Shown here one piece after another: positions 1 through 64,000 of a stretch of DNA of 64,000 nucleotides. Source of the DNA: Calothrix sp. NIES-4101. GTDB lineage: Bacteria; Cyanobacteriota; Cyanobacteriia; Cyanobacteriales; Nostocaceae. How positions within the stretch are numbered: the first letter of the stretch is position 1; each line of letters opens with the position of its first letter. The DNA lies in contig AP018280.1 in the NCBI GenBank assembly GCA_004296455.1, positions 1,612,001 through 1,676,000 on the forward strand, given 5' to 3'. Position numbers and translations under genes: made by a program. A model generated the notes under the pieces. The model was not told the origin of the DNA. It ran no database searches and worked only from the letters and a program-made list of their open reading frames with translations.

Positions 1-2
1 CC

Positions 3-293
3 ATTTTTACCAGACGTGAAAAGTTGTCGATTTGTTTGCCAGCTTCTACCATATTTAGGCTGCACAAAGAAATTCCCCTTCTTCTATCATCTCTTATGGC
101 AGGATCAATTATTCTGTGGGGTTCTCTTAGTAATTTTTGCCTTGGTAGTATTTGGGTCATCGGTTTTAAAAACAAGATTTTTTCAGGGATACATGAGAAC
201 AATATCGAGAAAATCTTGGCAAAATTCTCTACTTTGATGGTGACATTAAATCTGAATCAGGTAATTTCGGCTGGTAGTCAAATAACCATTTAA
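3..293 (+). CDS. Possible C-terminal part of a membrane protein cut by the window edge
   Basis: This frame is open from the left edge to a stop at 293 and would encode about 96 residues. Residues near IPLLLSSLMAGSIILWGSL form a hydrophobic, membrane-like stretch followed by a charged tail. Its 3' end overlaps the tail of the convergent monooxygenase remnant by about 65 bp, which weakens the case. A second overlapping frame is also open from the edge, so I cannot be sure which, if either, is coding. I do not recognise the family. Confidence 0.2.
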   Translation: MFTRREKLSICLPASTIFRLHKEIPLLLSSLMAGSIILWGSLSNFCLGSIWVIGFKNKIFSGIHENNIEKILAKFSTLMVTLNLNQVISAGSQITI

Positions 294-699
294 ATTGCAA
301 ATCTCCCAACCATGTCGGTGTCAGACGATATATTGAGTCTCTTAGCCAACAACCAAAAGCGGAATCTGTTTGTGCTAACTGTCCCACTTGCCGGGATACA
401 GTGAAAACTTTTGCGACTCTGGAACTACGGCTTTGTTCAAACTGACGCAAACTTGTTGGTATCTCTTCACCCTTGGCTTGACCAATTACTAAGTATTTAA
501 CTAATTCAAAAGCATCTTCGATCGCCATACAACCACCTTGACCGAGATTTGGCTGGACGGGATGAGATGCATCACCAATTAATGTTGTGTAACCTTTGCC
601 CCATTCATTTCCCAAAGGTTCGCGATCATAAATATCATCACGATAGATTATGTTTTCATCCAAGCTGTCAATAATCGCTGGTATTGGTTGGGCATAGTC
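229..699 (-). pseudogene. FAD-dependent monooxygenase (zeaxanthin epoxidase-like), C-terminal piece
   Basis: This is the severed 3' half of the monooxygenase. It contains the family motif GDASHPVQPNLGQGGCMAIED, the FAD pyrophosphate/ribityl-contacting GD motif of aromatic-hydroxylase-like flavoproteins, preceded by an IYDREPL segment like that in zeaxanthin epoxidases. The apparent ATG at 741 lies inside the insertion sequence, so the natural reading frame continues from the duplicated target GGCATAGTC (691-699), not from that codon. Whether a truncated protein is made from the IS-borne ATG is unknown; without the N-terminal dinucleotide-binding domain it should not be functional. Confidence 0.88.
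691..699. repeat. Target site duplication, left copy
   Basis: GGCATAGTC is identical to 2379-2387 and lies directly outside the left inverted repeat. In the host gene it encodes part of Asp-Tyr-Ala, which is read at both junctions. Confidence 0.92.
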
Positions 700-737
700 T
701 AGGCTGTTGACTCTGTGCCTTTTGACATGGTAAAAGT

Positions 738-2039
738 TCATGCACTTTTAATGTCGTCACAATCCCCTGAAAACAACGTTTTTCGTTTTGATAGTGTGGA
801 TTGACCAAAAACTTCAGATAGCCATGCTTCAACGTCTGAAAAACTAATTGTTTCAAGTGCGTTTTTAATCAAAGCTGTCGTCAGATTCATAGTAGATAAA
901 CAGATGGTTAGCAGCATCTGACCCATTTCTTTAAATGGACAGCGCGCGGAAAATTGCTTATATTTTCCAAACAATGACTCAATCACATCAGAAGTAGCTA
1001 AAAAAGTAGATTGGTTTTTAATTTTTCGGCATTGAACAGACAAATAACCCAAAATACTTTGTTGAAGTTTCTGGAGAGAATTATCATCAAATATAACTTT
1101 ATTTTGTTCAAAAAAATCGAGAGTTTTATGACTAATTCCTGATTGTTTGAGTTGAGTTTCAACACCTCGTGTGAGTGACACCATTTGGTTCCATTGAATT
1201 AGGTCTGATTCGTAGTCAACTAACCATCCCAATTTATCTACTATTTTCTGAGTAATCAGCGAAGGGTCAGAATCTGGCATTAATTTAATTAAAGTGTCTG
1301 GAGAAGAATTTAGTAATTTAATCCCCCAATTTGTCAACCTTTCTACATTAAAAAAACGACATTGAGAACGTTGTGTTGGAGGAGATAAAAATGATAAATC
1401 TGTTTGTTGTAATTTTTGTCTGCTGATATTACATTTTTGAATAAATGACTGATATCTCTCATCCGAATCTAGCTGGTATTTTAAAAGTAAAGCCATTGCA
1501 TGAGTCACATCATGGGTATAGATAATATCTGGGTGATTTTGCTGGTATAGCTTGATTCCACGAGCTAGGTCGCTACCATTGTCCGCTACTATTTGTACTG
1601 GTACGCCGACTTTTTGACTGATTTTTTCTAGTTTTGATTCTATAATCTCTCCTTTCGTAGAATCCATAATTTCTAATCCGAAAATTTTCACGTCTTCATG
1701 CGCCAACCCTCTTTTCTGCTTCATCACATTTTCTTCAATATGCTGCTGTGAAACGCCTAAAATTACCAACGCTTTTTGTTTCCCTAATTCTAATGTCAAA
1801 TCGACAATAAATATCCAATCATCACGATATTCTTTCTCTTTTGTCAATTCATATATTCCAATCCGAGCCAACCACTTTCTCACACAACTGAAACTTGGAG
1901 TTGCCTGCTCTTCATAATTATTAAACAACTCAAATACTTTTTCTACTCCTCTAAAACTGATACCACATTCAATTAAAAGTAAGAGTGCTTGCTGAATTAT
2001 TTTGGCATCATAATGATGACCCTTCACATTTAATTCCAT
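738..2039 (-). CDS. Putative DDE-type transposase
   Basis: This 433-aa protein fills most of the insertion sequence and ends 27 bases inside its left inverted repeat. The N-terminal 60 residues look like a helix-turn-helix region (IIQQALLLLIECGISFRGVE). Candidate catalytic acids are D80 (FIVDLTLE), D153 (IVADNGSDLARG) and E354 (VIESLFGKYK). The roughly 200-residue gap between the second and third acids suggests a helical insertion domain, as in IS4- or hAT-like folds. It follows the small coiled-coil ORF by only five bases, so the two are probably co-expressed. I do not recognise the IS family; the transposase role rests on the element's boundaries plus this acidic triad. Confidence 0.8.
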   Translation of the reverse strand: MELNVKGHHYDAKIIQQALLLLIECGISFRGVEKVFELFNNYEEQATPSFSCVRKWLARIGIYELTKEKEYRDDWIFIVDLTLELGKQKALVILGVSQQHIEENVMKQKRGLAHEDVKIFGLEIMDSTKGEIIESKLEKISQKVGVPVQIVADNGSDLARGIKLYQQNHPDIIYTHDVTHAMALLLKYQLDSDERYQSFIQKCNISRQKLQQTDLSFLSPPTQRSQCRFFNVERLTNWGIKLLNSSPDTLIKLMPDSDPSLITQKIVDKLGWLVDYESDLIQWNQMVSLTRGVETQLKQSGISHKTLDFFEQNKVIFDDNSLQKLQQSILGYLSVQCRKIKNQSTFLATSDVIESLFGKYKQFSARCPFKEMGQMLLTICLSTMNLTTALIKNALETISFSDVEAWLSEVFGQSTLSKRKTLFSGDCDDIKSA

Positions 2040-2044
2040 AGCTT

Positions 2045-2296
2045 CTATGATTTCTGCTTCGACTTGAATTTCCTCTTTTTTTCGTCTAAATCTCCTTCAA
2101 TGTTTAACTCTTTTAGTTTTGACTCTGCCATCAACGCGCGATTTTTCCATTCTTCTCTTGAATCTAATAGATCTCTAACCTTGATTTCTAAGGCTCTAAT
2201 CTTTTTTTGTTTTAATAGTGCTTTTTCTTTCCAGTTATCTCGACCTTTCTGAAACAAACGTGCTAATCTACTAACTGGGCTTTTAAACTCCTGCAT
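2045..2296 (-). CDS. Small coiled-coil protein of the insertion sequence
   Basis: An 83-aa, highly charged (Lys/Glu/Arg) protein with heptad-like leucine spacing (LARLFQKGRDNWKEKALL, VRDLLDSREEWKNRALMAES), predicted to be one long helix. It lies inside the insertion sequence directly upstream of the transposase ORF on the same strand, starting about 80 bases from the right inverted repeat. It may be an accessory or DNA-binding subunit of the transposition machinery; nothing in the sequence shows a catalytic role. Confidence 0.6.
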   Translation of the reverse strand: MQEFKSPVSRLARLFQKGRDNWKEKALLKQKKIRALEIKVRDLLDSREEWKNRALMAESKLKELNIEGDLDEKKRKFKSKQKS

Positions 2297-2378
2297 GGGC
2301 TTTGAATGTGCTAAGTATTAACGACACTATTATTGTATGAAGCAATGGTGCCTTAAAACCAACAAAGTCAACAGCCTA

Positions 2379-2387
2379 GGCATAGTC
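2379..2387. repeat. Target site duplication, right copy
   Basis: GGCATAGTC directly outside the right inverted repeat (GTCAACAGCCTA, 2367-2378), matching 691-699 without mismatch. Confidence 0.92.
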
Positions 2388-3176
2388 AGCAAAGATTGCT
2401 TGTAATGTTTTTTTAGCGCCACCAGTAGCTGAATCATCACCACCAGGGGGATTATTTTTGAAAGCATAAAAAGAATATTGCCCACCACCAACATCAAAAT
2501 ATCCAAAGCGATCGCCACATCCCCATAATTCAGCCCAGCTATAACGCTCATCCAGGAGTATATTCTTTTTCTCAAACCATCCTCTCCAGCAAGTCATGCC
2601 ACTATAAATTGCTGGTTTTTGCTGTTCCTCACCTGCCAAAAAAGCCCGCACTTTGGAGTACAACCCATCAGCGCCAATCAATACATTACCCCAAGCTTCC
2701 CTTCCATCAGCAAATGAGACATTTACACCTTCAGGAGTTTCCACAAATTTTGTCAAAGCAGCATTTGTTCTTACCGTTCCTGCGGGGAGAGAATCATAGA
2801 GGAGGCGCTGAAGTTTTGGACGTAGTAGGCATATACCTAAATCTTCAACATTGGCAAAATTGGGAGAATTGAGATAAAGAAGTTCTGCTTTTTTGCTAAA
2901 AAAACCACCTTTGAGAATTTTGGCTCCCTGGGCGTATAAATGCTCGCGGATTTTTCCTTGCCCAAGTAAGTCGTAAACTCGCATGGCATTTTGTTGAATA
3001 AAAATACCTCCAGCACCAGAAAGCATCGATTCCAAGTCTCGTTTTTCGTAAACTTCAACCTCCATACCTGCATCAAGACAAGCACAAGCACAAGTTAAAC
3101 CAGCAATGCCACCTCCGATGATAATTGTTTTCATCGGTAAATCTTTTTTCCTTTGGGGATGATAATTCTGCACCAT
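2379..3176 (-). pseudogene. FAD-dependent monooxygenase (zeaxanthin epoxidase-like), N-terminal piece, interrupted by an IS
   Basis: The fragment begins with the Rossmann FAD-binding motif IIIGGGIAGLTCACACLDAG and carries the second FAD motif around VLIGADGLYSKVR. This is typical of class A flavoprotein monooxygenases that hydroxylate or epoxidise small molecules with NAD(P)H and O2. The start is either ATG 3176 (AAGGA four bases upstream) or ATG 3134 (MKTIIIGGG, better family match). The reading frame runs into the insertion sequence at 2378 and stops at once, after FADYA. Removing the IS and one target copy fuses it in frame to 229-690, giving roughly 405-419 aa, a normal family length. As it stands the protein lacks the C-terminal substrate/FAD part and is presumably inactive. 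Confidence 0.88.
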
Positions 3177-3266
3177 TATTTCCTTATTTCCTGATCAAAG
3201 TTGGTAGTTACATTTGCTCCACTGATGGGAACACTAAATCAGAGTGTTAATTCCCCAGAGTAATCT

Positions 3267-4532
3267 ATGAATCTACAGTATCTCAAGCCAATCAAATGGT
3301 GGGTAGTCGGTGTTGTGTCAATGTTTCTCTTGACTGCCGGAGTGGGAGTCGCTGCATTTGTGTATTTAACGCGATCGCCAGAAGTTGCTAATTGCCAATC
3401 TGATTCGCTTTCGGAAGATGCAGCTAGTACAATTATTTACTGTGCAAATAAAATTGCTGACGAACAAAATGCAGATAAATTATCTCAAGCAATTCGATTA
3501 GTCAATTCGATTCCCAAAGATAATCCCTTGCGTCCCAATGCCGAACAGTTAATCCAGAAATGGTCACAAGCACTTTTAAATTTGAGCGAAAAGGCTTTTC
3601 ACGAAGGTAATTTAGATAGAGCAATCAAGCTAGTAGAAGTAATCCCCAGACATTTATCTTTATATGAGTTTGCCAAAAAACAAACTCAAGAATGGCAAGC
3701 TATTTGGACAAAAGCAGAAGATATATATAAAACTGTAGCTGCCAAGATAGATGAAGAAAATGACTCAAAATCTTCGTATTTGATATTTGTCAAAGCTCAA
3801 GAATTAAAAAAATTAAATAATCAATATTGGGCATCTAAAAAATATCAAGAATTAATCTATAATATCCAAAGTGCGAAGGAGTCGAAGGAAGCTAAGGAAA
3901 AAGCTGATCAGGAGACAAAGCTGGCAAAATCTGAAACTGATAGCAATCCATGGATATTTGATGCTAATCAATTAGAAGAAGACGAAGCTCAATTAGAAAA
4001 AGCCCGTACTTTAGCTAATTCTAACAACATAGATGATATGCGATCGGCTTTAATTGAAGCGAGTATGGTTATCTCTGAGGGGCATCGTCAAAAAGCTGAT
4101 AAATTAATTCAGACTATTGAACATAAGATTGCAACTTCGGAAGATAGTTCTTACTTAGATAGTGCCAAAAAATTAGCATCAAAAAATGATGTTATTTCTT
4201 TAGAAATGGCAATTAATGAAGCTAGTTTGATTGGTAAAGAACGACCATTGTATCAACAAGCAAACCAACAAATGGCTCTATGGAAACAAAAAAAATCTCT
4301 ACTGGAAAGTCAGCCACAAAGATTGCTAGTTGTCAATAATTCTAATATTTCTCAAGTGTCTGATTCGGCTCCAATAAAAGTTAGCACATCCAAAAAAAAT
4401 TCACAGATTAATAAAACTGACAGAATGAATAAAATACCTTCATTCACGCAGGTAAAAATTAATGATTTACCAACAGATTTTGTACAATTAGAAAAATTGG
4501 AAAACAGACAAATTCAGGAATCACAGCCTTAG
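3267..4532 (+). CDS. Membrane-anchored helical hypothetical protein
   Basis: A 421-aa protein with one N-terminal membrane segment (about residues 11-35, WWVVGVVSMFLLTAGVGVAA) and a long charged, Ala/Lys/Glu-rich helical remainder. Segments such as ADKLSQAIRLVNSIPKDNPL and LDRAIKLVEVIPRHLSLYEF recur, resembling short degenerate TPR-like helical hairpins. The topology suggests a bulk facing one side of the membrane; the few positive residues before the segment favour cytoplasm-in, domain-out. No catalytic motif is visible. Cyanobacterial relatives are sometimes labelled chromosome-segregation-ATPase-like, but there is no P-loop here, so I keep it hypothetical. Confidence 0.75.
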   Translation: MNLQYLKPIKWWVVGVVSMFLLTAGVGVAAFVYLTRSPEVANCQSDSLSEDAASTIIYCANKIADEQNADKLSQAIRLVNSIPKDNPLRPNAEQLIQKWSQALLNLSEKAFHEGNLDRAIKLVEVIPRHLSLYEFAKKQTQEWQAIWTKAEDIYKTVAAKIDEENDSKSSYLIFVKAQELKKLNNQYWASKKYQELIYNIQSAKESKEAKEKADQETKLAKSETDSNPWIFDANQLEEDEAQLEKARTLANSNNIDDMRSALIEASMVISEGHRQKADKLIQTIEHKIATSEDSSYLDSAKKLASKNDVISLEMAINEASLIGKERPLYQQANQQMALWKQKKSLLESQPQRLLVVNNSNISQVSDSAPIKVSTSKKNSQINKTDRMNKIPSFTQVKINDLPTDFVQLEKLENRQIQESQP

Positions 4533-4972
4533 TTACATGCCTAAATAAGTGATTTAGACTCAATTTTGAGGGTGTACCTACCTTAGATAGTGTTAAAGTA
4601 TAAATAATAATTATCGCTTTAGCAAAGTATGCATATTTGACAGAATGAATCAGAATTAGGGTAGGATTTTATTGATTATTAATCTGCTAATTCCAATTAA
4701 AGTTGCAAACAATCATTAAGCACGTCAGCATTAAAATTATTGTTTCAGGTGTAATATAGTTTCTAACTAAGTTAGCAAAATTTATATTCTTATTAATTAT
4801 TTAGATTATTGTTATATCTATGAATATTATTGTTTAGAATAAAGATTAATTAAAAGAAAATAATAAATATTAAATTACTTATTTTTTATATGTAATTATA
4901 CTGAGCCAAAGAAGCGACAATCATTCTTAGAATGAAAATAAGTAAATTATTAATTCTTCTCAGGTGTATAAA
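4533..4972. other. AT-rich intergenic region
   Basis: Very AT-rich spacer of 440 bases with several ATTAATTA-type stretches. I see no ORF with a ribosome-binding site and no strong hairpin. It should contain the promoter of the dynamin-like gene. Confidence 0.6.
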
Positions 4973-7420
4973 ATGTCGCTGATTCCTCCACAATGCCAAA
5001 ATCTGAAATCACAAGTCGAGATAATATTAGAACTTTTAAATGAAGAAGCAGCATTACGTTCTCACGATGTTTCCGCAGTGCAAACTTCTTTAAATAAAGC
5101 GATCACACCCAAGTTTGAAATTGTGTTTGCAGGTGCATTTAGTGCCGGAAAATCAATGTTAATTAATGCACTTTTAGAACGTGAGTTACTTTACAGTGCA
5201 GAGGGACATGCAACTGGTACAGAATGTAAAATTGAATATGCAGAAGCAGATAAAGAAAGAGTAATTTTAACATTTTTAAGTGAAGCAGAAATACGCGAGC
5301 AAGCGATTTCATTATGTAATAAATTAGGTTTTACTACTGTTACTAATATCACCCTTAATAAAAGTGAAGTAATTGAACTATTACAGCAGGGATGTAGAAC
5401 AATTATTCAGCAGGAAGGAGGCGAAAGTAAATCTGAACGTACTAAACAAGCAAAAGCTTTAATTTTATTGTTGGAAGGATATGTCACGAATCGACAAAGT
5501 ATTCATACCCTTGATAATGCCACATACTCAATGGATGCTTTTAACTTTCGCAACCTCAAAGAAGCTGCTGGATATGCACGTAGAGGTAGTAATAGCGCCG
5601 TTTTAAAGCGCATTGAATATTACTGTCATCATCGTTTATTAGAAGATGGAAACACCATTATTGACACTCCAGGAATTGACGCGCCCGTTGTCAAAGATGC
5701 AGAATTGACTTATGCAAAAATTCAGCACCCCGATACTTCTGCGGTGGTATGTGTGTTAAAACCTGCCGCAACAGGTGAAATGACAAAAGAAGAAACTGAA
5801 TTATTGGAAACAATGCGGGAAAATTCAGGAATACGCGATCGCGTTTTTTATATTTTTAATCGTATTGATGAAACTTGGTACAATACACAGCTACGCCAAC
5901 GTTTAGATGATTTAATTAGTTCCCAATTTCGTGATAGTAAAAGAGTTTATAAAACCAGTGGTTTGTTAGGTTTTTATGGAAGTCAAATTAAACAAACAAA
6001 TCGTAGCGATCGCTTTGGGTTAGATTCTGTTTTTGCAGAAAGTATTAAAAGTTTGCATGGACAGGAAGAAACACCGCAATTTGTCAATGAATTTAACCGC
6101 TATTGTGCTAATTCTGGTAAATTATCTCCGAATCAATTCCGAATTTCCGTAAATAGTTACGAAACTCCCAATGAGAATTATTTAAGGATATTAAGCGAGC
6201 AGGGAGCACCACTAATGAATCAATTAATTCGTGATAGTGGCGTAGAGGAATTTAAAACATCAATTACAAAATATTTGACTGAGGAAAAACGTCCTCAACT
6301 TTTTAAAAATCTTGCCAATGACTTAGAAAATATTTGTATTAAACTCAAAAATCACTATCAAGCAACACAACGAGAATTAGATAGTCAACCCCATGAAATT
6401 GAGGCAATGAAAGCGCATGAATTACAGCGTCTCAATTTACAACTACAAGAAGCAGGTAATGCCTTTCAACAGCATATTACAGAAGAAGTCAATAATATAG
6501 TTAATAGTGGTTGTCAGAGTTTTGAAGCTGATTTTCGCCAACTGCAATCAAAAATGATTCGTCGCTTGGATGAATTACTAGATACATTTTCAGTTGCCGA
6601 AGCTTATCGACAGGCAACACTAAGTCATCCTCGCAATGCAACCGCTCCACTATTAGCAATTTTAGTTGAAGCTTTTTATTATCTCGCTAATCAATTAGAA
6701 AATATTCTCTCTCAATCTACCTTAGAAGTAATTAAAAATTTATTTCAAGGTTTAACCGAACGAGTACAAACCTCAGAATATTACCGTCAATTATATCGAT
6801 TACTCGGTAATGATGCAGGCATAAAAATCGAACTCGAAAAAATCGAAAAAGAAGTCATTTCTGCCTTAATTAATGCTGCACGGGTGGAATGCGATCGCTT
6901 TGTGCGTGAAAGTCCTAGATTTTATGATGAAGGCACTTTTTCAATCTACCAATTTCGTCAAACATTAACGCAAACTTCTCAAGGTTATGACAGCGAAAGT
7001 GTTGTTGACGCTGAACCTGCAATTCGTCAACTTTTAAAGTTAGATTTTGAACCGAAAGTATCAGAAACAATTCGCAGAAGTTTTCGCCAAACAATTAATC
7101 AAACCCTGAAAACACAATTATTACCAATGGCTGACAAACACGCTGAATTAATTTTACAGGAATATATCAACGCCCGTAATTATTTAGAGAAAACTTTGCA
7201 AACAGAAGCTGAGGATAAAATTCTCCAGAATCAGCGATTATTAGATGCGATCGCCCAAAAAGTTAATGTTTACAATCAAGCTGTATCCGCAATCAATTCT
7301 TGCTTGCAAGCTATGAGTTTACACCAGCATTTGTTACCAGAAATTAATGAGCGTCAGGTAAATATGGAACCTATAGATAGCTTGTCTGTAACTTATGAAG
7401 TAGCTGTAAATAATGCTTAA
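4973..7420 (+). CDS. Dynamin-like GTPase (bacterial dynamin-like protein)
   Basis: This protein of about 815 aa has a dynamin-type GTPase domain: P-loop GAFSAGKS (residues 54-61), a switch threonine in HATGTECK, G3 motif DTPG and G4-like NRID (FYIFNRIDE). Long helical stalk-like regions follow, with a hydrophobic stretch near ATAPLLAILVEAFYYLANQL that could be the membrane-binding paddle. Bacterial dynamin-like proteins tubulate or remodel membranes on GTP binding; the cyanobacterial founder is BDLP of Nostoc punctiforme. ATG 4973 is preferred over an upstream GTG (4964) because AGGTG at 4962-4966 sits six bases before it. No partner dynamin gene is adjacent. The exact cellular membrane target cannot be read from sequence. 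Confidence 0.88.
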   Translation: MSLIPPQCQNLKSQVEIILELLNEEAALRSHDVSAVQTSLNKAITPKFEIVFAGAFSAGKSMLINALLERELLYSAEGHATGTECKIEYAEADKERVILTFLSEAEIREQAISLCNKLGFTTVTNITLNKSEVIELLQQGCRTIIQQEGGESKSERTKQAKALILLLEGYVTNRQSIHTLDNATYSMDAFNFRNLKEAAGYARRGSNSAVLKRIEYYCHHRLLEDGNTIIDTPGIDAPVVKDAELTYAKIQHPDTSAVVCVLKPAATGEMTKEETELLETMRENSGIRDRVFYIFNRIDETWYNTQLRQRLDDLISSQFRDSKRVYKTSGLLGFYGSQIKQTNRSDRFGLDSVFAESIKSLHGQEETPQFVNEFNRYCANSGKLSPNQFRISVNSYETPNENYLRILSEQGAPLMNQLIRDSGVEEFKTSITKYLTEEKRPQLFKNLANDLENICIKLKNHYQATQRELDSQPHEIEAMKAHELQRLNLQLQEAGNAFQQHITEEVNNIVNSGCQSFEADFRQLQSKMIRRLDELLDTFSVAEAYRQATLSHPRNATAPLLAILVEAFYYLANQLENILSQSTLEVIKNLFQGLTERVQTSEYYRQLYRLLGNDAGIKIELEKIEKEVISALINAARVECDRFVRESPRFYDEGTFSIYQFRQTLTQTSQGYDSESVVDAEPAIRQLLKLDFEPKVSETIRRSFRQTINQTLKTQLLPMADKHAELILQEYINARNYLEKTLQTEAEDKILQNQRLLDAIAQKVNVYNQAVSAINSCLQAMSLHQHLLPEINERQVNMEPIDSLSVTYEVAVNNA

Positions 7421-9159
<1,739 letters not shown>

Positions 9160-9164
9160 GAATA

Positions 9165-9197
9165 TTGGGAATCCCAAGTAATGTAGGAATGCTTGGG
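9165..9197. terminator. Hairpin-forming region after nifH
   Basis: TTGGGAATCCCAA (9165-9177) is palindromic, and CCCAAG (9173-9178) can instead pair with CTTGGG (9192-9197). The alternative pairing six bases after the nifH stop suggests a 3' stabilising or terminating structure, though no clear T-run follows. Confidence 0.35.
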
Positions 9198-9430
9198 TAG
9201 TATTAATTTCTATCTGATAATTGGTTGATTTGGTAATAAGGGATTGGGGAATATACGAAAGTTCTTCCTCAGTTCCCTATTTTTGTATTTGTGTTTGGTT
9301 TGTTCAATAATACCTATTGAGCAGAAGTAGTCCGAAGCCGCATCAATGCAATCATCAAACTACCTCTGCACAATTTATTTGCACAATTTAATTGAGAAAT
9401 GACTCAATTGTTCGATGATTAACTTAATAG

Positions 9431-9820
9431 CTACACACAGGAATATTCCCAACCTAAGAAATGATTTACTGAAGCTTCAATTTTGCTGACATCATAGGGT
9501 TTCCGAATATAATCATTTACCCCAGATATCACCAAATTATCAATATTTTGCTGTGTTTTCGCAGGGATACAACCGACAATAGGAATGTTTAATGTTTTAG
9601 TATTAGACCTGAGATTTTTGACTACTTTAGAAGTACTTAAATCACTCAGAGTTGTATCCAAAAAGATAATATTTGGCTGATGTAGTTGCGCTAAGATTAA
9701 TGTTTTGAGTCCTTCTTTTGCACAAATACAGGCGACATTCAAAGATTTAAGACAAGAATTAATAAATTCTAGGTCATTTGGACTCTTATCTATGACCAAA
9801 ATTTTGGGTTGTTGTGACAT
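9431..9820 (-). CDS. Receiver-domain response regulator (CheY-like)
   Basis: A single receiver domain of about 129 aa starting at MSQQPKILVIDKS; the frame extends to ATG 9853 but the extra residues are not domain-like. The phosphoacceptor is the aspartate in IIFLDTTLSD and the conserved lysine is in YIRKPYD. One of the usual acidic pocket residues is replaced (VIDKSPND keeps one Asp). With no output domain it would act through protein-protein contact, as in PatA/PixG-like cyanobacterial phosphorelays. It is convergent with nifH and has no neighbouring kinase gene. Function in a specific pathway is not visible. Confidence 0.8.
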   Translation of the reverse strand: MSQQPKILVIDKSPNDLEFINSCLKSLNVACICAKEGLKTLILAQLHQPNIIFLDTTLSDLSTSKVVKNLRSNTKTLNIPIVGCIPAKTQQNIDNLVISGVNDYIRKPYDVSKIEASVNHFLGWEYSCV

Positions 9821-11102
9821 AAGTAAACCATAAAATCGAGACATCAGGAACACACAAAACAGACACCAAAAAATTAGTTAAAAGCTTCTTTCTCTTTTCA
9901 GAAAATATACAAATCTAATCCCAAGCCGCTAAATGCGAATGGAATTAAGAGAGAGAAAGAGAGGTAACTTTTACTTGCTAGGTTGCTAGTTAACGCTTGT
10001 TTATAGGGAAAATTTACAAGCTAGCTAATTACATAGAAAATATAATGCTAATAAATGGCTACTCGAGTCAAGTATCTCAACGAACTTATTTTGGTTTTGT
10101 TCAGAATTAAAGTAATCGATTACACGACATTTTAGCAAATAAAAACTATTTTATGGTGAGTATTAAATGTATTCAAACTATTCAAAATATCTATGATTTA
10201 CATAAACTAAGTTGTAAATTGAAAATTTACTTTTCTAATAAACTTTCCAGCCATTAATGATAATTAAAATAGCGATCGCCTAAATTATTCTTAGGTGACA
10301 GTTGATAAATCATTGAGTCAACTAGCTTTAATTTTTAAGTACTGTACTAATAATAGGTTATACTCTGGTCTATCTTAACATATTCCATGCTATTTCATGA
10401 CACATATAAAATGAATTGATTATTGACTTGAGGGATGTTACAGATGATGTTCGCTATGCAACAATTCATCTCAGAATCATGGCAAGCAAGTTTGTCTAAA
10501 TATCATTCTAGTTGCTTACGTAAACAAAATAAACTAAATATACTTGATATACATAATTAGATTTAATGTATTTAGCTTAATTAGGTATTCATGATAAAAC
10601 GCCTGCATTAACATAAATTGGACGAATCAAATATGACATCTCTCTACTCTCTTCCTATAAGAAGAGAGGCTTAATCAGCCTAATTTTCTGTTGCCGTCAC
10701 TTAAGTTTCTAGCTCCTTCCCCTAATAGGTAATACCCTGTATCTAGGTGTCTCTCTATCTCCGTGTTCCCGCATTATCATCTGTTACTTTCTTTTGGAGA
10801 ATTCCTATAAGGATCTGGGGCGAGGTTTTATCAAACTCACATTGTCTAAATAATATCATTACTAGCCTTAGAAGGTTTGTTATATTTTGAGGTTTATTTT
10901 TACTTGACAACTAGATTTCAGCCAAAATTGAGAGAAAGAGGAAAACATCAGGATAGTAATAAATAGCTGATTTTTTTGATAAATAATAATGAATATTCTT
11001 CTAATATTCAGCTTGCGAAGATTTACAATATTTTTATTCTAAAAATGTATAAAATATTATTTATATTGTATATATATTATGGTGCTAATGTGGTCACAAG
11101 AC
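9821..11102. other. Long AT-rich intergenic region
   Basis: About 1.28 kb without a recognised gene. CTCTCTTC (10647-10654) and GAAGAGAG (10661-10668) form an 8-bp hairpin with a six-base loop. A 38-codon ORF at 10444-10560 has a GAGGG-like upstream site. The rest is AT-rich. Its length and the hairpin leave room for a small RNA, but nothing is diagnostic. Confidence 0.45.
10444..10560 (+). CDS. Possible 38-aa peptide in a long gap
   Basis: ATG ATG at 10444 follows GAGGG by roughly ten bases and opens a 38-codon frame (begins MMFAMQQFISESWQASLSK, ends DIHN). It is hydrophilic with one cysteine and shows no family resemblance. Statistical support is weak because AT-rich spacer often contains such short frames. 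Confidence 0.15.
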   Translation: MMFAMQQFISESWQASLSKYHSSCLRKQNKLNILDIHN

Positions 11103-11489
11103 ATGGAACAACCGACAATTGGACAGTTAGAAAGAGAAATTTCAAATCGTATTCGTTCCCTATATAATGCTCAGCTTGGGCAGCGTATCGGCAAAATCAT
11201 CTGCCATTTTTTTGATAAACAATTGGCAATTACAATTGAGGATTCTATTACATTAGCTGAAAAAACTCTTGTAAATGCAGGAAAAGAAGATTTAGCAGAG
11301 CAGGTTCGATTTGACTTAGATCAAATTATTAAGCCTCGGATTAAAGATACAATTGAAGAGGTCATCAATAAACCAATTGTGGAACTAATTAGCCATACCA
11401 GTTTAACCTCTGGACGTACTGCCATAATTGTGGTATTAGAGCAACTTCCTGTTGTGCGTAATCCTCATGCGATTCCGAAAGCGAATTAA
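11103..11489 (+). CDS. DUF2294 domain protein
   Basis: The 128-aa product starting at MEQPTIGQLEREISNRI matches the DUF2294 (Na-translocating-decarboxylase-unrelated, uncharacterised) pattern: an N-terminal helix, the IEDSITLAEKTL segment, a charged middle helix (DLDQIIKPRIKDTIEEVI) and the terminal block GRTAIIVVLEQLPVVRNP. In-frame upstream ATGs (11079, 11091) add residues not expected in the family, so ATG 11103 is chosen. It is convergent with nifJ. The family's biochemical role is not established; members are common in cyanobacteria and some Firmicutes. Confidence 0.75.
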   Translation: MEQPTIGQLEREISNRIRSLYNAQLGQRIGKIICHFFDKQLAITIEDSITLAEKTLVNAGKEDLAEQVRFDLDQIIKPRIKDTIEEVINKPIVELISHTSLTSGRTAIIVVLEQLPVVRNPHAIPKAN

Positions 11490-11603
11490 ATTGTTTACCA
11501 GAATTTCTTGAAAGTGAAAAATCCAGGATAAGCACAAGATTTGCACAATTAAAACTACAGAGATGGAGAAAACGCAGAGAGGAATCAAAGCCAGCTATTT
11601 TGA

Positions 11604-14600
11604 TTATTCCTTTGCTTCTGCAACTTGTCTTGCTGCTAAATATTCATACATTTTCCATCGTGTATTGACTTCATTTTGTGATTCATCTAGCAAGCGCTTG
11701 GCAAGTTCAGGTTTACTTTTGGTTAACATTTTGAAACGGTTTTCTTGATACATTGATGCTTCTACAGATTGCTGGGGTTGCTTCATGTCTATTTGCAACG
11801 GATTTTTACCTTGGTTAAGTAAATGGGGGTTGTAACGATACAGCAGCCATCGTCCTGAATCTACCAAATTTTTTTGATGGTTCATGGCTGTTGTCATATT
11901 GATACCGTGGGCAATGCAATGGCTGTAGGCGATAATTAATGATGGTCCATTGTAGGCTTCCGCCTCAATGAAAGCTTTCAGTGTATGTTCATCCTTAGCA
12001 CCTATTGCTACACTAGCTACGTAGATATTGCCGTAGGTCATAGCAATTAGTCCCAAATCCTTTTTGGCTGCGGGTTTTCCACTAGCAGCAAACTTAGCGA
12101 TCGCACCCTTGGGTGTGGCTTTAGACGACTGTCCGCCTGTATTAGAATATACTTCTGTGTCCATGACTAGGACATTGACATTTCTCCCACTAGCCAAAAC
12201 ATGGTCGAGTCCGCCAAAATCAATATCATAAGCCCAACCATCGCCACCGACTATCCATACAGATTTTTTCACTAGGTAATCGGCAAGTGATTGGAGATTT
12301 TGGATTTGGGATTTCTCCCTGTCTCCTTCGCTCCATTTCCTGGTATCTAGAGCATTTTGTAATTCCTGTTTCAATAGATAAACTCGTTCCCGTTGTTCCC
12401 AAATATCGGCTTCGGTGTTTTGTGGGGCATTGAGAATCGTATGAGCCAAATTATGAAACTCTTGCTGTTTTCCCAGTTCTTTTAACAATTCTCCAGCATA
12501 TTCTGCATGTTTATCTACAGAAAGTCGGAAACCCAAACCAAATTCGGCATTATCTTCAAATAAATTATTCGACCAAGCGGGGCCTCTACCATCTATATTG
12601 GTTGTGTAGGGTGTTGTCGGTAGATTGCCACCGTAGATGGAAGAACAACCTGTAGCGTTGGCAATTAAAGAGCGATCGCCAAATAATTGTGTTAGTAACT
12701 TTAAATATGGGGTTTCTCCGCAACCTGCACATGCGCCGGAAAATTCAAACAATGGTTCTTGTAGTTGTTGCTGGTTAATCCGATTTAATTTTAACTTAGT
12801 GCGATCGGGAATTGGTAAGTTCAAAAAGAAGTCCCAATTTTCCTTTTCTTGTTCCCGCAAAGGTGGTTGTGGTTCCATATTTATGGCTTTGCGTTCCGGT
12901 TGAGCTTTATTTTTCGCCGGACAAATATCAACGCAGATACCGCACCCAGTACAGTCTTCTGGTGCTACTTGAATAGTAAATTTTTGTCCTGCAAAGTCTT
13001 TATCTTTGACATTTGTAGATTTAAAAGTTGCAGGGGCATTATTTAATTGGCTCTCGTCATAAACTTTACTGCGAATCACACCATGGGGACATAGCATGAC
13101 GCATTTACTGCACTGTACACAAACATCGGTATCCCATACGGGTATTTCTTCAGCAACGTTGCGTTTTTCCCATTTCGCCGTTCCCGTGGGGAAAGTCCCA
13201 TCCGCAGGTAGGGCACTGACAGGTAAATTATCGCCTTCCCACACCATCATTTTACCGAGGACATCGCGGACAAATTCGGGGGCAGGAGGGGAAGGTTGTT
13301 GGGTAGTAGGGAGTGATGAAATTACAGGTTTGATATCGACTTTATGGAGGTTTGCCAGGGTGTTATCAACTGCATCCAAATTTTTGCGAACAACATCTGC
13401 ACCTTTTTTACCATAAGTTTTCGCGATCGCATCTTTTATTTTTTCAATGGCTTCATCTTGAGGTAATACACCTGCTAAGGCGAAGAAACACACCTGCATA
13501 ATTGTATTGATGCGCCCTCCCATACCACTTTCACGGGCAACTTTATTGGCATCAATGATATAAAACTTCAGCTTTTTGTCGATGATTTGCTGCTGCACCT
13601 TCTCCGTGAGATGTTGCCAAACTGTATCTACACCATAAGGACTATTTACCAGAAAAGTAGCTCCATGTGCCGCATCTTTAAGAATATCCACCCGTTCTAG
13701 AAATACCCATTGATGACATCCAATAAAATTCGCCTTGTTAATCAGATAAGTGGAGCGAATCGGTTGTGAACCAAAACGTAAATGGGAAACCGTCATCGAA
13801 CCCGACTTTTTCGAGTCATAGACAAAATAACCTTGAGCGTAATTATTAGTTCCTTCACCAATAATTTTGATGGAGTTCTTATTCGCACCGACAGTTCCAT
13901 CCGCACCCAATCCATAAAACATCGCCCGCACCACCCTATCAGACTCAATCGAGAAATTCGAGTCATAGGGAAGTGAAGTATAACTCACATCATCATGAAT
14001 ACCCACAGTAAAGTGATTCTGCGGTACTTCACTCAGCAAATTTGCAAACACACTCAACACCATCGCCGGAGTAAACTCCTTCGATGACAACCCGTACCTA
14101 CCACCAATGATTTTGGGGAAAGAGAAAGAGTTAGATATTTCTTCTCTTCTTCCCTTGTTTTTGAGCCATTCCTCATGAATTGCTGTCACCACATCCAAAT
14201 ACAACGGTTCCCCAGCACTACCTGGTTCCTTAGTTCTATCCAGAACCGCAATCGACTTCACTGTATCTGGTAAAACCTCAACAAACCTGCGGACATCAAA
14301 AGGACGATACAACCGCACCTTCACCACTCCAACCTTCTCACCCTGTGTATTCAAATAATCAACCGTCTCATGCACCGTCTCACATCCCGAACCCATGATG
14401 ACAATTACTCTTTCCGCATCACTGGCACCATAATATTCATATATTTTGTAATATCTACTGGTACGCAAACCAAACTCATCCATCGCTTCCTGCACTATTC
14501 CCGGACAAGCATCATAATAAGGATTTGCACCTTCTCTGGATTGAAAATATACATCGGGATTCTGTGCCGTCCCCCGCAATACCGGACGGTCTGGAGTTAG

Positions 14601-15221
14601 TGCCCGTTGGCGATGGGCAATAATTAACTCTTCATCAATTAACGCTTTTAAATCATCATCCTGTAGCAATTCCACCTTTTGGACTTCGTGGGAAGTACGG
14701 AAACCATCACAGAAATGCATAAAAGGTACACGTGCTTTCAAAGTTGCAGCTTGAGCAATGAGAGCAAAGTCATGTGCTTCCTGAACAGAAGCAGAACATA
14801 AAAGAGCAAAACCACTGGCACGGGCAGCCATCACATCACTATGATCACCAAAAATAGATAACGCATGGGTGGCTAAAGCACGAGCCGCAACATGAATAAC
14901 AGCACTAGTAAGTTCCCCAGCAATTTTGTAGAGGTTGGGAATCATTAATAACAACCCTTGCGAAGACGTAAAAGTTGTTGTTAAGGAACCCGTTTGTAAA
15001 GCTCCATGTGCTGCTGCTGCTGCCCCACCTTCACTTTGCATCTCAATCACACTGGGAACCGTACCCCAGAGGTTTTTACGCCCATCAGCAGACCAAGCAT
15101 CCGCCCACTCTCCCATCGGCGAAGAAGGCGTGATAGGATAAATAGCGATCGCTTCATTAAGTTTGTAGGCAATTCGTGCGATCGCTTCGTTACCATCAAT
15201 TGTTGCGTAGGTTTTCTTCAT
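11604..15221 (-). CDS. nifJ: Pyruvate:ferredoxin (flavodoxin) oxidoreductase
   Basis: This 1,205-aa single-chain enzyme converts pyruvate and CoA to acetyl-CoA and CO2 while reducing ferredoxin or flavodoxin. Domains in order: pyrimidine-binding domain I (IYPITPSSPMGEWAD at the N-terminus), domain II, the gamma-type domain III, an 8Fe ferredoxin-like insert (CVQCSKCVMLCPHG and CTGCGICVDICP), the proximal cluster ligands in CAGCGETPY, and the C-terminal TPP-binding domain with GDGWAYDIDFGG and YSNTGGQSSKATP. Length and motifs are complete. In diazotrophic cyanobacteria NifJ can feed nitrogenase, and it lies only 2.4 kb from nifH here, though on the other strand. A fermentative or mixotrophic role is equally possible. 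Confidence 0.96.
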   Translation of the reverse strand: MKKTYATIDGNEAIARIAYKLNEAIAIYPITPSSPMGEWADAWSADGRKNLWGTVPSVIEMQSEGGAAAAAHGALQTGSLTTTFTSSQGLLLMIPNLYKIAGELTSAVIHVAARALATHALSIFGDHSDVMAARASGFALLCSASVQEAHDFALIAQAATLKARVPFMHFCDGFRTSHEVQKVELLQDDDLKALIDEELIIAHRQRALTPDRPVLRGTAQNPDVYFQSREGANPYYDACPGIVQEAMDEFGLRTSRYYKIYEYYGASDAERVIVIMGSGCETVHETVDYLNTQGEKVGVVKVRLYRPFDVRRFVEVLPDTVKSIAVLDRTKEPGSAGEPLYLDVVTAIHEEWLKNKGRREEISNSFSFPKIIGGRYGLSSKEFTPAMVLSVFANLLSEVPQNHFTVGIHDDVSYTSLPYDSNFSIESDRVVRAMFYGLGADGTVGANKNSIKIIGEGTNNYAQGYFVYDSKKSGSMTVSHLRFGSQPIRSTYLINKANFIGCHQWVFLERVDILKDAAHGATFLVNSPYGVDTVWQHLTEKVQQQIIDKKLKFYIIDANKVARESGMGGRINTIMQVCFFALAGVLPQDEAIEKIKDAIAKTYGKKGADVVRKNLDAVDNTLANLHKVDIKPVISSLPTTQQPSPPAPEFVRDVLGKMMVWEGDNLPVSALPADGTFPTGTAKWEKRNVAEEIPVWDTDVCVQCSKCVMLCPHGVIRSKVYDESQLNNAPATFKSTNVKDKDFAGQKFTIQVAPEDCTGCGICVDICPAKNKAQPERKAINMEPQPPLREQEKENWDFFLNLPIPDRTKLKLNRINQQQLQEPLFEFSGACAGCGETPYLKLLTQLFGDRSLIANATGCSSIYGGNLPTTPYTTNIDGRGPAWSNNLFEDNAEFGLGFRLSVDKHAEYAGELLKELGKQQEFHNLAHTILNAPQNTEADIWEQRERVYLLKQELQNALDTRKWSEGDREKSQIQNLQSLADYLVKKSVWIVGGDGWAYDIDFGGLDHVLASGRNVNVLVMDTEVYSNTGGQSSKATPKGAIAKFAASGKPAAKKDLGLIAMTYGNIYVASVAIGAKDEHTLKAFIEAEAYNGPSLIIAYSHCIAHGINMTTAMNHQKNLVDSGRWLLYRYNPHLLNQGKNPLQIDMKQPQQSVEASMYQENRFKMLTKSKPELAKRLLDESQNEVNTRWKMYEYLAARQVAEAKE

Positions 15222-15693
15222 CTCTTTATAAATAACCTCTTCATCAAAAAGAGGAATAGCAAAGGTTAGGTTATTTTCTTGATTTATACCTATATTTTGT
15301 GTATTTTTCTGAGCAATATTCTGTTATTGGTTGACAATCAATCTGTTATGGAATTGTTCTCTATTTTGACAAAACTCATCAGTATTAATACTAAGTAATT
15401 GAGTGATGAAATATGCAAAATCAACTGGTTATACCATTTCACGAAAAATCTGATACAGATGTAAATCCTGAAAGCTTTGCTGCATCTAAGTTCTTTCATT
15501 GCGTAGCTTGCTTCACTCTTCGAGAAGGCTTGCGCCTACGCGACAGCGAGTATTGCGACTTGCGAATGGTGAATTGGTATTAGTCTCCGCCGATTTGTTT
15601 AGTCATTAGCAATTTTGGGGAAAAACTTGATCTTGCTACATATTTGCAAACATCACGGTAAAATGTATAAGGCTTGGCGCTTCCGGAATGATC
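15222..15693. other. Intergenic region between divergent nifJ and aroC
   Basis: This 470-base spacer must hold both promoters. It includes a REP-like GC-rich segment at 15501-15542. No ORF with a plausible start is visible. Confidence 0.5.
15501..15542. repeat. REP-like imperfect palindrome
   Basis: GCGTAGCTTGC at the left can pair imperfectly with GCTTGCGCCTACGC at the right, ending around 15542. The GC-rich, GTAG/CTAC-containing style is that of short interspersed palindromes in filamentous cyanobacteria and stands out from the AT-rich spacer. Confidence 0.45.
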
Positions 15694-16782
15694 ATGGGCA
15701 ACACATTTGGACATCTATTTCGCATTACGACATTTGGCGAGTCTCACGGTGGTGGCGTCGGAGTTGTCATTGATGGTTGTCCGCCACGACTAGAGATTAC
15801 CAGCGAAGAAATTCAGTTTGAACTCGATCGCCGCCGACCCGGACAAAGTAAAATAACGACACCACGCAAAGAAGAGGATAAATGCGAAATTCTCTCTGGT
15901 GTCTTTGAAGGCAAAACATTGGGTACACCCATCTCAATTTTGGTGCGTAACAAAGATACGCGATCGCAAGATTATGATGAGATGTCGGTAAAATATCGCC
16001 CTTCCCATGCTGATGCTACCTATGATGCAAAATATGGCTTTCGGAATTGGCAAGGTGGTGGGAGGTCGTCGGCGCGTGAGACAATTGGTAGGGTAGCAGC
16101 AGGTGCGATCGCGAAAAAAATTCTCCGCCAAGTGGCTGGTGTGGAAATTATCGGTTACGTTCAGCGTATTCAGGGTTTAGAAGCTGTCATTGATTCCGGG
16201 AATGTCACATTAGCACAAGTCGAAAGCAATATAGTTCGCTGTCCCGATGACAAAATTGCCGAGAAAATGATTGCATTAATCGAGCAAACTGGTAGGCAAG
16301 GTAATTCTATCGGTGGTGTGGTGGAATGCGTGGCGCGTAACGTTCCCAAAGGTTTGGGTGAACCTGTGTTTGATAAATTAGAGGCAGATATTGCTAAGGC
16401 TGTCATGTCGTTGCCAGCAAGTAAGGGGTTTGAAATTGGTTCCGGTTTTGCTGGCACTTTGCTCACGGGTTTTGAACATAATGATGAATTTTATACTGAT
16501 GAAAATGGAGAAATTCGTACTGTCACGAATCGCTCCGGTGGTGTTCAAGGTGGCATTTCTAACGGTGAAAATATCATTATTCGTGTAGCATTTAAACCGA
16601 CAGCAACTATCCGTAAAGAGCAGAAAACCGTCACTAAAGAGGGGGAAGAGACAGTTTTAGCTGGTAAAGGAAGACACGACCCCTGTGTGTTACCCCGTGC
16701 TGTGCCGATGGTGGAAGCAATGCTAGCTTTGGTGTTATGTGACCATTTATTGAGAAATCATGGACAGTGTCAAGTGCTATAA
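15694..16782 (+). CDS. aroC: Chorismate synthase
   Basis: Catalyses the last shikimate-pathway step, anti-elimination of phosphate from 5-enolpyruvylshikimate-3-phosphate to chorismate, using reduced FMN. The 362-aa protein opens with the signature [20 protein letters not shown] and has the conserved RPSHADATY and [10 protein letters not shown] blocks and the C-terminal [21 protein letters not shown] 15694 is favoured over ATG 15688 because nearly all homologues begin MGN(T/S)FG. It is full length with nothing odd. The following hypothetical gene starts 33 bases later on the same strand. Confidence 0.97.
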
Positions 16783-16814
16783 TTCGCAGTTCGCAATTAA
16801 GAAATGAAGATGCA

Positions 16815-17279
16815 ATGAGTAAACAATTAGATAAAGCACTATCTCTGGAAGTCGCTCAAACAATCAAAAGTAAGTCAAAAAAACCGTTTGATAATGCTTA
16901 TAAAGCTGCATTAGCAACAACAGGAGCAAGTTACGTTCAGGGATTTTTAGTTGCCGTCGGGAAACCATTCCGCCCACTAGAACATGCCTGGATTGAAGTC
17001 GATGACAAAATTATTGACCCAAATTTACCGCATATCAAAAAAAATACTGAGGATTTATTGTACTTTCCCGCACAATCAATACCTGTAAAAAAACTTAAGT
17101 CGATAATTGAAGAATCCCAAGAAGATTATCCCGAAGATGACCCGTTGCCAATTTACGGCAATGCCCCATATGAATATTATGGAGATGTGATGTTAGGTGA
17201 TAAAGCTTACTTGCAAGCTTATCAAGCTGCGGAAGCAAAGTGCAAGGAACTGAATCAAAGGATTGTGGATAGTAATTGA
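16815..17279 (+). CDS. Conserved hypothetical protein downstream of aroC
   Basis: A 154-aa soluble acidic protein beginning MSKQLDKALSLEVAQTIKS. It contains QGFLVAVGKPFRPLEHAWIE, which resembles small proteins handling an 'EHAWIE' sequence in which a His and Glu/Asp are conserved, followed by DDKIIDPNLPH. The frame is open back to 16767, inside aroC, but the ATG at 16815 gives a sensible N-terminus. It probably shares a transcript with aroC. I do not recognise a function. Confidence 0.65.
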   Translation: MSKQLDKALSLEVAQTIKSKSKKPFDNAYKAALATTGASYVQGFLVAVGKPFRPLEHAWIEVDDKIIDPNLPHIKKNTEDLLYFPAQSIPVKKLKSIIEESQEDYPEDDPLPIYGNAPYEYYGDVMLGDKAYLQAYQAAEAKCKELNQRIVDSN

Positions 17280-17293
17280 CTGTGGGAAAAATG

Positions 17294-18493
17294 TTAACGT
17301 GAAGCCAATTTACTCAACCATGCTTCCGCTTCATCATAAAACTGAAATTGACTTTCATGATGGCGAAATTCCGGTGTATGCACCATTCTTCTACCATTTA
17401 CCCACTTTTCACCGTGGTATTTGTGCAATAACTCGTGATATAAAACAAATTCAACAACCAACTCAGGAATGGCAATTTCATCCAAAGCTAAACTGATGAC
17501 AATTCTATCCCTGGCTGGTTCATAATGCCCGAACTTACGGTAAGTGTGAAATTGACTCCACATTAAACGAGGTTTCGTTAATTGAGCACCAAAATACTCG
17601 TAATTTATTTTGTCAAACAATCTATCTAAGTTGTAATGCTTTCCTTGGCTATCTTCGGTGGATGTTTCCGTAATTAAATCTAATTCCAATAAAATATCAC
17701 TGTATTCATCGGAACTAGCATACTCACGAATAATTCTTGTGGCTTCTGAGCTTTTTCCTTGTAGCGAAATTTTCACTAATGCTTGAAAAACGTCTTCATT
17801 GGCATTAATAAAACCCTCACTCATAATCAAATTAATCTTATCCCCAATCCAACGACTGCGGTATAAACCAGAAAGATTGGTAATTTCAATTACATGCTTG
17901 ACTGTATCATGACCATAATCGCGACAAAAAGATTGAGCGATTAACTGCAAACGCTGTGTAGTTTGTAAATGTAATTTTAAATTAGCTTCGACCATCAAAA
18001 ACTTCATCCAAGCGTATATTTGTCGGGAAGAACTTGTCAAATTCGCTGGTGTGGCATTCTGGCTAGTGCAGATATTTTCAATGGCTGTCACAACCTCATT
18101 AAGTGTGTGAATTAATCTAGAAGTATTGATATATTCTAAATTTTGCTGTTTGAGATTTGCGGAAGCTGCTAGTTGTGAAATCTCCCACAATATTGCCCTC
18201 TGCTGAGTCTTAATATTTTTTATACCTATAGTCTGCACCTGAGTTCTTGTTAAATTACATGTAGATGCAGGTAAATTATGTAAGTCAATGTTTTTTAAAA
18301 AATAATATGCGTGACGCGATCGCACTGGTAATTGATGAGGTGTTACTTTCGCGTCAGCACACAATCTTTCCACAGTTTCTACTGAACTGAGAACAAATTT
18401 TTGGAATGATGGCACTTCAGCAGGTGCAACTCCAATCTTTAATTGTTCTTGTGCTTTCTGAGCAGCCTTGACTAACCCACGAATTTGAAGCAT
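17294..18493 (-). CDS. SprT-like zinc metallopeptidase domain protein
   Basis: The C-terminal third of this 399-aa protein contains HELLH (residues 353-357), a HExxH zinc site, followed by HTPEFRHHE (372-380), which supplies a third His, and a preceding block NLDRLFDKINYEYFGAQL typical of SprT/WSS1-like folds (the PRLMWSQF...GHYEPARDRIVIS strands). The N-terminal 230 residues are helical with no recognised domain. SprT-like proteases in other lineages degrade DNA-protein crosslinks, but this bacterial subgroup is not characterised. It overlaps no neighbour and is convergent with the aroC-linked gene. Confidence 0.75.
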   Translation of the reverse strand: MLQIRGLVKAAQKAQEQLKIGVAPAEVPSFQKFVLSSVETVERLCADAKVTPHQLPVRSRHAYYFLKNIDLHNLPASTCNLTRTQVQTIGIKNIKTQQRAILWEISQLAASANLKQQNLEYINTSRLIHTLNEVVTAIENICTSQNATPANLTSSSRQIYAWMKFLMVEANLKLHLQTTQRLQLIAQSFCRDYGHDTVKHVIEITNLSGLYRSRWIGDKINLIMSEGFINANEDVFQALVKISLQGKSSEATRIIREYASSDEYSDILLELDLITETSTEDSQGKHYNLDRLFDKINYEYFGAQLTKPRLMWSQFHTYRKFGHYEPARDRIVISLALDEIAIPELVVEFVLYHELLHKYHGEKWVNGRRMVHTPEFRHHESQFQFYDEAEAWLSKLASR

Positions 18494-18692
18494 GGTTTAT
18501 TATCTTTTGCTGCATGAATTGTACCAAAGTCAAGCCGGAAGGGGAAGCAGGAGCAGGTACAAGTGGAAAAGAGAATAATAATCTCAAATCTCAAATTTAA
18601 GATTTGGATTAACCAACAAAACTAAAAAACAATGCCGCAAATAATGCGATTGCCTGATGCTATAACCCTGAAATTTGTAATTAAATGGCTCT

Positions 18693-19037
18693 CTACTCTT
18701 CAGATTCAATTAACTTGAAACCCCAGGGCTTGAGAGCGGCTATAGCTATTTCCTTGGCGATCCCTTCATAAACTTCCCATTCATCTTTGTGGTCTTTAGG
18801 ATGTCCATCACCAACATTACCAGCAACCTTGATTATAGGTAAACCAATGATGCGATCGCGCTCCAGGCGTTTGGGAATGGCTAATCTGACTTTGTGACCG
18901 ACAAACTTCGATACACTGGAATTAGCTACAGATTCGCGAATTAAACAGATATCACCAGCATTCCCCCAAGTAGTGGGATAGATGTGGAGGAAGGAAATAT
19001 AGGTTTCTGGTTTGATGGTTCTTTTTAGAACTTGCAT
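18693..19037 (-). CDS. Hypothetical protein, 114 aa
   Basis: A small soluble protein (MQVLKRTIKPETYISFLHIY at the start) with a mixed alpha/beta look and a Gly/Asp-rich turn (VAGNVGDGHPKDHKDEWE). It has one internal Cys and no membrane segment. The ATG is the only good start. The gene stands alone between the SprT-like gene and a MITE-like repeat, all on the minus strand. I do not recognise the family. Confidence 0.55.
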   Translation of the reverse strand: MQVLKRTIKPETYISFLHIYPTTWGNAGDICLIRESVANSSVSKFVGHKVRLAIPKRLERDRIIGLPIIKVAGNVGDGHPKDHKDEWEVYEGIAKEIAIAALKPWGFKLIESEE

Positions 19038-19420
19038 TATTTGTAATCTTTACCAATTAATTAAGGCTAATGTTATCCATAATCTGCCATAACCAGCATA
19101 ACTCAAATCGAAATCAGAGTATCCCGTTTTGGTGTCTGTAATCTGAGTGTCCCATAGGCTGGATGTGACGCAATAATAAATACTGGGATTTCTAGGCGTT
19201 GCCTAATTGGCGGATAATTTGGAAATTTTCAAAAAATAATCACCGCATCTCCCCAATACGGTTCGGATAAGCAAAAAATGAAAGAAAATTGTCGGGTGTA
19301 AGTCTTGTTTTTACGTTTTTTCCCTTGTCCCTTTTCCCTTTAACCGAACCGTATTGCGCGTCTCCCCATCTCCAACTCAGCCTCAATCATCCAATTGCTG
19401 CTTCTAAAATTCCACAGCAA
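19038..19420. other. Intergenic region carrying a MITE-like repeat
   Basis: A 383-base spacer with no credible ORF; its central feature is the inverted-repeat element at 19254-19356. Confidence 0.6.
19254..19356. repeat. MITE-like element with 13-bp terminal inverted repeats
   Basis: CAATACGGTTCGG (19254-19266) and its exact complement CCGAACCGTATTG (19344-19356) bound a 103-bp stretch; the match continues inward as WTAA. The inside is low-complexity (A-rich then T/C-rich) and non-coding. No convincing target duplication is visible at the flanks. Confidence 0.6.
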
Positions 19421-22400
19421 TTACACTGATAACTGTATTTGTGAACCACCTTGAGATTTATGGACTTCAATCCGCGCTTGAAAGGCTTCTTTGAGGTGGG
19501 GCATGTGGGTTACAGTCAGGATACAGGCAAAATCTGGCGCGATCGCATTTATGGCGGCAATCAGGCGATCGCATCCTTCTGCATCTTGGGTTCCAAAGCC
19601 TTCATCGACAATCAATAACTGTAGGGCTGCCCCGGCACGCTGCGCTAGTAATTTAGCTAATGCTAACCGAATCGCAAAGTTAATTCTAAATGCTTCTCCT
19701 CCTGAGTAGGTTTCGTAGGCACGAGTACCTCTGGCATCGGCAATCAATATATCTAAGGTGTCGATTAGTTTGGCGTTTTTCTTGGTGGATTTACCATTAC
19801 GTCCATATTTCTGTGTAATAAATTGTACATGTAATTGATTGGCGCTTAAACGCGACAGCAACTGATTTGTCTCAGCTTCAAGTTGTGGCAAGACATTTTC
19901 AATCATCAGTGCTTGGATACCATTTTTACCAAATGCCTGCGCTAACTCCTGATATATCCGGTGTTGCTGGCGAGTTTCTTGGAGTTCTTGCTGTTGTTGC
20001 TGCTGTTGTTGCTGCAATCTATCCAAATACTGGGTTTGCTGTTCGAGTCGTCCTAAATGGGCTAAGTATTCATCGAGTTGCCGACGACGTAGGGCTAATT
20101 GTGCTTCTAATTCTTGAATTTGGGCGACGGGGTTGGCTGTTTGTTGCAATTGCTGTGTCAAGGTGGCGATTTGCTCCCCTAGCTTTTGGCGTTCCTGTAC
20201 ACGGGCTTGCAGAGACTCCTGTAAATCATGTGATCGCGCGGCTAATTGCGGATGTTGCTGCTGGGCATTGACTAATTGTTGATGGCGCAACTGCCAACCC
20301 TGTGATTTGCGTAGATGATTGCGGAGATTGTTGTGTTCGTCGGTACTGTAGCCAAGTTCGGCAATATATCTATCTATTTCGGCAATTTCATGAGCTACTG
20401 CCGATTCCACAGCTTCCCGGGCAATCCGACTTTCGATTTCTTGAATTTGGGCTGCGAGTTCCGGCTTGCGTTGTTGAAGTCTGGCTTGATTTTTGGCTGC
20501 ATCTTTGATTTGTGCCTGTTTGATTTCTGCCCAACGCCAACGTTCGACTTCGTGACGCGCCAAAGCATGGTCTTTTTCGTTGTAATTTAAACTCTGTAAA
20601 TATTCGTCGAGTTCCCTTAATTCGGCTTGTTTATCGGGTGCATAATCGCCTAAATGTAATGCCCGCTCTAATTTTGCTTTTTCGGCAGCAATATTGTGTA
20701 ATTCCTGCTCGGCATCACTACTTGATTCCAATTGTGCGGCTAATTGTCCCCTTTGTTCGCGGAGAGTATCGTAGAGGGCTAATTTTTGGGAAATATCGCG
20801 GTATTCCTGGCGTAATATCTGAATTTCTCTGTCGGATACAGCCATCTGTTCGCGGAATACCCAAAGTTGTCCTTCAGTATCTTTATATTCAGCTTCAGTT
20901 TTATCAACAACGCGGTTCCAATCATGTTCCTCCAAAGGACGTTCACAGAGAGGACAGATGGCATCAGGAGTCCGCAACATTTGCAGTTTTTGTTCCAGTT
21001 CCCCTAAAAGGCGCTCATATTCACGTTGTTGGGCTTGCAAACGTTCAATAAAGTGTCGTCGTTCCTGTCCTTTTTCTTGAACTCGCTGCAAATAAACTCG
21101 TGTTTTTTCCAGTTCTTCAATCTGCGTTGCCACTGCTAACACCGCTTGTTGGATTTGCGGTTGGCGTTTGCAAGTTCGTTGTAGTTGGTTTTCGCTAGTT
21201 GTGAGTTGTTCGAGTCGTGCTGCTAAATTTGCCTGGACGCGATCGATTTGACTTTGTAATTGTTGACGTTGCTGTAATGCGGGGGAAACACGCATTTGTA
21301 AATCATCAAGATGTTGTAATCTTTGCCTGGCGGCAACTAATTGCCCTAAAGCTGCTTCTACTTCCTCTGCTTTACTTAGGGTTTGTTGAATATCCCGTTC
21401 TTGCTGTAATAATGCTTCTAACTGTGCTTGAGCTTGTTGTAGTTGTCGTTCTAAAGCATGAATTTGTTGGTTAAGTTGCTGTTGTTTTTGCTGTCGTTGC
21501 TGTTGGGCACGGTTAAATTCTTGAAATTTGGCAGCGTATGCTTCTTCCTGTACTTGTAAATTTTGATATTGCTGATATCCAGTTTGAATTACTTCTGTTT
21601 GGTTTAATAATTCCTCCAGATTTAGCAACTGACTATTCAAACTTAACCTTTCTTGTTCTAAGCGATCGCAATCCTGAGTCAAGTTGGTAAATTGTTGTCT
21701 GACAAAGCCAAGTTGTTCCTCCCAATTTTGCCTCTGGTGCTGGACAACCTGCAAACTTTGTAATTGAATATTTTCAAATTGTTGTGCCTGTTGCAGTTGA
21801 TTAAGTTCGTTTTCTAAATCAGTTCGCTGTTGGGTAATAATTTCCCGTTGTTGTAGTTGCCCTTTAACTGCATCTAAAGAACGATCAATTTCCTCTCCCC
21901 TAACTTTAAATTGGCGCGACAATTCCTTCGCTCGTTCCTCCAATTCATCGTATTGGTTCAGCTTCAACAATTCCGCTAAAATTTCTTTCCGTTCAGCCGG
22001 ACGTTTGAGCATGAACTCATCGGCACGTCCTTGACGCAAATACGCCGAATTAATAAAAGTATCGTAATCGAGTTTGACATGCTCTAAAATCAAATCCTGC
22101 GTTGCCCGAATACCCTTACCCGTCAAAGCTTTAAAACCAGTGGGCGTTTCGATTTGAAATTCCAACCCACCACTACCGCCTCGGTTGCGAGTCCGAATTA
22201 CTTTATATACTTGTTGGTTAGCTTGAAAAACGAAATCAACCCGTACATCTTTCGAGCCAGTATGAATCACATCATCTTCACTTGCAGCCCGACTTTCACC
22301 CCAAATTGCCCAGGTGATAGCCTCTAGGAGCGAAGATTTTCCTGCGCCATTTGAGCCACAAATGCACGCCGTATGTAAACCACGAAAATCTAATGTTGAA

Positions 22401-22447
22401 TCGCGGTAACTGAGGAAGTTTTTGAGAGTCAGTTGTACTGGAATCAT
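19421..22447 (-). CDS. sbcC: SbcC/Rad50-type exonuclease ATPase subunit
   Basis: A 1,008-aa SMC-like ATPase. The N-terminal Walker A is GSNGAGKSS, followed by a Q-loop-like region; a very long Gln-rich coiled coil is split by a zinc hook with C498 and C501 (CPLC), and the C-terminal half returns to signature YSGGEAFR and Walker B LLIVDEGFGTQD. SbcCD (Mre11-Rad50-like) cuts hairpins and protein-blocked ends during DNA repair. The nuclease partner sbcD is not adjacent. An unbroken run of about nine glutamines (LQQQQQQQQQELQ) lies in the descending coil. Start ATG 22447 (MIPVQLTLKNFLSYRD) fits the family. Confidence 0.93.
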   Translation of the reverse strand: MIPVQLTLKNFLSYRDSTLDFRGLHTACICGSNGAGKSSLLEAITWAIWGESRAASEDDVIHTGSKDVRVDFVFQANQQVYKVIRTRNRGGSGGLEFQIETPTGFKALTGKGIRATQDLILEHVKLDYDTFINSAYLRQGRADEFMLKRPAERKEILAELLKLNQYDELEERAKELSRQFKVRGEEIDRSLDAVKGQLQQREIITQQRTDLENELNQLQQAQQFENIQLQSLQVVQHQRQNWEEQLGFVRQQFTNLTQDCDRLEQERLSLNSQLLNLEELLNQTEVIQTGYQQYQNLQVQEEAYAAKFQEFNRAQQQRQQKQQQLNQQIHALERQLQQAQAQLEALLQQERDIQQTLSKAEEVEAALGQLVAARQRLQHLDDLQMRVSPALQQRQQLQSQIDRVQANLAARLEQLTTSENQLQRTCKRQPQIQQAVLAVATQIEELEKTRVYLQRVQEKGQERRHFIERLQAQQREYERLLGELEQKLQMLRTPDAICPLCERPLEEHDWNRVVDKTEAEYKDTEGQLWVFREQMAVSDREIQILRQEYRDISQKLALYDTLREQRGQLAAQLESSSDAEQELHNIAAEKAKLERALHLGDYAPDKQAELRELDEYLQSLNYNEKDHALARHEVERWRWAEIKQAQIKDAAKNQARLQQRKPELAAQIQEIESRIAREAVESAVAHEIAEIDRYIAELGYSTDEHNNLRNHLRKSQGWQLRHQQLVNAQQQHPQLAARSHDLQESLQARVQERQKLGEQIATLTQQLQQTANPVAQIQELEAQLALRRRQLDEYLAHLGRLEQQTQYLDRLQQQQQQQQQELQETRQQHRIYQELAQAFGKNGIQALMIENVLPQLEAETNQLLSRLSANQLHVQFITQKYGRNGKSTKKNAKLIDTLDILIADARGTRAYETYSGGEAFRINFAIRLALAKLLAQRAGAALQLLIVDEGFGTQDAEGCDRLIAAINAIAPDFACILTVTHMPHLKEAFQARIEVHKSQGGSQIQLSV

Positions 22448-22854
22448 TGAGGCTTTCGTGCCAAACCTTCTTTTTCAAATTGACTTTATTTTGATTGACT
22501 AGAACAAACATACACTTGTTGTTAGTGTAGCTATCTAAAAAGCTGCTTTCTAGTCCCTAATCGAGCATCTTTACAATTATTTACATTAAAGAACACAAAA
22601 ATCTTCCTACTAGGCGATTTTTTTTGCGTTGTGGAAGAAAATTCAATTTCACTGATTCTATTTGATTATGGTTTTGCTTAAAGAATAGTTGAGAGATGAA
22701 TTTCCGAGGCGGGCGAAGTTGCAGAGAGTTATACCAGGTTCGCCTAAATACTTAGGATAAAAGTGATGTGAAGATGTTTCTTTTGAGTTTTTATCTGAAA
22801 ACTTGATCTGAAAAATGTCTGAATTATAAATTTTGTTTCTAAATTCTCGAACTT
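22448..22854. other. Intergenic region
   Basis: About 400 AT-rich bases between two minus-strand genes; I see no ORF with a start signal and no strong repeat. It should contain the sbcC promoter. Confidence 0.5.
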
Positions 22855-25491
22855 CTAGACAATAATCATCCACATACTAATTCCCAAAGCAATTATGCTT
22901 AGATTTTGTAACCACAAACTACGTAAAGATTGCCGAGTAATTTTCTGAGTTAATATCACAGCAAATAAAATAGCAAAAATTAAAGTAATTGCTTGTAAAA
23001 AACTAATTACCGCAGGATGCGCTACCCATAGAGGCAGATAACCTCCATTTAACCCAAAAGTTGCAAAAGTCACAGGTAAAATTCGTCCACCTTCACCTAA
23101 TGCTAATCGCAAATAATGAGCTAAATTTCCTCCCAATACTAATGGTAAATAGCCATAAGCCAATTCCACGAATTTTTTCGGCTTCATAATTTTATCTCTA
23201 GTAATACCAATCGCAACTAATTCTGCATCAGTATGAATCTGTATACCCTGCCGTCTCAGACTATTATTTCTATCTTTGATTTGATTCTGCAACCAGCAAA
23301 ACCCCAACATCAAAGCATAAGCGATAAAAGGTATACTTACCGGAATCAGTAAGGCAAGTAAAGATAGTTCTAAATGCTGCCAAAAATCAGTTAAATCAAA
23401 ATTTAAACCAAAATTTAAACCTAACCAAATCTGTATTTCTGGTAGGCGATGGAGAAATACACCACCCAAAAGTAAAAATAATAAGGCAACTTCATAACTT
23501 TGGGGGACATGTGTTGTCCACAGTTCTATTCCCGGAGGACGTAAGTTAAATTCTACTGAACGATGTGGACAAGCTTTCAAACAAGTCATACACAAAACAC
23601 AATCGCGGTTATCTTCCAACTGTGCGGGGTGAGAATACAAAGGACAACCATTTGTTTCCATTCCCTCACCTTTAGCGACTCCACCTTTATAACATTGATA
23701 AGTAGTACAAGTTGCCGAACAAATTCCTTGTTGTGCCCTTAATTCAGTCATAGATAACTTGGCGAATAACCCATTCATCCCACCAATAGGGCATAAATAT
23801 CGACACCAAAATCTTCGTTCAAAAATTAGCGAAAATATAACGGCACCAGCCGTAATTAATAACAGCAAACATCCAGAAAGATAAGCAGTATTTTCTAAAT
23901 TCCAGAGTTCTTCCCACAAAAAAATTAAACTAAACAAACCAAATAAAAACCAGCCACCCCATTTTTCCGCTTTTTCACGTGGCCATTTTTTTAATTGCCG
24001 AGGAAATAATTTTAAAGAAAGTTTCTGAGTAATTTCCCCATAAATCATAAACGGACAAAAGGCACACCAAATCCGTCCTAAAAAGGGAAAAAGGAATAGA
24101 AAACCAGCCCACCACCAATCCCAAAATATATTTAAAACAAAGTTTTTATCCCTGGTTTGGGGTCCAATAAATAAAACTGCAATAATAAAAGCAAATGCAA
24201 CTGTAGTTACACCATAATTAATTCGATCTGGATACCAATTACTACGTAAAAATCTCCGTAATCCTGGATAAAGATTCAATAAATTAACGCGAAATCGTTT
24301 TTTCTTAGTTTCTGCTGCCCAAAAAATTTCTTCGCTAAGTTCTTTCGCATTTTCAGCTTGGACTATTGCCCGTTCGACAAGACTTTTTAACTCCTTTAAA
24401 TTCCCAGGAAAATCATAGGATTGTAAACGGCGTAATGCTTCTGGTGTCAACTGCGGTTTTTGTAGTCCACGATAAAGAGTATATAAACTAATATAATATT
24501 TAATCTGCGCCTGAATATCTGCTTTTCGGACTCGCAAAGGTGGCACTTTGATCACATGTTCAACACTACGTTCAACTAGAGAAATTGCCTTTTCCGAGAC
24601 AATAATAATGCGGGCATGGCTAATGCGAGATATGGGAATATCTGCTTCGCTTCGATGAACGGGTGTAAATGTATTTGTTTGTAATAAATTTATAATTTTA
24701 GGTAATAATTCCTGGGGTAATTCCTGAATGTTATTGAGAATTAAAGTTCCATTCCCCACATATTCCAAAAGCCCAGGTTTTCCGCCAACTCTGCCAAACA
24801 AATCTGCCCCGCTAGTTTGTAGAATCCCACAGTTAACTTTAATAATTGGTTCGCGACGGGAAGTAGAACCATAATGAATTAAAGCAGCAATATTATCTTT
24901 CTCTAAACCAGGTTCGCCAAAAATTAACACAGACTTGCGAGTATTTGTAGCTTCACGGATTTGTTCGCGTAATTTCATGGCATAGCGGCTTGAACCAACT
25001 ATACCCCGTTGCGCTTTAGTCACAAGATAGGGACGCAATTCTAAAGAACGTTCTTGCTCGTAGGTAAAGGCTGATGCGAGTTGTGCAATTTCTGCTGCGA
25101 GCAAACGAGATACAAATTGAGCAATTTCTGGATATTGGTTGGTGATTTGGCTGAATTTTTTTGCCGAAACAACCCATAAATGGCATTCCGTCAGGGTTTT
25201 AATTGTACTTGGTGTCGCTTCATTTAAAAGTAACTCTTTGAGATTAATTGCAGTACCGGGGAGCAAACCACAACATAAAGCTGGATTTTTAGGGTTGGCA
25301 CTAGTCGCTTCGATACGTCCTTGCTTGATGATATAAAGCGCTTCCGGTAGACTTCCTTCTGTGACTATTTGCGTATCTGGGGGTACAATTGTTTCCGTAA
25401 TCGCAGATGCGATCGCACCTAACACTTCATCTGACAAAATGCCTAAAGTCGTGCGTTCCTGTAGCCAAATTACCCTATCTGGAGATGTCAC
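22855..25491 (-). CDS. Fusion: cNMP-binding domain + degenerate sigma-54-activator-like AAA+ + membrane iron-sulfur protein (NapH/NosR-like)
   Basis: An 878-aa three-part protein. Residues 20-135 resemble a cyclic-nucleotide-binding domain (PDTQIVTEGSLPEALYIIKQG). Residues 165-385 follow the sigma-54 activator AAA+ fold (MKLREQIREATNTRKSVLIF, then FPGNLKELKSLVERAI). Its Walker A is GEPGLEKD (192-199) and Walker B is GTLILNNIQ, so nucleotide-handling residues are lost; the GAFTGA loop is absent and no DNA-binding HTH follows. From about 425 onward there are several membrane helices with C476/C479 (WCAFCP), WCRYLCP, and ferredoxin-like CSATC...CYKGG and CVLCMTCLKACP clusters. It is probably a membrane redox sensor or electron-transfer protein rather than a transcription activator. 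The next gene on this strand is sbcC, 400 bases away. Confidence 0.85.
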   Translation of the reverse strand: MTSPDRVIWLQERTTLGILSDEVLGAIASAITETIVPPDTQIVTEGSLPEALYIIKQGRIEATSANPKNPALCCGLLPGTAINLKELLLNEATPSTIKTLTECHLWVVSAKKFSQITNQYPEIAQFVSRLLAAEIAQLASAFTYEQERSLELRPYLVTKAQRGIVGSSRYAMKLREQIREATNTRKSVLIFGEPGLEKDNIAALIHYGSTSRREPIIKVNCGILQTSGADLFGRVGGKPGLLEYVGNGTLILNNIQELPQELLPKIINLLQTNTFTPVHRSEADIPISRISHARIIIVSEKAISLVERSVEHVIKVPPLRVRKADIQAQIKYYISLYTLYRGLQKPQLTPEALRRLQSYDFPGNLKELKSLVERAIVQAENAKELSEEIFWAAETKKKRFRVNLLNLYPGLRRFLRSNWYPDRINYGVTTVAFAFIIAVLFIGPQTRDKNFVLNIFWDWWWAGFLFLFPFLGRIWCAFCPFMIYGEITQKLSLKLFPRQLKKWPREKAEKWGGWFLFGLFSLIFLWEELWNLENTAYLSGCLLLLITAGAVIFSLIFERRFWCRYLCPIGGMNGLFAKLSMTELRAQQGICSATCTTYQCYKGGVAKGEGMETNGCPLYSHPAQLEDNRDCVLCMTCLKACPHRSVEFNLRPPGIELWTTHVPQSYEVALLFLLLGGVFLHRLPEIQIWLGLNFGLNFDLTDFWQHLELSLLALLIPVSIPFIAYALMLGFCWLQNQIKDRNNSLRRQGIQIHTDAELVAIGITRDKIMKPKKFVELAYGYLPLVLGGNLAHYLRLALGEGGRILPVTFATFGLNGGYLPLWVAHPAVISFLQAITLIFAILFAVILTQKITRQSLRSLWLQNLSIIALGISMWMIIV

Positions 25492-25872
25492 GTCCCTTCT
25501 CCCCCTCAGCAGTGCTGTATAGGAAAATTATCTCAGCAAATACCACATTCGCAAACCTGATATCTACATTCCTCCACCAGCCCCCATATACCAATGAGTC
25601 TTTCAGATTTACCTAACCTTTGGGTTCCTTTAACACTGTTAAGCTTAATCGTACTTGCTGCCATCTTCTTCACACGTACGACTTAAACGACACTCAAAAA
25701 CAGTAAAAACTTACACTTATGCGATCGCATTTTTCCTTTATCCTACTTTTTGAACCGCTTCTTCCCAACCCTAAACTTCCCTTTTCCGACTAATTCGCTG
25801 ATTACAACTGACTAAATCCACCGCTTGAGCGGTACAATAAATGCCGATTGTCTTCAAAAGAAAGAAAGTTTC
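25492..25872. other. Intergenic region upstream of efp
   Basis: A 380-base divergent spacer carrying promoters for the iron-sulfur fusion gene and efp. It includes a possible 30-aa membrane peptide ORF (25594-25686) and a HIP1-like GCGATCGC. Confidence 0.5.
25594..25686 (+). CDS. Possible 30-aa single-membrane-span peptide
   Basis: ATG 25594 opens a 30-codon frame: MSLSDLPNLWVPLTLLSLIV then LAAIFFTRTT. An amphipathic start, a roughly 20-residue hydrophobic helix and a short basic tail resemble the tiny single-span subunits of cyanobacterial photosynthetic or NDH-1 complexes. No clear Shine-Dalgarno site precedes it and I cannot name a family, so this is a candidate only. Confidence 0.35.
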   Translation: MSLSDLPNLWVPLTLLSLIVLAAIFFTRTT

Positions 25873-26430
25873 ATGATTTCCAGTAACGACTTTCGACCTG
25901 GTGTTTCGATTGTACTAGATGGCTCTGTATGGCGAGTTATAGAATTCCTCCACGTTAAACCTGGTAAAGGTGCAGCCTTTGTGCGAACAAAGCTGAAAAA
26001 CGTTCAAACTGGGAATACCGTAGAAAAAACCTTCCGTGCAGGTGAAACTGTTCCCCAAGCAAATCTCGAAAAAAGCGTCATGCAACACACCTATAAAGAG
26101 GGTGATGAATACGTTTTCATGGATATGGAAAGCTATGAGGAAGGAAGATTGAGCGCTGCACAAATTGGTGACAAAGTCAAGTACCTTAAGGAAGGTATGG
26201 AAGCGAACGTCATTCGTTGGGGCGAACAAGTTTTGGAAGTTGAACTTCCTAACTCAGTAGTTTTGGAAGTGACAGAGACAGACCCAGGTGTCAAAGGTGA
26301 TACCGCGACGGGTGGAAGTAAGCCTGCGAAGTTAGAAACAGGGGCAACAGTCATGGTTCCTTTGTTTATCACGCAAGGCGAACGCATCCGCATTGACACA
26401 CGGGACGATAAATACATGGGTAGGGAGTAG
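25873..26430 (+). CDS. efp: Elongation factor P
   Basis: Relieves ribosome stalling at polyproline stretches. The 185-aa product from ATG 25873 ([17 protein letters not shown]) has the three beta-barrel domains expected, the tip loop [10 protein letters not shown] with K32 at the modified/active position, and the C-terminal [17 protein letters not shown] block. An upstream in-frame TTG at 25825 would add 16 atypical residues and is rejected. It lies 122 bases ahead of accB on the same strand, an efp-accB order common in bacteria and cyanobacteria, so an operon is likely. Confidence 0.97.
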
Positions 26431-26552
26431 TCAAGGCAAAAGAGCGAATCCCGATTTCCCCACCAATCGGAGGAAACTCCTAGCCCCATCTGCGATTCTA
26501 TTTAACGAATATGCCTTTGAATCGTATTTAATTGCATGAGGTAATAAAAACT

Positions 26553-27074
26553 GTGCCATTGGACTTTAATGAAATCCGCCAATTATTGACAACTATTGCA
26601 CAAACAGATATTGCAGAAGTAACGCTCAAAAGTGATGACTTTGAAATAACGGTACGCAAAGCTGTTAGCGCTCCTCATCAAATATTGTCCATTGGACAAG
26701 CGGGGTTAGGCGGTGTGGGAAGTGCGGGATTAGCTCTTAATGCACCACCGACACCCCCGATTGCAGAGGCTGCTGCTAGCCGTAGCGTCGATGCTTCACC
26801 TTCTTCGCCTCCTCCCAGCGCGATTGAATCAAAATATGTTGAGGTGACATCGCCAATGGTTGGGACGTTTTACCGCGCTCCTGCACCGGGAGAAGCCCCA
26901 TTTATTGAGGTAGGTGGTCGAGTTCGTAAAGGTGATGTAGTTTGTATCATCGAAGCTATGAAGCTAATGAACGAAATCGAAACCGAAATATCAGGTCAAG
27001 TGGTAGAAATTCTCTTAGAAAATGGTGAACCTGTAGAATACGGACAACCATTAGTGAGAATAAATCCCGACTAG
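26553..27074 (+). CDS. accB: Biotin carboxyl carrier protein of acetyl-CoA carboxylase
   Basis: Carries the biotin that shuttles CO2 between biotin carboxylase and carboxyltransferase in the first step of fatty acid synthesis. The 173-aa protein has an N-terminal helical region ([20 protein letters not shown]), a Pro/Ser/Ala-rich flexible linker (about residues 70-95) and a biotinyl domain with the biotinylated lysine in IEAMKLMNE and the thumb [17 protein letters not shown] 26553 is chosen because homologues start (M)PLDFNE and GAGG at 26538-26541 sits 11 bases before it; an upstream TTG at 26532 is less likely. Confidence 0.95.
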
Positions 27075-27559
27075 GTAACATCAACTTCGCGCAATTTCTC
27101 TACAAGAGATTAATTAAGTTAGTATGTGACCAAACCAGAAGATTTAGTTGATTGCGCGGAATATGTTGCTGGCAAAATTACAATTTTTCAGACTCGCAAG
27201 CTTGTTTTTACACAGCACTTAACAAGAATATGCGGTCTGAAAAACTCATCAGAATTTGATATATCGCAAATAAAATCAGCTTTCGCACTTCTTGGCTTAT
27301 GCGTAGATTGTACATAAGCAAAAGTGGTACTATTTTAAACGTTGATGTTTTCTGAGCACCGGCAATATTTAAAATATAAAGATTTTCCTTAGCTATCAAC
27401 AGCTTGAGGTATCAGGGGTTTGCTGGCTCACCCACCAAGGTTGCCTGCCAACTAAAAATAATGGTATAAGTATCCATTGTTTTAGAAGCTATGAATCTAT
27501 ATAGCTAATCATTTGAATTGCAAATAATTTCAATCTAGGGAAACGCGGGTAAAACAATA
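27075..27559. other. Intergenic region
   Basis: A 485-base spacer. A 63-codon GTG-started frame (27126-27317) has no ribosome-binding site or recognisable composition and I do not call it. No repeat or strong hairpin was noticed. Confidence 0.45.
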
Positions 27560-27904
27560 ATGAAGCAAATGTTGCCTGTACCGCCAGAAGTTATGCAACA
27601 AGTAGCTGAATACTTCAGTTTACTGAGCGAGCCGATGCGCTTGCGGCTATTGCATCTACTGCGGGATGATGAAAAATGTGTACAAGAATTGGTGGAGGCA
27701 ACACAGACTTCTCAAGCAAACGTGTCCAAACATTTGAAGGTGATGTGGCAGGCTGGTATCTTGAGTCGTCGCAGCGAAGGAACTTGCGCTTATTACCGAG
27801 TTGAGGACGACATGATTTTTGATTTATGCAATCGAGTTTGCGATCGCCTTGCCACCAGACTGGAACAACAAGCCCAAAATTTTCGGGTACTGAATACAAA
27901 GTAG
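27560..27904 (+). CDS. ArsR-family winged-helix repressor
   Basis: A 114-aa ArsR/SmtB-fold regulator. The DNA-recognition helix is in ATQTSQANVSKHLKVMWQAG and the wing in ILSRRSEGTCAYYRV. Cysteines at 40 (EKCVQEL), 76, 90 and 94 could sense a metal or a thiol/persulfide modification, but the classical ELCVCDL arsenic motif is absent (only one Cys there). The upstream SEPMRLRLLHLL block is typical. It is followed by a convergent GerMN gene and has no obvious co-transcribed target, so it may regulate a distant locus or itself. Confidence 0.85.
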   Translation: MKQMLPVPPEVMQQVAEYFSLLSEPMRLRLLHLLRDDEKCVQELVEATQTSQANVSKHLKVMWQAGILSRRSEGTCAYYRVEDDMIFDLCNRVCDRLATRLEQQAQNFRVLNTK

Positions 27905-27947
27905 GGTATTGGTTATTACCCATTAACCACTACCCATTAACCATTAA

Positions 27948-28550
27948 TTACAATTGATAATCCTTCTTAAAGCCCTCACGGGTTAAGGGCTGTTCTAACT
28001 CCAAGCCTTCTCCGCCCAATACATCAAGTTCCTTACCATTGACACTAATGTAAACTTTGGCATTTTGATTCAGGCTAGAAGCAGTATAAACAACTTGTCC
28101 CACACGCCCAATCATCGAAGCACTACCTCCACCACTAGTAAATTCATTTGATAAATCGACGCGAACAGCGTCGTTTTCAACTTTTACACCTAAAACTTTG
28201 GTTCCCGATGGAATGACACTGCTAGTATCTCCATCATTTTTGGCTGTCAACAAACTACTAAATGCAGCTTGTAAAAATTCATTAGGTTGGTTTTTGCTGG
28301 CAGCGACTTCAACTGGTACAGCAACTAGTTCAAAATTTTTACCCGTATCCTTGAGCAAATAAATTTCTGCTGTACGCTCGTTGGCAACATTGTTTTTATT
28401 CGGATTACTTGAATTTTCAACAACTGGGCTTTGATTATTAATCGTATTCCAGGTAAACCAAGCAACACCTCCACTCACAGCCACAACCGCAGCAGATACA
28501 ACCGCAATTACACCTGAAGAGATACGATTATTTTTTTGTTCATTTCTCAT
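27948..28550 (-). CDS. GerMN domain protein, membrane anchored
   Basis: A 200-aa protein with an N-terminal signal-anchor (SSGVIAVVSAAVVAVSGGVAWFTW) and a periplasmic GerMN-type domain (AEIYLLKDTGKNFELVAVPV, IPSGTKVLGVKVENDAVRVD, ASMIGRVGQVVYTASSLNQ). GerMN domains occur in spore germination GerM and in lipoproteins such as LpqB; in cyanobacteria they probably bind peptidoglycan or partner proteins. No lipobox Cys is visible. The gene is convergent with the ArsR regulator, 43 bases apart. Confidence 0.8.
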   Translation of the reverse strand: MRNEQKNNRISSGVIAVVSAAVVAVSGGVAWFTWNTINNQSPVVENSSNPNKNNVANERTAEIYLLKDTGKNFELVAVPVEVAASKNQPNEFLQAAFSSLLTAKNDGDTSSVIPSGTKVLGVKVENDAVRVDLSNEFTSGGGSASMIGRVGQVVYTASSLNQNAKVYISVNGKELDVLGGEGLELEQPLTREGFKKDYQL

Positions 28551-28719
28551 CTAATTTGACCTTCCTTATCGCTAAATCAATGTACGTATATGGGCTAATC
28601 ACTTGCGATTCCAAAATCCCCGTGTCAGAGCGTCTCAATATCTTTGTGTCGTTTTCTTTTTAGCGTCAGTCTTCAAGCCAACTTGAACTACGAGGGGTAA
28701 GCTTGAATTCCGACAGCAA

Positions 28720-29529
28720 TTAAAATCTAATAGTTTCCCAGAATTTGGCAGACGGTTCAATTCTGACAAAAGTACCTATTTCTAATTCACCTGGTTTCAT
28801 TTTTAATTTTATAATTCGCATTAATAAACCGTCAGTTTCTAAGCTACGTAAATCTAAGCGTTGATTGAGGTTGTTTACTATAGCATCTAAAAATTGGCTC
28901 GGCACTTCCTCTTCGTTCACTTTGGCAACTGGTTTGATGAACTGTAAGCTTCGTCCTGAAATTATATTAAGTCCCGTTTCTAAATTTACAGACACCGATT
29001 CACTTTTACCTTCCTCCTGTATTTCTACTTGTAATTTGACCCTTTGATTGGCTAGAAATTTTACTTTAGGATTAGCAAATAGGTATACGGGGTTAGAGTC
29101 CTTATTTGCTGGATTTGTAGAAATTACATTCAGCTTTCGCAAACGGGATAAAAATTCCGGAGATTTTAAAACTTTATTTACATCTGCTTCAGTTAAAACC
29201 AGCCGTAAACCCGCTTGTAATGGTTGTTTGAACTTAGGTCTTTTTTTACCAATGGTACGGGTATCAAGTTCGATACTGTCGGTTTCTAATTCCAACAAGG
29301 CAATGCGAATATCCTGGCGCTTTAATTGTAGCGAACGTCCAGCTATTCGCACCCGATCTAATTTGCCTTGTAGTAATTTATGTGTGGGTGCATTGTCTAC
29401 ACGCACTTGTAATTTTTCGACTTGAGCGAATTGAGAGCGAATTGCATTTTCAGCAGTCCGATCTACAATTATTCCTACGGGGGAAATTGAGCCTAGCAAA
29501 CCGGATAAAATTAGAGTTAGTAATTCCAT
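28720..29529 (-). CDS. DUF2993 (LmeA-like) protein
   Basis: A 269-aa protein matching the DUF2993 pattern: a short hydrophobic N-terminus (LTLILSGLLGSISPVG), the VEKLQVRVDNAPTHKLLQGKL segment, long beta-rich repeats (IRIALLELETDSIELDTRTI) and a C-terminal LKMKPGELEIGTFVRIEPS. The actinobacterial member LmeA binds phospholipid and acts in envelope lipoglycan assembly; a lipid-binding or lipid-transfer role in the cyanobacterial envelope is an inference. It lies 170 bases before the GerMN gene on the same strand, so the two may be co-transcribed. Confidence 0.8.
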   Translation of the reverse strand: MELLTLILSGLLGSISPVGIIVDRTAENAIRSQFAQVEKLQVRVDNAPTHKLLQGKLDRVRIAGRSLQLKRQDIRIALLELETDSIELDTRTIGKKRPKFKQPLQAGLRLVLTEADVNKVLKSPEFLSRLRKLNVISTNPANKDSNPVYLFANPKVKFLANQRVKLQVEIQEEGKSESVSVNLETGLNIISGRSLQFIKPVAKVNEEEVPSQFLDAIVNNLNQRLDLRSLETDGLLMRIIKLKMKPGELEIGTFVRIEPSAKFWETIRF

Positions 29530-29867
29530 GTGCTAGTACAGGAACGCAAAATATTGGGATGAATGATGATTTGAATAATTCCCATTTATAATCGCTGAGA
29601 ATACTTCAAAAATTTATAGGTAAGTAATTATACTATGGTCTGGGTTTTTAATTTTTATAGTTATTACTGTTGTAGCTGTCAGTTGATTAAAAGTCTGTGC
29701 AAAGTAAACGAAAAATCAACATAATCATCGCCGCAAAAAAATAGCATATCCAAAATAAAATAAATAGGGTTAGGAGTTTCTTGCCTTGATGACACAGAGA
29801 TTCCCACCCCGATATTAGATGTTTGGGATTTCTTGCTCACAGACACTTCCCAAATCACAAAAATCAA
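29530..29867. other. Intergenic region
   Basis: About 340 AT-rich bases between two minus-strand genes; no supported ORF, repeat or hairpin seen. Confidence 0.45.
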
Positions 29868-30464
29868 TTAATTTGCGACTTCCGCCATTTCGATAACACG
29901 CCCATCATAATCTTTAACCAAGAAATTTAAAGGTTTGCGATCGCGAATTTTAAATTTTAAGCCCCGGACTTCCACCCGCATTAAAATTAACTCTAAAGCA
30001 TCATGGTCAAAACAGACATGACGCTGTTGGTTTTTACTTCCCAAGCTTGCACCCGTAATCACATGAAGTTGGGTATTTTTCTTTAATTGATACCAAAGTC
30101 CCTCGCTCGCATTTGTCATGCGGTTGCCCGAATAGCTGGGGCTAGTGGACATATAAAGGGGATCAATTCCTGCTGCACCAATGGTTTGCTCGTAGTTGTA
30201 GTAATAGTGTAAAGGAACTTCGGCAGCTGGTAAATCGAGCAATCCTTCGTACAATTGTCGGGCAATTTCTAAATCCGACACCATTACCGTGTATACTTTG
30301 GGCGCACTTGTCAAAAACATCCACATAGCGCCAGCATAGGCAGCCAACAGCATCACCATAACCCCCTGGGTAGACATGAGGCTATCTAAGGGTAATGAAG
30401 GTAAAAATGAGCCTAAAGTGAAAGGCGAAAGCAGGAACGGTGTCACACTAACTGCTATATCCAT
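29868..30464 (-). CDS. VOC-fold (glyoxalase/dioxygenase-like) protein with N-terminal membrane segment
   Basis: The 198-aa product has a hydrophobic N-terminal stretch (VMVMLLAAYAGAMWMFL) followed by a VOC-like domain: VYTVMVSDLEIARQLYEGLL opens the first beta-alpha module and HVCFDHDALELILMRVEVRG, then LNFLVKDYDGRVIEMAEV, form the second. In VOC enzymes a His and a terminal Glu bind a divalent metal; here H of RHVCF and E of VIEMAE are candidates. Substrate is unknown. Fusion of a membrane segment to a VOC fold is mildly unusual. It is divergent from the sigma-like gene. Confidence 0.65.
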   Translation of the reverse strand: MDIAVSVTPFLLSPFTLGSFLPSLPLDSLMSTQGVMVMLLAAYAGAMWMFLTSAPKVYTVMVSDLEIARQLYEGLLDLPAAEVPLHYYYNYEQTIGAAGIDPLYMSTSPSYSGNRMTNASEGLWYQLKKNTQLHVITGASLGSKNQQRHVCFDHDALELILMRVEVRGLKFKIRDRKPLNFLVKDYDGRVIEMAEVAN

Positions 30465-30675
30465 GAAACCATTAAATTTTTGTACAAGGGAGCCAATGAA
30501 AATTTTGATGAAATCGGACTTAAATTATAAGTCTGTGTTTCCAGTGTATCAATTATGGACAGGTTTGACGGTTGACTCAATATCCTACCGTCATCAAAAT
30601 AATATGCGATTAACTATGACTCTGCTAAATTTTTAGTCAATATTAACAGGATTAACTCTAACTGTATTAAAGTTT

Positions 30676-31308
30676 ATGCAAATTCCCCATTTCCCAGAAG
30701 CGAACCATCCCCTCGTCAAGTCTTTATTTCACCACAGTGACTTGGAGTTGATTAATTTATTTCAGCTGAACCCTGATTCTGGCAAGTATTTCACGGCGAT
30801 TTTTTGCCGCTACAGTCCTATAGTTTACACTTTGATTCGCCATTCGGCTCGCTCTCCTGTTCAAGCTGATTATTTGTTTGCCCTAACTTGGAAGCATATT
30901 TACAACGAACTAGCTGGACTCAATTTAAGTCAGCCCGGTAACGAGAAGCTGACACTCCAAAATTGGCTGATTAATATGACGGCATATTGTATCAACGAAA
31001 TTGAATTACCACCGACTGAAGCAATTCATTATTCTTTAAAGGCGACTTCGCCCCCATTATGGTGCTATGTGGAACAGTCTCTGGAGCAATTATCACCAAT
31101 GCTGCGGTTAATGGTGTTAATGGCGCAAACTTTTCATTGGAGTGAAACCAGGATTGCTGCGTACCTGCAAGCCGAAGGTGAAGGAATTGCCCCACATGAT
31201 GTAGCCAATTTTCTCCAGGAAGGCTATCGTATGCTTGAGGAGAAATTGCCAATAGACATACGTGCTATATATTTGGGCGAAAATATTCTCCCTGCTAGCG
31301 CTCAGTAG
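30676..31308 (+). CDS. Divergent sigma-70-family (ECF-like) protein
   Basis: A 210-aa protein whose N-terminal half resembles sigma region 2: LINLFQLNPDSGKYFTAIFC then YSPIVYTLIRHSARSPVQAD and YLFALTWKHIYNEL. The C-terminal half (QSLEQLSPMLRLMVLMAQTF, ETRIAAYLQAEGEGI, NFLQEGYRMLEEKLP) is arranged like region 4, with a helix-turn-helix-like WSETRIAAYL. The recognition residues are poor matches, so it may be a true group-3/ECF sigma or a regulatory paralog that no longer binds promoters. It is followed 88 bases later by a TPR protein gene, with a terminator-like hairpin between. Confidence 0.55.
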   Translation: MQIPHFPEANHPLVKSLFHHSDLELINLFQLNPDSGKYFTAIFCRYSPIVYTLIRHSARSPVQADYLFALTWKHIYNELAGLNLSQPGNEKLTLQNWLINMTAYCINEIELPPTEAIHYSLKATSPPLWCYVEQSLEQLSPMLRLMVLMAQTFHWSETRIAAYLQAEGEGIAPHDVANFLQEGYRMLEEKLPIDIRAIYLGENILPASAQ

Positions 31309-31370
31309 AAACACTTTATTCAAGTGATTTTTATGTCACAAATATACTTTTTCTCCAGCCTATACTTAAA

Positions 31371-31396
31371 CCCGAAATCTCACGGGGATTTTTTTT
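31371..31396 (+). terminator. Possible terminator abutting the next start codon
   Basis: CCCG (31371-31374) can pair with CGGG (31383-31386) and is followed by GGA and eight T residues ending immediately before ATG 31397. The stem is short, so termination would be partial; the GGGGA could also act as a distant ribosome-binding site. Confidence 0.35.
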
Positions 31397-32485
31397 ATGA
31401 AACGAAAAAATTTATTACCAGGGCAAATACAGCCAGTGTATTCACTGAAAATTTGGCAACGCTATCAAAATCAGCATATCTACACTTTTTACATCTTTCT
31501 TTTTACTAGCTTGTTGATGCCAGTGGCAGCAAATGCGGCTGATGTGACTGAGCAGTTGCATTACCCACAATCTCAACGGGTGTCGCGGGATGCGAGAAAT
31601 GAGGCTGATAGTTTGGTGAAAATTGCTGAACAACAGTTAAGACAGCAAACTCCAGCCAAAGCTGTTGATTCCCTATTAGCAGCGCTAGAGCTTTATCATT
31701 CGGTTCGCGACCTCAAGGCGCAGGGTTTAGCTTACGATTTACTTGGTAGGGCTTATATTCACTTAGGTCGAAATAAGGAAGCCGAAGACGCAATTCGTCG
31801 TAGACTAGCGATCGCACGAGATACGCAGGATTTTCGCGGGCAGGTTTTTGGTTTAAATAATGTTGGTAGCTTATTGTTGCAGCAAGGCGCAACTGTGGCG
31901 GCGAGAGATGCTTTTGTGGAAGCGGTAGAAATAGCTAGTAAAATTAACAACAATGAAGCTCAGGGTTTATCCTTAAGTAATTTAGGTTTGGCAACGGCAA
32001 GGCTAGGTGATTACAACAAAGCAATTAAGCTTTATGAAACAGCTCTCAGCTATCGCCGTCTAGTTAATGATCCGATCGCCGAAATAAATACTTACAATAA
32101 TTTAGGCGAAGCATACTTAGCTGCGGGAGATTACCAAAATACCATTGGCACATTTGGTTATGCTCTGAGATTAGCGAAAAGCACACGCGATCGCATGAAT
32201 GAATTTCGTGCTATTGATGGGTTAGTTGCTGCCCATAATTCGGTAGGACGGAAGGAGCGAGCATCTGATTTATTGTCGCAGCGTTTGACGCTAGCTAGGG
32301 AAGTAGGTAACATCCCTGAAGAATTACGTACCTTTGAATCTTATGCTGCATTTTATGAGCAGCAGGGTAATTATAAAACAGCTCGTAATTTTTATGAAAG
32401 AGCGATCATTTTATCTCGTACCCTGGAGGATAGTCAGAAAGAAGTAACATTGCTCAGTAAATTGACGCAGATAATGAAGAAATAG
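31397..32485 (+). CDS. Secreted or anchored TPR-repeat protein
   Basis: A 362-aa protein with a long basic N-region and a hydrophobic core (FYIFLFTSLLMPVAANAADV) that looks like a Sec signal peptide cut after ANA. The rest is a run of about six TPR units, e.g. AQGLAYDLLGRAYIHLGRN, QGLSLSNLGLATARLGDYNK, EINTYNNLGEAYLAAGDYQN. Such solenoids mediate protein contacts; the periplasm or envelope is the likely site. It directly follows the sigma-like gene and may be its partner or target. Confidence 0.82.
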   Translation: MKRKNLLPGQIQPVYSLKIWQRYQNQHIYTFYIFLFTSLLMPVAANAADVTEQLHYPQSQRVSRDARNEADSLVKIAEQQLRQQTPAKAVDSLLAALELYHSVRDLKAQGLAYDLLGRAYIHLGRNKEAEDAIRRRLAIARDTQDFRGQVFGLNNVGSLLLQQGATVAARDAFVEAVEIASKINNNEAQGLSLSNLGLATARLGDYNKAIKLYETALSYRRLVNDPIAEINTYNNLGEAYLAAGDYQNTIGTFGYALRLAKSTRDRMNEFRAIDGLVAAHNSVGRKERASDLLSQRLTLAREVGNIPEELRTFESYAAFYEQQGNYKTARNFYERAIILSRTLEDSQKEVTLLSKLTQIMKK

Positions 32486-32577
32486 GACAGGGCAGGGGAG
32501 AACAAGAGAGTTTTCTGGCTTAATAATTCTCAATCTTTATTCTCCCTCATGCCCTCATCTCTACATCTTTGGCACAC

Positions 32578-33432
32578 CTAATTTAGGTACACCGAGCCAT
32601 TATTTTCGATCCGGAGTGAGGTTCTATCCATTGCAAAGTCTGTGGTTTCTTGTAGAGTCACCTGCAAAGTACCTTGGCTCGAACTTTGTGGTGTCACCAT
32701 TAACAGCCCTCTGTCTTGACGGTAGAAATTAACATTGGCAGGCGTGGACAAGTTTTGTAGAGTTATTTGCGATCGCCCTGGTAAAATACGTTGTTGAGTA
32801 TCGCCAATTGCTTGATAAACAACTGGTGCGTTGGTTTGATTGATTAGCAAGACGCTAACTCTACCATCAGTTGGGCTAACTGCCGCCACCGCATTATTGT
32901 ATCTGTTAGTTCTCAGATTCTCCTGTGCTGCTTGCCATCTTTGCGTATAACCACCTGCCGGGCCATTAATACGATAACCTGTGTTTGGGTCTATTTGAGT
33001 GCTAGGAATACCTCGATTGGGATAATTTAGAGGTTGGGGGGCAGGTACGACTGTTATTTGAGAGGTGGAAGATTGAGTCACAGAATTAGGTGCTTCGCCA
33101 CCAACTCCCTGTTGAACTTGGGAGCTTGAAGGATTGGTTTGAGTATTATTGATTCCCGTATTGGAGTTATAAGTGGAACCAGCAGCACTAGAACTATTTA
33201 TTCTAGTTGTGTATGCATTTGGTGGGCATCCTTGAGGAACTCGAACTCGATTATTATGGGGTTGTTCGTAAAATATGCTGGGACAGGGATTAATTTTTGA
33301 ACCTGTAGGGTTTACGGGTTGTTGCTGTGCTTGTGCAGACTGGAGCATTGTCGGTAAACCAATTAACAATCCAGCAAAGATGCCACCAACCAATTGAATT
33401 GAATGATGATGATTTGTAATGTGCTTATTCAT
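32578..33432 (-). CDS. Secreted hypothetical protein, Ser/Asn/Thr-rich linker
   Basis: A 284-aa protein with a signal peptide (hydrophobic IQLVGGIFAGLLIGLPTML, likely cut after AQA), a short Cys-containing segment (PCPSIFYEQ, VPQGCPPN), a Ser/Asn/Thr-rich linker (about 75-130) and a C-terminal beta-rich domain (VSVLLINQTNAPVVYQAIGD, LQVTLQETTDFAMDR). GGAG eight bases upstream supports ATG 33432. The beta-sandwich-like tail suggests an envelope or exported protein. Convergent with the TPR gene. Family not recognised. Confidence 0.7.
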   Translation of the reverse strand: MNKHITNHHHSIQLVGGIFAGLLIGLPTMLQSAQAQQQPVNPTGSKINPCPSIFYEQPHNNRVRVPQGCPPNAYTTRINSSSAAGSTYNSNTGINNTQTNPSSSQVQQGVGGEAPNSVTQSSTSQITVVPAPQPLNYPNRGIPSTQIDPNTGYRINGPAGGYTQRWQAAQENLRTNRYNNAVAAVSPTDGRVSVLLINQTNAPVVYQAIGDTQQRILPGRSQITLQNLSTPANVNFYRQDRGLLMVTPQSSSQGTLQVTLQETTDFAMDRTSLRIENNGSVYLN

Positions 33433-33691
33433 TTTTTATTCTCCAAAAACGATGATTAATTAATTGTGTATCTCGATTTCTACTATTTTGAGATAGTATT
33501 TATCATCAATAAAACTTCACAAAAATATGATTCATACCAACAAGATAACAACTCACGATCGCACTTTCCTCTGACTATGGAAGTGAAGCGATCGCAATTT
33601 TTCATCAGTCTTGAGAATTAGAAAATCAACCGCTAGATAGATTACAACTAGTTAACGATTTACTATTCAATACATTAATTAATATTCAATG

Positions 33692-35449
33692 CTAATTATT
33701 TACCATTGCTGTATCTACGCCCAGTTGCAAAGAATAAAGATTGGCATAAACTCCATTTTGGGCAATTAACTCAGCATGAGTACCTTGTTCGAGAATTTGT
33801 CCTTGTTGAATTACTAATAATTTATGAGCTTGTGTAACTGTACTTAAACGATGGGCAATCACAAAGCTTGTACGGTTTTTTAACAGTTTTGACATTGCAT
33901 CTTGAATCAATTCTTCTGTGCGAGTATCAATACTACTTGTCGCTTCATCTAGTATCATGATTCGCGGATTTACTAACACCGCACGGGCAATACTAATTAA
34001 CTGTCTTTGCCCTTGAGAAAGGCTGACACCTCGAGTTCCCACTTGTGTATCATAGCCTTGCGGAAGTGTGAGAATAAATTCATGTACATTGGCAACTTTT
34101 GCTGCGGCAATAATTTCTTCTGGTGTTGCTTCTGGAGAACCAAAAGCAATATTTTCGGCAATAGTACCGCTAAACAAAACCATATCTTGTAAAACTATAC
34201 CAATTTGACGACGCAAACTTACTTGTGTCACCTTGCGAACATCAATCCCATCAATTTTGACAGCGCCTCCCGTTACGTCATAGAAGCGCAAAATCAAATT
34301 GATAATTGTACTTTTGCCTGCACCTGTTGCCCCGACAAGAGCAATTGTTTCCCCAGGTTGTGCATGTAAACTGATATTTTTCAGTACAGTTTGATTGAGC
34401 TTATAGCCAAAATTGACATTTTCAAAACTAACTTCACCGCGAATTTGGGGCATTTCTACAGCATCCGGTGCATCTTGAAGGCGTGATGGTTCATCTAATA
34501 AGAGAAAAATTCTCTCTAATCCGGCGATCGCTGATTGCGCCTGAGTATAAAATTGACTGAGAATTTGTAGTGGTTGAAAAAATTGCTGTAAATAAATTAA
34601 AAAAGCTGTCACTGTACCTAACGTCATTGTATTTGTGACAACAAGATAGCCACCATAGGCGAAGATAGCGGCAATAGATAAGGTATTTAAAACATCAATT
34701 GTTGGTAAAAATGCTGCTGTAATGGCGACTGCTTGAATATTAGCATTCCGGTTGGCAGCATTGAGTTTTTGAAAATTCTCAATATTTAATTGATTCCGAT
34801 TAAATAATTGTGCTTCGCGAATACTACCTAAATCTTCCTCAATTCTGCTGGAAAGTTGACTAATACTTTGACGGGTGAGGCGAAATTTATCACGTGCCCA
34901 TTTACCAAATAAGGTAGTAATAATAACGACTACTGGAATCACAATATTAGTTAACAATCCTAATTTAAGATTCACAGCTAACATGGCGATCGCAATTCCG
35001 CATAGGCTAAATATACTACCAACAATTTGCGCGATCGCTAGCCCAAATACCTGATTAACAGTACTGACATCGTTAAGCAGGCGGCTCATCAAATCTCCTG
35101 CGGAACTGGTATCAAAAAAGCTGAGCGGTAAACTTTGTAGTTTGGTGAAAATATCTTGACGTAGTTGTGCTAATACATTTTGAGTAATCCAGTTTGTTCG
35201 TAAAATTTGGGCGCGTGTAGCTGTAAATCCAGTTAAGTAAATAGCCAAGATTACTAATAACATTCGCATCAATCCTGGCAAATTACCTTCAGCAATGAGA
35301 TTATCAATAGACCAACCAATTAAAAACGGTGCTAGTCCCTGCATAATAGCAGCAACAACTACAAATCCTAAGGCAACAGGAATTACTTTTCGATGGGGAA
35401 TTAAATATTTTCCAAAGCGTTGTAGTGTTGGTGTTTTTTGGTTAATCAT
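33692..35449 (-). CDS. ABC exporter half-transporter (type IV fold), subunit with LSQGQ signature
   Basis: Membrane domain then ATPase domain, 585 aa from ATG 35449 (MINQKTPTLQRFGKYLI); a TTG at 35518 would add 23 residues but falls on the edge of a strong hairpin. Six membrane helices occupy roughly the first 300 residues. The ATPase has Walker A GATGAGKST, a noncanonical signature LSQGQ, Walker B IMILDEATS with the catalytic glutamate, and the switch histidine in IAHRLS. Exporters of this kind move lipids, peptides or drugs outward. A second half-transporter gene lies 760 bases upstream on the same strand; together they look like a heterodimer with one degenerate site. Confidence 0.9.
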   Translation of the reverse strand: MINQKTPTLQRFGKYLIPHRKVIPVALGFVVVAAIMQGLAPFLIGWSIDNLIAEGNLPGLMRMLLVILAIYLTGFTATRAQILRTNWITQNVLAQLRQDIFTKLQSLPLSFFDTSSAGDLMSRLLNDVSTVNQVFGLAIAQIVGSIFSLCGIAIAMLAVNLKLGLLTNIVIPVVVIITTLFGKWARDKFRLTRQSISQLSSRIEEDLGSIREAQLFNRNQLNIENFQKLNAANRNANIQAVAITAAFLPTIDVLNTLSIAAIFAYGGYLVVTNTMTLGTVTAFLIYLQQFFQPLQILSQFYTQAQSAIAGLERIFLLLDEPSRLQDAPDAVEMPQIRGEVSFENVNFGYKLNQTVLKNISLHAQPGETIALVGATGAGKSTIINLILRFYDVTGGAVKIDGIDVRKVTQVSLRRQIGIVLQDMVLFSGTIAENIAFGSPEATPEEIIAAAKVANVHEFILTLPQGYDTQVGTRGVSLSQGQRQLISIARAVLVNPRIMILDEATSSIDTRTEELIQDAMSKLLKNRTSFVIAHRLSTVTQAHKLLVIQQGQILEQGTHAELIAQNGVYANLYSLQLGVDTAMVNN

Positions 35450-35500
35450 TAAGATTTTTGATGAGATATTATTTGCTGTCAAAGTAGAGTAAAAACTTTT

Positions 35501-35529
35501 ATCCTTGACTTTAGGCAAAAGTCAAGGAT
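35501..35529. promoter_or_regulatory. Perfect 12-bp hairpin just upstream of the ABC gene
   Basis: ATCCTTGACTTT (35501-35512) and AAAGTCAAGGAT (35518-35529) pair perfectly across the loop AGGCA. It lies 52 bases upstream of ATG 35449, in the probable leader or promoter, so it may be an operator or a transcript hairpin controlling the exporter. Confidence 0.5.
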
Positions 35530-35726
35530 ATTGATTGTCATGATTTTTTATTGAGGTTGAATTGGCGAATAAATTTAATTATTTATTTGATTGCATACTT
35601 GACCGATAATTCCTTAATGTTACAAGCCTCTAAATTAATTGATGGACAGATATATTTAAACATTGCTTGGTACTCCTGCGGAGAAGCAAGCTACAATCCC
35701 CCGGATTTATCCGTGGGTATTAATTA

Positions 35727-35754
35727 CGAATTGCGAATTGCGAATTGCGAATTG
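35727..35754. repeat. Heptanucleotide tandem repeat, four copies
   Basis: CGAATTG is repeated four times without mismatch. Short tandemly repeated heptamers of this kind are common between genes of filamentous cyanobacteria. Confidence 0.8.
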
Positions 35755-35784
35755 TACTGACTCCAACTCCCAGATTTCCACTCC

Positions 35785-36009
35785 TTAATCATCCAATAAA
35801 CTCATTAACGCCTGGAAATCAGAATCTTGCTGTGAATCATATCCTAGCCTTTCTAATTCCTCTAATTGACTCTGAATCGCCTCAATTACACAAGGCATAT
35901 TTCCCTCTTGGGCAATTTTTAGCTGCATTTTTTTGATTTTAATTTGTCTTTCTAAATTCTTCTCAGTATGATGAGCAGTGCCTCTGAAATCTTGTGTTAT
36001 GGCAATCAT
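35785..36009 (-). CDS. Small coiled-coil hypothetical protein
   Basis: A 74-aa hydrophilic protein, mostly one or two charged helices (EKNLERQIKIKKMQLKIAQE, IEAIQSQLEELERLG) with an acidic tail ending LMSLLDD. It sits between the two ABC exporter genes on the same strand. No family recognised and no strong ribosome-binding site, but composition and length look gene-like rather than random. Confidence 0.45.
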   Translation of the reverse strand: MIAITQDFRGTAHHTEKNLERQIKIKKMQLKIAQEGNMPCVIEAIQSQLEELERLGYDSQQDSDFQALMSLLDD

Positions 36010-36211
36010 AGATACACACCAAAATAGGCTTAGATTTGGTATTAATCGGAATTACTAAAATGACTACAGACTCTATTAAGACTGTAACTGGTAATTATCT
36101 TTGCAAATTCTCTCTGAATATCCCATACTTTAAAAATTTTATTATTTTCCTCTCAGCACTCATCAAAATTTATCTTCTGCAAAGCTAGACTTCGTTTATC
36201 TAGAGCATCAT

Positions 36212-38005
36212 TTACTCAGCACTAGTCTCAACTAATTGACTTTGCTTGACTTGCGAAGCCAAAATTGCCGCATACAGCGAACTTGTTTCTAACAATTCCT
36301 GATGCTTACCTTGAGCAACAATTTGCCCTTTATCAACAAGTAAGATTTTGTCAGCATTGCGAATACTACTAATACGTTGGGAAATCACAATTATTGTACA
36401 TTGTCTAGCTTGTCTTAATTTCTCTAATGATTCTAAAATCAAAGCCCCGGTTTTGGCATCGACTGCGGAGGTAGCATCATCGAGAATCAAAATCCGAAAA
36501 TCTGTTAAAACGCTTCTAGCAATTGCAACTCGCTGTTTTTGTCCCCCCGACAAACCAATTCCCCTTTCGCCCACAATTGTGTTGTAGCCATCGGGCAAAC
36601 TGCTGACAAAATCATCTATCTGGGCGAATTTGGCGGCGGCAATAACTTGTGCTAAAGGCGCATCTGGTAAACCGTAGGCAATATTGTCGCGAATTGTTCC
36701 CGAAAATAAAGTTGCATCCTGGAAAACAATCGAAATTTGCGATCGCAAACTTGCTAATTCTAATTCTCGCACGTCGTCGCCGTCAATTTTCACCACTCCC
36801 GCAGTCACATCATAAAAACGGGGAATTAAATTGGCAATAGTACTTTTTCCGCTTCCTGTCATCCCCACAATGGCAACAAATTCGCCAGGATTAATGACAC
36901 ATGAAATATCTTTGAGTATTGGGGTTGTGGAACCAGGATAGCTAAAATCTACATTTTCAAATATAATTTCACCTTGAATATCATTGGCATTTAATACCTT
37001 TGCATTCGGATGATTAGTAATATCATTTTCAGCATCAATTACTTCATAAACTCTTCTCGCAGAAGCTGAAGCTTGCGCAATGATACCAGCCGCAAAACCA
37101 ATCTGCAAAACAGGTTGCAGAATAAATACCAAATAGGAATTAAAAGCAACTAATTCACCTAGTGAAAACTGCTTGCCAATTACCTGCGCTCCCCCAAATC
37201 CAATCACCGTCAAACTAATTAAATTACTCAACAAAAACAGGAAGGGAAAAAGATTTCTTAATACCTTCACAGTCTGCATATTTGCTGCTAATAATTCACC
37301 ATTCAGCTTTGTATATCGTGATATTTCTAACTGTTCTCGGACAAATGCCTTGACAACTCTTACACCAATCAGATTTTCTTCTAAAATACTATTCAGATTT
37401 GCAAGTTTTGCTTGCACCATCCCAAATAACTTACCATTATTCTTAAAAAAGCGAGTTAACAAAAATCCTGCTATTGGTATTGCTGTCAATGTAATTAACG
37501 CCAACTGCCAATTCATTAATAATACAATGACCGCACTAGTAATTAAAGTGATTAAACCGCTAATTACTTGAATTATCGTCGTCCCCAGAAAAGTACGAAT
37601 TTGTTCAACATCACTAGTTACACGAGTTAATAACTGACCCGCAGAAGTATTTTTGTAATAACTCAAACTCAAATTCTGAGTTTTACAAAAAACTTGATTG
37701 CGTAATCGATAAGTCACATTTTGGGAAACAATCTCTGCACAAAAATTTTGCCCAAAGCTAAATATTCCTCTTCCTATTGCAGCTAAAAATAAAAAGAGGG
37801 CAGCTTGAAAAACAATATTTAAATTACCCTGACTAATACCTTGATCAATACCCCAGCGAAATAACTGCGGAGTCAAAGCATTGACACCAATTAGTAGTAA
37901 CAAACTCGCAATAGCAACTAAAAGGAACCAAGGGTAGGCTGTAACAATCTGTAGTACCCTGAGTAGGTTAGGTGTTTTCGATTTTGATTTTGATTCTTGT
38001 GGCAT
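36212..38005 (-). CDS. ABC exporter half-transporter, subunit with degenerate Walker B
   Basis: A 597-aa protein with six membrane helices (residues about 20-310) and an ATPase domain: Walker A GMTGSGKST, canonical signature LSGGQ, and Walker B ILILDDATS, where Asp replaces the catalytic glutamate, with a switch region VISQRIS in which Gln replaces the usual His. In heterodimeric exporters such as TM287/288 one ATP site is degenerate in exactly this way, and the partner gene at 33692-35449 carries the complementary odd signature. Start ATG 38005 (MPQESKSKSKTPNLLRV). Substrate unknown. Confidence 0.9.
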   Translation of the reverse strand: MPQESKSKSKTPNLLRVLQIVTAYPWFLLVAIASLLLLIGVNALTPQLFRWGIDQGISQGNLNIVFQAALFLFLAAIGRGIFSFGQNFCAEIVSQNVTYRLRNQVFCKTQNLSLSYYKNTSAGQLLTRVTSDVEQIRTFLGTTIIQVISGLITLITSAVIVLLMNWQLALITLTAIPIAGFLLTRFFKNNGKLFGMVQAKLANLNSILEENLIGVRVVKAFVREQLEISRYTKLNGELLAANMQTVKVLRNLFPFLFLLSNLISLTVIGFGGAQVIGKQFSLGELVAFNSYLVFILQPVLQIGFAAGIIAQASASARRVYEVIDAENDITNHPNAKVLNANDIQGEIIFENVDFSYPGSTTPILKDISCVINPGEFVAIVGMTGSGKSTIANLIPRFYDVTAGVVKIDGDDVRELELASLRSQISIVFQDATLFSGTIRDNIAYGLPDAPLAQVIAAAKFAQIDDFVSSLPDGYNTIVGERGIGLSGGQKQRVAIARSVLTDFRILILDDATSAVDAKTGALILESLEKLRQARQCTIIVISQRISSIRNADKILLVDKGQIVAQGKHQELLETSSLYAAILASQVKQSQLVETSAE

Positions 38006-38281
38006 TTTGCAAGTGAGGAATGAGCAAATTTATAAAATTTATTTAAGCGACATTTATCAAGTAAATATATAAGTATAGTCACGCAGGGAGAAAGCCAGTA
38101 CCTCATCAAAAAGTAAGATAATACTCAATACTTAAATTCGAGAAGGCTGATATCTGTGATTTTCAATTTGGCTTTATACATAACCTCGAAAAGTTGATGT
38201 ATCAAACTGAGGTCAAAAACGCAGACAGAAACTCATAATACAACGCTTCCATAATCCCAATTCATCTTCCTTCCCTTTCCT

Positions 38282-39772
38282 CTATTCCCCACTTGCCAAA
38301 ATCGGTAGTACTACAGTAAATGTCGTTCCCTGCTCCAAAACACTTTCCACATGAATTTGACCTTGATGATTTTCAACGATCGCTCTGGCGATCGCTAATC
38401 CCAATCCGGAGCCAGTCGTCTTCTCTGTGGCTTTATCTGGGGAAGAATGAGTACGTGCGGGATCGACTCGATAGAAGCGATCAAATAATTTCGGTAATGA
38501 TTCAGCCGGAATCCCAATACCACTATCACTAATTTTTACTTGTAATTGCGGAGTCACATAGCCGAACCCCGAAACTCGATAAATTGCCTCAAACCTTTTT
38601 AATTCAACATTTACATGACCGCGATCGCGCGTGTAACGTAAGGCATTGCCAATTAAATTAGTAAATAATCTGACTAACTGATTCCAATCACCAGTTAGTG
38701 TAAACCAGTTTTCCAACAACTCTAGATTTGTCTCTGTTGCCGGTGGATCAATTAATTCCAAGGACAGCATAATATTTTTTGCTGCCGCAAATAATTGCTG
38801 TTCTTCCACCACCTCCATTAATAAAGCATCGAGGGGACATAGTGAAAAGCTTTCCTGAGCAATGCCACTATCTTGTCTTGCTAAAAACAACAAATCGTTG
38901 ACAAGCTTTCCCAAACGCTGGGTTAATCGTTCCACTATCTGCAACTGCTGTCGGTAATGCGAAGCTGTAACAGTGCTTGTCTCACTCGCTTCTAAGGATT
39001 CTAAATCGGCAAGTGCGACCTGGACATTAGTTTGAATCAAAGCAATGGGACTCCGCAATTCATGGGAAGCATCTGCTGTAAACTGCTTGAGACGCTGATA
39101 TGACTGATGTACAGGTTCCATCGCCTTACCGGAAAGAAACCAGCCACTCGCAGCCACAGAAAGCACCATTAATCCAGTTCCCAAAGCCAAATCAACAATC
39201 AGCTGTCGGCTGGGTTTTGTCACCTCAAACCAAGGATGACTCACCCGCAAATATCCCAAAACCTGCCGCCCAATTTCTACCCGTTGTGTAACTTGGCGAA
39301 GTATTAAAGGAGAAAAATCTTGATGCTCATATTTATTTTCTTCCCTACCTTCCAAATCTCCCCAACTTCCCGCGCCATCTTCTTCCCTAACAACACGAAC
39401 CGTCTCCCCATTGAGGTTGGAATCAATCGGAATATTAATTGGTTCGGCAAAAGTTGACCAAAGTAAATCACCTGTAGAACTAAACCATTCAATATCAATG
39501 CGATCATCTTCTACTGTATTGGCATTGTTGCGAAAACTGGCTTCGATATTAATTCGGTATTGCTTCGCCTCAGATGTTACGGAAACATTCACCGGCTCAA
39601 TTACAAGCGATCGCTCCACAACTTCCACCACATGATTGAGAGTATCGTCTATGCGCTCAATTAAAGTATTACGAACGTACAAATACACACCGCAGGCAAA
39701 TAACAATAGCAACACAGCTGTAATTGCCGTATACCAAAGCGCCAGACGACGACGAGTAGCTTGAAACATCAA
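38282..39772 (-). CDS. Sensor histidine kinase
   Basis: A 496-aa membrane kinase. TM1 spans about 11-32 and TM2 about 191-213, leaving a sensor region of some 155 residues outside the cytoplasm. The HisKA site is H237 (FTADASHELRSPIALIQ), followed by the N box (LVRLFTNLIGNALRYT), G1 (KISDSGIGI), F box and G2 (GSGLGLAIARAIVENH). There is no HAMP of normal length between TM2 and HisKA. No response regulator gene is adjacent in this window; the region upstream is a long gap. The architecture resembles cyanobacterial RppB/NrsS-type kinases, but I do not assign the symbol. A start at the second Met (39769) is equally possible. Confidence 0.92.
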   Translation of the reverse strand: MMFQATRRRLALWYTAITAVLLLLFACGVYLYVRNTLIERIDDTLNHVVEVVERSLVIEPVNVSVTSEAKQYRINIEASFRNNANTVEDDRIDIEWFSSTGDLLWSTFAEPINIPIDSNLNGETVRVVREEDGAGSWGDLEGREENKYEHQDFSPLILRQVTQRVEIGRQVLGYLRVSHPWFEVTKPSRQLIVDLALGTGLMVLSVAASGWFLSGKAMEPVHQSYQRLKQFTADASHELRSPIALIQTNVQVALADLESLEASETSTVTASHYRQQLQIVERLTQRLGKLVNDLLFLARQDSGIAQESFSLCPLDALLMEVVEEQQLFAAAKNIMLSLELIDPPATETNLELLENWFTLTGDWNQLVRLFTNLIGNALRYTRDRGHVNVELKRFEAIYRVSGFGYVTPQLQVKISDSGIGIPAESLPKLFDRFYRVDPARTHSSPDKATEKTTGSGLGLAIARAIVENHQGQIHVESVLEQGTTFTVVLPILASGE

Positions 39773-40581
39773 CTTTGTCCCCTCATCTTTCCCTTCTTCA
39801 ATCCAATACCTAAATAAAATTTCCTATACAGCTTCAGTGCTATCACTTAAGTCTTTTTGTTATCCTTGCCTCATAATTCCATATTCTCACTGAAGGAGTC
39901 TTTAGTGCAAAAGGGTTAAATTCTTGATGTAATCAAGAATTGTGAAGGACTCAAAATATAAATGAGACGAATTTAATGGTTTTGATTGCTGCTGTAGCTT
40001 TTATTTTCACGAATGGAAGATTGAATTAATTAATTTTTGACAAGTGTTAATTGATACATCTATTCCATATCAATATTTTTTGAGGAAAGTAATATTACAG
40101 TCATTACCACAACTATATATGAATATTATATGCTCTCGCGATTTTCCCGAAGCCTAGTATTCATCACTTCACAAACAAATACGAATCCATAATTGTCAAT
40201 TTTGGTGGCAATGGCGTTACTACTGACTTCAACGAATTGGGAGCGGAGTAAAAATTGCCCAGCAAATTGAGTTCAATAATTATGCGATAGGCTGCGATCG
40301 ACACGTAAAGCGAGGAGCAAAGGTTTTCTCATAATTTATGTAAAGGAGGTGGTGCTTTAGCAGTTAAAGCCATGCTGGCAAAGAAAATCGGCAATTTATC
40401 AAGGCAGATTTTACTTGCAAAAGGTCATACTTGATTTCCAACTCTCGGGCTTATCCAGGGAAGCTATATCGATAAGGTCATAAATAGCAAAATCACATTA
40501 GCTCGGCAACGAGCAAAAAACGAGAGTTAATTTTACTTCCAAAAAAAATCAGATTATCTATCCTCAGGAGTTGTTTTTTCC
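39773..40581. other. Long intergenic region upstream of the fimbrial-like locus
   Basis: About 810 bases without a supported gene, between the divergently oriented sensor kinase and first pilin-like gene. It contains a perfect 10-bp palindrome with a three-base spacer at 39919-39941 and several short ORF-like frames broken by stops. Promoters of the chaperone-usher locus should lie here. Confidence 0.5.
39919..39941. promoter_or_regulatory. Perfect palindrome AATTCTTGAT-GTA-ATCAAGAATT
   Basis: Two 10-bp arms with a GTA spacer lie 147 bases upstream of the sensor kinase start and 640 bases before the pilin-like gene. The symmetry fits a dimeric regulator site as well as a transcript hairpin. 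Confidence 0.4.
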
Positions 40582-41169
40582 ATGAATAAGAAGATTTTGG
40601 GCATCATTGCCGCAGGTGCAGCAGCATTAAGCAGCGCTATTTTCACAGCACCCGCAAATGCAGTTCAGCAAGACGTAAATGTAGAAGTTACCATCCAACC
40701 TGGAATCTACCTACGTACATTTGAAAACGTGAAGTTGCAAATCACTCAGGGCGACTTGGGCGCAACACAAGAAAAAGATTTTAATCCTGGTGCTCCTGAT
40801 ACAGACGGTACTACCAAGTTGACATTGACTCCACGTCCTGCGATAGGCTCAGGAACTCAGACCACAGTCACCAAGAAAGTGGATGAATTGTTCGCAGTTT
40901 GGTCGAATAGTGGTAAACCAGTTAACGTTACCGTGACTCCAGTTGCTAACAGCGCTGCTGGTCTTCCCAAAGCTACCGTCTTAACAAATACTGCTGATCC
41001 AGGTAGTGAAATCGTACTTACAAACGTAACTGTCAATAATGGTACTGGAACGCCTACAGCTTCAGTTCCCATTGTTGGCGGTGTTGATTTGGAATTTGAT
41101 GTTAGTGCTGCAAGTGCTGGTGTTCACACTGGTGGTAAGTTGACTGTTGAAGCTTTGGCTCAACTCTAA
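40582..41169 (+). CDS. Secreted fimbrial-subunit-like protein (putative major pilin)
   Basis: A 195-aa protein with a clear Sec signal peptide (KKILGIIAAGAAALSSAIFT, cut after ANA). The mature start, VQQDVNVEVTIQPGIYLR, alternates hydrophobic residues and then has a Pro, like the donor strand of CFA/I-type (alternate chaperone-usher) major pilins. The rest is beta-rich, has no cysteine, and ends SAGVHTGGKLTVEALAQL, a GxHxGxL-type terminal strand shared with the next gene. It is the first of four same-strand genes that include a PapD-like chaperone and an usher. The pilin role is inferred from context plus these features. AGGAG lies 11 bases upstream. Confidence 0.65.
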   Translation: MNKKILGIIAAGAAALSSAIFTAPANAVQQDVNVEVTIQPGIYLRTFENVKLQITQGDLGATQEKDFNPGAPDTDGTTKLTLTPRPAIGSGTQTTVTKKVDELFAVWSNSGKPVNVTVTPVANSAAGLPKATVLTNTADPGSEIVLTNVTVNNGTGTPTASVPIVGGVDLEFDVSAASAGVHTGGKLTVEALAQL

Positions 41170-41566
41170 TTTTGTATCCAAATAGAGTACCAATAGATAG
41201 CTCACTTTAAGTCATCATAATTTCTGGTGCAGGCATTGTGCCTGCTTCCAGTCCCCAAATATCAACTATATTCATTTGCTTGGCTTTTGTTTTTATTTTG
41301 CTTTTAAAGTTTTTTATGTGTGTTTTTAAAAGCCAAAAGTCAATTGTTAAAATTTTACTCAATTTGCAATTCAGCAGATATAACAGATAAGACATTATTG
41401 TGAGTTATAAATAATTCGGAGCTAACAGGAGTTATTAATCAAAAAGAAGCGTGACCCGACAAAAAGTAATTATGAGGTCTAAACAAAGTCTATGATTTTG
41501 ATTTTTAACTCGATTAATTTACATTTAACTCCTGTCAAAAAATATCGTTTTGCCAGTGTGAGGATA
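41170..41566. other. Intergenic region within the fimbrial-like locus
   Basis: About 400 bases, AT-rich. GCAGGCA-TTG-TGCCTGC at 41229-41245 forms a perfect 7-bp hairpin 60 bases after the pilin-like stop and may terminate or stabilise that transcript, allowing higher expression of the major subunit. Confidence 0.45.
41229..41245. terminator. Hairpin after the first pilin-like gene
   Basis: GCAGGCA and TGCCTGC pair perfectly across a TTG loop. No strong T-run follows, so a processing or stabilising hairpin is as likely as a terminator. Confidence 0.4.
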
Positions 41567-42115
41567 ATGAGTTATCAGTGCAAACTATTAAGTTTTTTGG
41601 CGACAGTAATGGTAACCCTAGGTTTGCCATTCATGCCAGTTTTAGCCCAAACAGCTATAACCCCAGAAGAAGATTTAGGGGTAAATGGAATATCACCTAC
41701 TCAGATAACCCTTGACCCAATTAAAGAGATATTTGTTAATTCTAGTGGCTATGCCCAGAATACACAGGAATTATATAAGCAGCCTGATTTAATTCAAAAT
41801 GTGAAGCGTCAAATAAATTGGACAAAGCGGATTCAACTAGACAAAATGGAATTGCCACTAAAAGTTACTTACGAGTTCAAGGATAATAGTGGAACTGCCA
41901 ATCGGTTAAATAATTCAACTACTTCTAATTCTACAATTGGTGTCATTCTTAATCCACTAGAAAGCAATCTTGTTTTTCGTAGTGAAGCCAGGAATGTTGC
42001 AGTAGTGGAAGGACGTGTAGAGTTAACATTAGACCCTAATCAAAGTCACATTGCTGGTGTTCATGGCGGTCGTTTATCGGTATGTATTCAAAGTAAAGAT
42101 GGTGGATGTTTGTAA
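41567..42115 (+). CDS. Secreted fimbrial-subunit-like protein (putative minor subunit)
   Basis: From ATG 41567 the product is 182 aa with a signal peptide (LLSFLATVMVTLGLPFMPVLAQ). An earlier ATG at 41492 would add a 25-residue basic leader. The mature part is beta-rich, with LPLKVTYEFKDNSGTANRLN and GRVELTLDPNQSHIAGVHGG, then RLSVCIQSKDGGCL; two cysteines near the C-terminus could form a small disulfide loop. The AGVHGGRLSV end parallels AGVHTGGKLTV in the previous protein, suggesting related folds. It lies 122 bases before the chaperone gene and is probably a minor or tip subunit of the same fibre. This is inference. Confidence 0.55.
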   Translation: MSYQCKLLSFLATVMVTLGLPFMPVLAQTAITPEEDLGVNGISPTQITLDPIKEIFVNSSGYAQNTQELYKQPDLIQNVKRQINWTKRIQLDKMELPLKVTYEFKDNSGTANRLNNSTTSNSTIGVILNPLESNLVFRSEARNVAVVEGRVELTLDPNQSHIAGVHGGRLSVCIQSKDGGCL

Positions 42116-42237
42116 GCGATTGATTCCGTGAATGATTAGTTGTGAAATTATTTGTAATTACCTAAAACTTCTAATTAACCATTAATAATTATCAAGTACT
42201 TGTGCCAATTAAGTGTGAGAGAGAATCGAGGGTTATA

Positions 42238-43152
42238 ATGCTACAAAAGACAAAAATCATCGCCTTAGGTTTATTAGGTGTATTCACGCAGGGACTTCTA
42301 GGGAATCTGGCACTAGCACCAGCATCAGCACTAGAAATCGGTGTCAGCCCGCCAAAATTTGAAATAGAAATGAATGGTAAAGGGCGATCGCAATCCATCA
42401 AAATCACGAATTTTTCTGCGGAACCTGTAGAAATGCAAGCTTACGTTCGCAATTGGACTCTCAATGAAGAAAGTAAACTGCAAGAGATCCAATCAACCGA
42501 AAATTCCCTAGATCAGTGGATTGTCTTTACTCCCGCCAAATTCACAATTCCCCCACGCAGCTCACAAAGCCTCCGCTTTGCTATCCGTCCCAAAGTTCAA
42601 CCCAAAGAGGGAGAACACCGAGCAGTTATTTACATTGAGGAAGTTTTACCTCAAAGCAAAGAAAACTCGCAGTCAGTTGTGACTATCGGTCGTGTCGGTA
42701 TTGTCGTCTACGGCTATGCTGGTAAAATCAAACGCTCTGGCACTCTTAACTCCATCAATGTAGATGCCAAAGCCAACTCTGTGAACGCTATCTTCGATAT
42801 TTCGAGTACGGGTAACGCCAACATCCGCATGAAGGGACAGTACTCCATCTGGCGGGCAGGAAATTATCCAGGTGCAAAAACAACACAGCAGATACCTGGT
42901 GCTGGTTCCGCAAATGTGAAACTACCTGCAAATGTAGTCGATGCCGGAATTTTGAAAGACACACCTGTTCTTCCGAGCACGCGACGTAAGCTAGTCATGC
43001 CAATAAACAAAAAATTACCACCTGGTAACTACGTTTTGGATATTAACGGTGACTTAAATGGAGTTGCTGTCGATCAAGGTATTCCTTTCACTGTCCCCGC
43101 AACTGGTGCAACTCCAGCAGCGAAAAAGCCCCTAATTCCTCTAAGGAAGTGA
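42238..43152 (+). CDS. PapD-like periplasmic chaperone
   Basis: A 304-aa exported protein: signal peptide (IIALGLLGVFTQGLLGNLAL, cut near ASA), then an Ig-like N-domain. EIGVSPPKFEIEMNGKGRSQ and IVFTPAKFTIPPRSSQSLRF, followed by GEHRAVIYIEEVLP, match the G1/F1 strand layout of fimbrial chaperones, which hold subunits by donor-strand complementation. A second beta domain follows (GTLNSINVDAKANSVNAIFD) and a Lys/Pro tail. ATG 42238 is supported by GAGGG at 42228-42232; the frame is open further upstream. It precedes the usher gene by 139 bases. Relatives occur in archaic and alternate chaperone-usher loci. Confidence 0.72.
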   Translation: MLQKTKIIALGLLGVFTQGLLGNLALAPASALEIGVSPPKFEIEMNGKGRSQSIKITNFSAEPVEMQAYVRNWTLNEESKLQEIQSTENSLDQWIVFTPAKFTIPPRSSQSLRFAIRPKVQPKEGEHRAVIYIEEVLPQSKENSQSVVTIGRVGIVVYGYAGKIKRSGTLNSINVDAKANSVNAIFDISSTGNANIRMKGQYSIWRAGNYPGAKTTQQIPGAGSANVKLPANVVDAGILKDTPVLPSTRRKLVMPINKKLPPGNYVLDINGDLNGVAVDQGIPFTVPATGATPAAKKPLIPLRK

Positions 43153-43290
43153 ACTGTAGTCTTAAATTTTAAACCGAAATCAAAATAGCCAATTTTCTGG
43201 GTAAATTCACAATCCCAAACCTAGAAACGATTTGCTGCCAAATGATATTAAAACTTACCTAACCCTTTTGGGATAACCATTTCAACCTTT

Positions 43291-46200
43291 GTGCTTAGTA
43301 TGCTCTACCTAGCTTTACCACCTGCACCACCCCCAATTGTCGCCACAATTGCACCTGAACAAGCTGCTGGCAAACCACCATCAGTCCAAGTTCCAGTTGT
43401 GAATAAACCGACAAAAAACTCAATTTCAGATAGTGGCAATGCCAGTACAGCAACAACACACTCATTAGAATGTCAGCTATCTGAGTTTAAATCACAGTCT
43501 CAATCTCAAAAACCTAACCTTGCGAATAACCTCTTAGCAAAGATGCTGGCGGCTTCTACCAGTGTGAAAACGCAAGCAACACCTTGTAATTCTCAAAAGC
43601 AAAAGCTGCAAAATCAACAACAAAAATCAGTTAGTAATATTCCTGTTGCTAGTCAAGAGACTGCCTCATTACCAGAAGATACCGATTCACAACAAATCGC
43701 TAGTAATTTAGCATCCAACAAAAGTGCTGAAAAGAATACTATTGGAACTATTTTGGCAGCAGTCCAGCAGTTAATTCAGGTATCCTTGTATGCATCTATT
43801 AACAATACAATTACTGATACTCTGCAAGTAGAAAATTCTCCTTCTACTTCCAACACTATTGCTAGTCAAGCACAAACCGATATAACTTCTAATAATTTAT
43901 CAGTAGCTAATAACGAAAATTCCCAATTAAATACTACAAAAAACAATCAAATTAAGCAAAATATTGAAAAAAATACAGATATTCAAACAGTAGCCAGCAA
44001 TCCCCCTTTTGATGCCACAAAAATCTTAGTACTCGTCCAAGAATTAATCAGCATTTCAATTTCTGCAAGCCTTAATAATAAAATAATTGATACGACTTCT
44101 GCAAATAATAATCCACAAGAAGCACAAAAAATCGCGAGTAATCCTAAACAAGATTTATCGCCAACTATAACAAAAACAAACTCGCAACCCAATTCTCCAA
44201 CGGTAGATAACAGCAAAGTTGCAGCCGCAGGTAATATTATTGATCGACTCAAGCCGAACTCTGATAATCAAATTACTCCAGGTGACTCAACCGCAAACTC
44301 TAAACCTGAAAATTCCCTACAACTCGCTAAATCTCCTGATGAACCATTTCTTGTCGAACTTAGTGTTAATGGTCGAGAAATTGGTACATTAGACGTTATT
44401 TTAGAAAACAAAATCTTACTAGTACCTCTTGATGCCTTTGCGAGACTAACAGGTTTAACTGTTGAAGTGGCAAATGGGAAAACCCAAGTAAAAACACCTT
44501 TAGGGACTGTGCAAATAGCACCGGAGTCTTTAAAGAAAATCAATGGTGTATCTTACATTAGCAGCGCCGAAATGCGCGATAAGCTCAACATCACTATTGA
44601 CTTAAATATTGCCGACCTCACATTACTTGCAGATTTACCTTGGCGCTCACAAAATAGTCAATATCGCCCCAATCAACCTGACTTAAAACCAGATGTATTT
44701 GCACCGCAAAATGGTTTATCTAATCTGCGCCAAGAATTAAACTGGACTAGTGGAGGTGGTGATTCGAGCTTACGCAGTTCCACACGTCTTGGTGGTCGAT
44801 TATTAGGTGGTTCTGTTGGACTTCGTTTTGATAATAACTTTGTTAATAGTCCAGATGTTTCCGAATATTATTTTTATAAGCGAAATGGTAACTTCCGCTA
44901 TCAAATAGGTCGCCAACAATTAGGTTTACATCCATTGTTAAATGGAGTTGATTTAACCGGATTACAATTTGGCTATAGCAATTTACCTCCTGAAAGTTTT
45001 GGTACGAGCTTTAACGCCACTGAACTATTACCTAGAAGGTCGCGCCCTATCCAAACATTTCGTGGTGAAGCTCCTCCTGCAAGTTTTGTACAGTTACGTA
45101 TTGGTGGGGTGATTATAGCCCAACAACAGGTAGGATTTAACGGGATTTATGAGTTTGTTGATGTTAATTTACCAGTCGGTCAAACGAATGAAATTGAACT
45201 TTTGATTTTTGACCGTACGAATCTGCGCGTACCTTCAGAAATACGCACAGTCAGAATTAATGCATCAGATTTATTATTACCTTCAGGGGGAAATATTCAA
45301 CTTGCTGGTTTGGGGATTAGCGGTAATTTAGTCCAAGATCAATTGTTTGGAGAATTTAATTCTGACTACAATGGTAAATTAATGGGCTTTTACCAATTCA
45401 GACAAGGACTATCAAATAACTTAACTTTTGAAGGTTCTCTGCAAGCAATTCCCGATACATTACAATCGCAAGCTGGTTTAGTGTGGCGATTGGCAAATCC
45501 TGTAGTTTTATCTGCCAGTGTTGGTAATTCTTATGATCAAATTGGTTATACGGCTGACTTAGATATTCAACTTGATAAATTAGATATTAATGCCAATTCT
45601 CAATCATTACCAAGAGGATATCGTACAGGAAAAAGAGAAAGTTTTGAGCGTTTCAATCACAGTCTAGAACTTAAGTATCGTTTCAGTAATAAATTCAATT
45701 TAGGATTTATTGCTCGCAATCGCCAAGATGATACAAGTACAGCTAGTTATATCTTACCTACCTTTACTTTAAGACCTTTTTCCACTGTATCTTTGAACGG
45801 TAGACCTGATATTGATGGTAGATATTTATTTAATGCTTTCTATCAACCAAATTGGGCAACTCGCCTTTCATTTAACACCTATGGTGATGCCTATCTTTCA
45901 GACTTAAGTTATAAGTTTAAAAATGACTATCAGGTGTCTGCGGGAACCGAGTTTGGGGCTGGTTCTGCTCCACGCTACACTTTAGGTTTTGGTTACTTTC
46001 CTAATAGCCTCAGACAGTTAAGTTGGAACCTGGGATTAGCGCTGCGAGATGGTGAAGTTGCCCCCCTGGCTGGTGCCAGTATGCAAGTATTACCTGGTTT
46101 GTTGGCAAGAGTCGAATATCAAGGTATTCCCTCAAGAGCAACTAGCGGAAACTTTGGTGGTTTTGGTAGCGATCGCCTGAGCCTGACACTAGTATCCGAT

Positions 46201-46830
46201 TTATCCTTTGCCCGGGGTCAGATTGCACCTGCCAGTTATACAGGTATTACGAAAGAACGTGGTGCGATCGCCGGACGAATTAAAGTCGAAGGTGCTAAAG
46301 GTGATTTTGATTTGAGTGGCTCAAATGTCCGTATTATCAATAAAAAGGGCGAAGTTTTCGGTTCTGCTAGAACTGATTTGAAAGGCAACTTCTTTGTTGG
46401 TGGTTTACCCGAAGGTAACTATATAGTCGAACTTGAGCCGGACGAATTACCCATTGAACTCTCCGTACCAAAAACAAGTATGGTAGCACAAGTCGCCAAT
46501 TCAGCCGTTACACGCTTAGATTTCCCAGTTCGGGCAGAGTTTGGTGTTGCTGGACGTGTTACAGATGTTGCAGGGCAGCCAATGGCACAAGTCAAGGTGG
46601 AATTGATTAACTCTAGTGGTGCGAGAATTTTATCGGGTATCACCGATAGATTTGGTTTGTACCGTCTGGATGGGGTTCCGGTTGGTCAATACATGTTGCG
46701 CGTTTCTAACCAAGATACACTTAATCGCAACGACTCACTTCCGAAACGGAAAATTGAGATTCGCAACGAGTTTGTTTATAATCAGAATTTACAATTACCT
46801 GTTTCTGCGGCTGCGAAAAAAAATAATTAG
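43291..46830 (+). CDS. Outer-membrane usher-like protein
   Basis: A 1,179-aa protein from GTG 43291. Residues 40-345 are Asn/Gln/Ser/Thr-rich and contain a repeat pair (153-198 and 243-289). Residues 352-450 resemble usher N-terminal domains (FLVELSVNGREIGTLDVILE, ILLVPLDAFARLTGLTV). From about 470 to 985 come barrel-like beta strands, interrupted at 590-658 by a plug-like module (RGEAPPASFVQLRIGGVIIA, EFVDVNLPVGQTNEIELLIF). Residues 990-1165 form two carboxypeptidase-regulatory-like Ig domains (ARTDLKGNFFVGGLPEGNYI; ITDRFGLYRLDGVPVGQYML). Ushers thread chaperone-bound subunits through the outer membrane. The GTG start gives only a weak signal peptide, so the true start may differ. Confidence 0.72.
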   Translation: MLSMLYLALPPAPPPIVATIAPEQAAGKPPSVQVPVVNKPTKNSISDSGNASTATTHSLECQLSEFKSQSQSQKPNLANNLLAKMLAASTSVKTQATPCNSQKQKLQNQQQKSVSNIPVASQETASLPEDTDSQQIASNLASNKSAEKNTIGTILAAVQQLIQVSLYASINNTITDTLQVENSPSTSNTIASQAQTDITSNNLSVANNENSQLNTTKNNQIKQNIEKNTDIQTVASNPPFDATKILVLVQELISISISASLNNKIIDTTSANNNPQEAQKIASNPKQDLSPTITKTNSQPNSPTVDNSKVAAAGNIIDRLKPNSDNQITPGDSTANSKPENSLQLAKSPDEPFLVELSVNGREIGTLDVILENKILLVPLDAFARLTGLTVEVANGKTQVKTPLGTVQIAPESLKKINGVSYISSAEMRDKLNITIDLNIADLTLLADLPWRSQNSQYRPNQPDLKPDVFAPQNGLSNLRQELNWTSGGGDSSLRSSTRLGGRLLGGSVGLRFDNNFVNSPDVSEYYFYKRNGNFRYQIGRQQLGLHPLLNGVDLTGLQFGYSNLPPESFGTSFNATELLPRRSRPIQTFRGEAPPASFVQLRIGGVIIAQQQVGFNGIYEFVDVNLPVGQTNEIELLIFDRTNLRVPSEIRTVRINASDLLLPSGGNIQLAGLGISGNLVQDQLFGEFNSDYNGKLMGFYQFRQGLSNNLTFEGSLQAIPDTLQSQAGLVWRLANPVVLSASVGNSYDQIGYTADLDIQLDKLDINANSQSLPRGYRTGKRESFERFNHSLELKYRFSNKFNLGFIARNRQDDTSTASYILPTFTLRPFSTVSLNGRPDIDGRYLFNAFYQPNWATRLSFNTYGDAYLSDLSYKFKNDYQVSAGTEFGAGSAPRYTLGFGYFPNSLRQLSWNLGLALRDGEVAPLAGASMQVLPGLLARVEYQGIPSRATSGNFGGFGSDRLSLTLVSDLSFARGQIAPASYTGITKERGAIAGRIKVEGAKGDFDLSGSNVRIINKKGEVFGSARTDLKGNFFVGGLPEGNYIVELEPDELPIELSVPKTSMVAQVANSAVTRLDFPVRAEFGVAGRVTDVAGQPMAQVKVELINSSGARILSGITDRFGLYRLDGVPVGQYMLRVSNQDTLNRNDSLPKRKIEIRNEFVYNQNLQLPVSAAAKKNN

Positions 46831-46881
46831 GATTTTCAGGTGTAGTATTTGTCTAAGTTGAATACATTACATCATCTGAAA

Positions 46882-47637
46882 TTAATGAGAAATGCCGGGT
46901 ATTCTGAGAATTTGACGTTGTAACGGAGTTAAATCGGAAAAATTATCGGCATCATAATAATATCTAGCCCAAGCTGATATTTGCGGCGAATATTTATAAA
47001 AGATGGTGGTGCGAGACTCGGCAAAATTATCTTTAAAATTATCTTTCTTGACTTTGTAAGGAACAGTACCATGTGTCAAGGCTTCGGTAAAGATAATTGC
47101 ACTCCCAGCTTTTACTGGTACAGTTTGTACACAGTGATGAGGTTGTTCTAAATTTAGCCATGCTTGAGGACAGGGATAATTACTTTTGTGGCTGCCAGGT
47201 ATACAACCAAATCCACCTTCACCCTGATTGACATCATTGAGTTCGTAGGCAACAGCAGTTAAGCCATTGTACATTTTCCCATGCTTAAATTCATAAAATT
47301 GGCAAGGGTCATAAGGAGCTCCACCACCGTGGAGAAAGGAACCCACTGGGCCTGCACCTTGGCGGATAATATGAATGTAATCGTGGTCTAAACGAAACTG
47401 ACTTCCCAATAATTCGGTAAGATAGGGAGTAATAGGGGAGTTATCGATTAAATCGCGAAATGGTTTACCCCAACTCAGTAAAGAATCAAAGCGAAGTCTA
47501 TTAGCTTCAGGTTGATTATGTTTGACGATTTGCTGATGAATTATCTGTTTGAGGGCTACTATTTGTGTGCTGGTAAGAGCATTTTCAACTACTATAAATC
47601 CTTGCAAGTCAAATAAGTAACGTTCTAATTCCGTCAT
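46882..47637 (-). CDS. Phytanoyl-CoA dioxygenase (PhyH) family protein
   Basis: A 251-aa Fe(II)/2-oxoglutarate-type oxygenase. The N-terminus has the PhyH pattern YLFDLQGFIVVENALTSTQI; the jelly-roll core includes GEGGFGCIPGSHKSNYPCP, the distal metal His in FTEALTHGTVPY and the 2-oxoglutarate-binding Arg in AESRTTIFYKYSP. The first metal ligands are less usual: instead of a tight HxD there is LHGGGAPYDP, with H and D seven residues apart. Substrate unknown. It is convergent with the usher gene and divergent from the DUF2237 gene. Confidence 0.85.
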   Translation of the reverse strand: MTELERYLFDLQGFIVVENALTSTQIVALKQIIHQQIVKHNQPEANRLRFDSLLSWGKPFRDLIDNSPITPYLTELLGSQFRLDHDYIHIIRQGAGPVGSFLHGGGAPYDPCQFYEFKHGKMYNGLTAVAYELNDVNQGEGGFGCIPGSHKSNYPCPQAWLNLEQPHHCVQTVPVKAGSAIIFTEALTHGTVPYKVKKDNFKDNFAESRTTIFYKYSPQISAWARYYYDADNFSDLTPLQRQILRIPGISH

Positions 47638-47759
47638 TGTGATTTTGGATATAAAATACAGCGAAACCTTGAATGCATTTCAAGATAACAGCCAGGGGAG
47701 ATGTGTCAGCTTAATTTGCTAAAGTTATATTAATCTAAAATCTAAAATTTAAACTTAGT

Positions 47760-48131
47760 ATGACTGATGCGAAAAACGTCTTAGGTGGAAATCTTGAATT
47801 TTGCTGTGGTTCGCCGATAACTGGCTTTTACCGTAATGGAAGATGTGAAACTGGAGCGATGGACATGGGAGTTCATGTCGTTTGTGCAGAAGTAACTGAG
47901 GAGTTTCTGATTTTTAGTAAATCCCGTGGTAATGATTTAATGACACCTGCGCCACAATATAGTTTTCCGGGATTAAAGCCAGGAGATAGGTGGTGTTTGT
48001 GTGCTTCGCGTTGGCAGGAAGCACTTGATGCTGGTGTTGCACCACCAATAGTGTTGTCGGCAACACATGAAAAAGCGCTGGAATATATTTCGTTGGATGA
48101 ATTAAAACAAAATGCTTTGAATGTCAGTTAG
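47760..48131 (+). CDS. DUF2237 family protein
   Basis: A 123-aa soluble protein matching DUF2237: MTDAKNVLGGNLEFCCGSPI, TGFYRNGRCETGAMDMGVHV, FLIFSKSRGNDLMTPAPQYS, FPGLKPGDRWCLCASRWQEA. The conserved cysteines (in CC, RC and CLC) and DMGVH motif suggest a metal or redox site, but the family has no established function. Full length; the start is at the expected position. It is divergent from the PhyH gene. Confidence 0.88.
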   Translation: MTDAKNVLGGNLEFCCGSPITGFYRNGRCETGAMDMGVHVVCAEVTEEFLIFSKSRGNDLMTPAPQYSFPGLKPGDRWCLCASRWQEALDAGVAPPIVLSATHEKALEYISLDELKQNALNVS

Positions 48132-48165
48132 TTGTTAGTAAATACGTGGTTACAATCAAAACTCA

Positions 48166-48232
48166 AGAAACCCGGTTTCTTGGATTTACGTACTGAGCAT
48201 CGTCTGAAGTTTTGAAGAGAAACCGGGTTTCT
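48166..48232. repeat. Inverted repeat between convergent genes
   Basis: AGAAACCCGGTTTCT (48166-48180) and its exact complement AGAAACCGGGTTTCT (48218-48232) are separated by 37 bases; each arm is itself nearly palindromic. Located between the DUF2237 and HAD genes, it could act as a two-way terminator and resembles a dispersed cyanobacterial repeat. Confidence 0.65.
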
Positions 48233-48323
48233 CCCTGCGCGACAATCCTTAATATTTATTTACTTTATCAATGGTCTTTTAGAGACGTGGGGTGACTGAG
48301 AAATAGACAGGCATAATCTCAAC

Positions 48324-48998
48324 TCAAATTGTTACTAAATCACCTTCAATTTGCGAACTTAAAAATGTCCACAATTGCAAGTCTGTAAAGTCGGGTATTG
48401 CCATAAATGCACCGAGTTCACATAACTTTTTCGGGTCGTGGGTAGAAGCAATGCCAATTGTTTTAATCCCTGCACCCACAGCAGAACGAATCCCCGATGG
48501 AGAATCTTCAAGAGCGATCGCATGTTCTATATCCACCTCCAAGCGTTCGATGGCGACAGAATACGGGGTTGGATCAGGTTTAGCTGCGGCTTCATCTTCT
48601 GCCAAGACAATTAGTTCAAATGTGGTTTCCAATCCCAAGATTTCCAACATAAAGATGGCATTGGCGCGGGGTGCATTTGTAACTAATCCAACTTGGATTT
48701 CCTGAGATTTTGCCCAAGCTAAAAGTTCTGTTAATCCCCCTAATCTTTGTAAATTAGGAGCCATTTCTCGAAACATTGCTTCTTTCTCATCCGCAAATTC
48801 CACAGCCTCATCTGGTGATAATTGCGGCAAAATATTAGCAATTATTTCTGGATTTAAACCACCGCTTATTTTTCTTTGATAAAAACTTTCATCAATCTCC
48901 ATGCCATATCTACTCAGCATCTTCTGCCAAGCTAAAAAGTGGATGGGGTCAGTGTTAACTAGAGTTCCATCTAAGTCAAACAGAAGTGCTTTCAGCAT
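48324..48998 (-). CDS. HAD-superfamily hydrolase (phosphoglycolate/beta-phosphoglucomutase-like)
   Basis: A 224-aa subfamily IA HAD phosphatase. Motif I is FDLDGTLVNTD, motif II LVTNAPRAN, the motif III lysine is in AAAKPDPTPY, and motif IV is ALEDSPSGIRSA. A helical cap lies between motifs I and II (residues about 15-80). These enzymes dephosphorylate or isomerise small sugar phosphates through an aspartyl-phosphate; the exact substrate cannot be read. It is divergent from nagB, which suggests a possible link to amino-sugar phosphate metabolism. Confidence 0.9.
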   Translation of the reverse strand: MLKALLFDLDGTLVNTDPIHFLAWQKMLSRYGMEIDESFYQRKISGGLNPEIIANILPQLSPDEAVEFADEKEAMFREMAPNLQRLGGLTELLAWAKSQEIQVGLVTNAPRANAIFMLEILGLETTFELIVLAEDEAAAKPDPTPYSVAIERLEVDIEHAIALEDSPSGIRSAVGAGIKTIGIASTHDPKKLCELGAFMAIPDFTDLQLWTFLSSQIEGDLVTI

Positions 48999-49145
48999 TG
49001 TATTAGGACTATATATATAATTATGAATTTTAATTACATAGTTTACATGATTTTAGGCGATCGCATTCATCGCACTTGGCGATACTATTCCATTCTGGGG
49101 ACAAACTTATAATGAAGCTGCAATTTACAACCTTTCTACAGCCTT

Positions 49146-49937
49146 ATGATTGCCCCTAAACACAATTTTCGCGTTGAGCAACTCCAAGTAAATATTTACA
49201 ATTCGGAAACTGAGATTGCCCAAGGTGCAGCCGAAATAGTATCTAAATATTTACATCATCTTTTATTGGAGCAAGAAACAGTCAGAGTATTATTAGCTAC
49301 TGGTAATTCCCAACTGCAATTCTTAGAAGCCTTAATAGCCATGCATGGTTTCGATTGGTCACGGATTGCTTGTTTCCATTTAGACGAGTACTTAGGGATT
49401 TCTGCCCATCATGCCGCGAGTTTTCGCTCTTATTTGCGGGAAAAAGTCGAAAAAAGAGTTCATCCTTACGAATTTAACTATATTGAAGGCGACACATTAC
49501 AACCATTAGCAGAATGCGATCGCTATTCGCAACTTTTACAAGCACAACCAATTGATTTATGTTTATTGGGAATTGGGGAAAATGGGCATTTAGCTTTTAA
49601 TGATCCATCAGTTGCAAATTTTACCGACCCTTATGGGGTGAAAATCGTCAAATTAGATGAATTAAATCAACAACAACAGGTAAAGACAGGTTATTTTGCA
49701 CATATAGAAGATGTCCCCCAGTATGCATTTACGGTCACAATTCCCATGATTTGTGTCAGCAAAAAAATAATTTGTCTCGCCCCAGGACAACGCAAAGCGG
49801 AGATAATTAGAACTATGTTACAAGGGAAAATTACTGAAGCTTGTCCAGCATCAATCTTACGTCAACAACAGCAAGCAAGCTTATTTTTAGATATTGATTC
49901 GGCAAGTTTATTATTAACTAATTCTGATAACGCATAA
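49146..49937 (+). CDS. nagB: Glucosamine-6-phosphate deaminase
   Basis: Converts glucosamine-6-phosphate to fructose-6-phosphate and ammonia. The 263-aa protein has the sugar-phosphate loop LLATGNSQLQFLEAL, the catalytic Asp block CFHLDEYLGIS and the active-site segment GIGENGHLAFNDPS. The tail IICLAPGQRKAEIIRTML is also typical. 6-phosphogluconolactonase shares the fold, but HLDEYLG and ENGHLAFNDP identify NagB. ATG 49146 is reasonable. Its last 20 bases overlap the convergent GNAT gene. Confidence 0.9.
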   Translation: MIAPKHNFRVEQLQVNIYNSETEIAQGAAEIVSKYLHHLLLEQETVRVLLATGNSQLQFLEALIAMHGFDWSRIACFHLDEYLGISAHHAASFRSYLREKVEKRVHPYEFNYIEGDTLQPLAECDRYSQLLQAQPIDLCLLGIGENGHLAFNDPSVANFTDPYGVKIVKLDELNQQQQVKTGYFAHIEDVPQYAFTVTIPMICVSKKIICLAPGQRKAEIIRTMLQGKITEACPASILRQQQQASLFLDIDSASLLLTNSDNA

Positions 49938-50367
49938 TTTTCAAAGAGATAATTGGGAAAATTCTCGTCACTAATTGCGTAAAACCAAACTTGCGTTTCA
50001 AGGGCGGTGGTAAGTCTGCTAATGATACTTCCACAAAACCCAAACGACTATAAAAACTGACTAACCAAGTCGCGCATTCTAAATAAAGTGGTTTTGTTGC
50101 TTGCTGAATGAGATGCTGGGTTAAATAGCTACCGAAACCTTGTTTGCGCCATTTTTCTACAACCACCAAACTACCGAGTTCTTGGGTTTCTCCATAGGAG
50201 CGTAATTGTCCACAAGCAATAATTTCGTCTTCACATACAATTACCCAAAAATTTGACCAGCGTAATTGTGTCGGTTCCAGTTTCGCAGAAAATACTAACT
50301 GGCGAATCTTCCAGATATCGCCGATATTTGCTGGACGCAGATGACAGTTTGCAGGTAGATGTGGCAT
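49918..50367 (-). CDS. GNAT-family N-acetyltransferase
   Basis: A 149-aa acetyl-CoA-dependent acetyltransferase. The N-terminal strand-helix CHLRPANIGDIWKIRQLVFS is followed by IIACGQLRSYGETQELGSLV, the acetyl-CoA pyrophosphate loop VVEKWRKQGFGSYLTQHLI (Q/RxxGxG/A), and the late LECATWLVSFYSRLGFVEV block. Substrate is unknown. The gene is convergent with nagB (20-bp overlap) and follows the Rieske gene by 68 bases on the same strand, so the two may be co-transcribed. Confidence 0.87.
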   Translation of the reverse strand: MPHLPANCHLRPANIGDIWKIRQLVFSAKLEPTQLRWSNFWVIVCEDEIIACGQLRSYGETQELGSLVVVEKWRKQGFGSYLTQHLIQQATKPLYLECATWLVSFYSRLGFVEVSLADLPPPLKRKFGFTQLVTRIFPIISLKIMRYQN

Positions 50368-50435
50368 TATGTGCGGTCGCAGTCAGAAACAGTGAGATTA
50401 TTTTAAAAGTAAACCAAAATCCACTTTCTCTGCTG

Positions 50436-51452
50436 CTACGAACTATGAGTTTGCTCCACTTCCCCATAAGCTCTTAACAACGCTAAAAATTTTCTCCGCA
50501 TCAAAATTCCCGGTTTATCGGTCATCATATGCTGTTCTTTGCTAATATCAAGCGGCACATCAAAATCAGTAGTTTCTAAAATTGCCTTATCTTCTAAAGT
50601 TACGGCGCGATCAAAACTAATTACACTTTCGGCTTTGGTATCCGCTTCAGTATCATTACGTAGGCAAAATTGGACAATTTGCGAACTTGAATCATCAATA
50701 GGGACTGCGGTATTCACCACAATATGGACTAAACCATTGGGATAACCTATCCGTAATTGAGCAGTAAAAGGCATATACCAAGTCATGTGCATGGTTCGCA
50801 CTGTCTTATTTGTTGCTAACTTTAAATTTTCTTGCTGTAACTGGGGATTTGTCACACCCAAAGTAGACCAAAATTCAATTCCCCATTCACTTTCTTGTAA
50901 TTCCATCCTATCGGGGGTTGGGTGTTCTTCACTACCAAAAGTAGTTGTGTGTACAAACGTCGGATGGGCAGTGTCAAATTCATTTTCCATTACCCGCAAA
51001 CCAGCACATTTCCAAGTTTCATAAAATTCAGGAATTAAGCGATAGTTAGCGTCAGTGGCTTCGGGAATATTGGGAATATCGCATAAAGGTTCACCCATAC
51101 ATACCCAGACATAACCATAACGTTCAGTACAGCCATAGGCACTAACTTTGTAGCTGGGGGAAATCATTCCTGCTTGCAATTGTGGTACATGGGTACAATT
51201 TCCCATGCGATCGAATCTCCACCCATGATAGGGACATTGAATGCAACCATCTGTGACTTTTCCCAGGGATAACTCAGCAGAACGATGACAACAGCGATTT
51301 TTGACTGCGGCGGGATTGCCTTGAGCATCTCGCCAGATGACAATTTTTTCCCCCAACAGGGTAAATTGTTGAGGATTACCATCCGTTAATAGATTTATCG
51401 GTAAAACTGGATACCAAAAGCGTTTGAATATCGGTTGTTTGGTGACCAACAT
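50436..51452 (-). CDS. Rieske non-heme iron oxygenase (alpha-subunit type)
   Basis: A 338-aa oxygenase. The Rieske 2Fe-2S centre is in NRCCHRSAELSLGKVTDG with CIQCPYHGWRF (CxH...CxxH). The mononuclear iron site is in NEFDTAHPTFVH (D-x2-H-x4-H pattern). Such enzymes hydroxylate or demethylate ring compounds; in cyanobacteria and plastids relatives include pheophorbide a oxygenase and Tic55-like proteins. No C-terminal membrane helices, unlike PAO, so a soluble oxygenase is more likely. No reductase gene is adjacent. Confidence 0.9.
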   Translation of the reverse strand: MLVTKQPIFKRFWYPVLPINLLTDGNPQQFTLLGEKIVIWRDAQGNPAAVKNRCCHRSAELSLGKVTDGCIQCPYHGWRFDRMGNCTHVPQLQAGMISPSYKVSAYGCTERYGYVWVCMGEPLCDIPNIPEATDANYRLIPEFYETWKCAGLRVMENEFDTAHPTFVHTTTFGSEEHPTPDRMELQESEWGIEFWSTLGVTNPQLQQENLKLATNKTVRTMHMTWYMPFTAQLRIGYPNGLVHIVVNTAVPIDDSSSQIVQFCLRNDTEADTKAESVISFDRAVTLEDKAILETTDFDVPLDISKEQHMMTDKPGILMRRKFLALLRAYGEVEQTHSS

Positions 51453-51780
51453 AATGACAATGAAAGTTAATCTACGTGTTTTTTATAATTAATATTTATT
51501 GTAATTCCCATTTGAGGAAAGTACACAGGTAGAGCGCAATACCTTATACCTATTGACAATTTCATCAGCATCAATTCGCCCTCCCAAATATTCTCTATAC
51601 AGAGATGAACTAGTTTTTTTCTTGGTATTTCAATCCTGACTCTTTGCTAATTTAGTCATGATTTTGAGTCCGGAAACACAGTTTTTGTAACGTTTTATCT
51701 CTCAATTCCCAAGTAGATGTGACAATGTATGTAACATAAAGCGAAAGTAAAATTACAAAACTTAAAAAAGGAAAACGTTT
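51453..51780. other. Intergenic region upstream of psb34
   Basis: About 330 bases between divergent genes; AT-rich. The psb34 promoter should lie in the last 150 bases, with AAAGGA about eight bases before its ATG. No repeat noticed. Confidence 0.5.
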
Positions 51781-51960
51781 ATGCCCTACACAACAGAAGA
51801 AGGCGGTCTTTTGAATAACTTTGCCAAAGAACCCAAGGTTTATACAGCAGAAGCCCCTACTGATGGGCAAAAACGCAACTATATATTTCTGGGTATTGCT
51901 GCTGCTCTATTGGTTGCTGGGTTGATTGTGGTTGCGTATTCTGTGTCAAATTTTAGTTAA
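51781..51960 (+). CDS. psb34: Photosystem II assembly protein Psb34
   Basis: A 59-aa protein read directly from the bases: MPYTTEEGGLLNNFAKEPKV at the start, a linker YTAEAPTDGQKRNY, and one C-terminal membrane helix (FLGIAAALLVAGLIVVAYSV). This matches Psb34 (ssl1498 family), a small thylakoid protein that binds CP47 in photosystem II assembly intermediates and competes with Hlips during maturation. AAAGGA lies upstream at a normal distance and a strong terminator follows at 52075-52106. The gene is monocistronic. Confidence 0.92.
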   Translation: MPYTTEEGGLLNNFAKEPKVYTAEAPTDGQKRNYIFLGIAAALLVAGLIVVAYSVSNFS

Positions 51961-52320
51961 AAATAAACTTTAAAAGTAAAAATCTACTTAAGTAGTTAAC
52001 AATAGGAAGCTAGAATCCAAAAACAGAATCATTTCTCCTGGCTCCTACTTTTCCTCAAAACTTGCTATCATTTTCAGGTTCCACATTCTGTGTGAGCCTG
52101 TTTTTTGTTTGGGGAACTCACATGATTCACAAAGTGTAATTAAATACATTGATATTAACGAGAACTAAAATGCCTATTTGTCCTGAGCAATGCGATCGCC
52201 AGATGAAAAACATAGACAGAGTCAGCCCAGTCTGCGGGTTTCCCCGGAGGATAACAGTTATCGGCTATCTGCACATATCACAACAGTGAAAATAAACTGC
52301 TATTTGGCGGTGATGCAACT
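51961..52320. other. Intergenic region between psb34 and the TPR gene
   Basis: Contains the psb34 terminator and, beyond it, the promoter region of the TPR gene. A 39-codon frame at 52170-52289 includes a HIP1-like site and lacks protein-like character. Confidence 0.5.
52075..52106 (+). terminator. Intrinsic terminator of psb34
   Basis: CAGGTTCCACA (52075-52085), loop TTC, and TGTGTGAGCCTG (52089-52100) form an 11-pair stem with one bulged base, followed by six T residues. A classic Rho-independent signature about 115 bases after the psb34 stop. Confidence 0.75.
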
Positions 52321-54495
52321 ATGAGCGTGAATGATACTACACACCCTGATAATTTTACCTGGAATAAACAGGTATATCACCGTCTCAAATTAGCCTTGGG
52401 TTTGGGTTTGCGGCGACAAATGTTTTTGGCGGTGTGTGACGATTTAAACCTGCGAAATCAAGTAGCGGCGAGGTTGCACTCAACCCTAGCATACCCGGTA
52501 GGACAGGTTTTATACCAGCCAGCAAATTCATTTGAAACAAGTACCCCAGCATATCCGCGTTTAGTAACGCTCAGGTTAAATTTAAGTGACCCCAATCCCA
52601 TTGCCCAAATCAATCAATGGTTAACTAATTACCCGCCGCCAATTGTTGGTGGCAGCAAAGATACTCCGGGTAGACCTTTACCAATTCCAGCATTTCAGAT
52701 AGTTGGTACAGAACAGTTAACGCGCCAACCAGTGGCGACACAAAGATTATTTTTACATTATTTGCGGTTGACGGAACAGCATTTGTCAGCCCCAGAGTCA
52801 AATTATTCCTTAGAATCAAGTTTATTACTGTGGGTTCCCCGTCCCTGGTTACATGCAATTCAACAATCTGCACCGCAGTTTTGGCGATGTCGGACTGGTG
52901 TATTTACCTTTGCTGGAGAACCAACACCAACCACAAAAACCAAGGGTTCTCCAGAAAGGTTTTCCAGTTCGCGGGTATTAGATACGGGTAGTCTGGAACA
53001 AACAATTCTCGATGATAGGACTCCACCGGATGATTTTGATTTTCCCCTATCCGATAAATCTGCACATCGTAGTCACAAACCACAAGAACCAGCACCAAAA
53101 TCTGAAGAGATGGCGGTGTCTGTATCCCCGGAAGAACCGCCCCAAGTCAAAGATATTTCATCGGCGGCGACTGCAACCTCTGGGTTATCCCACATTACCC
53201 AGGAATTAACCGAACTTGTTTTGGCTACAGCAGGTACATTTACCATGCAACATGGGGAAATGGAACTTGCTCCACAGCAGGTGTTAGCAGAAATCGAGAA
53301 TTTGCATCAGCAGAAAGCTCCGGCAGAAAGTTTGGCAATTGCCTATCAAAAGTTGGGTAATTTGTATCGTTTACAGATTGAACAAGGACATGCCAACTTA
53401 GAAAATTTGATGGTGGCGATTATTGCTTATCAAGAGGCAATTACATACGATGAAGCTTCACCCCAAGTTCCTGATGTTTTGAATGACTTGGGGACATTGT
53501 ATTGGATGTTGTATCGGACTCCTCCTAATTCGGAAGAAGGACAATCTTACATTGAACAGGGAATCGAATTTTATCAACTAGCGTTAAAATTAATTTCCCC
53601 CGAAACTCATCCTGATACCTATGGGCGGGTGCATAATAATTTAGGAACCGCCTATGGAGATTTGGCGAGATTTTCCAACCCTGCCGAAAATTGGCAGCAA
53701 GCTGTGGCAGCATACGGGGAAGCACTGCGGTATCGGACGGCGGAAATGGAACCGCTTAAATTTGCTGCCTGTCAGAATAACTTGGGTACAGCATTCTGGC
53801 ATTTAGCGCAGTATAACTTGCCGGCGGTACATTTGAAACGAGCGATCGCAGCCTACGGATTGGCTTTAGTTCACTATACGCCTAAGACTGAGCCGTTAAA
53901 ATACGGCATGATTAAGAATAATATTGGTACCGCATATTGGAATTTGGCACAGTATGAACAACCCAGCGAAAATTTACTTTTGGCAATAGAAGCCTATCGC
54001 GAAGCTTTAAAATTCCGCACTCCCACCAATCAAGCTGCGGCTTGTTCGGCGACACAAAATAATTTGGGTACAGCTTATTGGCATTTGGCAAACCAAGCTC
54101 AAACTCCCAAGGAAGAAAAATGTCAGTATTTGCAAATGTGCATCAGTGCTTATCAAGAGGCTTTAGGTTTAGCACATTCTTTGAATGGAATACCTTTGAG
54201 TTTTGATTTATTTGCTACTCACAATAACTTGGGATTAGCCCATTATCAACTTGTCACGGATGCTTATTATGAAGGTGAAAAAACTGAACGCTCTCAACAT
54301 CTCGAAGCGGCTTTAGAAAACCATTTACAGGCATTAAATGGGATGAGTAAACAACCGGAAACTTATCAAACAACCCTTGCTTATATCGTTAAAGCAATTC
54401 GAGCTTTTCATAATGAATTAGGTATCCAAGGGCAAAACATTGCACTATCAAAAGTACCAGGGGCATTATTACCAGAAATTTTACCAAAGCTATAA
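52321..54495 (+). CDS. Large TPR-repeat protein with an unrecognised N-terminal domain
   Basis: A 724-aa cytoplasmic protein. Residues 1-220 form a folded-looking domain that begins FTWNKQVYHRLKLALGLGLR then RQMFLAVCDDLNLRNQVAAR, reminiscent of the nucleotide-free start of cyanobacterial signalling ATPases but without a Walker motif. A Pro/Ser/Glu-rich linker (about 200-290) leads to a long TPR solenoid, with repeats such as VHNNLGTAYGDLARFSNPAE, ACQNNLGTAFWHLAQYNLPA and ATQNNLGTAYWHLANQAQTP. It likely scaffolds other proteins. Its convergent neighbour encodes an FHA protein and next comes a Ser/Thr kinase, suggesting a signalling group. Confidence 0.82.
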   Translation: MSVNDTTHPDNFTWNKQVYHRLKLALGLGLRRQMFLAVCDDLNLRNQVAARLHSTLAYPVGQVLYQPANSFETSTPAYPRLVTLRLNLSDPNPIAQINQWLTNYPPPIVGGSKDTPGRPLPIPAFQIVGTEQLTRQPVATQRLFLHYLRLTEQHLSAPESNYSLESSLLLWVPRPWLHAIQQSAPQFWRCRTGVFTFAGEPTPTTKTKGSPERFSSSRVLDTGSLEQTILDDRTPPDDFDFPLSDKSAHRSHKPQEPAPKSEEMAVSVSPEEPPQVKDISSAATATSGLSHITQELTELVLATAGTFTMQHGEMELAPQQVLAEIENLHQQKAPAESLAIAYQKLGNLYRLQIEQGHANLENLMVAIIAYQEAITYDEASPQVPDVLNDLGTLYWMLYRTPPNSEEGQSYIEQGIEFYQLALKLISPETHPDTYGRVHNNLGTAYGDLARFSNPAENWQQAVAAYGEALRYRTAEMEPLKFAACQNNLGTAFWHLAQYNLPAVHLKRAIAAYGLALVHYTPKTEPLKYGMIKNNIGTAYWNLAQYEQPSENLLLAIEAYREALKFRTPTNQAAACSATQNNLGTAYWHLANQAQTPKEEKCQYLQMCISAYQEALGLAHSLNGIPLSFDLFATHNNLGLAHYQLVTDAYYEGEKTERSQHLEAALENHLQALNGMSKQPETYQTTLAYIVKAIRAFHNELGIQGQNIALSKVPGALLPEILPKL

Positions 54496-54555
54496 ATAGG
54501 GAACAATAAAATACTATACTCCTAACAGCAACGCCCCAAAACGATATATTCTCGA

Positions 54556-55305
54556 CTATTTTTGGTAGGGACTATTGGGTGTTTGCTGGCTGACAAAGTA
54601 TTCGCGAATCTCTGGCGATGGTTCAAGAGGAAATAGTTGCGATATGGGTGTATCGACAAAATCTCTTTCGATATAACCGATACTCTTTAACATTTCTATC
54701 GTATTATCTAGATTTTCTGCAAAGAGCTTGGTTTTAGTAGTTTGGTACCTTGCCAAATCAGCTTTTCGCTCTTGAGTCGGAATTAGCTGCATCAGTAATT
54801 CTACGGCAACTGTAGGTAAAATTGAAGTCTTTGTATTTAAGAAAAAGTAAAAGACAACATTTCCCAAACGAATTTCATCACCATCCTTTAACTTCACTGA
54901 CTGAAATACACGTTCTCCATTGATATAGGAACCATTAGTGCTGTTAAAGTCAATCAAGCAAAAACTTTGTTCTGCATCTAGATATTGAATAGCTGCGTGA
55001 CGGCGGGATACATAGGTATCTGTCAAGTGTATCCCGCTTGCGCGATCGCGTCCAATAGTCCAGATTTTTTGCGGCTGCTTTAAAGTCTGTGTTTCGCCTT
55101 GACATAAATTCGTAATTGCATAAGCTGTCGAATCATCGATGACACCTTGTAAGTAGAACGACTTCACCCCTGTCAATGAAGAATGATGTACAGTCTCTAA
55201 TTGAAGAATTTCATTCAATAGACTGCTGTTGTGTTCGTACAACTTCAGAAATGTCTGATATAACCTTAACCGACGTTCGAGTTCTACCTCTACAAACTCA
55301 GCCAT
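54556..55305 (-). CDS. FHA-domain protein
   Basis: A 249-aa protein with a central forkhead-associated domain that binds phosphothreonine: WTIGRDRASGIHLTDTYVSR, RHAAIQYLDAEQSFCLIDFN and STNGSYINGERVFQSVKLKD contain the conserved GR, SRRHA and NSTNGSYING residues. The first 75 residues are helical (LYQTFLKLYEHNSSLLNEIL) and the C-terminal 80 form another helical region. With a Ser/Thr kinase gene 470 bases upstream on the same strand, it is a plausible phospho-dependent partner of that kinase. This partnership is inference. Confidence 0.9.
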   Translation of the reverse strand: MAEFVEVELERRLRLYQTFLKLYEHNSSLLNEILQLETVHHSSLTGVKSFYLQGVIDDSTAYAITNLCQGETQTLKQPQKIWTIGRDRASGIHLTDTYVSRRHAAIQYLDAEQSFCLIDFNSTNGSYINGERVFQSVKLKDGDEIRLGNVVFYFFLNTKTSILPTVAVELLMQLIPTQERKADLARYQTTKTKLFAENLDNTIEMLKSIGYIERDFVDTPISQLFPLEPSPEIREYFVSQQTPNSPYQK

Positions 55306-55773
55306 AGTTTAGGTACTGTACATTAAATATTAAAAACTTTGAGATTGCATTTTTTCTTTCTACCGCCAACTTTAGCAGGCAGAAATATCTAGTTATTTTT
55401 ACCTTTTACTGTTTGTATTGATTCATAATTCACCCTGCATTGATGTTTACCCTTCAGATTGCGAAATACTTTTATAAAAAATGATGATTGCGCTTTGATG
55501 TCCTATTATATACACTATATTCACTTTTCTAATCGATTATTTATCAAAAAAATCTCAAAAAACAATTCAGCCTTTTAGTATCAACATTTACAACTTCATA
55601 TACAAAATACTATTCCACGTTTTTATTCTCTAAAAATTTTGGCAAGTGCTTACACTTAACATCTTTAGTTAAGTTTTTTTGGTTATGGATTTATAGTATT
55701 TTCTGCTGCCAAAGTAATTGAAAAAGATTCAAGATTTTGGGCTGGAAGATTCCGCAAAATCTCAAATCTCACA
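55306..55773. other. AT-rich intergenic region
   Basis: About 470 AT-rich bases between the kinase stop and the FHA gene start; no ORF with a start signal, no obvious repeat. It should carry the FHA gene promoter. Confidence 0.5.
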
Positions 55774-57381
55774 TTATAGTAAGCCGCGTTTCCCATTAGG
55801 ACGTACCGTCATCCAGTTAGTCTTAGCAAGTGCCAACTGTTCATCAGAAATTTTGGCACCAGTGAGATTAGCGCCGCAAAGGTTGGCACCTCGAAGATTG
55901 GCATTATTGAGGTAAGCATAGCTGAGGTCTGTACCTCGTAGGTCTGCTCCTTCTAAATCGGCATGGCTTAAATAAGCCTTACTCAAGTTGGCATCCCGAA
56001 GGTTGGCACGATTGAGACTTGCTCTGCCAAAGTCGCTATTAAATAAATTAGCCCCTTGAAGGTTTGCTCGTTCTAATACCGAAGAATGGAAATTAGTTCC
56101 CGATAAATCAATACCTTGGAGGTTGAGCAAACTCAAATTATATGAGGCAAAGTCTCTTCTACCTTTGGTGTAGGCATTTCGCAAACCTTCGGTGTTTAAC
56201 TGGCGAATTATTTGAGACTTGGAATTTTGGGCTATATCAGTATTTGTATTTTCCCAAGTATTAGTTTTTGTACCAACTAATCGATTTCTAGTGGCAGCTG
56301 TTGCTTCTGCGACTTTGGCTCGTCTGGCTCGAATTGCGGCTGCTACCTGTGCAACTCCAGCACTGGAATGACTACCAGAAGAGTTACTGTTGAGTATTAC
56401 CGAATCATCCTGACGATTATTACCCTGCTCTTTGATACCTCCTACAGGTTGCGATACTAGACTTTGGGCAAGGCTATCGAGGTATGGCTCCATTTCCAGA
56501 GCTCGTAATACTTCGTCAGCATTTTGATAGCGATTACGGACGGAAACCTCGAGCATTTTCCGCAGTACACGGGAAAGATGGTTACTGATGGGGACAAGAT
56601 GTTCCCACATCATTTCTCCGGTTGTGGGATTATAATCTAAATCCTTGGGAGATTTACCAGTCAGAAGATAAATACAGGTTACACCCACAGCATAAATATC
56701 GCTGGAGTAAACCGGGCGCATTGCCATTTGTTCCGGAGGTGCAAATCCAGGCGTCCCAATTGCATAGGCTGTTAAAGCTGTGTGTCCTGACTGGAGTGCT
56801 GCTGTTTGATTCACTTGGTTTTTGACTGCACCAAAATCAATCAAAACTAGTCGGCTATCTTGAGCGCGACGAATCAAGTTTGCTGGTTTGATATCGCGGT
56901 GGATAACCTTCTGTTCGTGAATATACTGCAACAAAGGCATAATCTCCGTCAAGAATTGCTTGACGCTGGCTTCGCTGAGGGCACCTTGGGCTTTGACTTC
57001 TTGTTGTAAAGTGGCTCCGCTAATATATTCTTGGACTAAATAGAACTGTTCGTGGTCTTCAAAATAGTCAAGTAACCTGGGTACTTGAGGATGGTTGCCG
57101 ATTTTGCCTAAGGTGACAGCTTCACGCTCGAATAGTTCTCGCGCCATCTGTAAAACATGTGGTGCGCTTCCCGAAGGACGAAGTTGTTTGATTACGCAAC
57201 TCGGTTCGCCAGGTAAGGATTCATCGCGAGCAATGAATGTTGCTCCGAAGCCACCTTGCCCTAGCGCTTTGATTACCCGATAGCGATCGCGTAATAATAA
57301 ACGCGAGGCACAAGACTGACACCTTTCGCTATGGTCTGAGTTTTCTGGATTGGGACAGGTAGGATTTAAGCAGTAGCTCAT
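55774..57381 (-). CDS. spkB: Serine/threonine protein kinase with pentapeptide repeats (SpkB-like)
   Basis: A 535-aa eukaryotic-type kinase. The N-terminal Cys motif (C4, C9, C21, C24; CLNPTCPNPEN) looks like a small zinc ribbon. The kinase domain (about 34-300) has GQGGFG, ATP lysine K65 (CVIKQLRP), HRDIKPANLI, DFGAVK and GTPGFAPPEQ. A low-complexity Ala/Arg linker follows, then A(D/N)LxG pentapeptide repeats from about 425 to 515. The same order of Cys motif, kinase and pentapeptides occurs in Synechocystis SpkB, linked to oxidative-stress tolerance and motility. The symbol is by architecture, not by phylogeny. Confidence 0.88.
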   Translation of the reverse strand: MSYCLNPTCPNPENSDHSERCQSCASRLLLRDRYRVIKALGQGGFGATFIARDESLPGEPSCVIKQLRPSGSAPHVLQMARELFEREAVTLGKIGNHPQVPRLLDYFEDHEQFYLVQEYISGATLQQEVKAQGALSEASVKQFLTEIMPLLQYIHEQKVIHRDIKPANLIRRAQDSRLVLIDFGAVKNQVNQTAALQSGHTALTAYAIGTPGFAPPEQMAMRPVYSSDIYAVGVTCIYLLTGKSPKDLDYNPTTGEMMWEHLVPISNHLSRVLRKMLEVSVRNRYQNADEVLRALEMEPYLDSLAQSLVSQPVGGIKEQGNNRQDDSVILNSNSSGSHSSAGVAQVAAAIRARRAKVAEATAATRNRLVGTKTNTWENTNTDIAQNSKSQIIRQLNTEGLRNAYTKGRRDFASYNLSLLNLQGIDLSGTNFHSSVLERANLQGANLFNSDFGRASLNRANLRDANLSKAYLSHADLEGADLRGTDLSYAYLNNANLRGANLCGANLTGAKISDEQLALAKTNWMTVRPNGKRGLL

Positions 57382-57778
57382 GCACTGTTAACTCGCAGCA
57401 CGAAAAAACGATGGAAGGAGAGCATATGAACCCTACTCTCAATTATTGAGATAAAATCCCCTTGCCACCAGGTCATTTTCGCTGGAAATCCCTTGAAGAG
57501 TTGCTGAAGATTACCTGGATTTACTTAAAGGACTCGTAAATACACTAGTTTATGTTTCCTAAACTGTCCCAAAATTAAACGATGGGATGCAAAAATATAC
57601 CTAACTAAGCCTGTAATTGCCTGATTTAATCGGCATTTGCCTGTTGGAGATTTTTTGGCTGCTGATTGAATAAATATACGTAATTAATGGGCAATGGGCA
57701 ATTAGTCATACCCCTCGGCAAAGCTGATGGATAAATTTAGATAACTTTAATTTAATGCCCAATGCCCAATGTTCTCTC
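57382..57778. other. Intergenic region between hemL and the kinase gene
   Basis: About 400 bases. ATGGGCAATGGGCAATT (57687-57703) can pair imperfectly with AATGCCCAATGCCCAAT (57754-57770) over a 50-base loop just past the hemL stop, a possible hemL terminator or dispersed repeat. The kinase promoter lies in the right part. Confidence 0.45.
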
Positions 57779-59077
57779 CTAGAGACTCGACATGACTTCT
57801 CTTGCGGCTGTAAGAGTTTTTTCAATGTCTTCATCAGTATGAGCGATCGCCGTAAAACCGGCTTCAAATTGCGATGGCGCGAGGTAAATGCCGCGTTCTA
57901 ACATCCCCCGATGGAAACGTCCAAACTTCGCGGTGTCAGACTTTTTCGCATCTTCGTAATTGTGTACGGGACCGGAAGTAAAGAACAGACCAAACATCCC
58001 ACTAATTTGACCGCCGCAAGCTTCATGACCAGTTTCTTTGGCGATTTGCAGCAAACCATCCGCCAGCTTTTTGGTGATGCGATCGAGGTATTCGTAAGTT
58101 CCTGGCTTTTGTAATAGTTCCAGTGTCTTAATTCCCGCAGTCATTGCTAAAGGATTGCCCGAAAGGGTTCCCGCTTGGTACATGGGGCCTGCTGGTGCCA
58201 CCATTGACATGATATCGCGACGACCACCATAAGCACCTACAGGTAAGCCGCCACCAATAATTTTACCTAGGGTAGTGATATCGGGTGTTACACCAAATTT
58301 CTCCTGGGCACCTCCGTAGGCAATACGAAAACCAGTCATGACTTCGTCAAAAACTAGTAACGCTCCATGTTCGTGGGTAAGTTCGCGTAATCCTTCGAGG
58401 AAGCCAGCATCGGGGGTAATAAAGCCGGCGTTACCAACTACAGGTTCCAGAATCACCCCGGCGATTTCGTCAGGATTTTCTGAAAATAGGGCTTTGACGG
58501 CTTCTAGGTCATTGTAGGGGGCGGTGAGGGTATTTGCTGTCGTGGATTTTGGTACGCCTGGGGAGTCGGGTAAACCGAGAGTGGCGACACCAGAACCGGC
58601 TTTGACGAGGAACATGTCAGCATGTCCGTGATAACAGCCCTCGAATTTGATCACTTTATCGCGTCCGGTAAAGGCGCGGATGAGGCGGAGAACTGCCATA
58701 CAGGCTTCTGTTCCCGAATTCACAAAGCGTACCATTTCAATGCTGGGTACGGCATCAATCACCATTTCCGCTAAGACATTTTCCAGGACGCAAGGCGCTC
58801 CAAAGCTAGTACCTTTATCTAAGGCGGCGTGGAGGGCACTAATGACTTCTGGGTGTGCGTGCCCACAGATTGCGGGTCCCCAAGTGCCAACATAATCGAT
58901 GTATTGATTGCCATCGACATCCCAAATATAAGCACCTTTGACATGATCAAAGACAATTGGCTGTCCGCCAACCGATTTAAATGCCCGCACTGGGGAACTG
59001 ACACCACCGGGCATCAAATTTTGGGCAGCAGCAAAAATTTCTTGCGATCGCGTTGTTTTAATTGTGGTATTTACCAA
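57779..59077 (-). CDS. hemL: Glutamate-1-semialdehyde 2,1-aminomutase
   Basis: PLP-dependent enzyme converting glutamate-1-semialdehyde to 5-aminolevulinate, the C5-pathway entry to heme and chlorophyll. The 432-aa protein shows the family N-terminus ([20 protein letters not shown]), [38 protein letters not shown] and the PLP lysine block [18 protein letters not shown]. Full length, start ATG 59077. Divergent from chaB. Confidence 0.97.
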
Positions 59078-59185
59078 GGTTCTCTCCCAAACAATGCTAA
59101 ATATACAGCTTCTATCCTAGGATAGGCGTAAAAATGGCTCTAAATTTATATCCTAAAAGAATAGCTGAACCAAAAAAATAACGAT

Positions 59186-59374
59186 ATGTTATACAAATCT
59201 AACCAAGACTTGCCTGCTGAAATTCGCACTCGCTTTTCTGAAGCTTGCCAAGATATATATCGAGCCGCTTTTAACTCGGCAATCCATTGGTATGGTGAAG
59301 CTCCCAAAGCTCACCAAGTTGCTTTAAGTGCTGTGAAAATGCAGTCAATAATGCATAAAGCTGCTTTTTTGTAA
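59186..59374 (+). CDS. chaB: ChaB family protein
   Basis: A 62-aa protein resembling ChaB: a short N-terminal LPAEIRTRFSEACQDIYRAA helix, then FNSAIHWYGEAPKAHQVALS and a basic tail. E. coli ChaB is annotated as a cation transport regulator of ChaA, but its biochemical role is unsettled and no chaA neighbour is present here. In cyanobacteria ChaB proteins are often encoded alone. Short, so the call depends on the family pattern. Confidence 0.72.
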   Translation: MLYKSNQDLPAEIRTRFSEACQDIYRAAFNSAIHWYGEAPKAHQVALSAVKMQSIMHKAAFL

Positions 59375-59531
59375 ATAGTAAGTAAATAAAAAGTAACTAC
59401 ACGAAAATCAACAAAACAACTTCACGAAGCGACAAAGAAAATATTAATTGCTCTAGCTATTTAATGTTATCGTAATTCTCTGGACTTATAATTTGTCCCT
59501 TGAATTTTACACCTTAGTTTAGACAACTTGT

Positions 59532-60182
59532 ATGTCTTCTTCACACCTGCCTTCATTTAAAAATGCGATTCCAGTTGACAAAATTCGCTACGATGAGAAA
59601 GGTTTAGTACCTGCAATTGTCCAAGACTATCTGGATGGCACAATTTTGATGATGGCTTGGATGAATCGCGAATCTCTACAACAGACCTTAGAAACTGGTG
59701 AGACATGGTTTTGGAGTCGATCGCGTCAGGAGTTTTGGCATAAAGGCGCAACCTCTGGGCATACCCAGAAGATACAAAGCATCCGTTACGACTGTGATAG
59801 CGATGCAATTTTAGTCACAGTTGAACAGATTGGTGATATCGCCTGTCATACGGGAGAACGCAGTTGTTTTCATCAAACTGACGGTACTATTACCCCACCA
59901 CCAGCAGATACATTGTCTCAGGTATTTGCAGTTATTTGCGATCGCCGAGATCATCCAAATGAGAGTTCCTATACTTGCAAGTTGTTAGCGGGCGGCGATA
60001 ATAAGATTTTAAAGAAAATTGGTGAGGAAAGCGCCGAAGTGGTCATGGCTTGTAAAGATGATGATGCAGATGCGATCGCTGGAGAAGTAGCGGATTTGAT
60101 ATATCATACTTTAGTCGCCTTGGCGTATCACAAAGTCGATATTAAGGACGTTTATCGCAAATTGCAAGCCAGAAGACGGTAG
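59532..60182 (+). CDS. hisIE: Bifunctional phosphoribosyl-AMP cyclohydrolase / phosphoribosyl-ATP pyrophosphatase
   Basis: Catalyses steps two and three of histidine synthesis. The HisI half (about residues 1-115) has the zinc/catalytic motif [19 protein letters not shown] and [17 protein letters not shown] with downstream Cys and His ([11 protein letters not shown]). The HisE half (about 125-216) contains [20 protein letters not shown] and [20 protein letters not shown]. At 216 aa it is a normal two-domain fusion. The glutaredoxin-like gene begins 80 bases later on the same strand. Confidence 0.95.
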
Positions 60183-60262
60183 TTCAAGATATCCGCATCA
60201 TATTATCTTCACTTCAATTTTTCCAGATAGTTTGTTAACTCTGTCAAAAAAACAACTAGAAA

Positions 60263-60535
60263 ATGCACTTAATCCTCTACAGTAAGCCGGGATGTCATTT
60301 GTGTGAAGGGCTACAGGAAAAACTCGCACAAATCATCGAGACACAAAAGTCTCTGTCTCTAGAGTTAGAAATTCGTGACATTACAACTCGCGATGACTGG
60401 TTCCAAGCTTATCAATACGAAATTCCTGTACTTTTTGTAGCTGAAAATCCCCAAAGTCAAGCACAAATGATTCCTCGTCCCTCTCCACGTACTTCTGTGC
60501 AACAATTAACACAATTACTCCAAAAGTATATTTAA
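60263..60535 (+). CDS. Glutaredoxin-like thiol protein
   Basis: A 90-aa protein of the glutaredoxin-like family: MHLILYSKPGCHLCEGLQEK carries a CxxC motif (C11, C14), and DWFQAYQYEIPVLFV contains the cis-proline (IPV) of the thioredoxin fold. It is of the short type often annotated as glutaredoxin 2-like/DUF836. It probably acts as a thiol-disulfide or thiol-transfer protein, though glutathione dependence is not visible. It follows hisIE by 80 bases. Confidence 0.87.
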   Translation: MHLILYSKPGCHLCEGLQEKLAQIIETQKSLSLELEIRDITTRDDWFQAYQYEIPVLFVAENPQSQAQMIPRPSPRTSVQQLTQLLQKYI

Positions 60536-60832
60536 GTAGTTGCACAACAGAAAAAATGTTGCAAAATATCACAAGTAACAATAGAGTTCTGAGTGTTGAG
60601 TGATTAGCTACTTTCACTCTGATGTACTAGTTGGTTCACCAACCCAAAATTGACGGGTGCAGATTGGCGCGGAGATTTTTGTCCCTGCAAAGTGACTTTG
60701 GTGAACTACTAGAGTTTGTTGATGGTTTGTTAATGTTTTAGCCGTTAGTGGGAAATAGCATCCAGCAACTAACAGTTAATAATTAACGACTAACAACTAA
60801 CAACTACTAACTTGTGTGTTGAGGTGGAATAA

Positions 60833-62329
60833 ATGAAACTGCGGGAACTACTAGCTGCTGTTGAAGAGATTGTGCAATTTAACGAACATCCGGCTTTAGA
60901 TGAAGAAGTTAATTGTTTAACGACTAATTCCCATGCAACAAGTGCAGGAGATGTATTTATCGGGATGCCAGGAACAAGGGTAGATGGTGGTGAGTTTTGG
61001 CACAGTGCTTTAACTGCGGGAGCTATTGCTGCGGTAATTTCTACCCAAGCCGCCGAAAAAACTTCCCCTCCCGGTGATGTATGTGTAATTACTGCATCTG
61101 ATATGACAAAAGCCTGTGCCAAAATTGCCGCCGCTTTCTATGGTTATCCCGGACATGCTTTGAATTTAATTGGTGTCACAGGGACAAACGGGAAAACAAC
61201 AACAACTCATTTGATTGAGTATTTTTTAGAACGTGCAGATAAAAATACAGCTTTAATGGGTACTCTCTACACTCGTTGGCGGGGATTTAGCGAAACTGCT
61301 ACTCACACCACTCCCTTTGCTGTAGATTTACAAAAACAGCTAGCAGCCGCAGTCAATGCCGGAAATGAATATGGGATTATGGAAGTTAGTTCCCATGCTT
61401 TGGCACAAGGTCGGGTTTTGGGTTGTCAGTTTGAAGTAGCTGTATTTAGCAACCTGACTCAAGATCATTTGGACTATCACAAGGATATGGAGGACTATTT
61501 CTCTACCAAAGCTTTGTTGTTTAGTCCTGAATATCTTGGAGGTAGGGCAATAATTAATGCTGATGATGCCTACGGCAAACGCTTAATTGAGGCTCTAGGG
61601 AAGGATAAAGTTTGGAGTTATAGCGTTAGTAATACTAGTGCTGATTTGTACATGAGTGACTTGAGTTACGAACCTAATGGTGTTAGCGGCATAATGCATA
61701 CACCTGTAGGTAGTTCACCTTTCCGTTCACCTCTCGTTGGTCAATATAACCTCGAAAATCTCCTCTCTGCTGTTGGCGTTGTTTTACACTTAGGAATTGA
61801 TTTAGAAGTCATTACTGCGGCAATTCCGGGATTTCCTGGGGTTCCGGGACGAATGGAGAGGGTACAAATAGATACAGAACAAGATATAAGCGTGATTGTA
61901 GATTATGCCCATACTCCCGACAGTTTAGAGAATTTATTAAAAGCATCACGTCCATTTATTCCTGGTAAGATGATTTGTGTCTTTGGTTGTGGAGGCGATC
62001 GCGATCGCACGAAGCGCCCAAAAATGGGTAAAATAGCTGCGGAACTTGCCGACATTGCGGTGGTGACATCTGATAATCCGCGCACTGAAGACCCAGAGAA
62101 GATTTTAGAGGATGTGTTAGCGGGTATTCCTCAAGGCATCAATCCCACTGTAATATGCGATCGCGCGGCTGCGATTCGGACAGCAATCTTAGAAGCACAA
62201 CTTGGTGATGGGGTATTATTAGCGGGCAAGGGACATGAGGATTATCAAATTCTTGGTACAGAGAAAATTCACTTTGACGATAGAGAACATGCACGAGATG
62301 CGTTAATTGAAAGAAAAAAGGCAAAATAA
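60833..62329 (+). CDS. murE: UDP-N-acetylmuramoyl-L-alanyl-D-glutamate ligase (meso-diaminopimelate adding)
   Basis: Adds the third stem-peptide residue during peptidoglycan precursor synthesis. The 498-aa Mur ligase has the ATP loop GVTGTNGKTTTTHLIEYFL, the catalytic MEVSSHALAQGRV block, the carbamylated-lysine region and, near the C-terminus, TSDNPRTEDP. The DNPR motif marks meso-diaminopimelate rather than lysine specificity, as expected of cyanobacteria. GAGGTGG lies six bases before ATG 60833. Full length. Confidence 0.96.
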   Translation: MKLRELLAAVEEIVQFNEHPALDEEVNCLTTNSHATSAGDVFIGMPGTRVDGGEFWHSALTAGAIAAVISTQAAEKTSPPGDVCVITASDMTKACAKIAAAFYGYPGHALNLIGVTGTNGKTTTTHLIEYFLERADKNTALMGTLYTRWRGFSETATHTTPFAVDLQKQLAAAVNAGNEYGIMEVSSHALAQGRVLGCQFEVAVFSNLTQDHLDYHKDMEDYFSTKALLFSPEYLGGRAIINADDAYGKRLIEALGKDKVWSYSVSNTSADLYMSDLSYEPNGVSGIMHTPVGSSPFRSPLVGQYNLENLLSAVGVVLHLGIDLEVITAAIPGFPGVPGRMERVQIDTEQDISVIVDYAHTPDSLENLLKASRPFIPGKMICVFGCGGDRDRTKRPKMGKIAAELADIAVVTSDNPRTEDPEKILEDVLAGIPQGINPTVICDRAAAIRTAILEAQLGDGVLLAGKGHEDYQILGTEKIHFDDREHARDALIERKKAK

Positions 62330-62347
62330 ACCAGAATTTTGACTAGA

Positions 62348-63151
62348 CTATATTTGCTGTTGTTCACAACGCCCATACACTAACGCAGTCCAAGACAGTT
62401 CACACAAAGTACCTCTAGGAAAAAGATTTGAACGTCTAAATTTGCCCTTGAGTTGTCGAGCCAAATTTCGAGACTGCTGCGTTCCCCGACCTTCTCTAGA
62501 TGAGTTTATCCCTAAGCCATTATCTATAATGCTTAGGGTGTACCAGCCTTCGTTTTTTGTACAAGATACTTCCAGACGGGTTGCCCCCACAGCATGTTTA
62601 CCAACATTACACAAAGCTTCTTCCAGAAATCTGCAAAGTCCTCGTTTTTGACTGAGGCTCAAATAAGCATCTTCTATGGGTTCAAATGTACGGATTTTTA
62701 CTCTGAGCTTCTGAAAGTAGGGAAAATCTCGTTCTAGAGTATAGCTATAAACTTGATAGAGGACTTCATGGATAGGGTCTTGTAAATTAATCACTATGCC
62801 ACTTTCTAAATAAAGACTACTGTCTTGATTGAGGGCTTCTTGCTGTAAGCAATCATAAATTCCCCGCAGTTCGCGATCCAATTTTTCCAGATATTTTTCG
62901 AGTGTGAGAACTAATTTCTCTGGTGGCATATCTTGTTCTCGAATTAGTTTTAAAGCTTGAGCGAGGGTTTGTAGCGGCCCATTATGGATAATTTCAAATG
63001 TGTTTTCAATTACGTCACGGTGAGCCTGAGATTGTTTCGACTTAGTTAAACGGGCAATTGTGGCAATTGTCATTGCCACTGTTCTAGGTAATATAACTAC
63101 CCAGCAAATTTTTATTTTTGCTGTAATTTTTCTCCAGAATTTTGCCAACAT
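62348..63151 (-). CDS. Histidine kinase of the HisKA_3/NarX-like type without a sensor domain
   Basis: A 267-aa kinase with one N-terminal hydrophobic segment (WVVILPRTVAMTIATIARL), the probable phospho-His in ENTFEIIHNGPLQTLAQAL, and a C-terminal ATPase domain: N box FLEEALCNVGKHAVGATRLE, G1 SIIDNGLGI and GRGTQQSRNLARQLKG. It has no recognisable ligand-binding or PAS domain, so any sensing is through the membrane segment or a partner. It follows the NarL-type regulator by 56 bases on the same strand and forms a two-component pair with it. Confidence 0.87.
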   Translation of the reverse strand: MLAKFWRKITAKIKICWVVILPRTVAMTIATIARLTKSKQSQAHRDVIENTFEIIHNGPLQTLAQALKLIREQDMPPEKLVLTLEKYLEKLDRELRGIYDCLQQEALNQDSSLYLESGIVINLQDPIHEVLYQVYSYTLERDFPYFQKLRVKIRTFEPIEDAYLSLSQKRGLCRFLEEALCNVGKHAVGATRLEVSCTKNEGWYTLSIIDNGLGINSSREGRGTQQSRNLARQLKGKFRRSNLFPRGTLCELSWTALVYGRCEQQQI

Positions 63152-63207
63152 AGGCTATTTACAATCCCAATAGTAGTAGTTAGTTCTTACCAAAACATCA
63201 CTAACAA

Positions 63208-63885
63208 CTAATCAATTAAACCTTCTTCTCTGGCTCGTATCTCTGTTTGAATGCGAATGTTTTTGCCACACTCAGGATATACATGTAAAGCGTCTTGGAG
63301 CTTACTCCAATAATGACGCACCATCCGTTCCGAGACAGACATTTGTTCCGCGATCGCCTTATCCTGTAATCCTTGATCAAATGCTAATGTCAACACCCTT
63401 AACCATTCCGGTTTAACCTCAAAACCAGAATAATTTTTTTTAATATCTTTTGTATGAGTTAATCCCTGTAACGCCCAATCAACCCTGGTTAACATTTCTT
63501 GGCTAGTAAGGCTTTTATCTGCGATTGTAAAACCACCTTTATGAGCATCAATATTTGGTCTAATCCTGACTAAAGTTCTAACATGGGCAGTTTGGACAAC
63601 AATATTGACATGAGGATAGTTTTTCATCAAAGTCCGCAGCAGTTGCACACCTGTGTCTGGTCGTGCCATCATCCCCGGTTTTTCTGGAATTGAAAGGTCC
63701 ATAATTACCAAATCCGGTTGTGAGAAAAAGATTTGATGGAGAGCATCCTTTGTATTTCCAGCAGTATCAAACTTCACATCAGGGTAATGTTGCCGCAATA
63801 TATCAATAGTCCCATCCAATACCGATTCATGGTCATCAATCACCAAAATTTTAATTAAGGCTTTCTCTAATACAGTTTGATTCAT
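63208..63885 (-). CDS. NarL/LuxR-type response regulator
   Basis: A 225-aa regulator. The receiver domain has the acidic pocket ILVIDDHESVLDG and phosphoacceptor in DLVIMDLSIPEK; ADKSLTSQEML contains the conserved lysine. The C-terminal LuxR-type HTH reads ALAFDQG-like: LTLAFDQGLQDKAIAEQMSV, then SERMVRHYWSKLQDALHVYP, with a longer tail than typical. It is the first gene of a pair with the histidine kinase downstream. Its targets are not visible; the promoter lies right of 63885. Confidence 0.9.
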   Translation of the reverse strand: MNQTVLEKALIKILVIDDHESVLDGTIDILRQHYPDVKFDTAGNTKDALHQIFFSQPDLVIMDLSIPEKPGMMARPDTGVQLLRTLMKNYPHVNIVVQTAHVRTLVRIRPNIDAHKGGFTIADKSLTSQEMLTRVDWALQGLTHTKDIKKNYSGFEVKPEWLRVLTLAFDQGLQDKAIAEQMSVSERMVRHYWSKLQDALHVYPECGKNIRIQTEIRAREEGLID

Positions 63886-64000
63886 AATCTACCTCCTGGG
63901 GTAGAGAATTGAATATTGTTTTCTAAATGATTGATTAAAATTCTTCTCTGTTTGTGTTAATTAATAATGACTACGCAATATGTATATTGATTTTCAGGAA

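Follow-up and report, generated by a model that had tools for sequence, protein, structure and literature searches.

Chaperone–usher genes of cyanobacteria appear in print either as the SCPU/PF00345/PF00577 kind or under FimC/FimD-type annotation (PMC4390875, PMC5853447, PMC7005997). The archaic (sigma) loci of cyanobacteria combine PF00577 ushers with SCPU (PF05229) pilins (PMC4390875), and in Synechocystis both flocculation and motility persisted when ushA was lost (PMC6755745). In the archaic Csu pilins the cysteines of the pilin domain are described as invariant, and the alternate (alpha) systems, such as ECP (EcpA-E) and those of the CFA/I type, as restricted to beta- and gamma-proteobacteria (PMC4654587). 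According to the same source, the first domain (D1) of the chaperone carries an invariant Pro and a diagnostic Arg, Pro59/Arg89 in CsuC and Pro60/Arg89 in EcpB, the Arg being confined to archaic and alternate chaperones (PMC4654587). Because the published survey of cyanobacterial chaperone–usher systems relied on the PF00577, PF00345 and PF05229 models (PMC4390875), loci of the kind described here would, as its methods are reported, escape it; searches of the open-licence PMC literature, judged by titles and opening lines of abstracts, brought up no paper recognizable as a description of this type of locus.

Organization of the operon

The window, by which we mean the whole stretch of 64,000 nucleotides analysed, comes from the 7.6-Mb genome of Calothrix sp. 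NIES-4101 (G000:C1:1612001-1676000). The ORF positions confirm the gene order given in the preliminary description, namely two small exported proteins, a chaperone and an usher, all on the + strand. Subunit 1, the likely major pilin, occupies 40582–41169. The starts of the next two genes were refined by comparison with homologs, whose first residues align with residue 26 of the subunit 2 ORF as listed and with residue 13 in the case of the chaperone, giving ATG 41567 and ATG 42238 and therefore genes at 41567–42115 and 42238–43152, respectively. The usher (43300–46830) most likely starts at ATG 43300, the alternative being GTG 43291. A divergent histidine kinase, recognized by Pfam, is encoded on the opposite strand at 38282–39772. 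Rfam gave nothing in the window at its gathering thresholds, NCBIfam nothing near a cut-off, and promoter and terminator scans no excess over shuffled sequences.

We propose, with considerable confidence, that these genes form a complete, non-classical chaperone–usher operon that extrudes a thin surface fibre composed mostly of subunit 1. The operon is of a divergent kind, and the standard protein-family models that we tried do not recognize it as a chaperone–usher pilus operon.

The chaperone

PapD_N matched the window chaperone with an E-value of 1.5e-7 (31.8 bits, cut-off 23) and, at E up to 1, was found in 31 of the 32 chaperone homologs. This match bears out the first half of the two-Ig-domain PapD fold that had been proposed for the protein; for the second Ig domain, no D2 Pfam model matched either the window protein or its homologs. 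Pro99 and Arg128 (numbered from ATG 42238) are invariant in all 57 rows of an alignment made up of the window protein, its paralog and the proteins of the 55 loci described below, and hhalign places Pro60 and Arg89 of EcpB on them, whereas in a joint alignment FimC has Leu at the position of Arg128. Because the Pro and the diagnostic Arg are present in every row, we regard the chaperone as non-classical, with the feature that archaic and alternate chaperones have in common. Tyr265 is also invariant (57/57 rows) and, judging by this conservation, may act as a second anchor for the subunit C-terminus.

In hhalign comparisons the chaperone profile matched the chaperones of the type-C system (see below) best, at 99.5%, those adjoining cyanobacterial PF00577 ushers at 97.6% and 96.8%, and EcpB and FimC, both as single sequences, at 47% and 1.6%. 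A single-sequence search of the PDB returned CfaA (8e-4) and then EcpB (0.3); the profile search with the chaperone alignment gave nothing useful, retrieving neither of them. In a tree of 19 chaperone rows, whose very long branches support groups but do not settle their order, the A/B chaperones, the type-C chaperones and two PF00577-linked sets each formed one group, and EcpB fell outside the A/B group on a very long branch of its own.

The pilin subunits

Subunit 1 has a signal peptide, a short donor-strand-like N-terminus (DVNVEVTIQPGIYL) and one Ig-like pilin domain, and contains no cysteine in any of 32 alignment rows. Its model (pLDDT 89) has a pilin-like fold, as predicted for an Ig-like subunit of the chaperone–usher superfamily; the best Foldseek match was CfaB, and in the VIA rows classical, archaic and alternate pilins tied. 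Subunit 2 is, by profile comparison, a distant paralog of subunit 1 (hhalign probability 93.9%, E 1.5e-7, 96 columns), and a tip or minor role for it is only a guess.

Neither SCPU (32 rows of each subunit) nor the MatB pilin model matched the subunits, Pfam gave scattered weak matches to their rows, and PDB profile searches with the two alignments returned nothing useful. Among the weak matches was DUF4402 in three of the 32 subunit 2 rows (best E 0.032), which is suggestive but weak. Against the pilins of PF00577-linked systems the hhalign probabilities of the two subunits were 0.1–18.5%, compared with 67.3% between two known sets of such pilins.

The usher

The AlphaFold2 model of the usher, of middling quality, comprises an NTD-like domain (44347–44649, model residues 5–105), a beta-barrel (44713–46212, residues 127–626) for which 26 strand segments are listed outside the inserted domain, that inserted domain itself (45049–45255, residues 239–307) and two C-terminal beta-sandwich domains, CTD1 and CTD2 (46261–46797), which Pfam matches as CarboxypepD_reg and SpaA. 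The inserted domain was delimited by the secondary structure of the model and is tentatively taken for the plug because of its position; its pLDDT is low (about 40–68). A PDB fold search with the model placed ushers in the first 15 VIA rows and the first 16 Foldseek ranks. Several of these matches run from the barrel to the C-terminus, and two cover the NTD as well; of the 50 VIA rows just two span the NTD, which is therefore weakly tested by this search. The earlier claim that the large protein is an usher, and not some other barrel, therefore agrees with a model of middling quality whose plug region is of low confidence.

PF00577, TcfC and CooC_C matched none of 12 A/B-type ushers (at E up to 1 for the latter two), PapC_N and PapC_C gave no usher match, and a search of the PDB with the usher alignment found only Ig/prealbumin-like domains, in the C-terminal part, and one biofilm surface protein, matched over a short stretch.

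Distribution, genomic site and paralogous systems

One scan of genome contigs gave 59 loci, and because 55 of them keep the order subunit 1–subunit 2–chaperone–usher, the four-gene arrangement is not due to chance. Two of the 55 have a doubled subunit 1 gene and two come from a single genome, that of Mastigocoleus testarum BC008; in one more, from a Calothrix MAG (L062:8883-12494), the usher frame is in three pieces, through sequencing error or decay. The remaining four loci are a partial usher (L105), a Chlorobiaceae contig with another gene order (L114) and two contigs with no recognized genes (L115 and L116). Apart from L114, all of the locus titles are cyanobacterial, and the named genera among the matched loci are presumably all Nostocales. 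The closest named matches are of the Calothrix type, and the nearest was deposited as Calothrix elsteri, which is Brunnivagina elsteri (Calotrichaceae, Nostocales) in the NCBI taxonomy. Near-full-length matches were found in 13 of 386 sampled cyanobacterial genomes, all belonging to the window's family in that collection, and 16 further genomes had partial matches only; viral contigs yielded no confirmed relative.

In 49 of the 55 loci a homolog of the histidine kinase (66–81% identity) is encoded close to the operon, and in 45 the downstream gene belongs to one family, identified from one member as polyphosphate kinase (ppk). In the window's genome the kinase still adjoins the operon and ppk is elsewhere. 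We examined the kinase–ppk site in nine relatives without a close match to the operon. In six operon-free genomes (G005, G007, G009, G013, G015 and G016) kinase and ppk sit side by side in divergent orientation, 0.2–1.8 kb apart, two of the gaps holding small ORFs of 96–118 codons; in the others the two genes are far apart (G019), on different contigs (G003) or separated by other genes (G008). Since the site is empty, with kinase and ppk adjoining, in some relatives, the operon resembles an accessory cassette with a favoured place of insertion, whether by gain or by loss. If fibres are made, this occupation, in most cases, of a single chromosomal site that some relatives leave vacant offers natural comparisons for adhesion, mat or filament behaviour. 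We count the kinase as a conserved neighbour and not as a regulator of the operon. The G008 site (L179:3316-8487) encodes two small proteins that look exported and, on the opposite strand, a protein of 986 aa, which matches none of four usher profiles.

The same genome contains a second complete operon (type B; L007:3538-9403, G000:C1 about 313.5-319.4 kb), located downstream of the gene for a large RTX-repeat protein and with an usher 57% identical to that of the window. It also contains a type-C system (L008:5937-12534, G000:C1 about 296-302.5 kb) with a 977-aa usher and two PapD-like proteins. The type-C usher is 27% identical over part of its length and its chaperone group is the closest to ours by profile; it differs in that one small exported protein was found, the usher has a plain signal peptide and PapD_N did not match the PapD-like proteins even with E-values up to 1 allowed. 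Relatives of the type-C system occur in several genomes of the same family, and some of their ushers match CooC_C weakly.

The Chlorobiaceae bin L114 encodes the C-terminal half of a related usher (28% identity) and, near it, a DUF4402 protein together with a PapD_N-like one that narrowly misses the cut-off (L114:1-3770), but its subunit family and gene order differ, as seen on a 6.5-kb contig. DUF4402 proteins may serve as the pilins of a broader chaperone–usher group.

Proposed mechanism and product

In the mechanism that we propose, the two related Ig-like subunits and the PapD-type chaperone would reach the periplasm by Sec, where the chaperone would bind them through donor-strand complementation, using Arg128, and perhaps Tyr265, to grip the C-terminus of each subunit, and pass each one to the usher NTD. 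The plug-gated barrel would then polymerize the subunits by donor-strand exchange and extrude a thin surface fibre, with subunit 1 as its bulk and subunit 2 as a minor, perhaps terminal, component. We infer donor-strand exchange, secretion, fibre formation and these roles of the two subunits, and likewise any role in adhesion or biofilm formation.

The machinery could be real and its product a non-fimbrial surface layer or sheath coat and not a pilus, which we consider rather unlikely. Chaperone–usher systems are reported to be capable of building a capsule or spore coat (PMC7005997), and the long, variable usher extension described below might serve a thick envelope; the sequence itself does not tell the two outcomes apart, and the donor-strand-like N-terminus of subunit 1 suits linear polymers of both kinds. 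The thin fibre is the product that we favour and, if fibres are made, Nostocales have a surface organelle distinct from both type IV pili and SCPU pili.

Relation to the described clades

The usher model, the PapD_N match and the invariant Arg support the earlier claim of a chaperone–usher locus of a non-classical kind. The further label of 'archaic/alternate' holds as far as that Arg makes the system non-classical, but the archaic markers PF00577 and SCPU are lacking, as are the alternate markers CooC_C and TcfC. By the tests run, the locus fits no described clade, and from the sequence comparisons we read it as a variant of the non-classical systems.

Descent of the operon, with strong divergence, from the archaic (sigma) systems described in cyanobacteria, with their SCPU pilins, PapD chaperone and PF00577 usher (cccSP/slr0019), is improbable. 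The archaic kind is what has been reported from cyanobacteria (PMC4390875, PMC4654587), and this kind (Csu and the cyanobacterial PF00577 loci, including cccSP with slr0019/ushA in Synechocystis) has the same kit of Ig-like subunits, PapD-type chaperone and usher, the non-classical Arg and, in the latter loci, a cyanobacterial host; the good alignment of the chaperone profile with the chaperones next to cyanobacterial PF00577 ushers points the same way. However, PF00577, which found ushers over its cut-off in 15 of 244 sampled cyanobacterial genomes, found none in the window's genome and none among the A/B-type ushers, the pilins show neither SCPU nor profile similarity to the PF00577-linked sets, and the chaperones form separate groups in the tree. 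We had considered the missing cysteines of subunit 1 a strong argument against an archaic origin, but this test separates little, because pilins beside some cyanobacterial PF00577 ushers also lack them: in L149-L153, seven of seven small exported proteins have none outside the signal peptide. Those encoded at L156-L158 do have cysteines, and cyanobacteria therefore hold at least two PF00577-linked pilin types.

Membership of the alternate (alpha, CFA/I- and ECP-like) clade, as a diverged branch, seems to us quite improbable. In its favour are the non-classical chaperone Arg, the return of CfaA and then EcpB in the single-sequence chaperone search, a cysteine-free subunit 1 with CfaB as its nearest fold match, and the fact that E. 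coli EcpC also lacks PF00577. EcpC, used as a positive control, nevertheless scores far over the cut-off with both CooC_C (PF15976) and TcfC (PF16967), whereas the A/B-type ushers match neither; the pilins lack MatB, the VIA rows do not separate the three kinds of pilin, and EcpB stands apart from the A/B chaperones in the tree. Weak CooC_C matches in four of 20 ushers were at one stage taken as a sign of this clade and then dropped, since the 12 A/B-type ushers show none and the four thus belong to type-C ushers. If the operon turns out to be alternate-like or to form its own clade, the restriction of non-archaic systems to beta- and gamma-proteobacteria, as given in PMC4654587, would need revision.

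The classical type 1 pili (Fim) resemble the present system in usher architecture and pilin fold, according to the models, but differ in the Leu of FimC and in having the PF00577, PapC_N and PapC_C usher domains that we failed to find. Finally, it is very improbable that the large protein is another outer-membrane barrel, a receptor or porin, with a PapD-like neighbour to which it is unrelated, given the run of ushers at the head of both fold rankings, two of them spanning the NTD, and the chaperone and pilin genes that accompany it in 55 of 59 loci.

The start of the usher

The usher core is preceded by an extension (43300–44334) composed of the start MLYLALPPAPPPIV, a low-complexity linker and two copies, recognized by eye, of a VQxLIxxSxxASxNN-like motif. 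Relatives were scored by pattern, and several Calothrix-type ushers have VQELISxSxxASxNN in two copies. In the 43 ushers whose core boundary was found by a simple pattern, the extension is 68–638 residues long and rich in Ser, Thr, Asn and Ala. Of 55 ushers, 34 show the start pattern M..PPxP and 49 a proline-rich start more loosely defined.

Outer-membrane ushers generally carry a Sec signal peptide. A simple heuristic detected signal peptides in 56/57 of subunit 1, 51/55 of subunit 2 and 53/55 of chaperone proteins, but in 4/54 ushers, the 50 without one including the window usher and its paralog; the heuristic is only indicative, because it also misses three of nine type-C and four of 12 PF00577 ushers. 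When all in-frame start codons were scanned with generous criteria, four of the 54 ushers gave candidates (L066, L087, L101 and L109), and the L101 usher, among the most divergent at 51% identity, has a plain signal peptide. A signal peptide hidden in another frame was sought in all three + frames, between the end of the chaperone gene and a point some 780 bases inside the usher gene, and rejected: candidates were scattered, present in some loci only and none consistent.

A nucleotide-conserved stretch spans the usher start (43288–43322, + strand), consisting of TTTGTGCTTA, a short gap and ATGCTCTACCTAGCTTTACCACC; in many genomes TTTGTGCTTA lies upstream at a varying distance, followed by ATGCTCTACCTAGCTTTACCACC with near-fixed third positions. 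The stretch occurs at one place in the genome, up to three mismatches being allowed. At usher codons 2, 3 and 5–8 the modal codon is shared at 0.81–1.00 (mean 0.91) among 27 ushers chosen for their similar start, with the codon window picked after looking, and the best six-column run in the usher core reached 0.84, below this mean. An overlapping frame as the cause of the synonymous conservation was discarded, as stops interrupt it, in the window too.

It is conceivable, but distinctly improbable, that these ushers are a separate, unrecognized clade exported without a conventional Sec signal, in which the proline-rich start (M[LIF]YxxxPPxPP-like) and the long, low-complexity, motif-bearing extension replace the signal and tether the usher to, or span, the thick cyanobacterial envelope. 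Of all features of the system, this apparent lack of a signal peptide most merits a test.

Elsewhere in the window, 22855–25491 encodes a single 878-aa protein with an unusual combination of cNMP-binding, sigma-54-activator-type AAA+ and 4Fe-4S (Fer4_5) domains.
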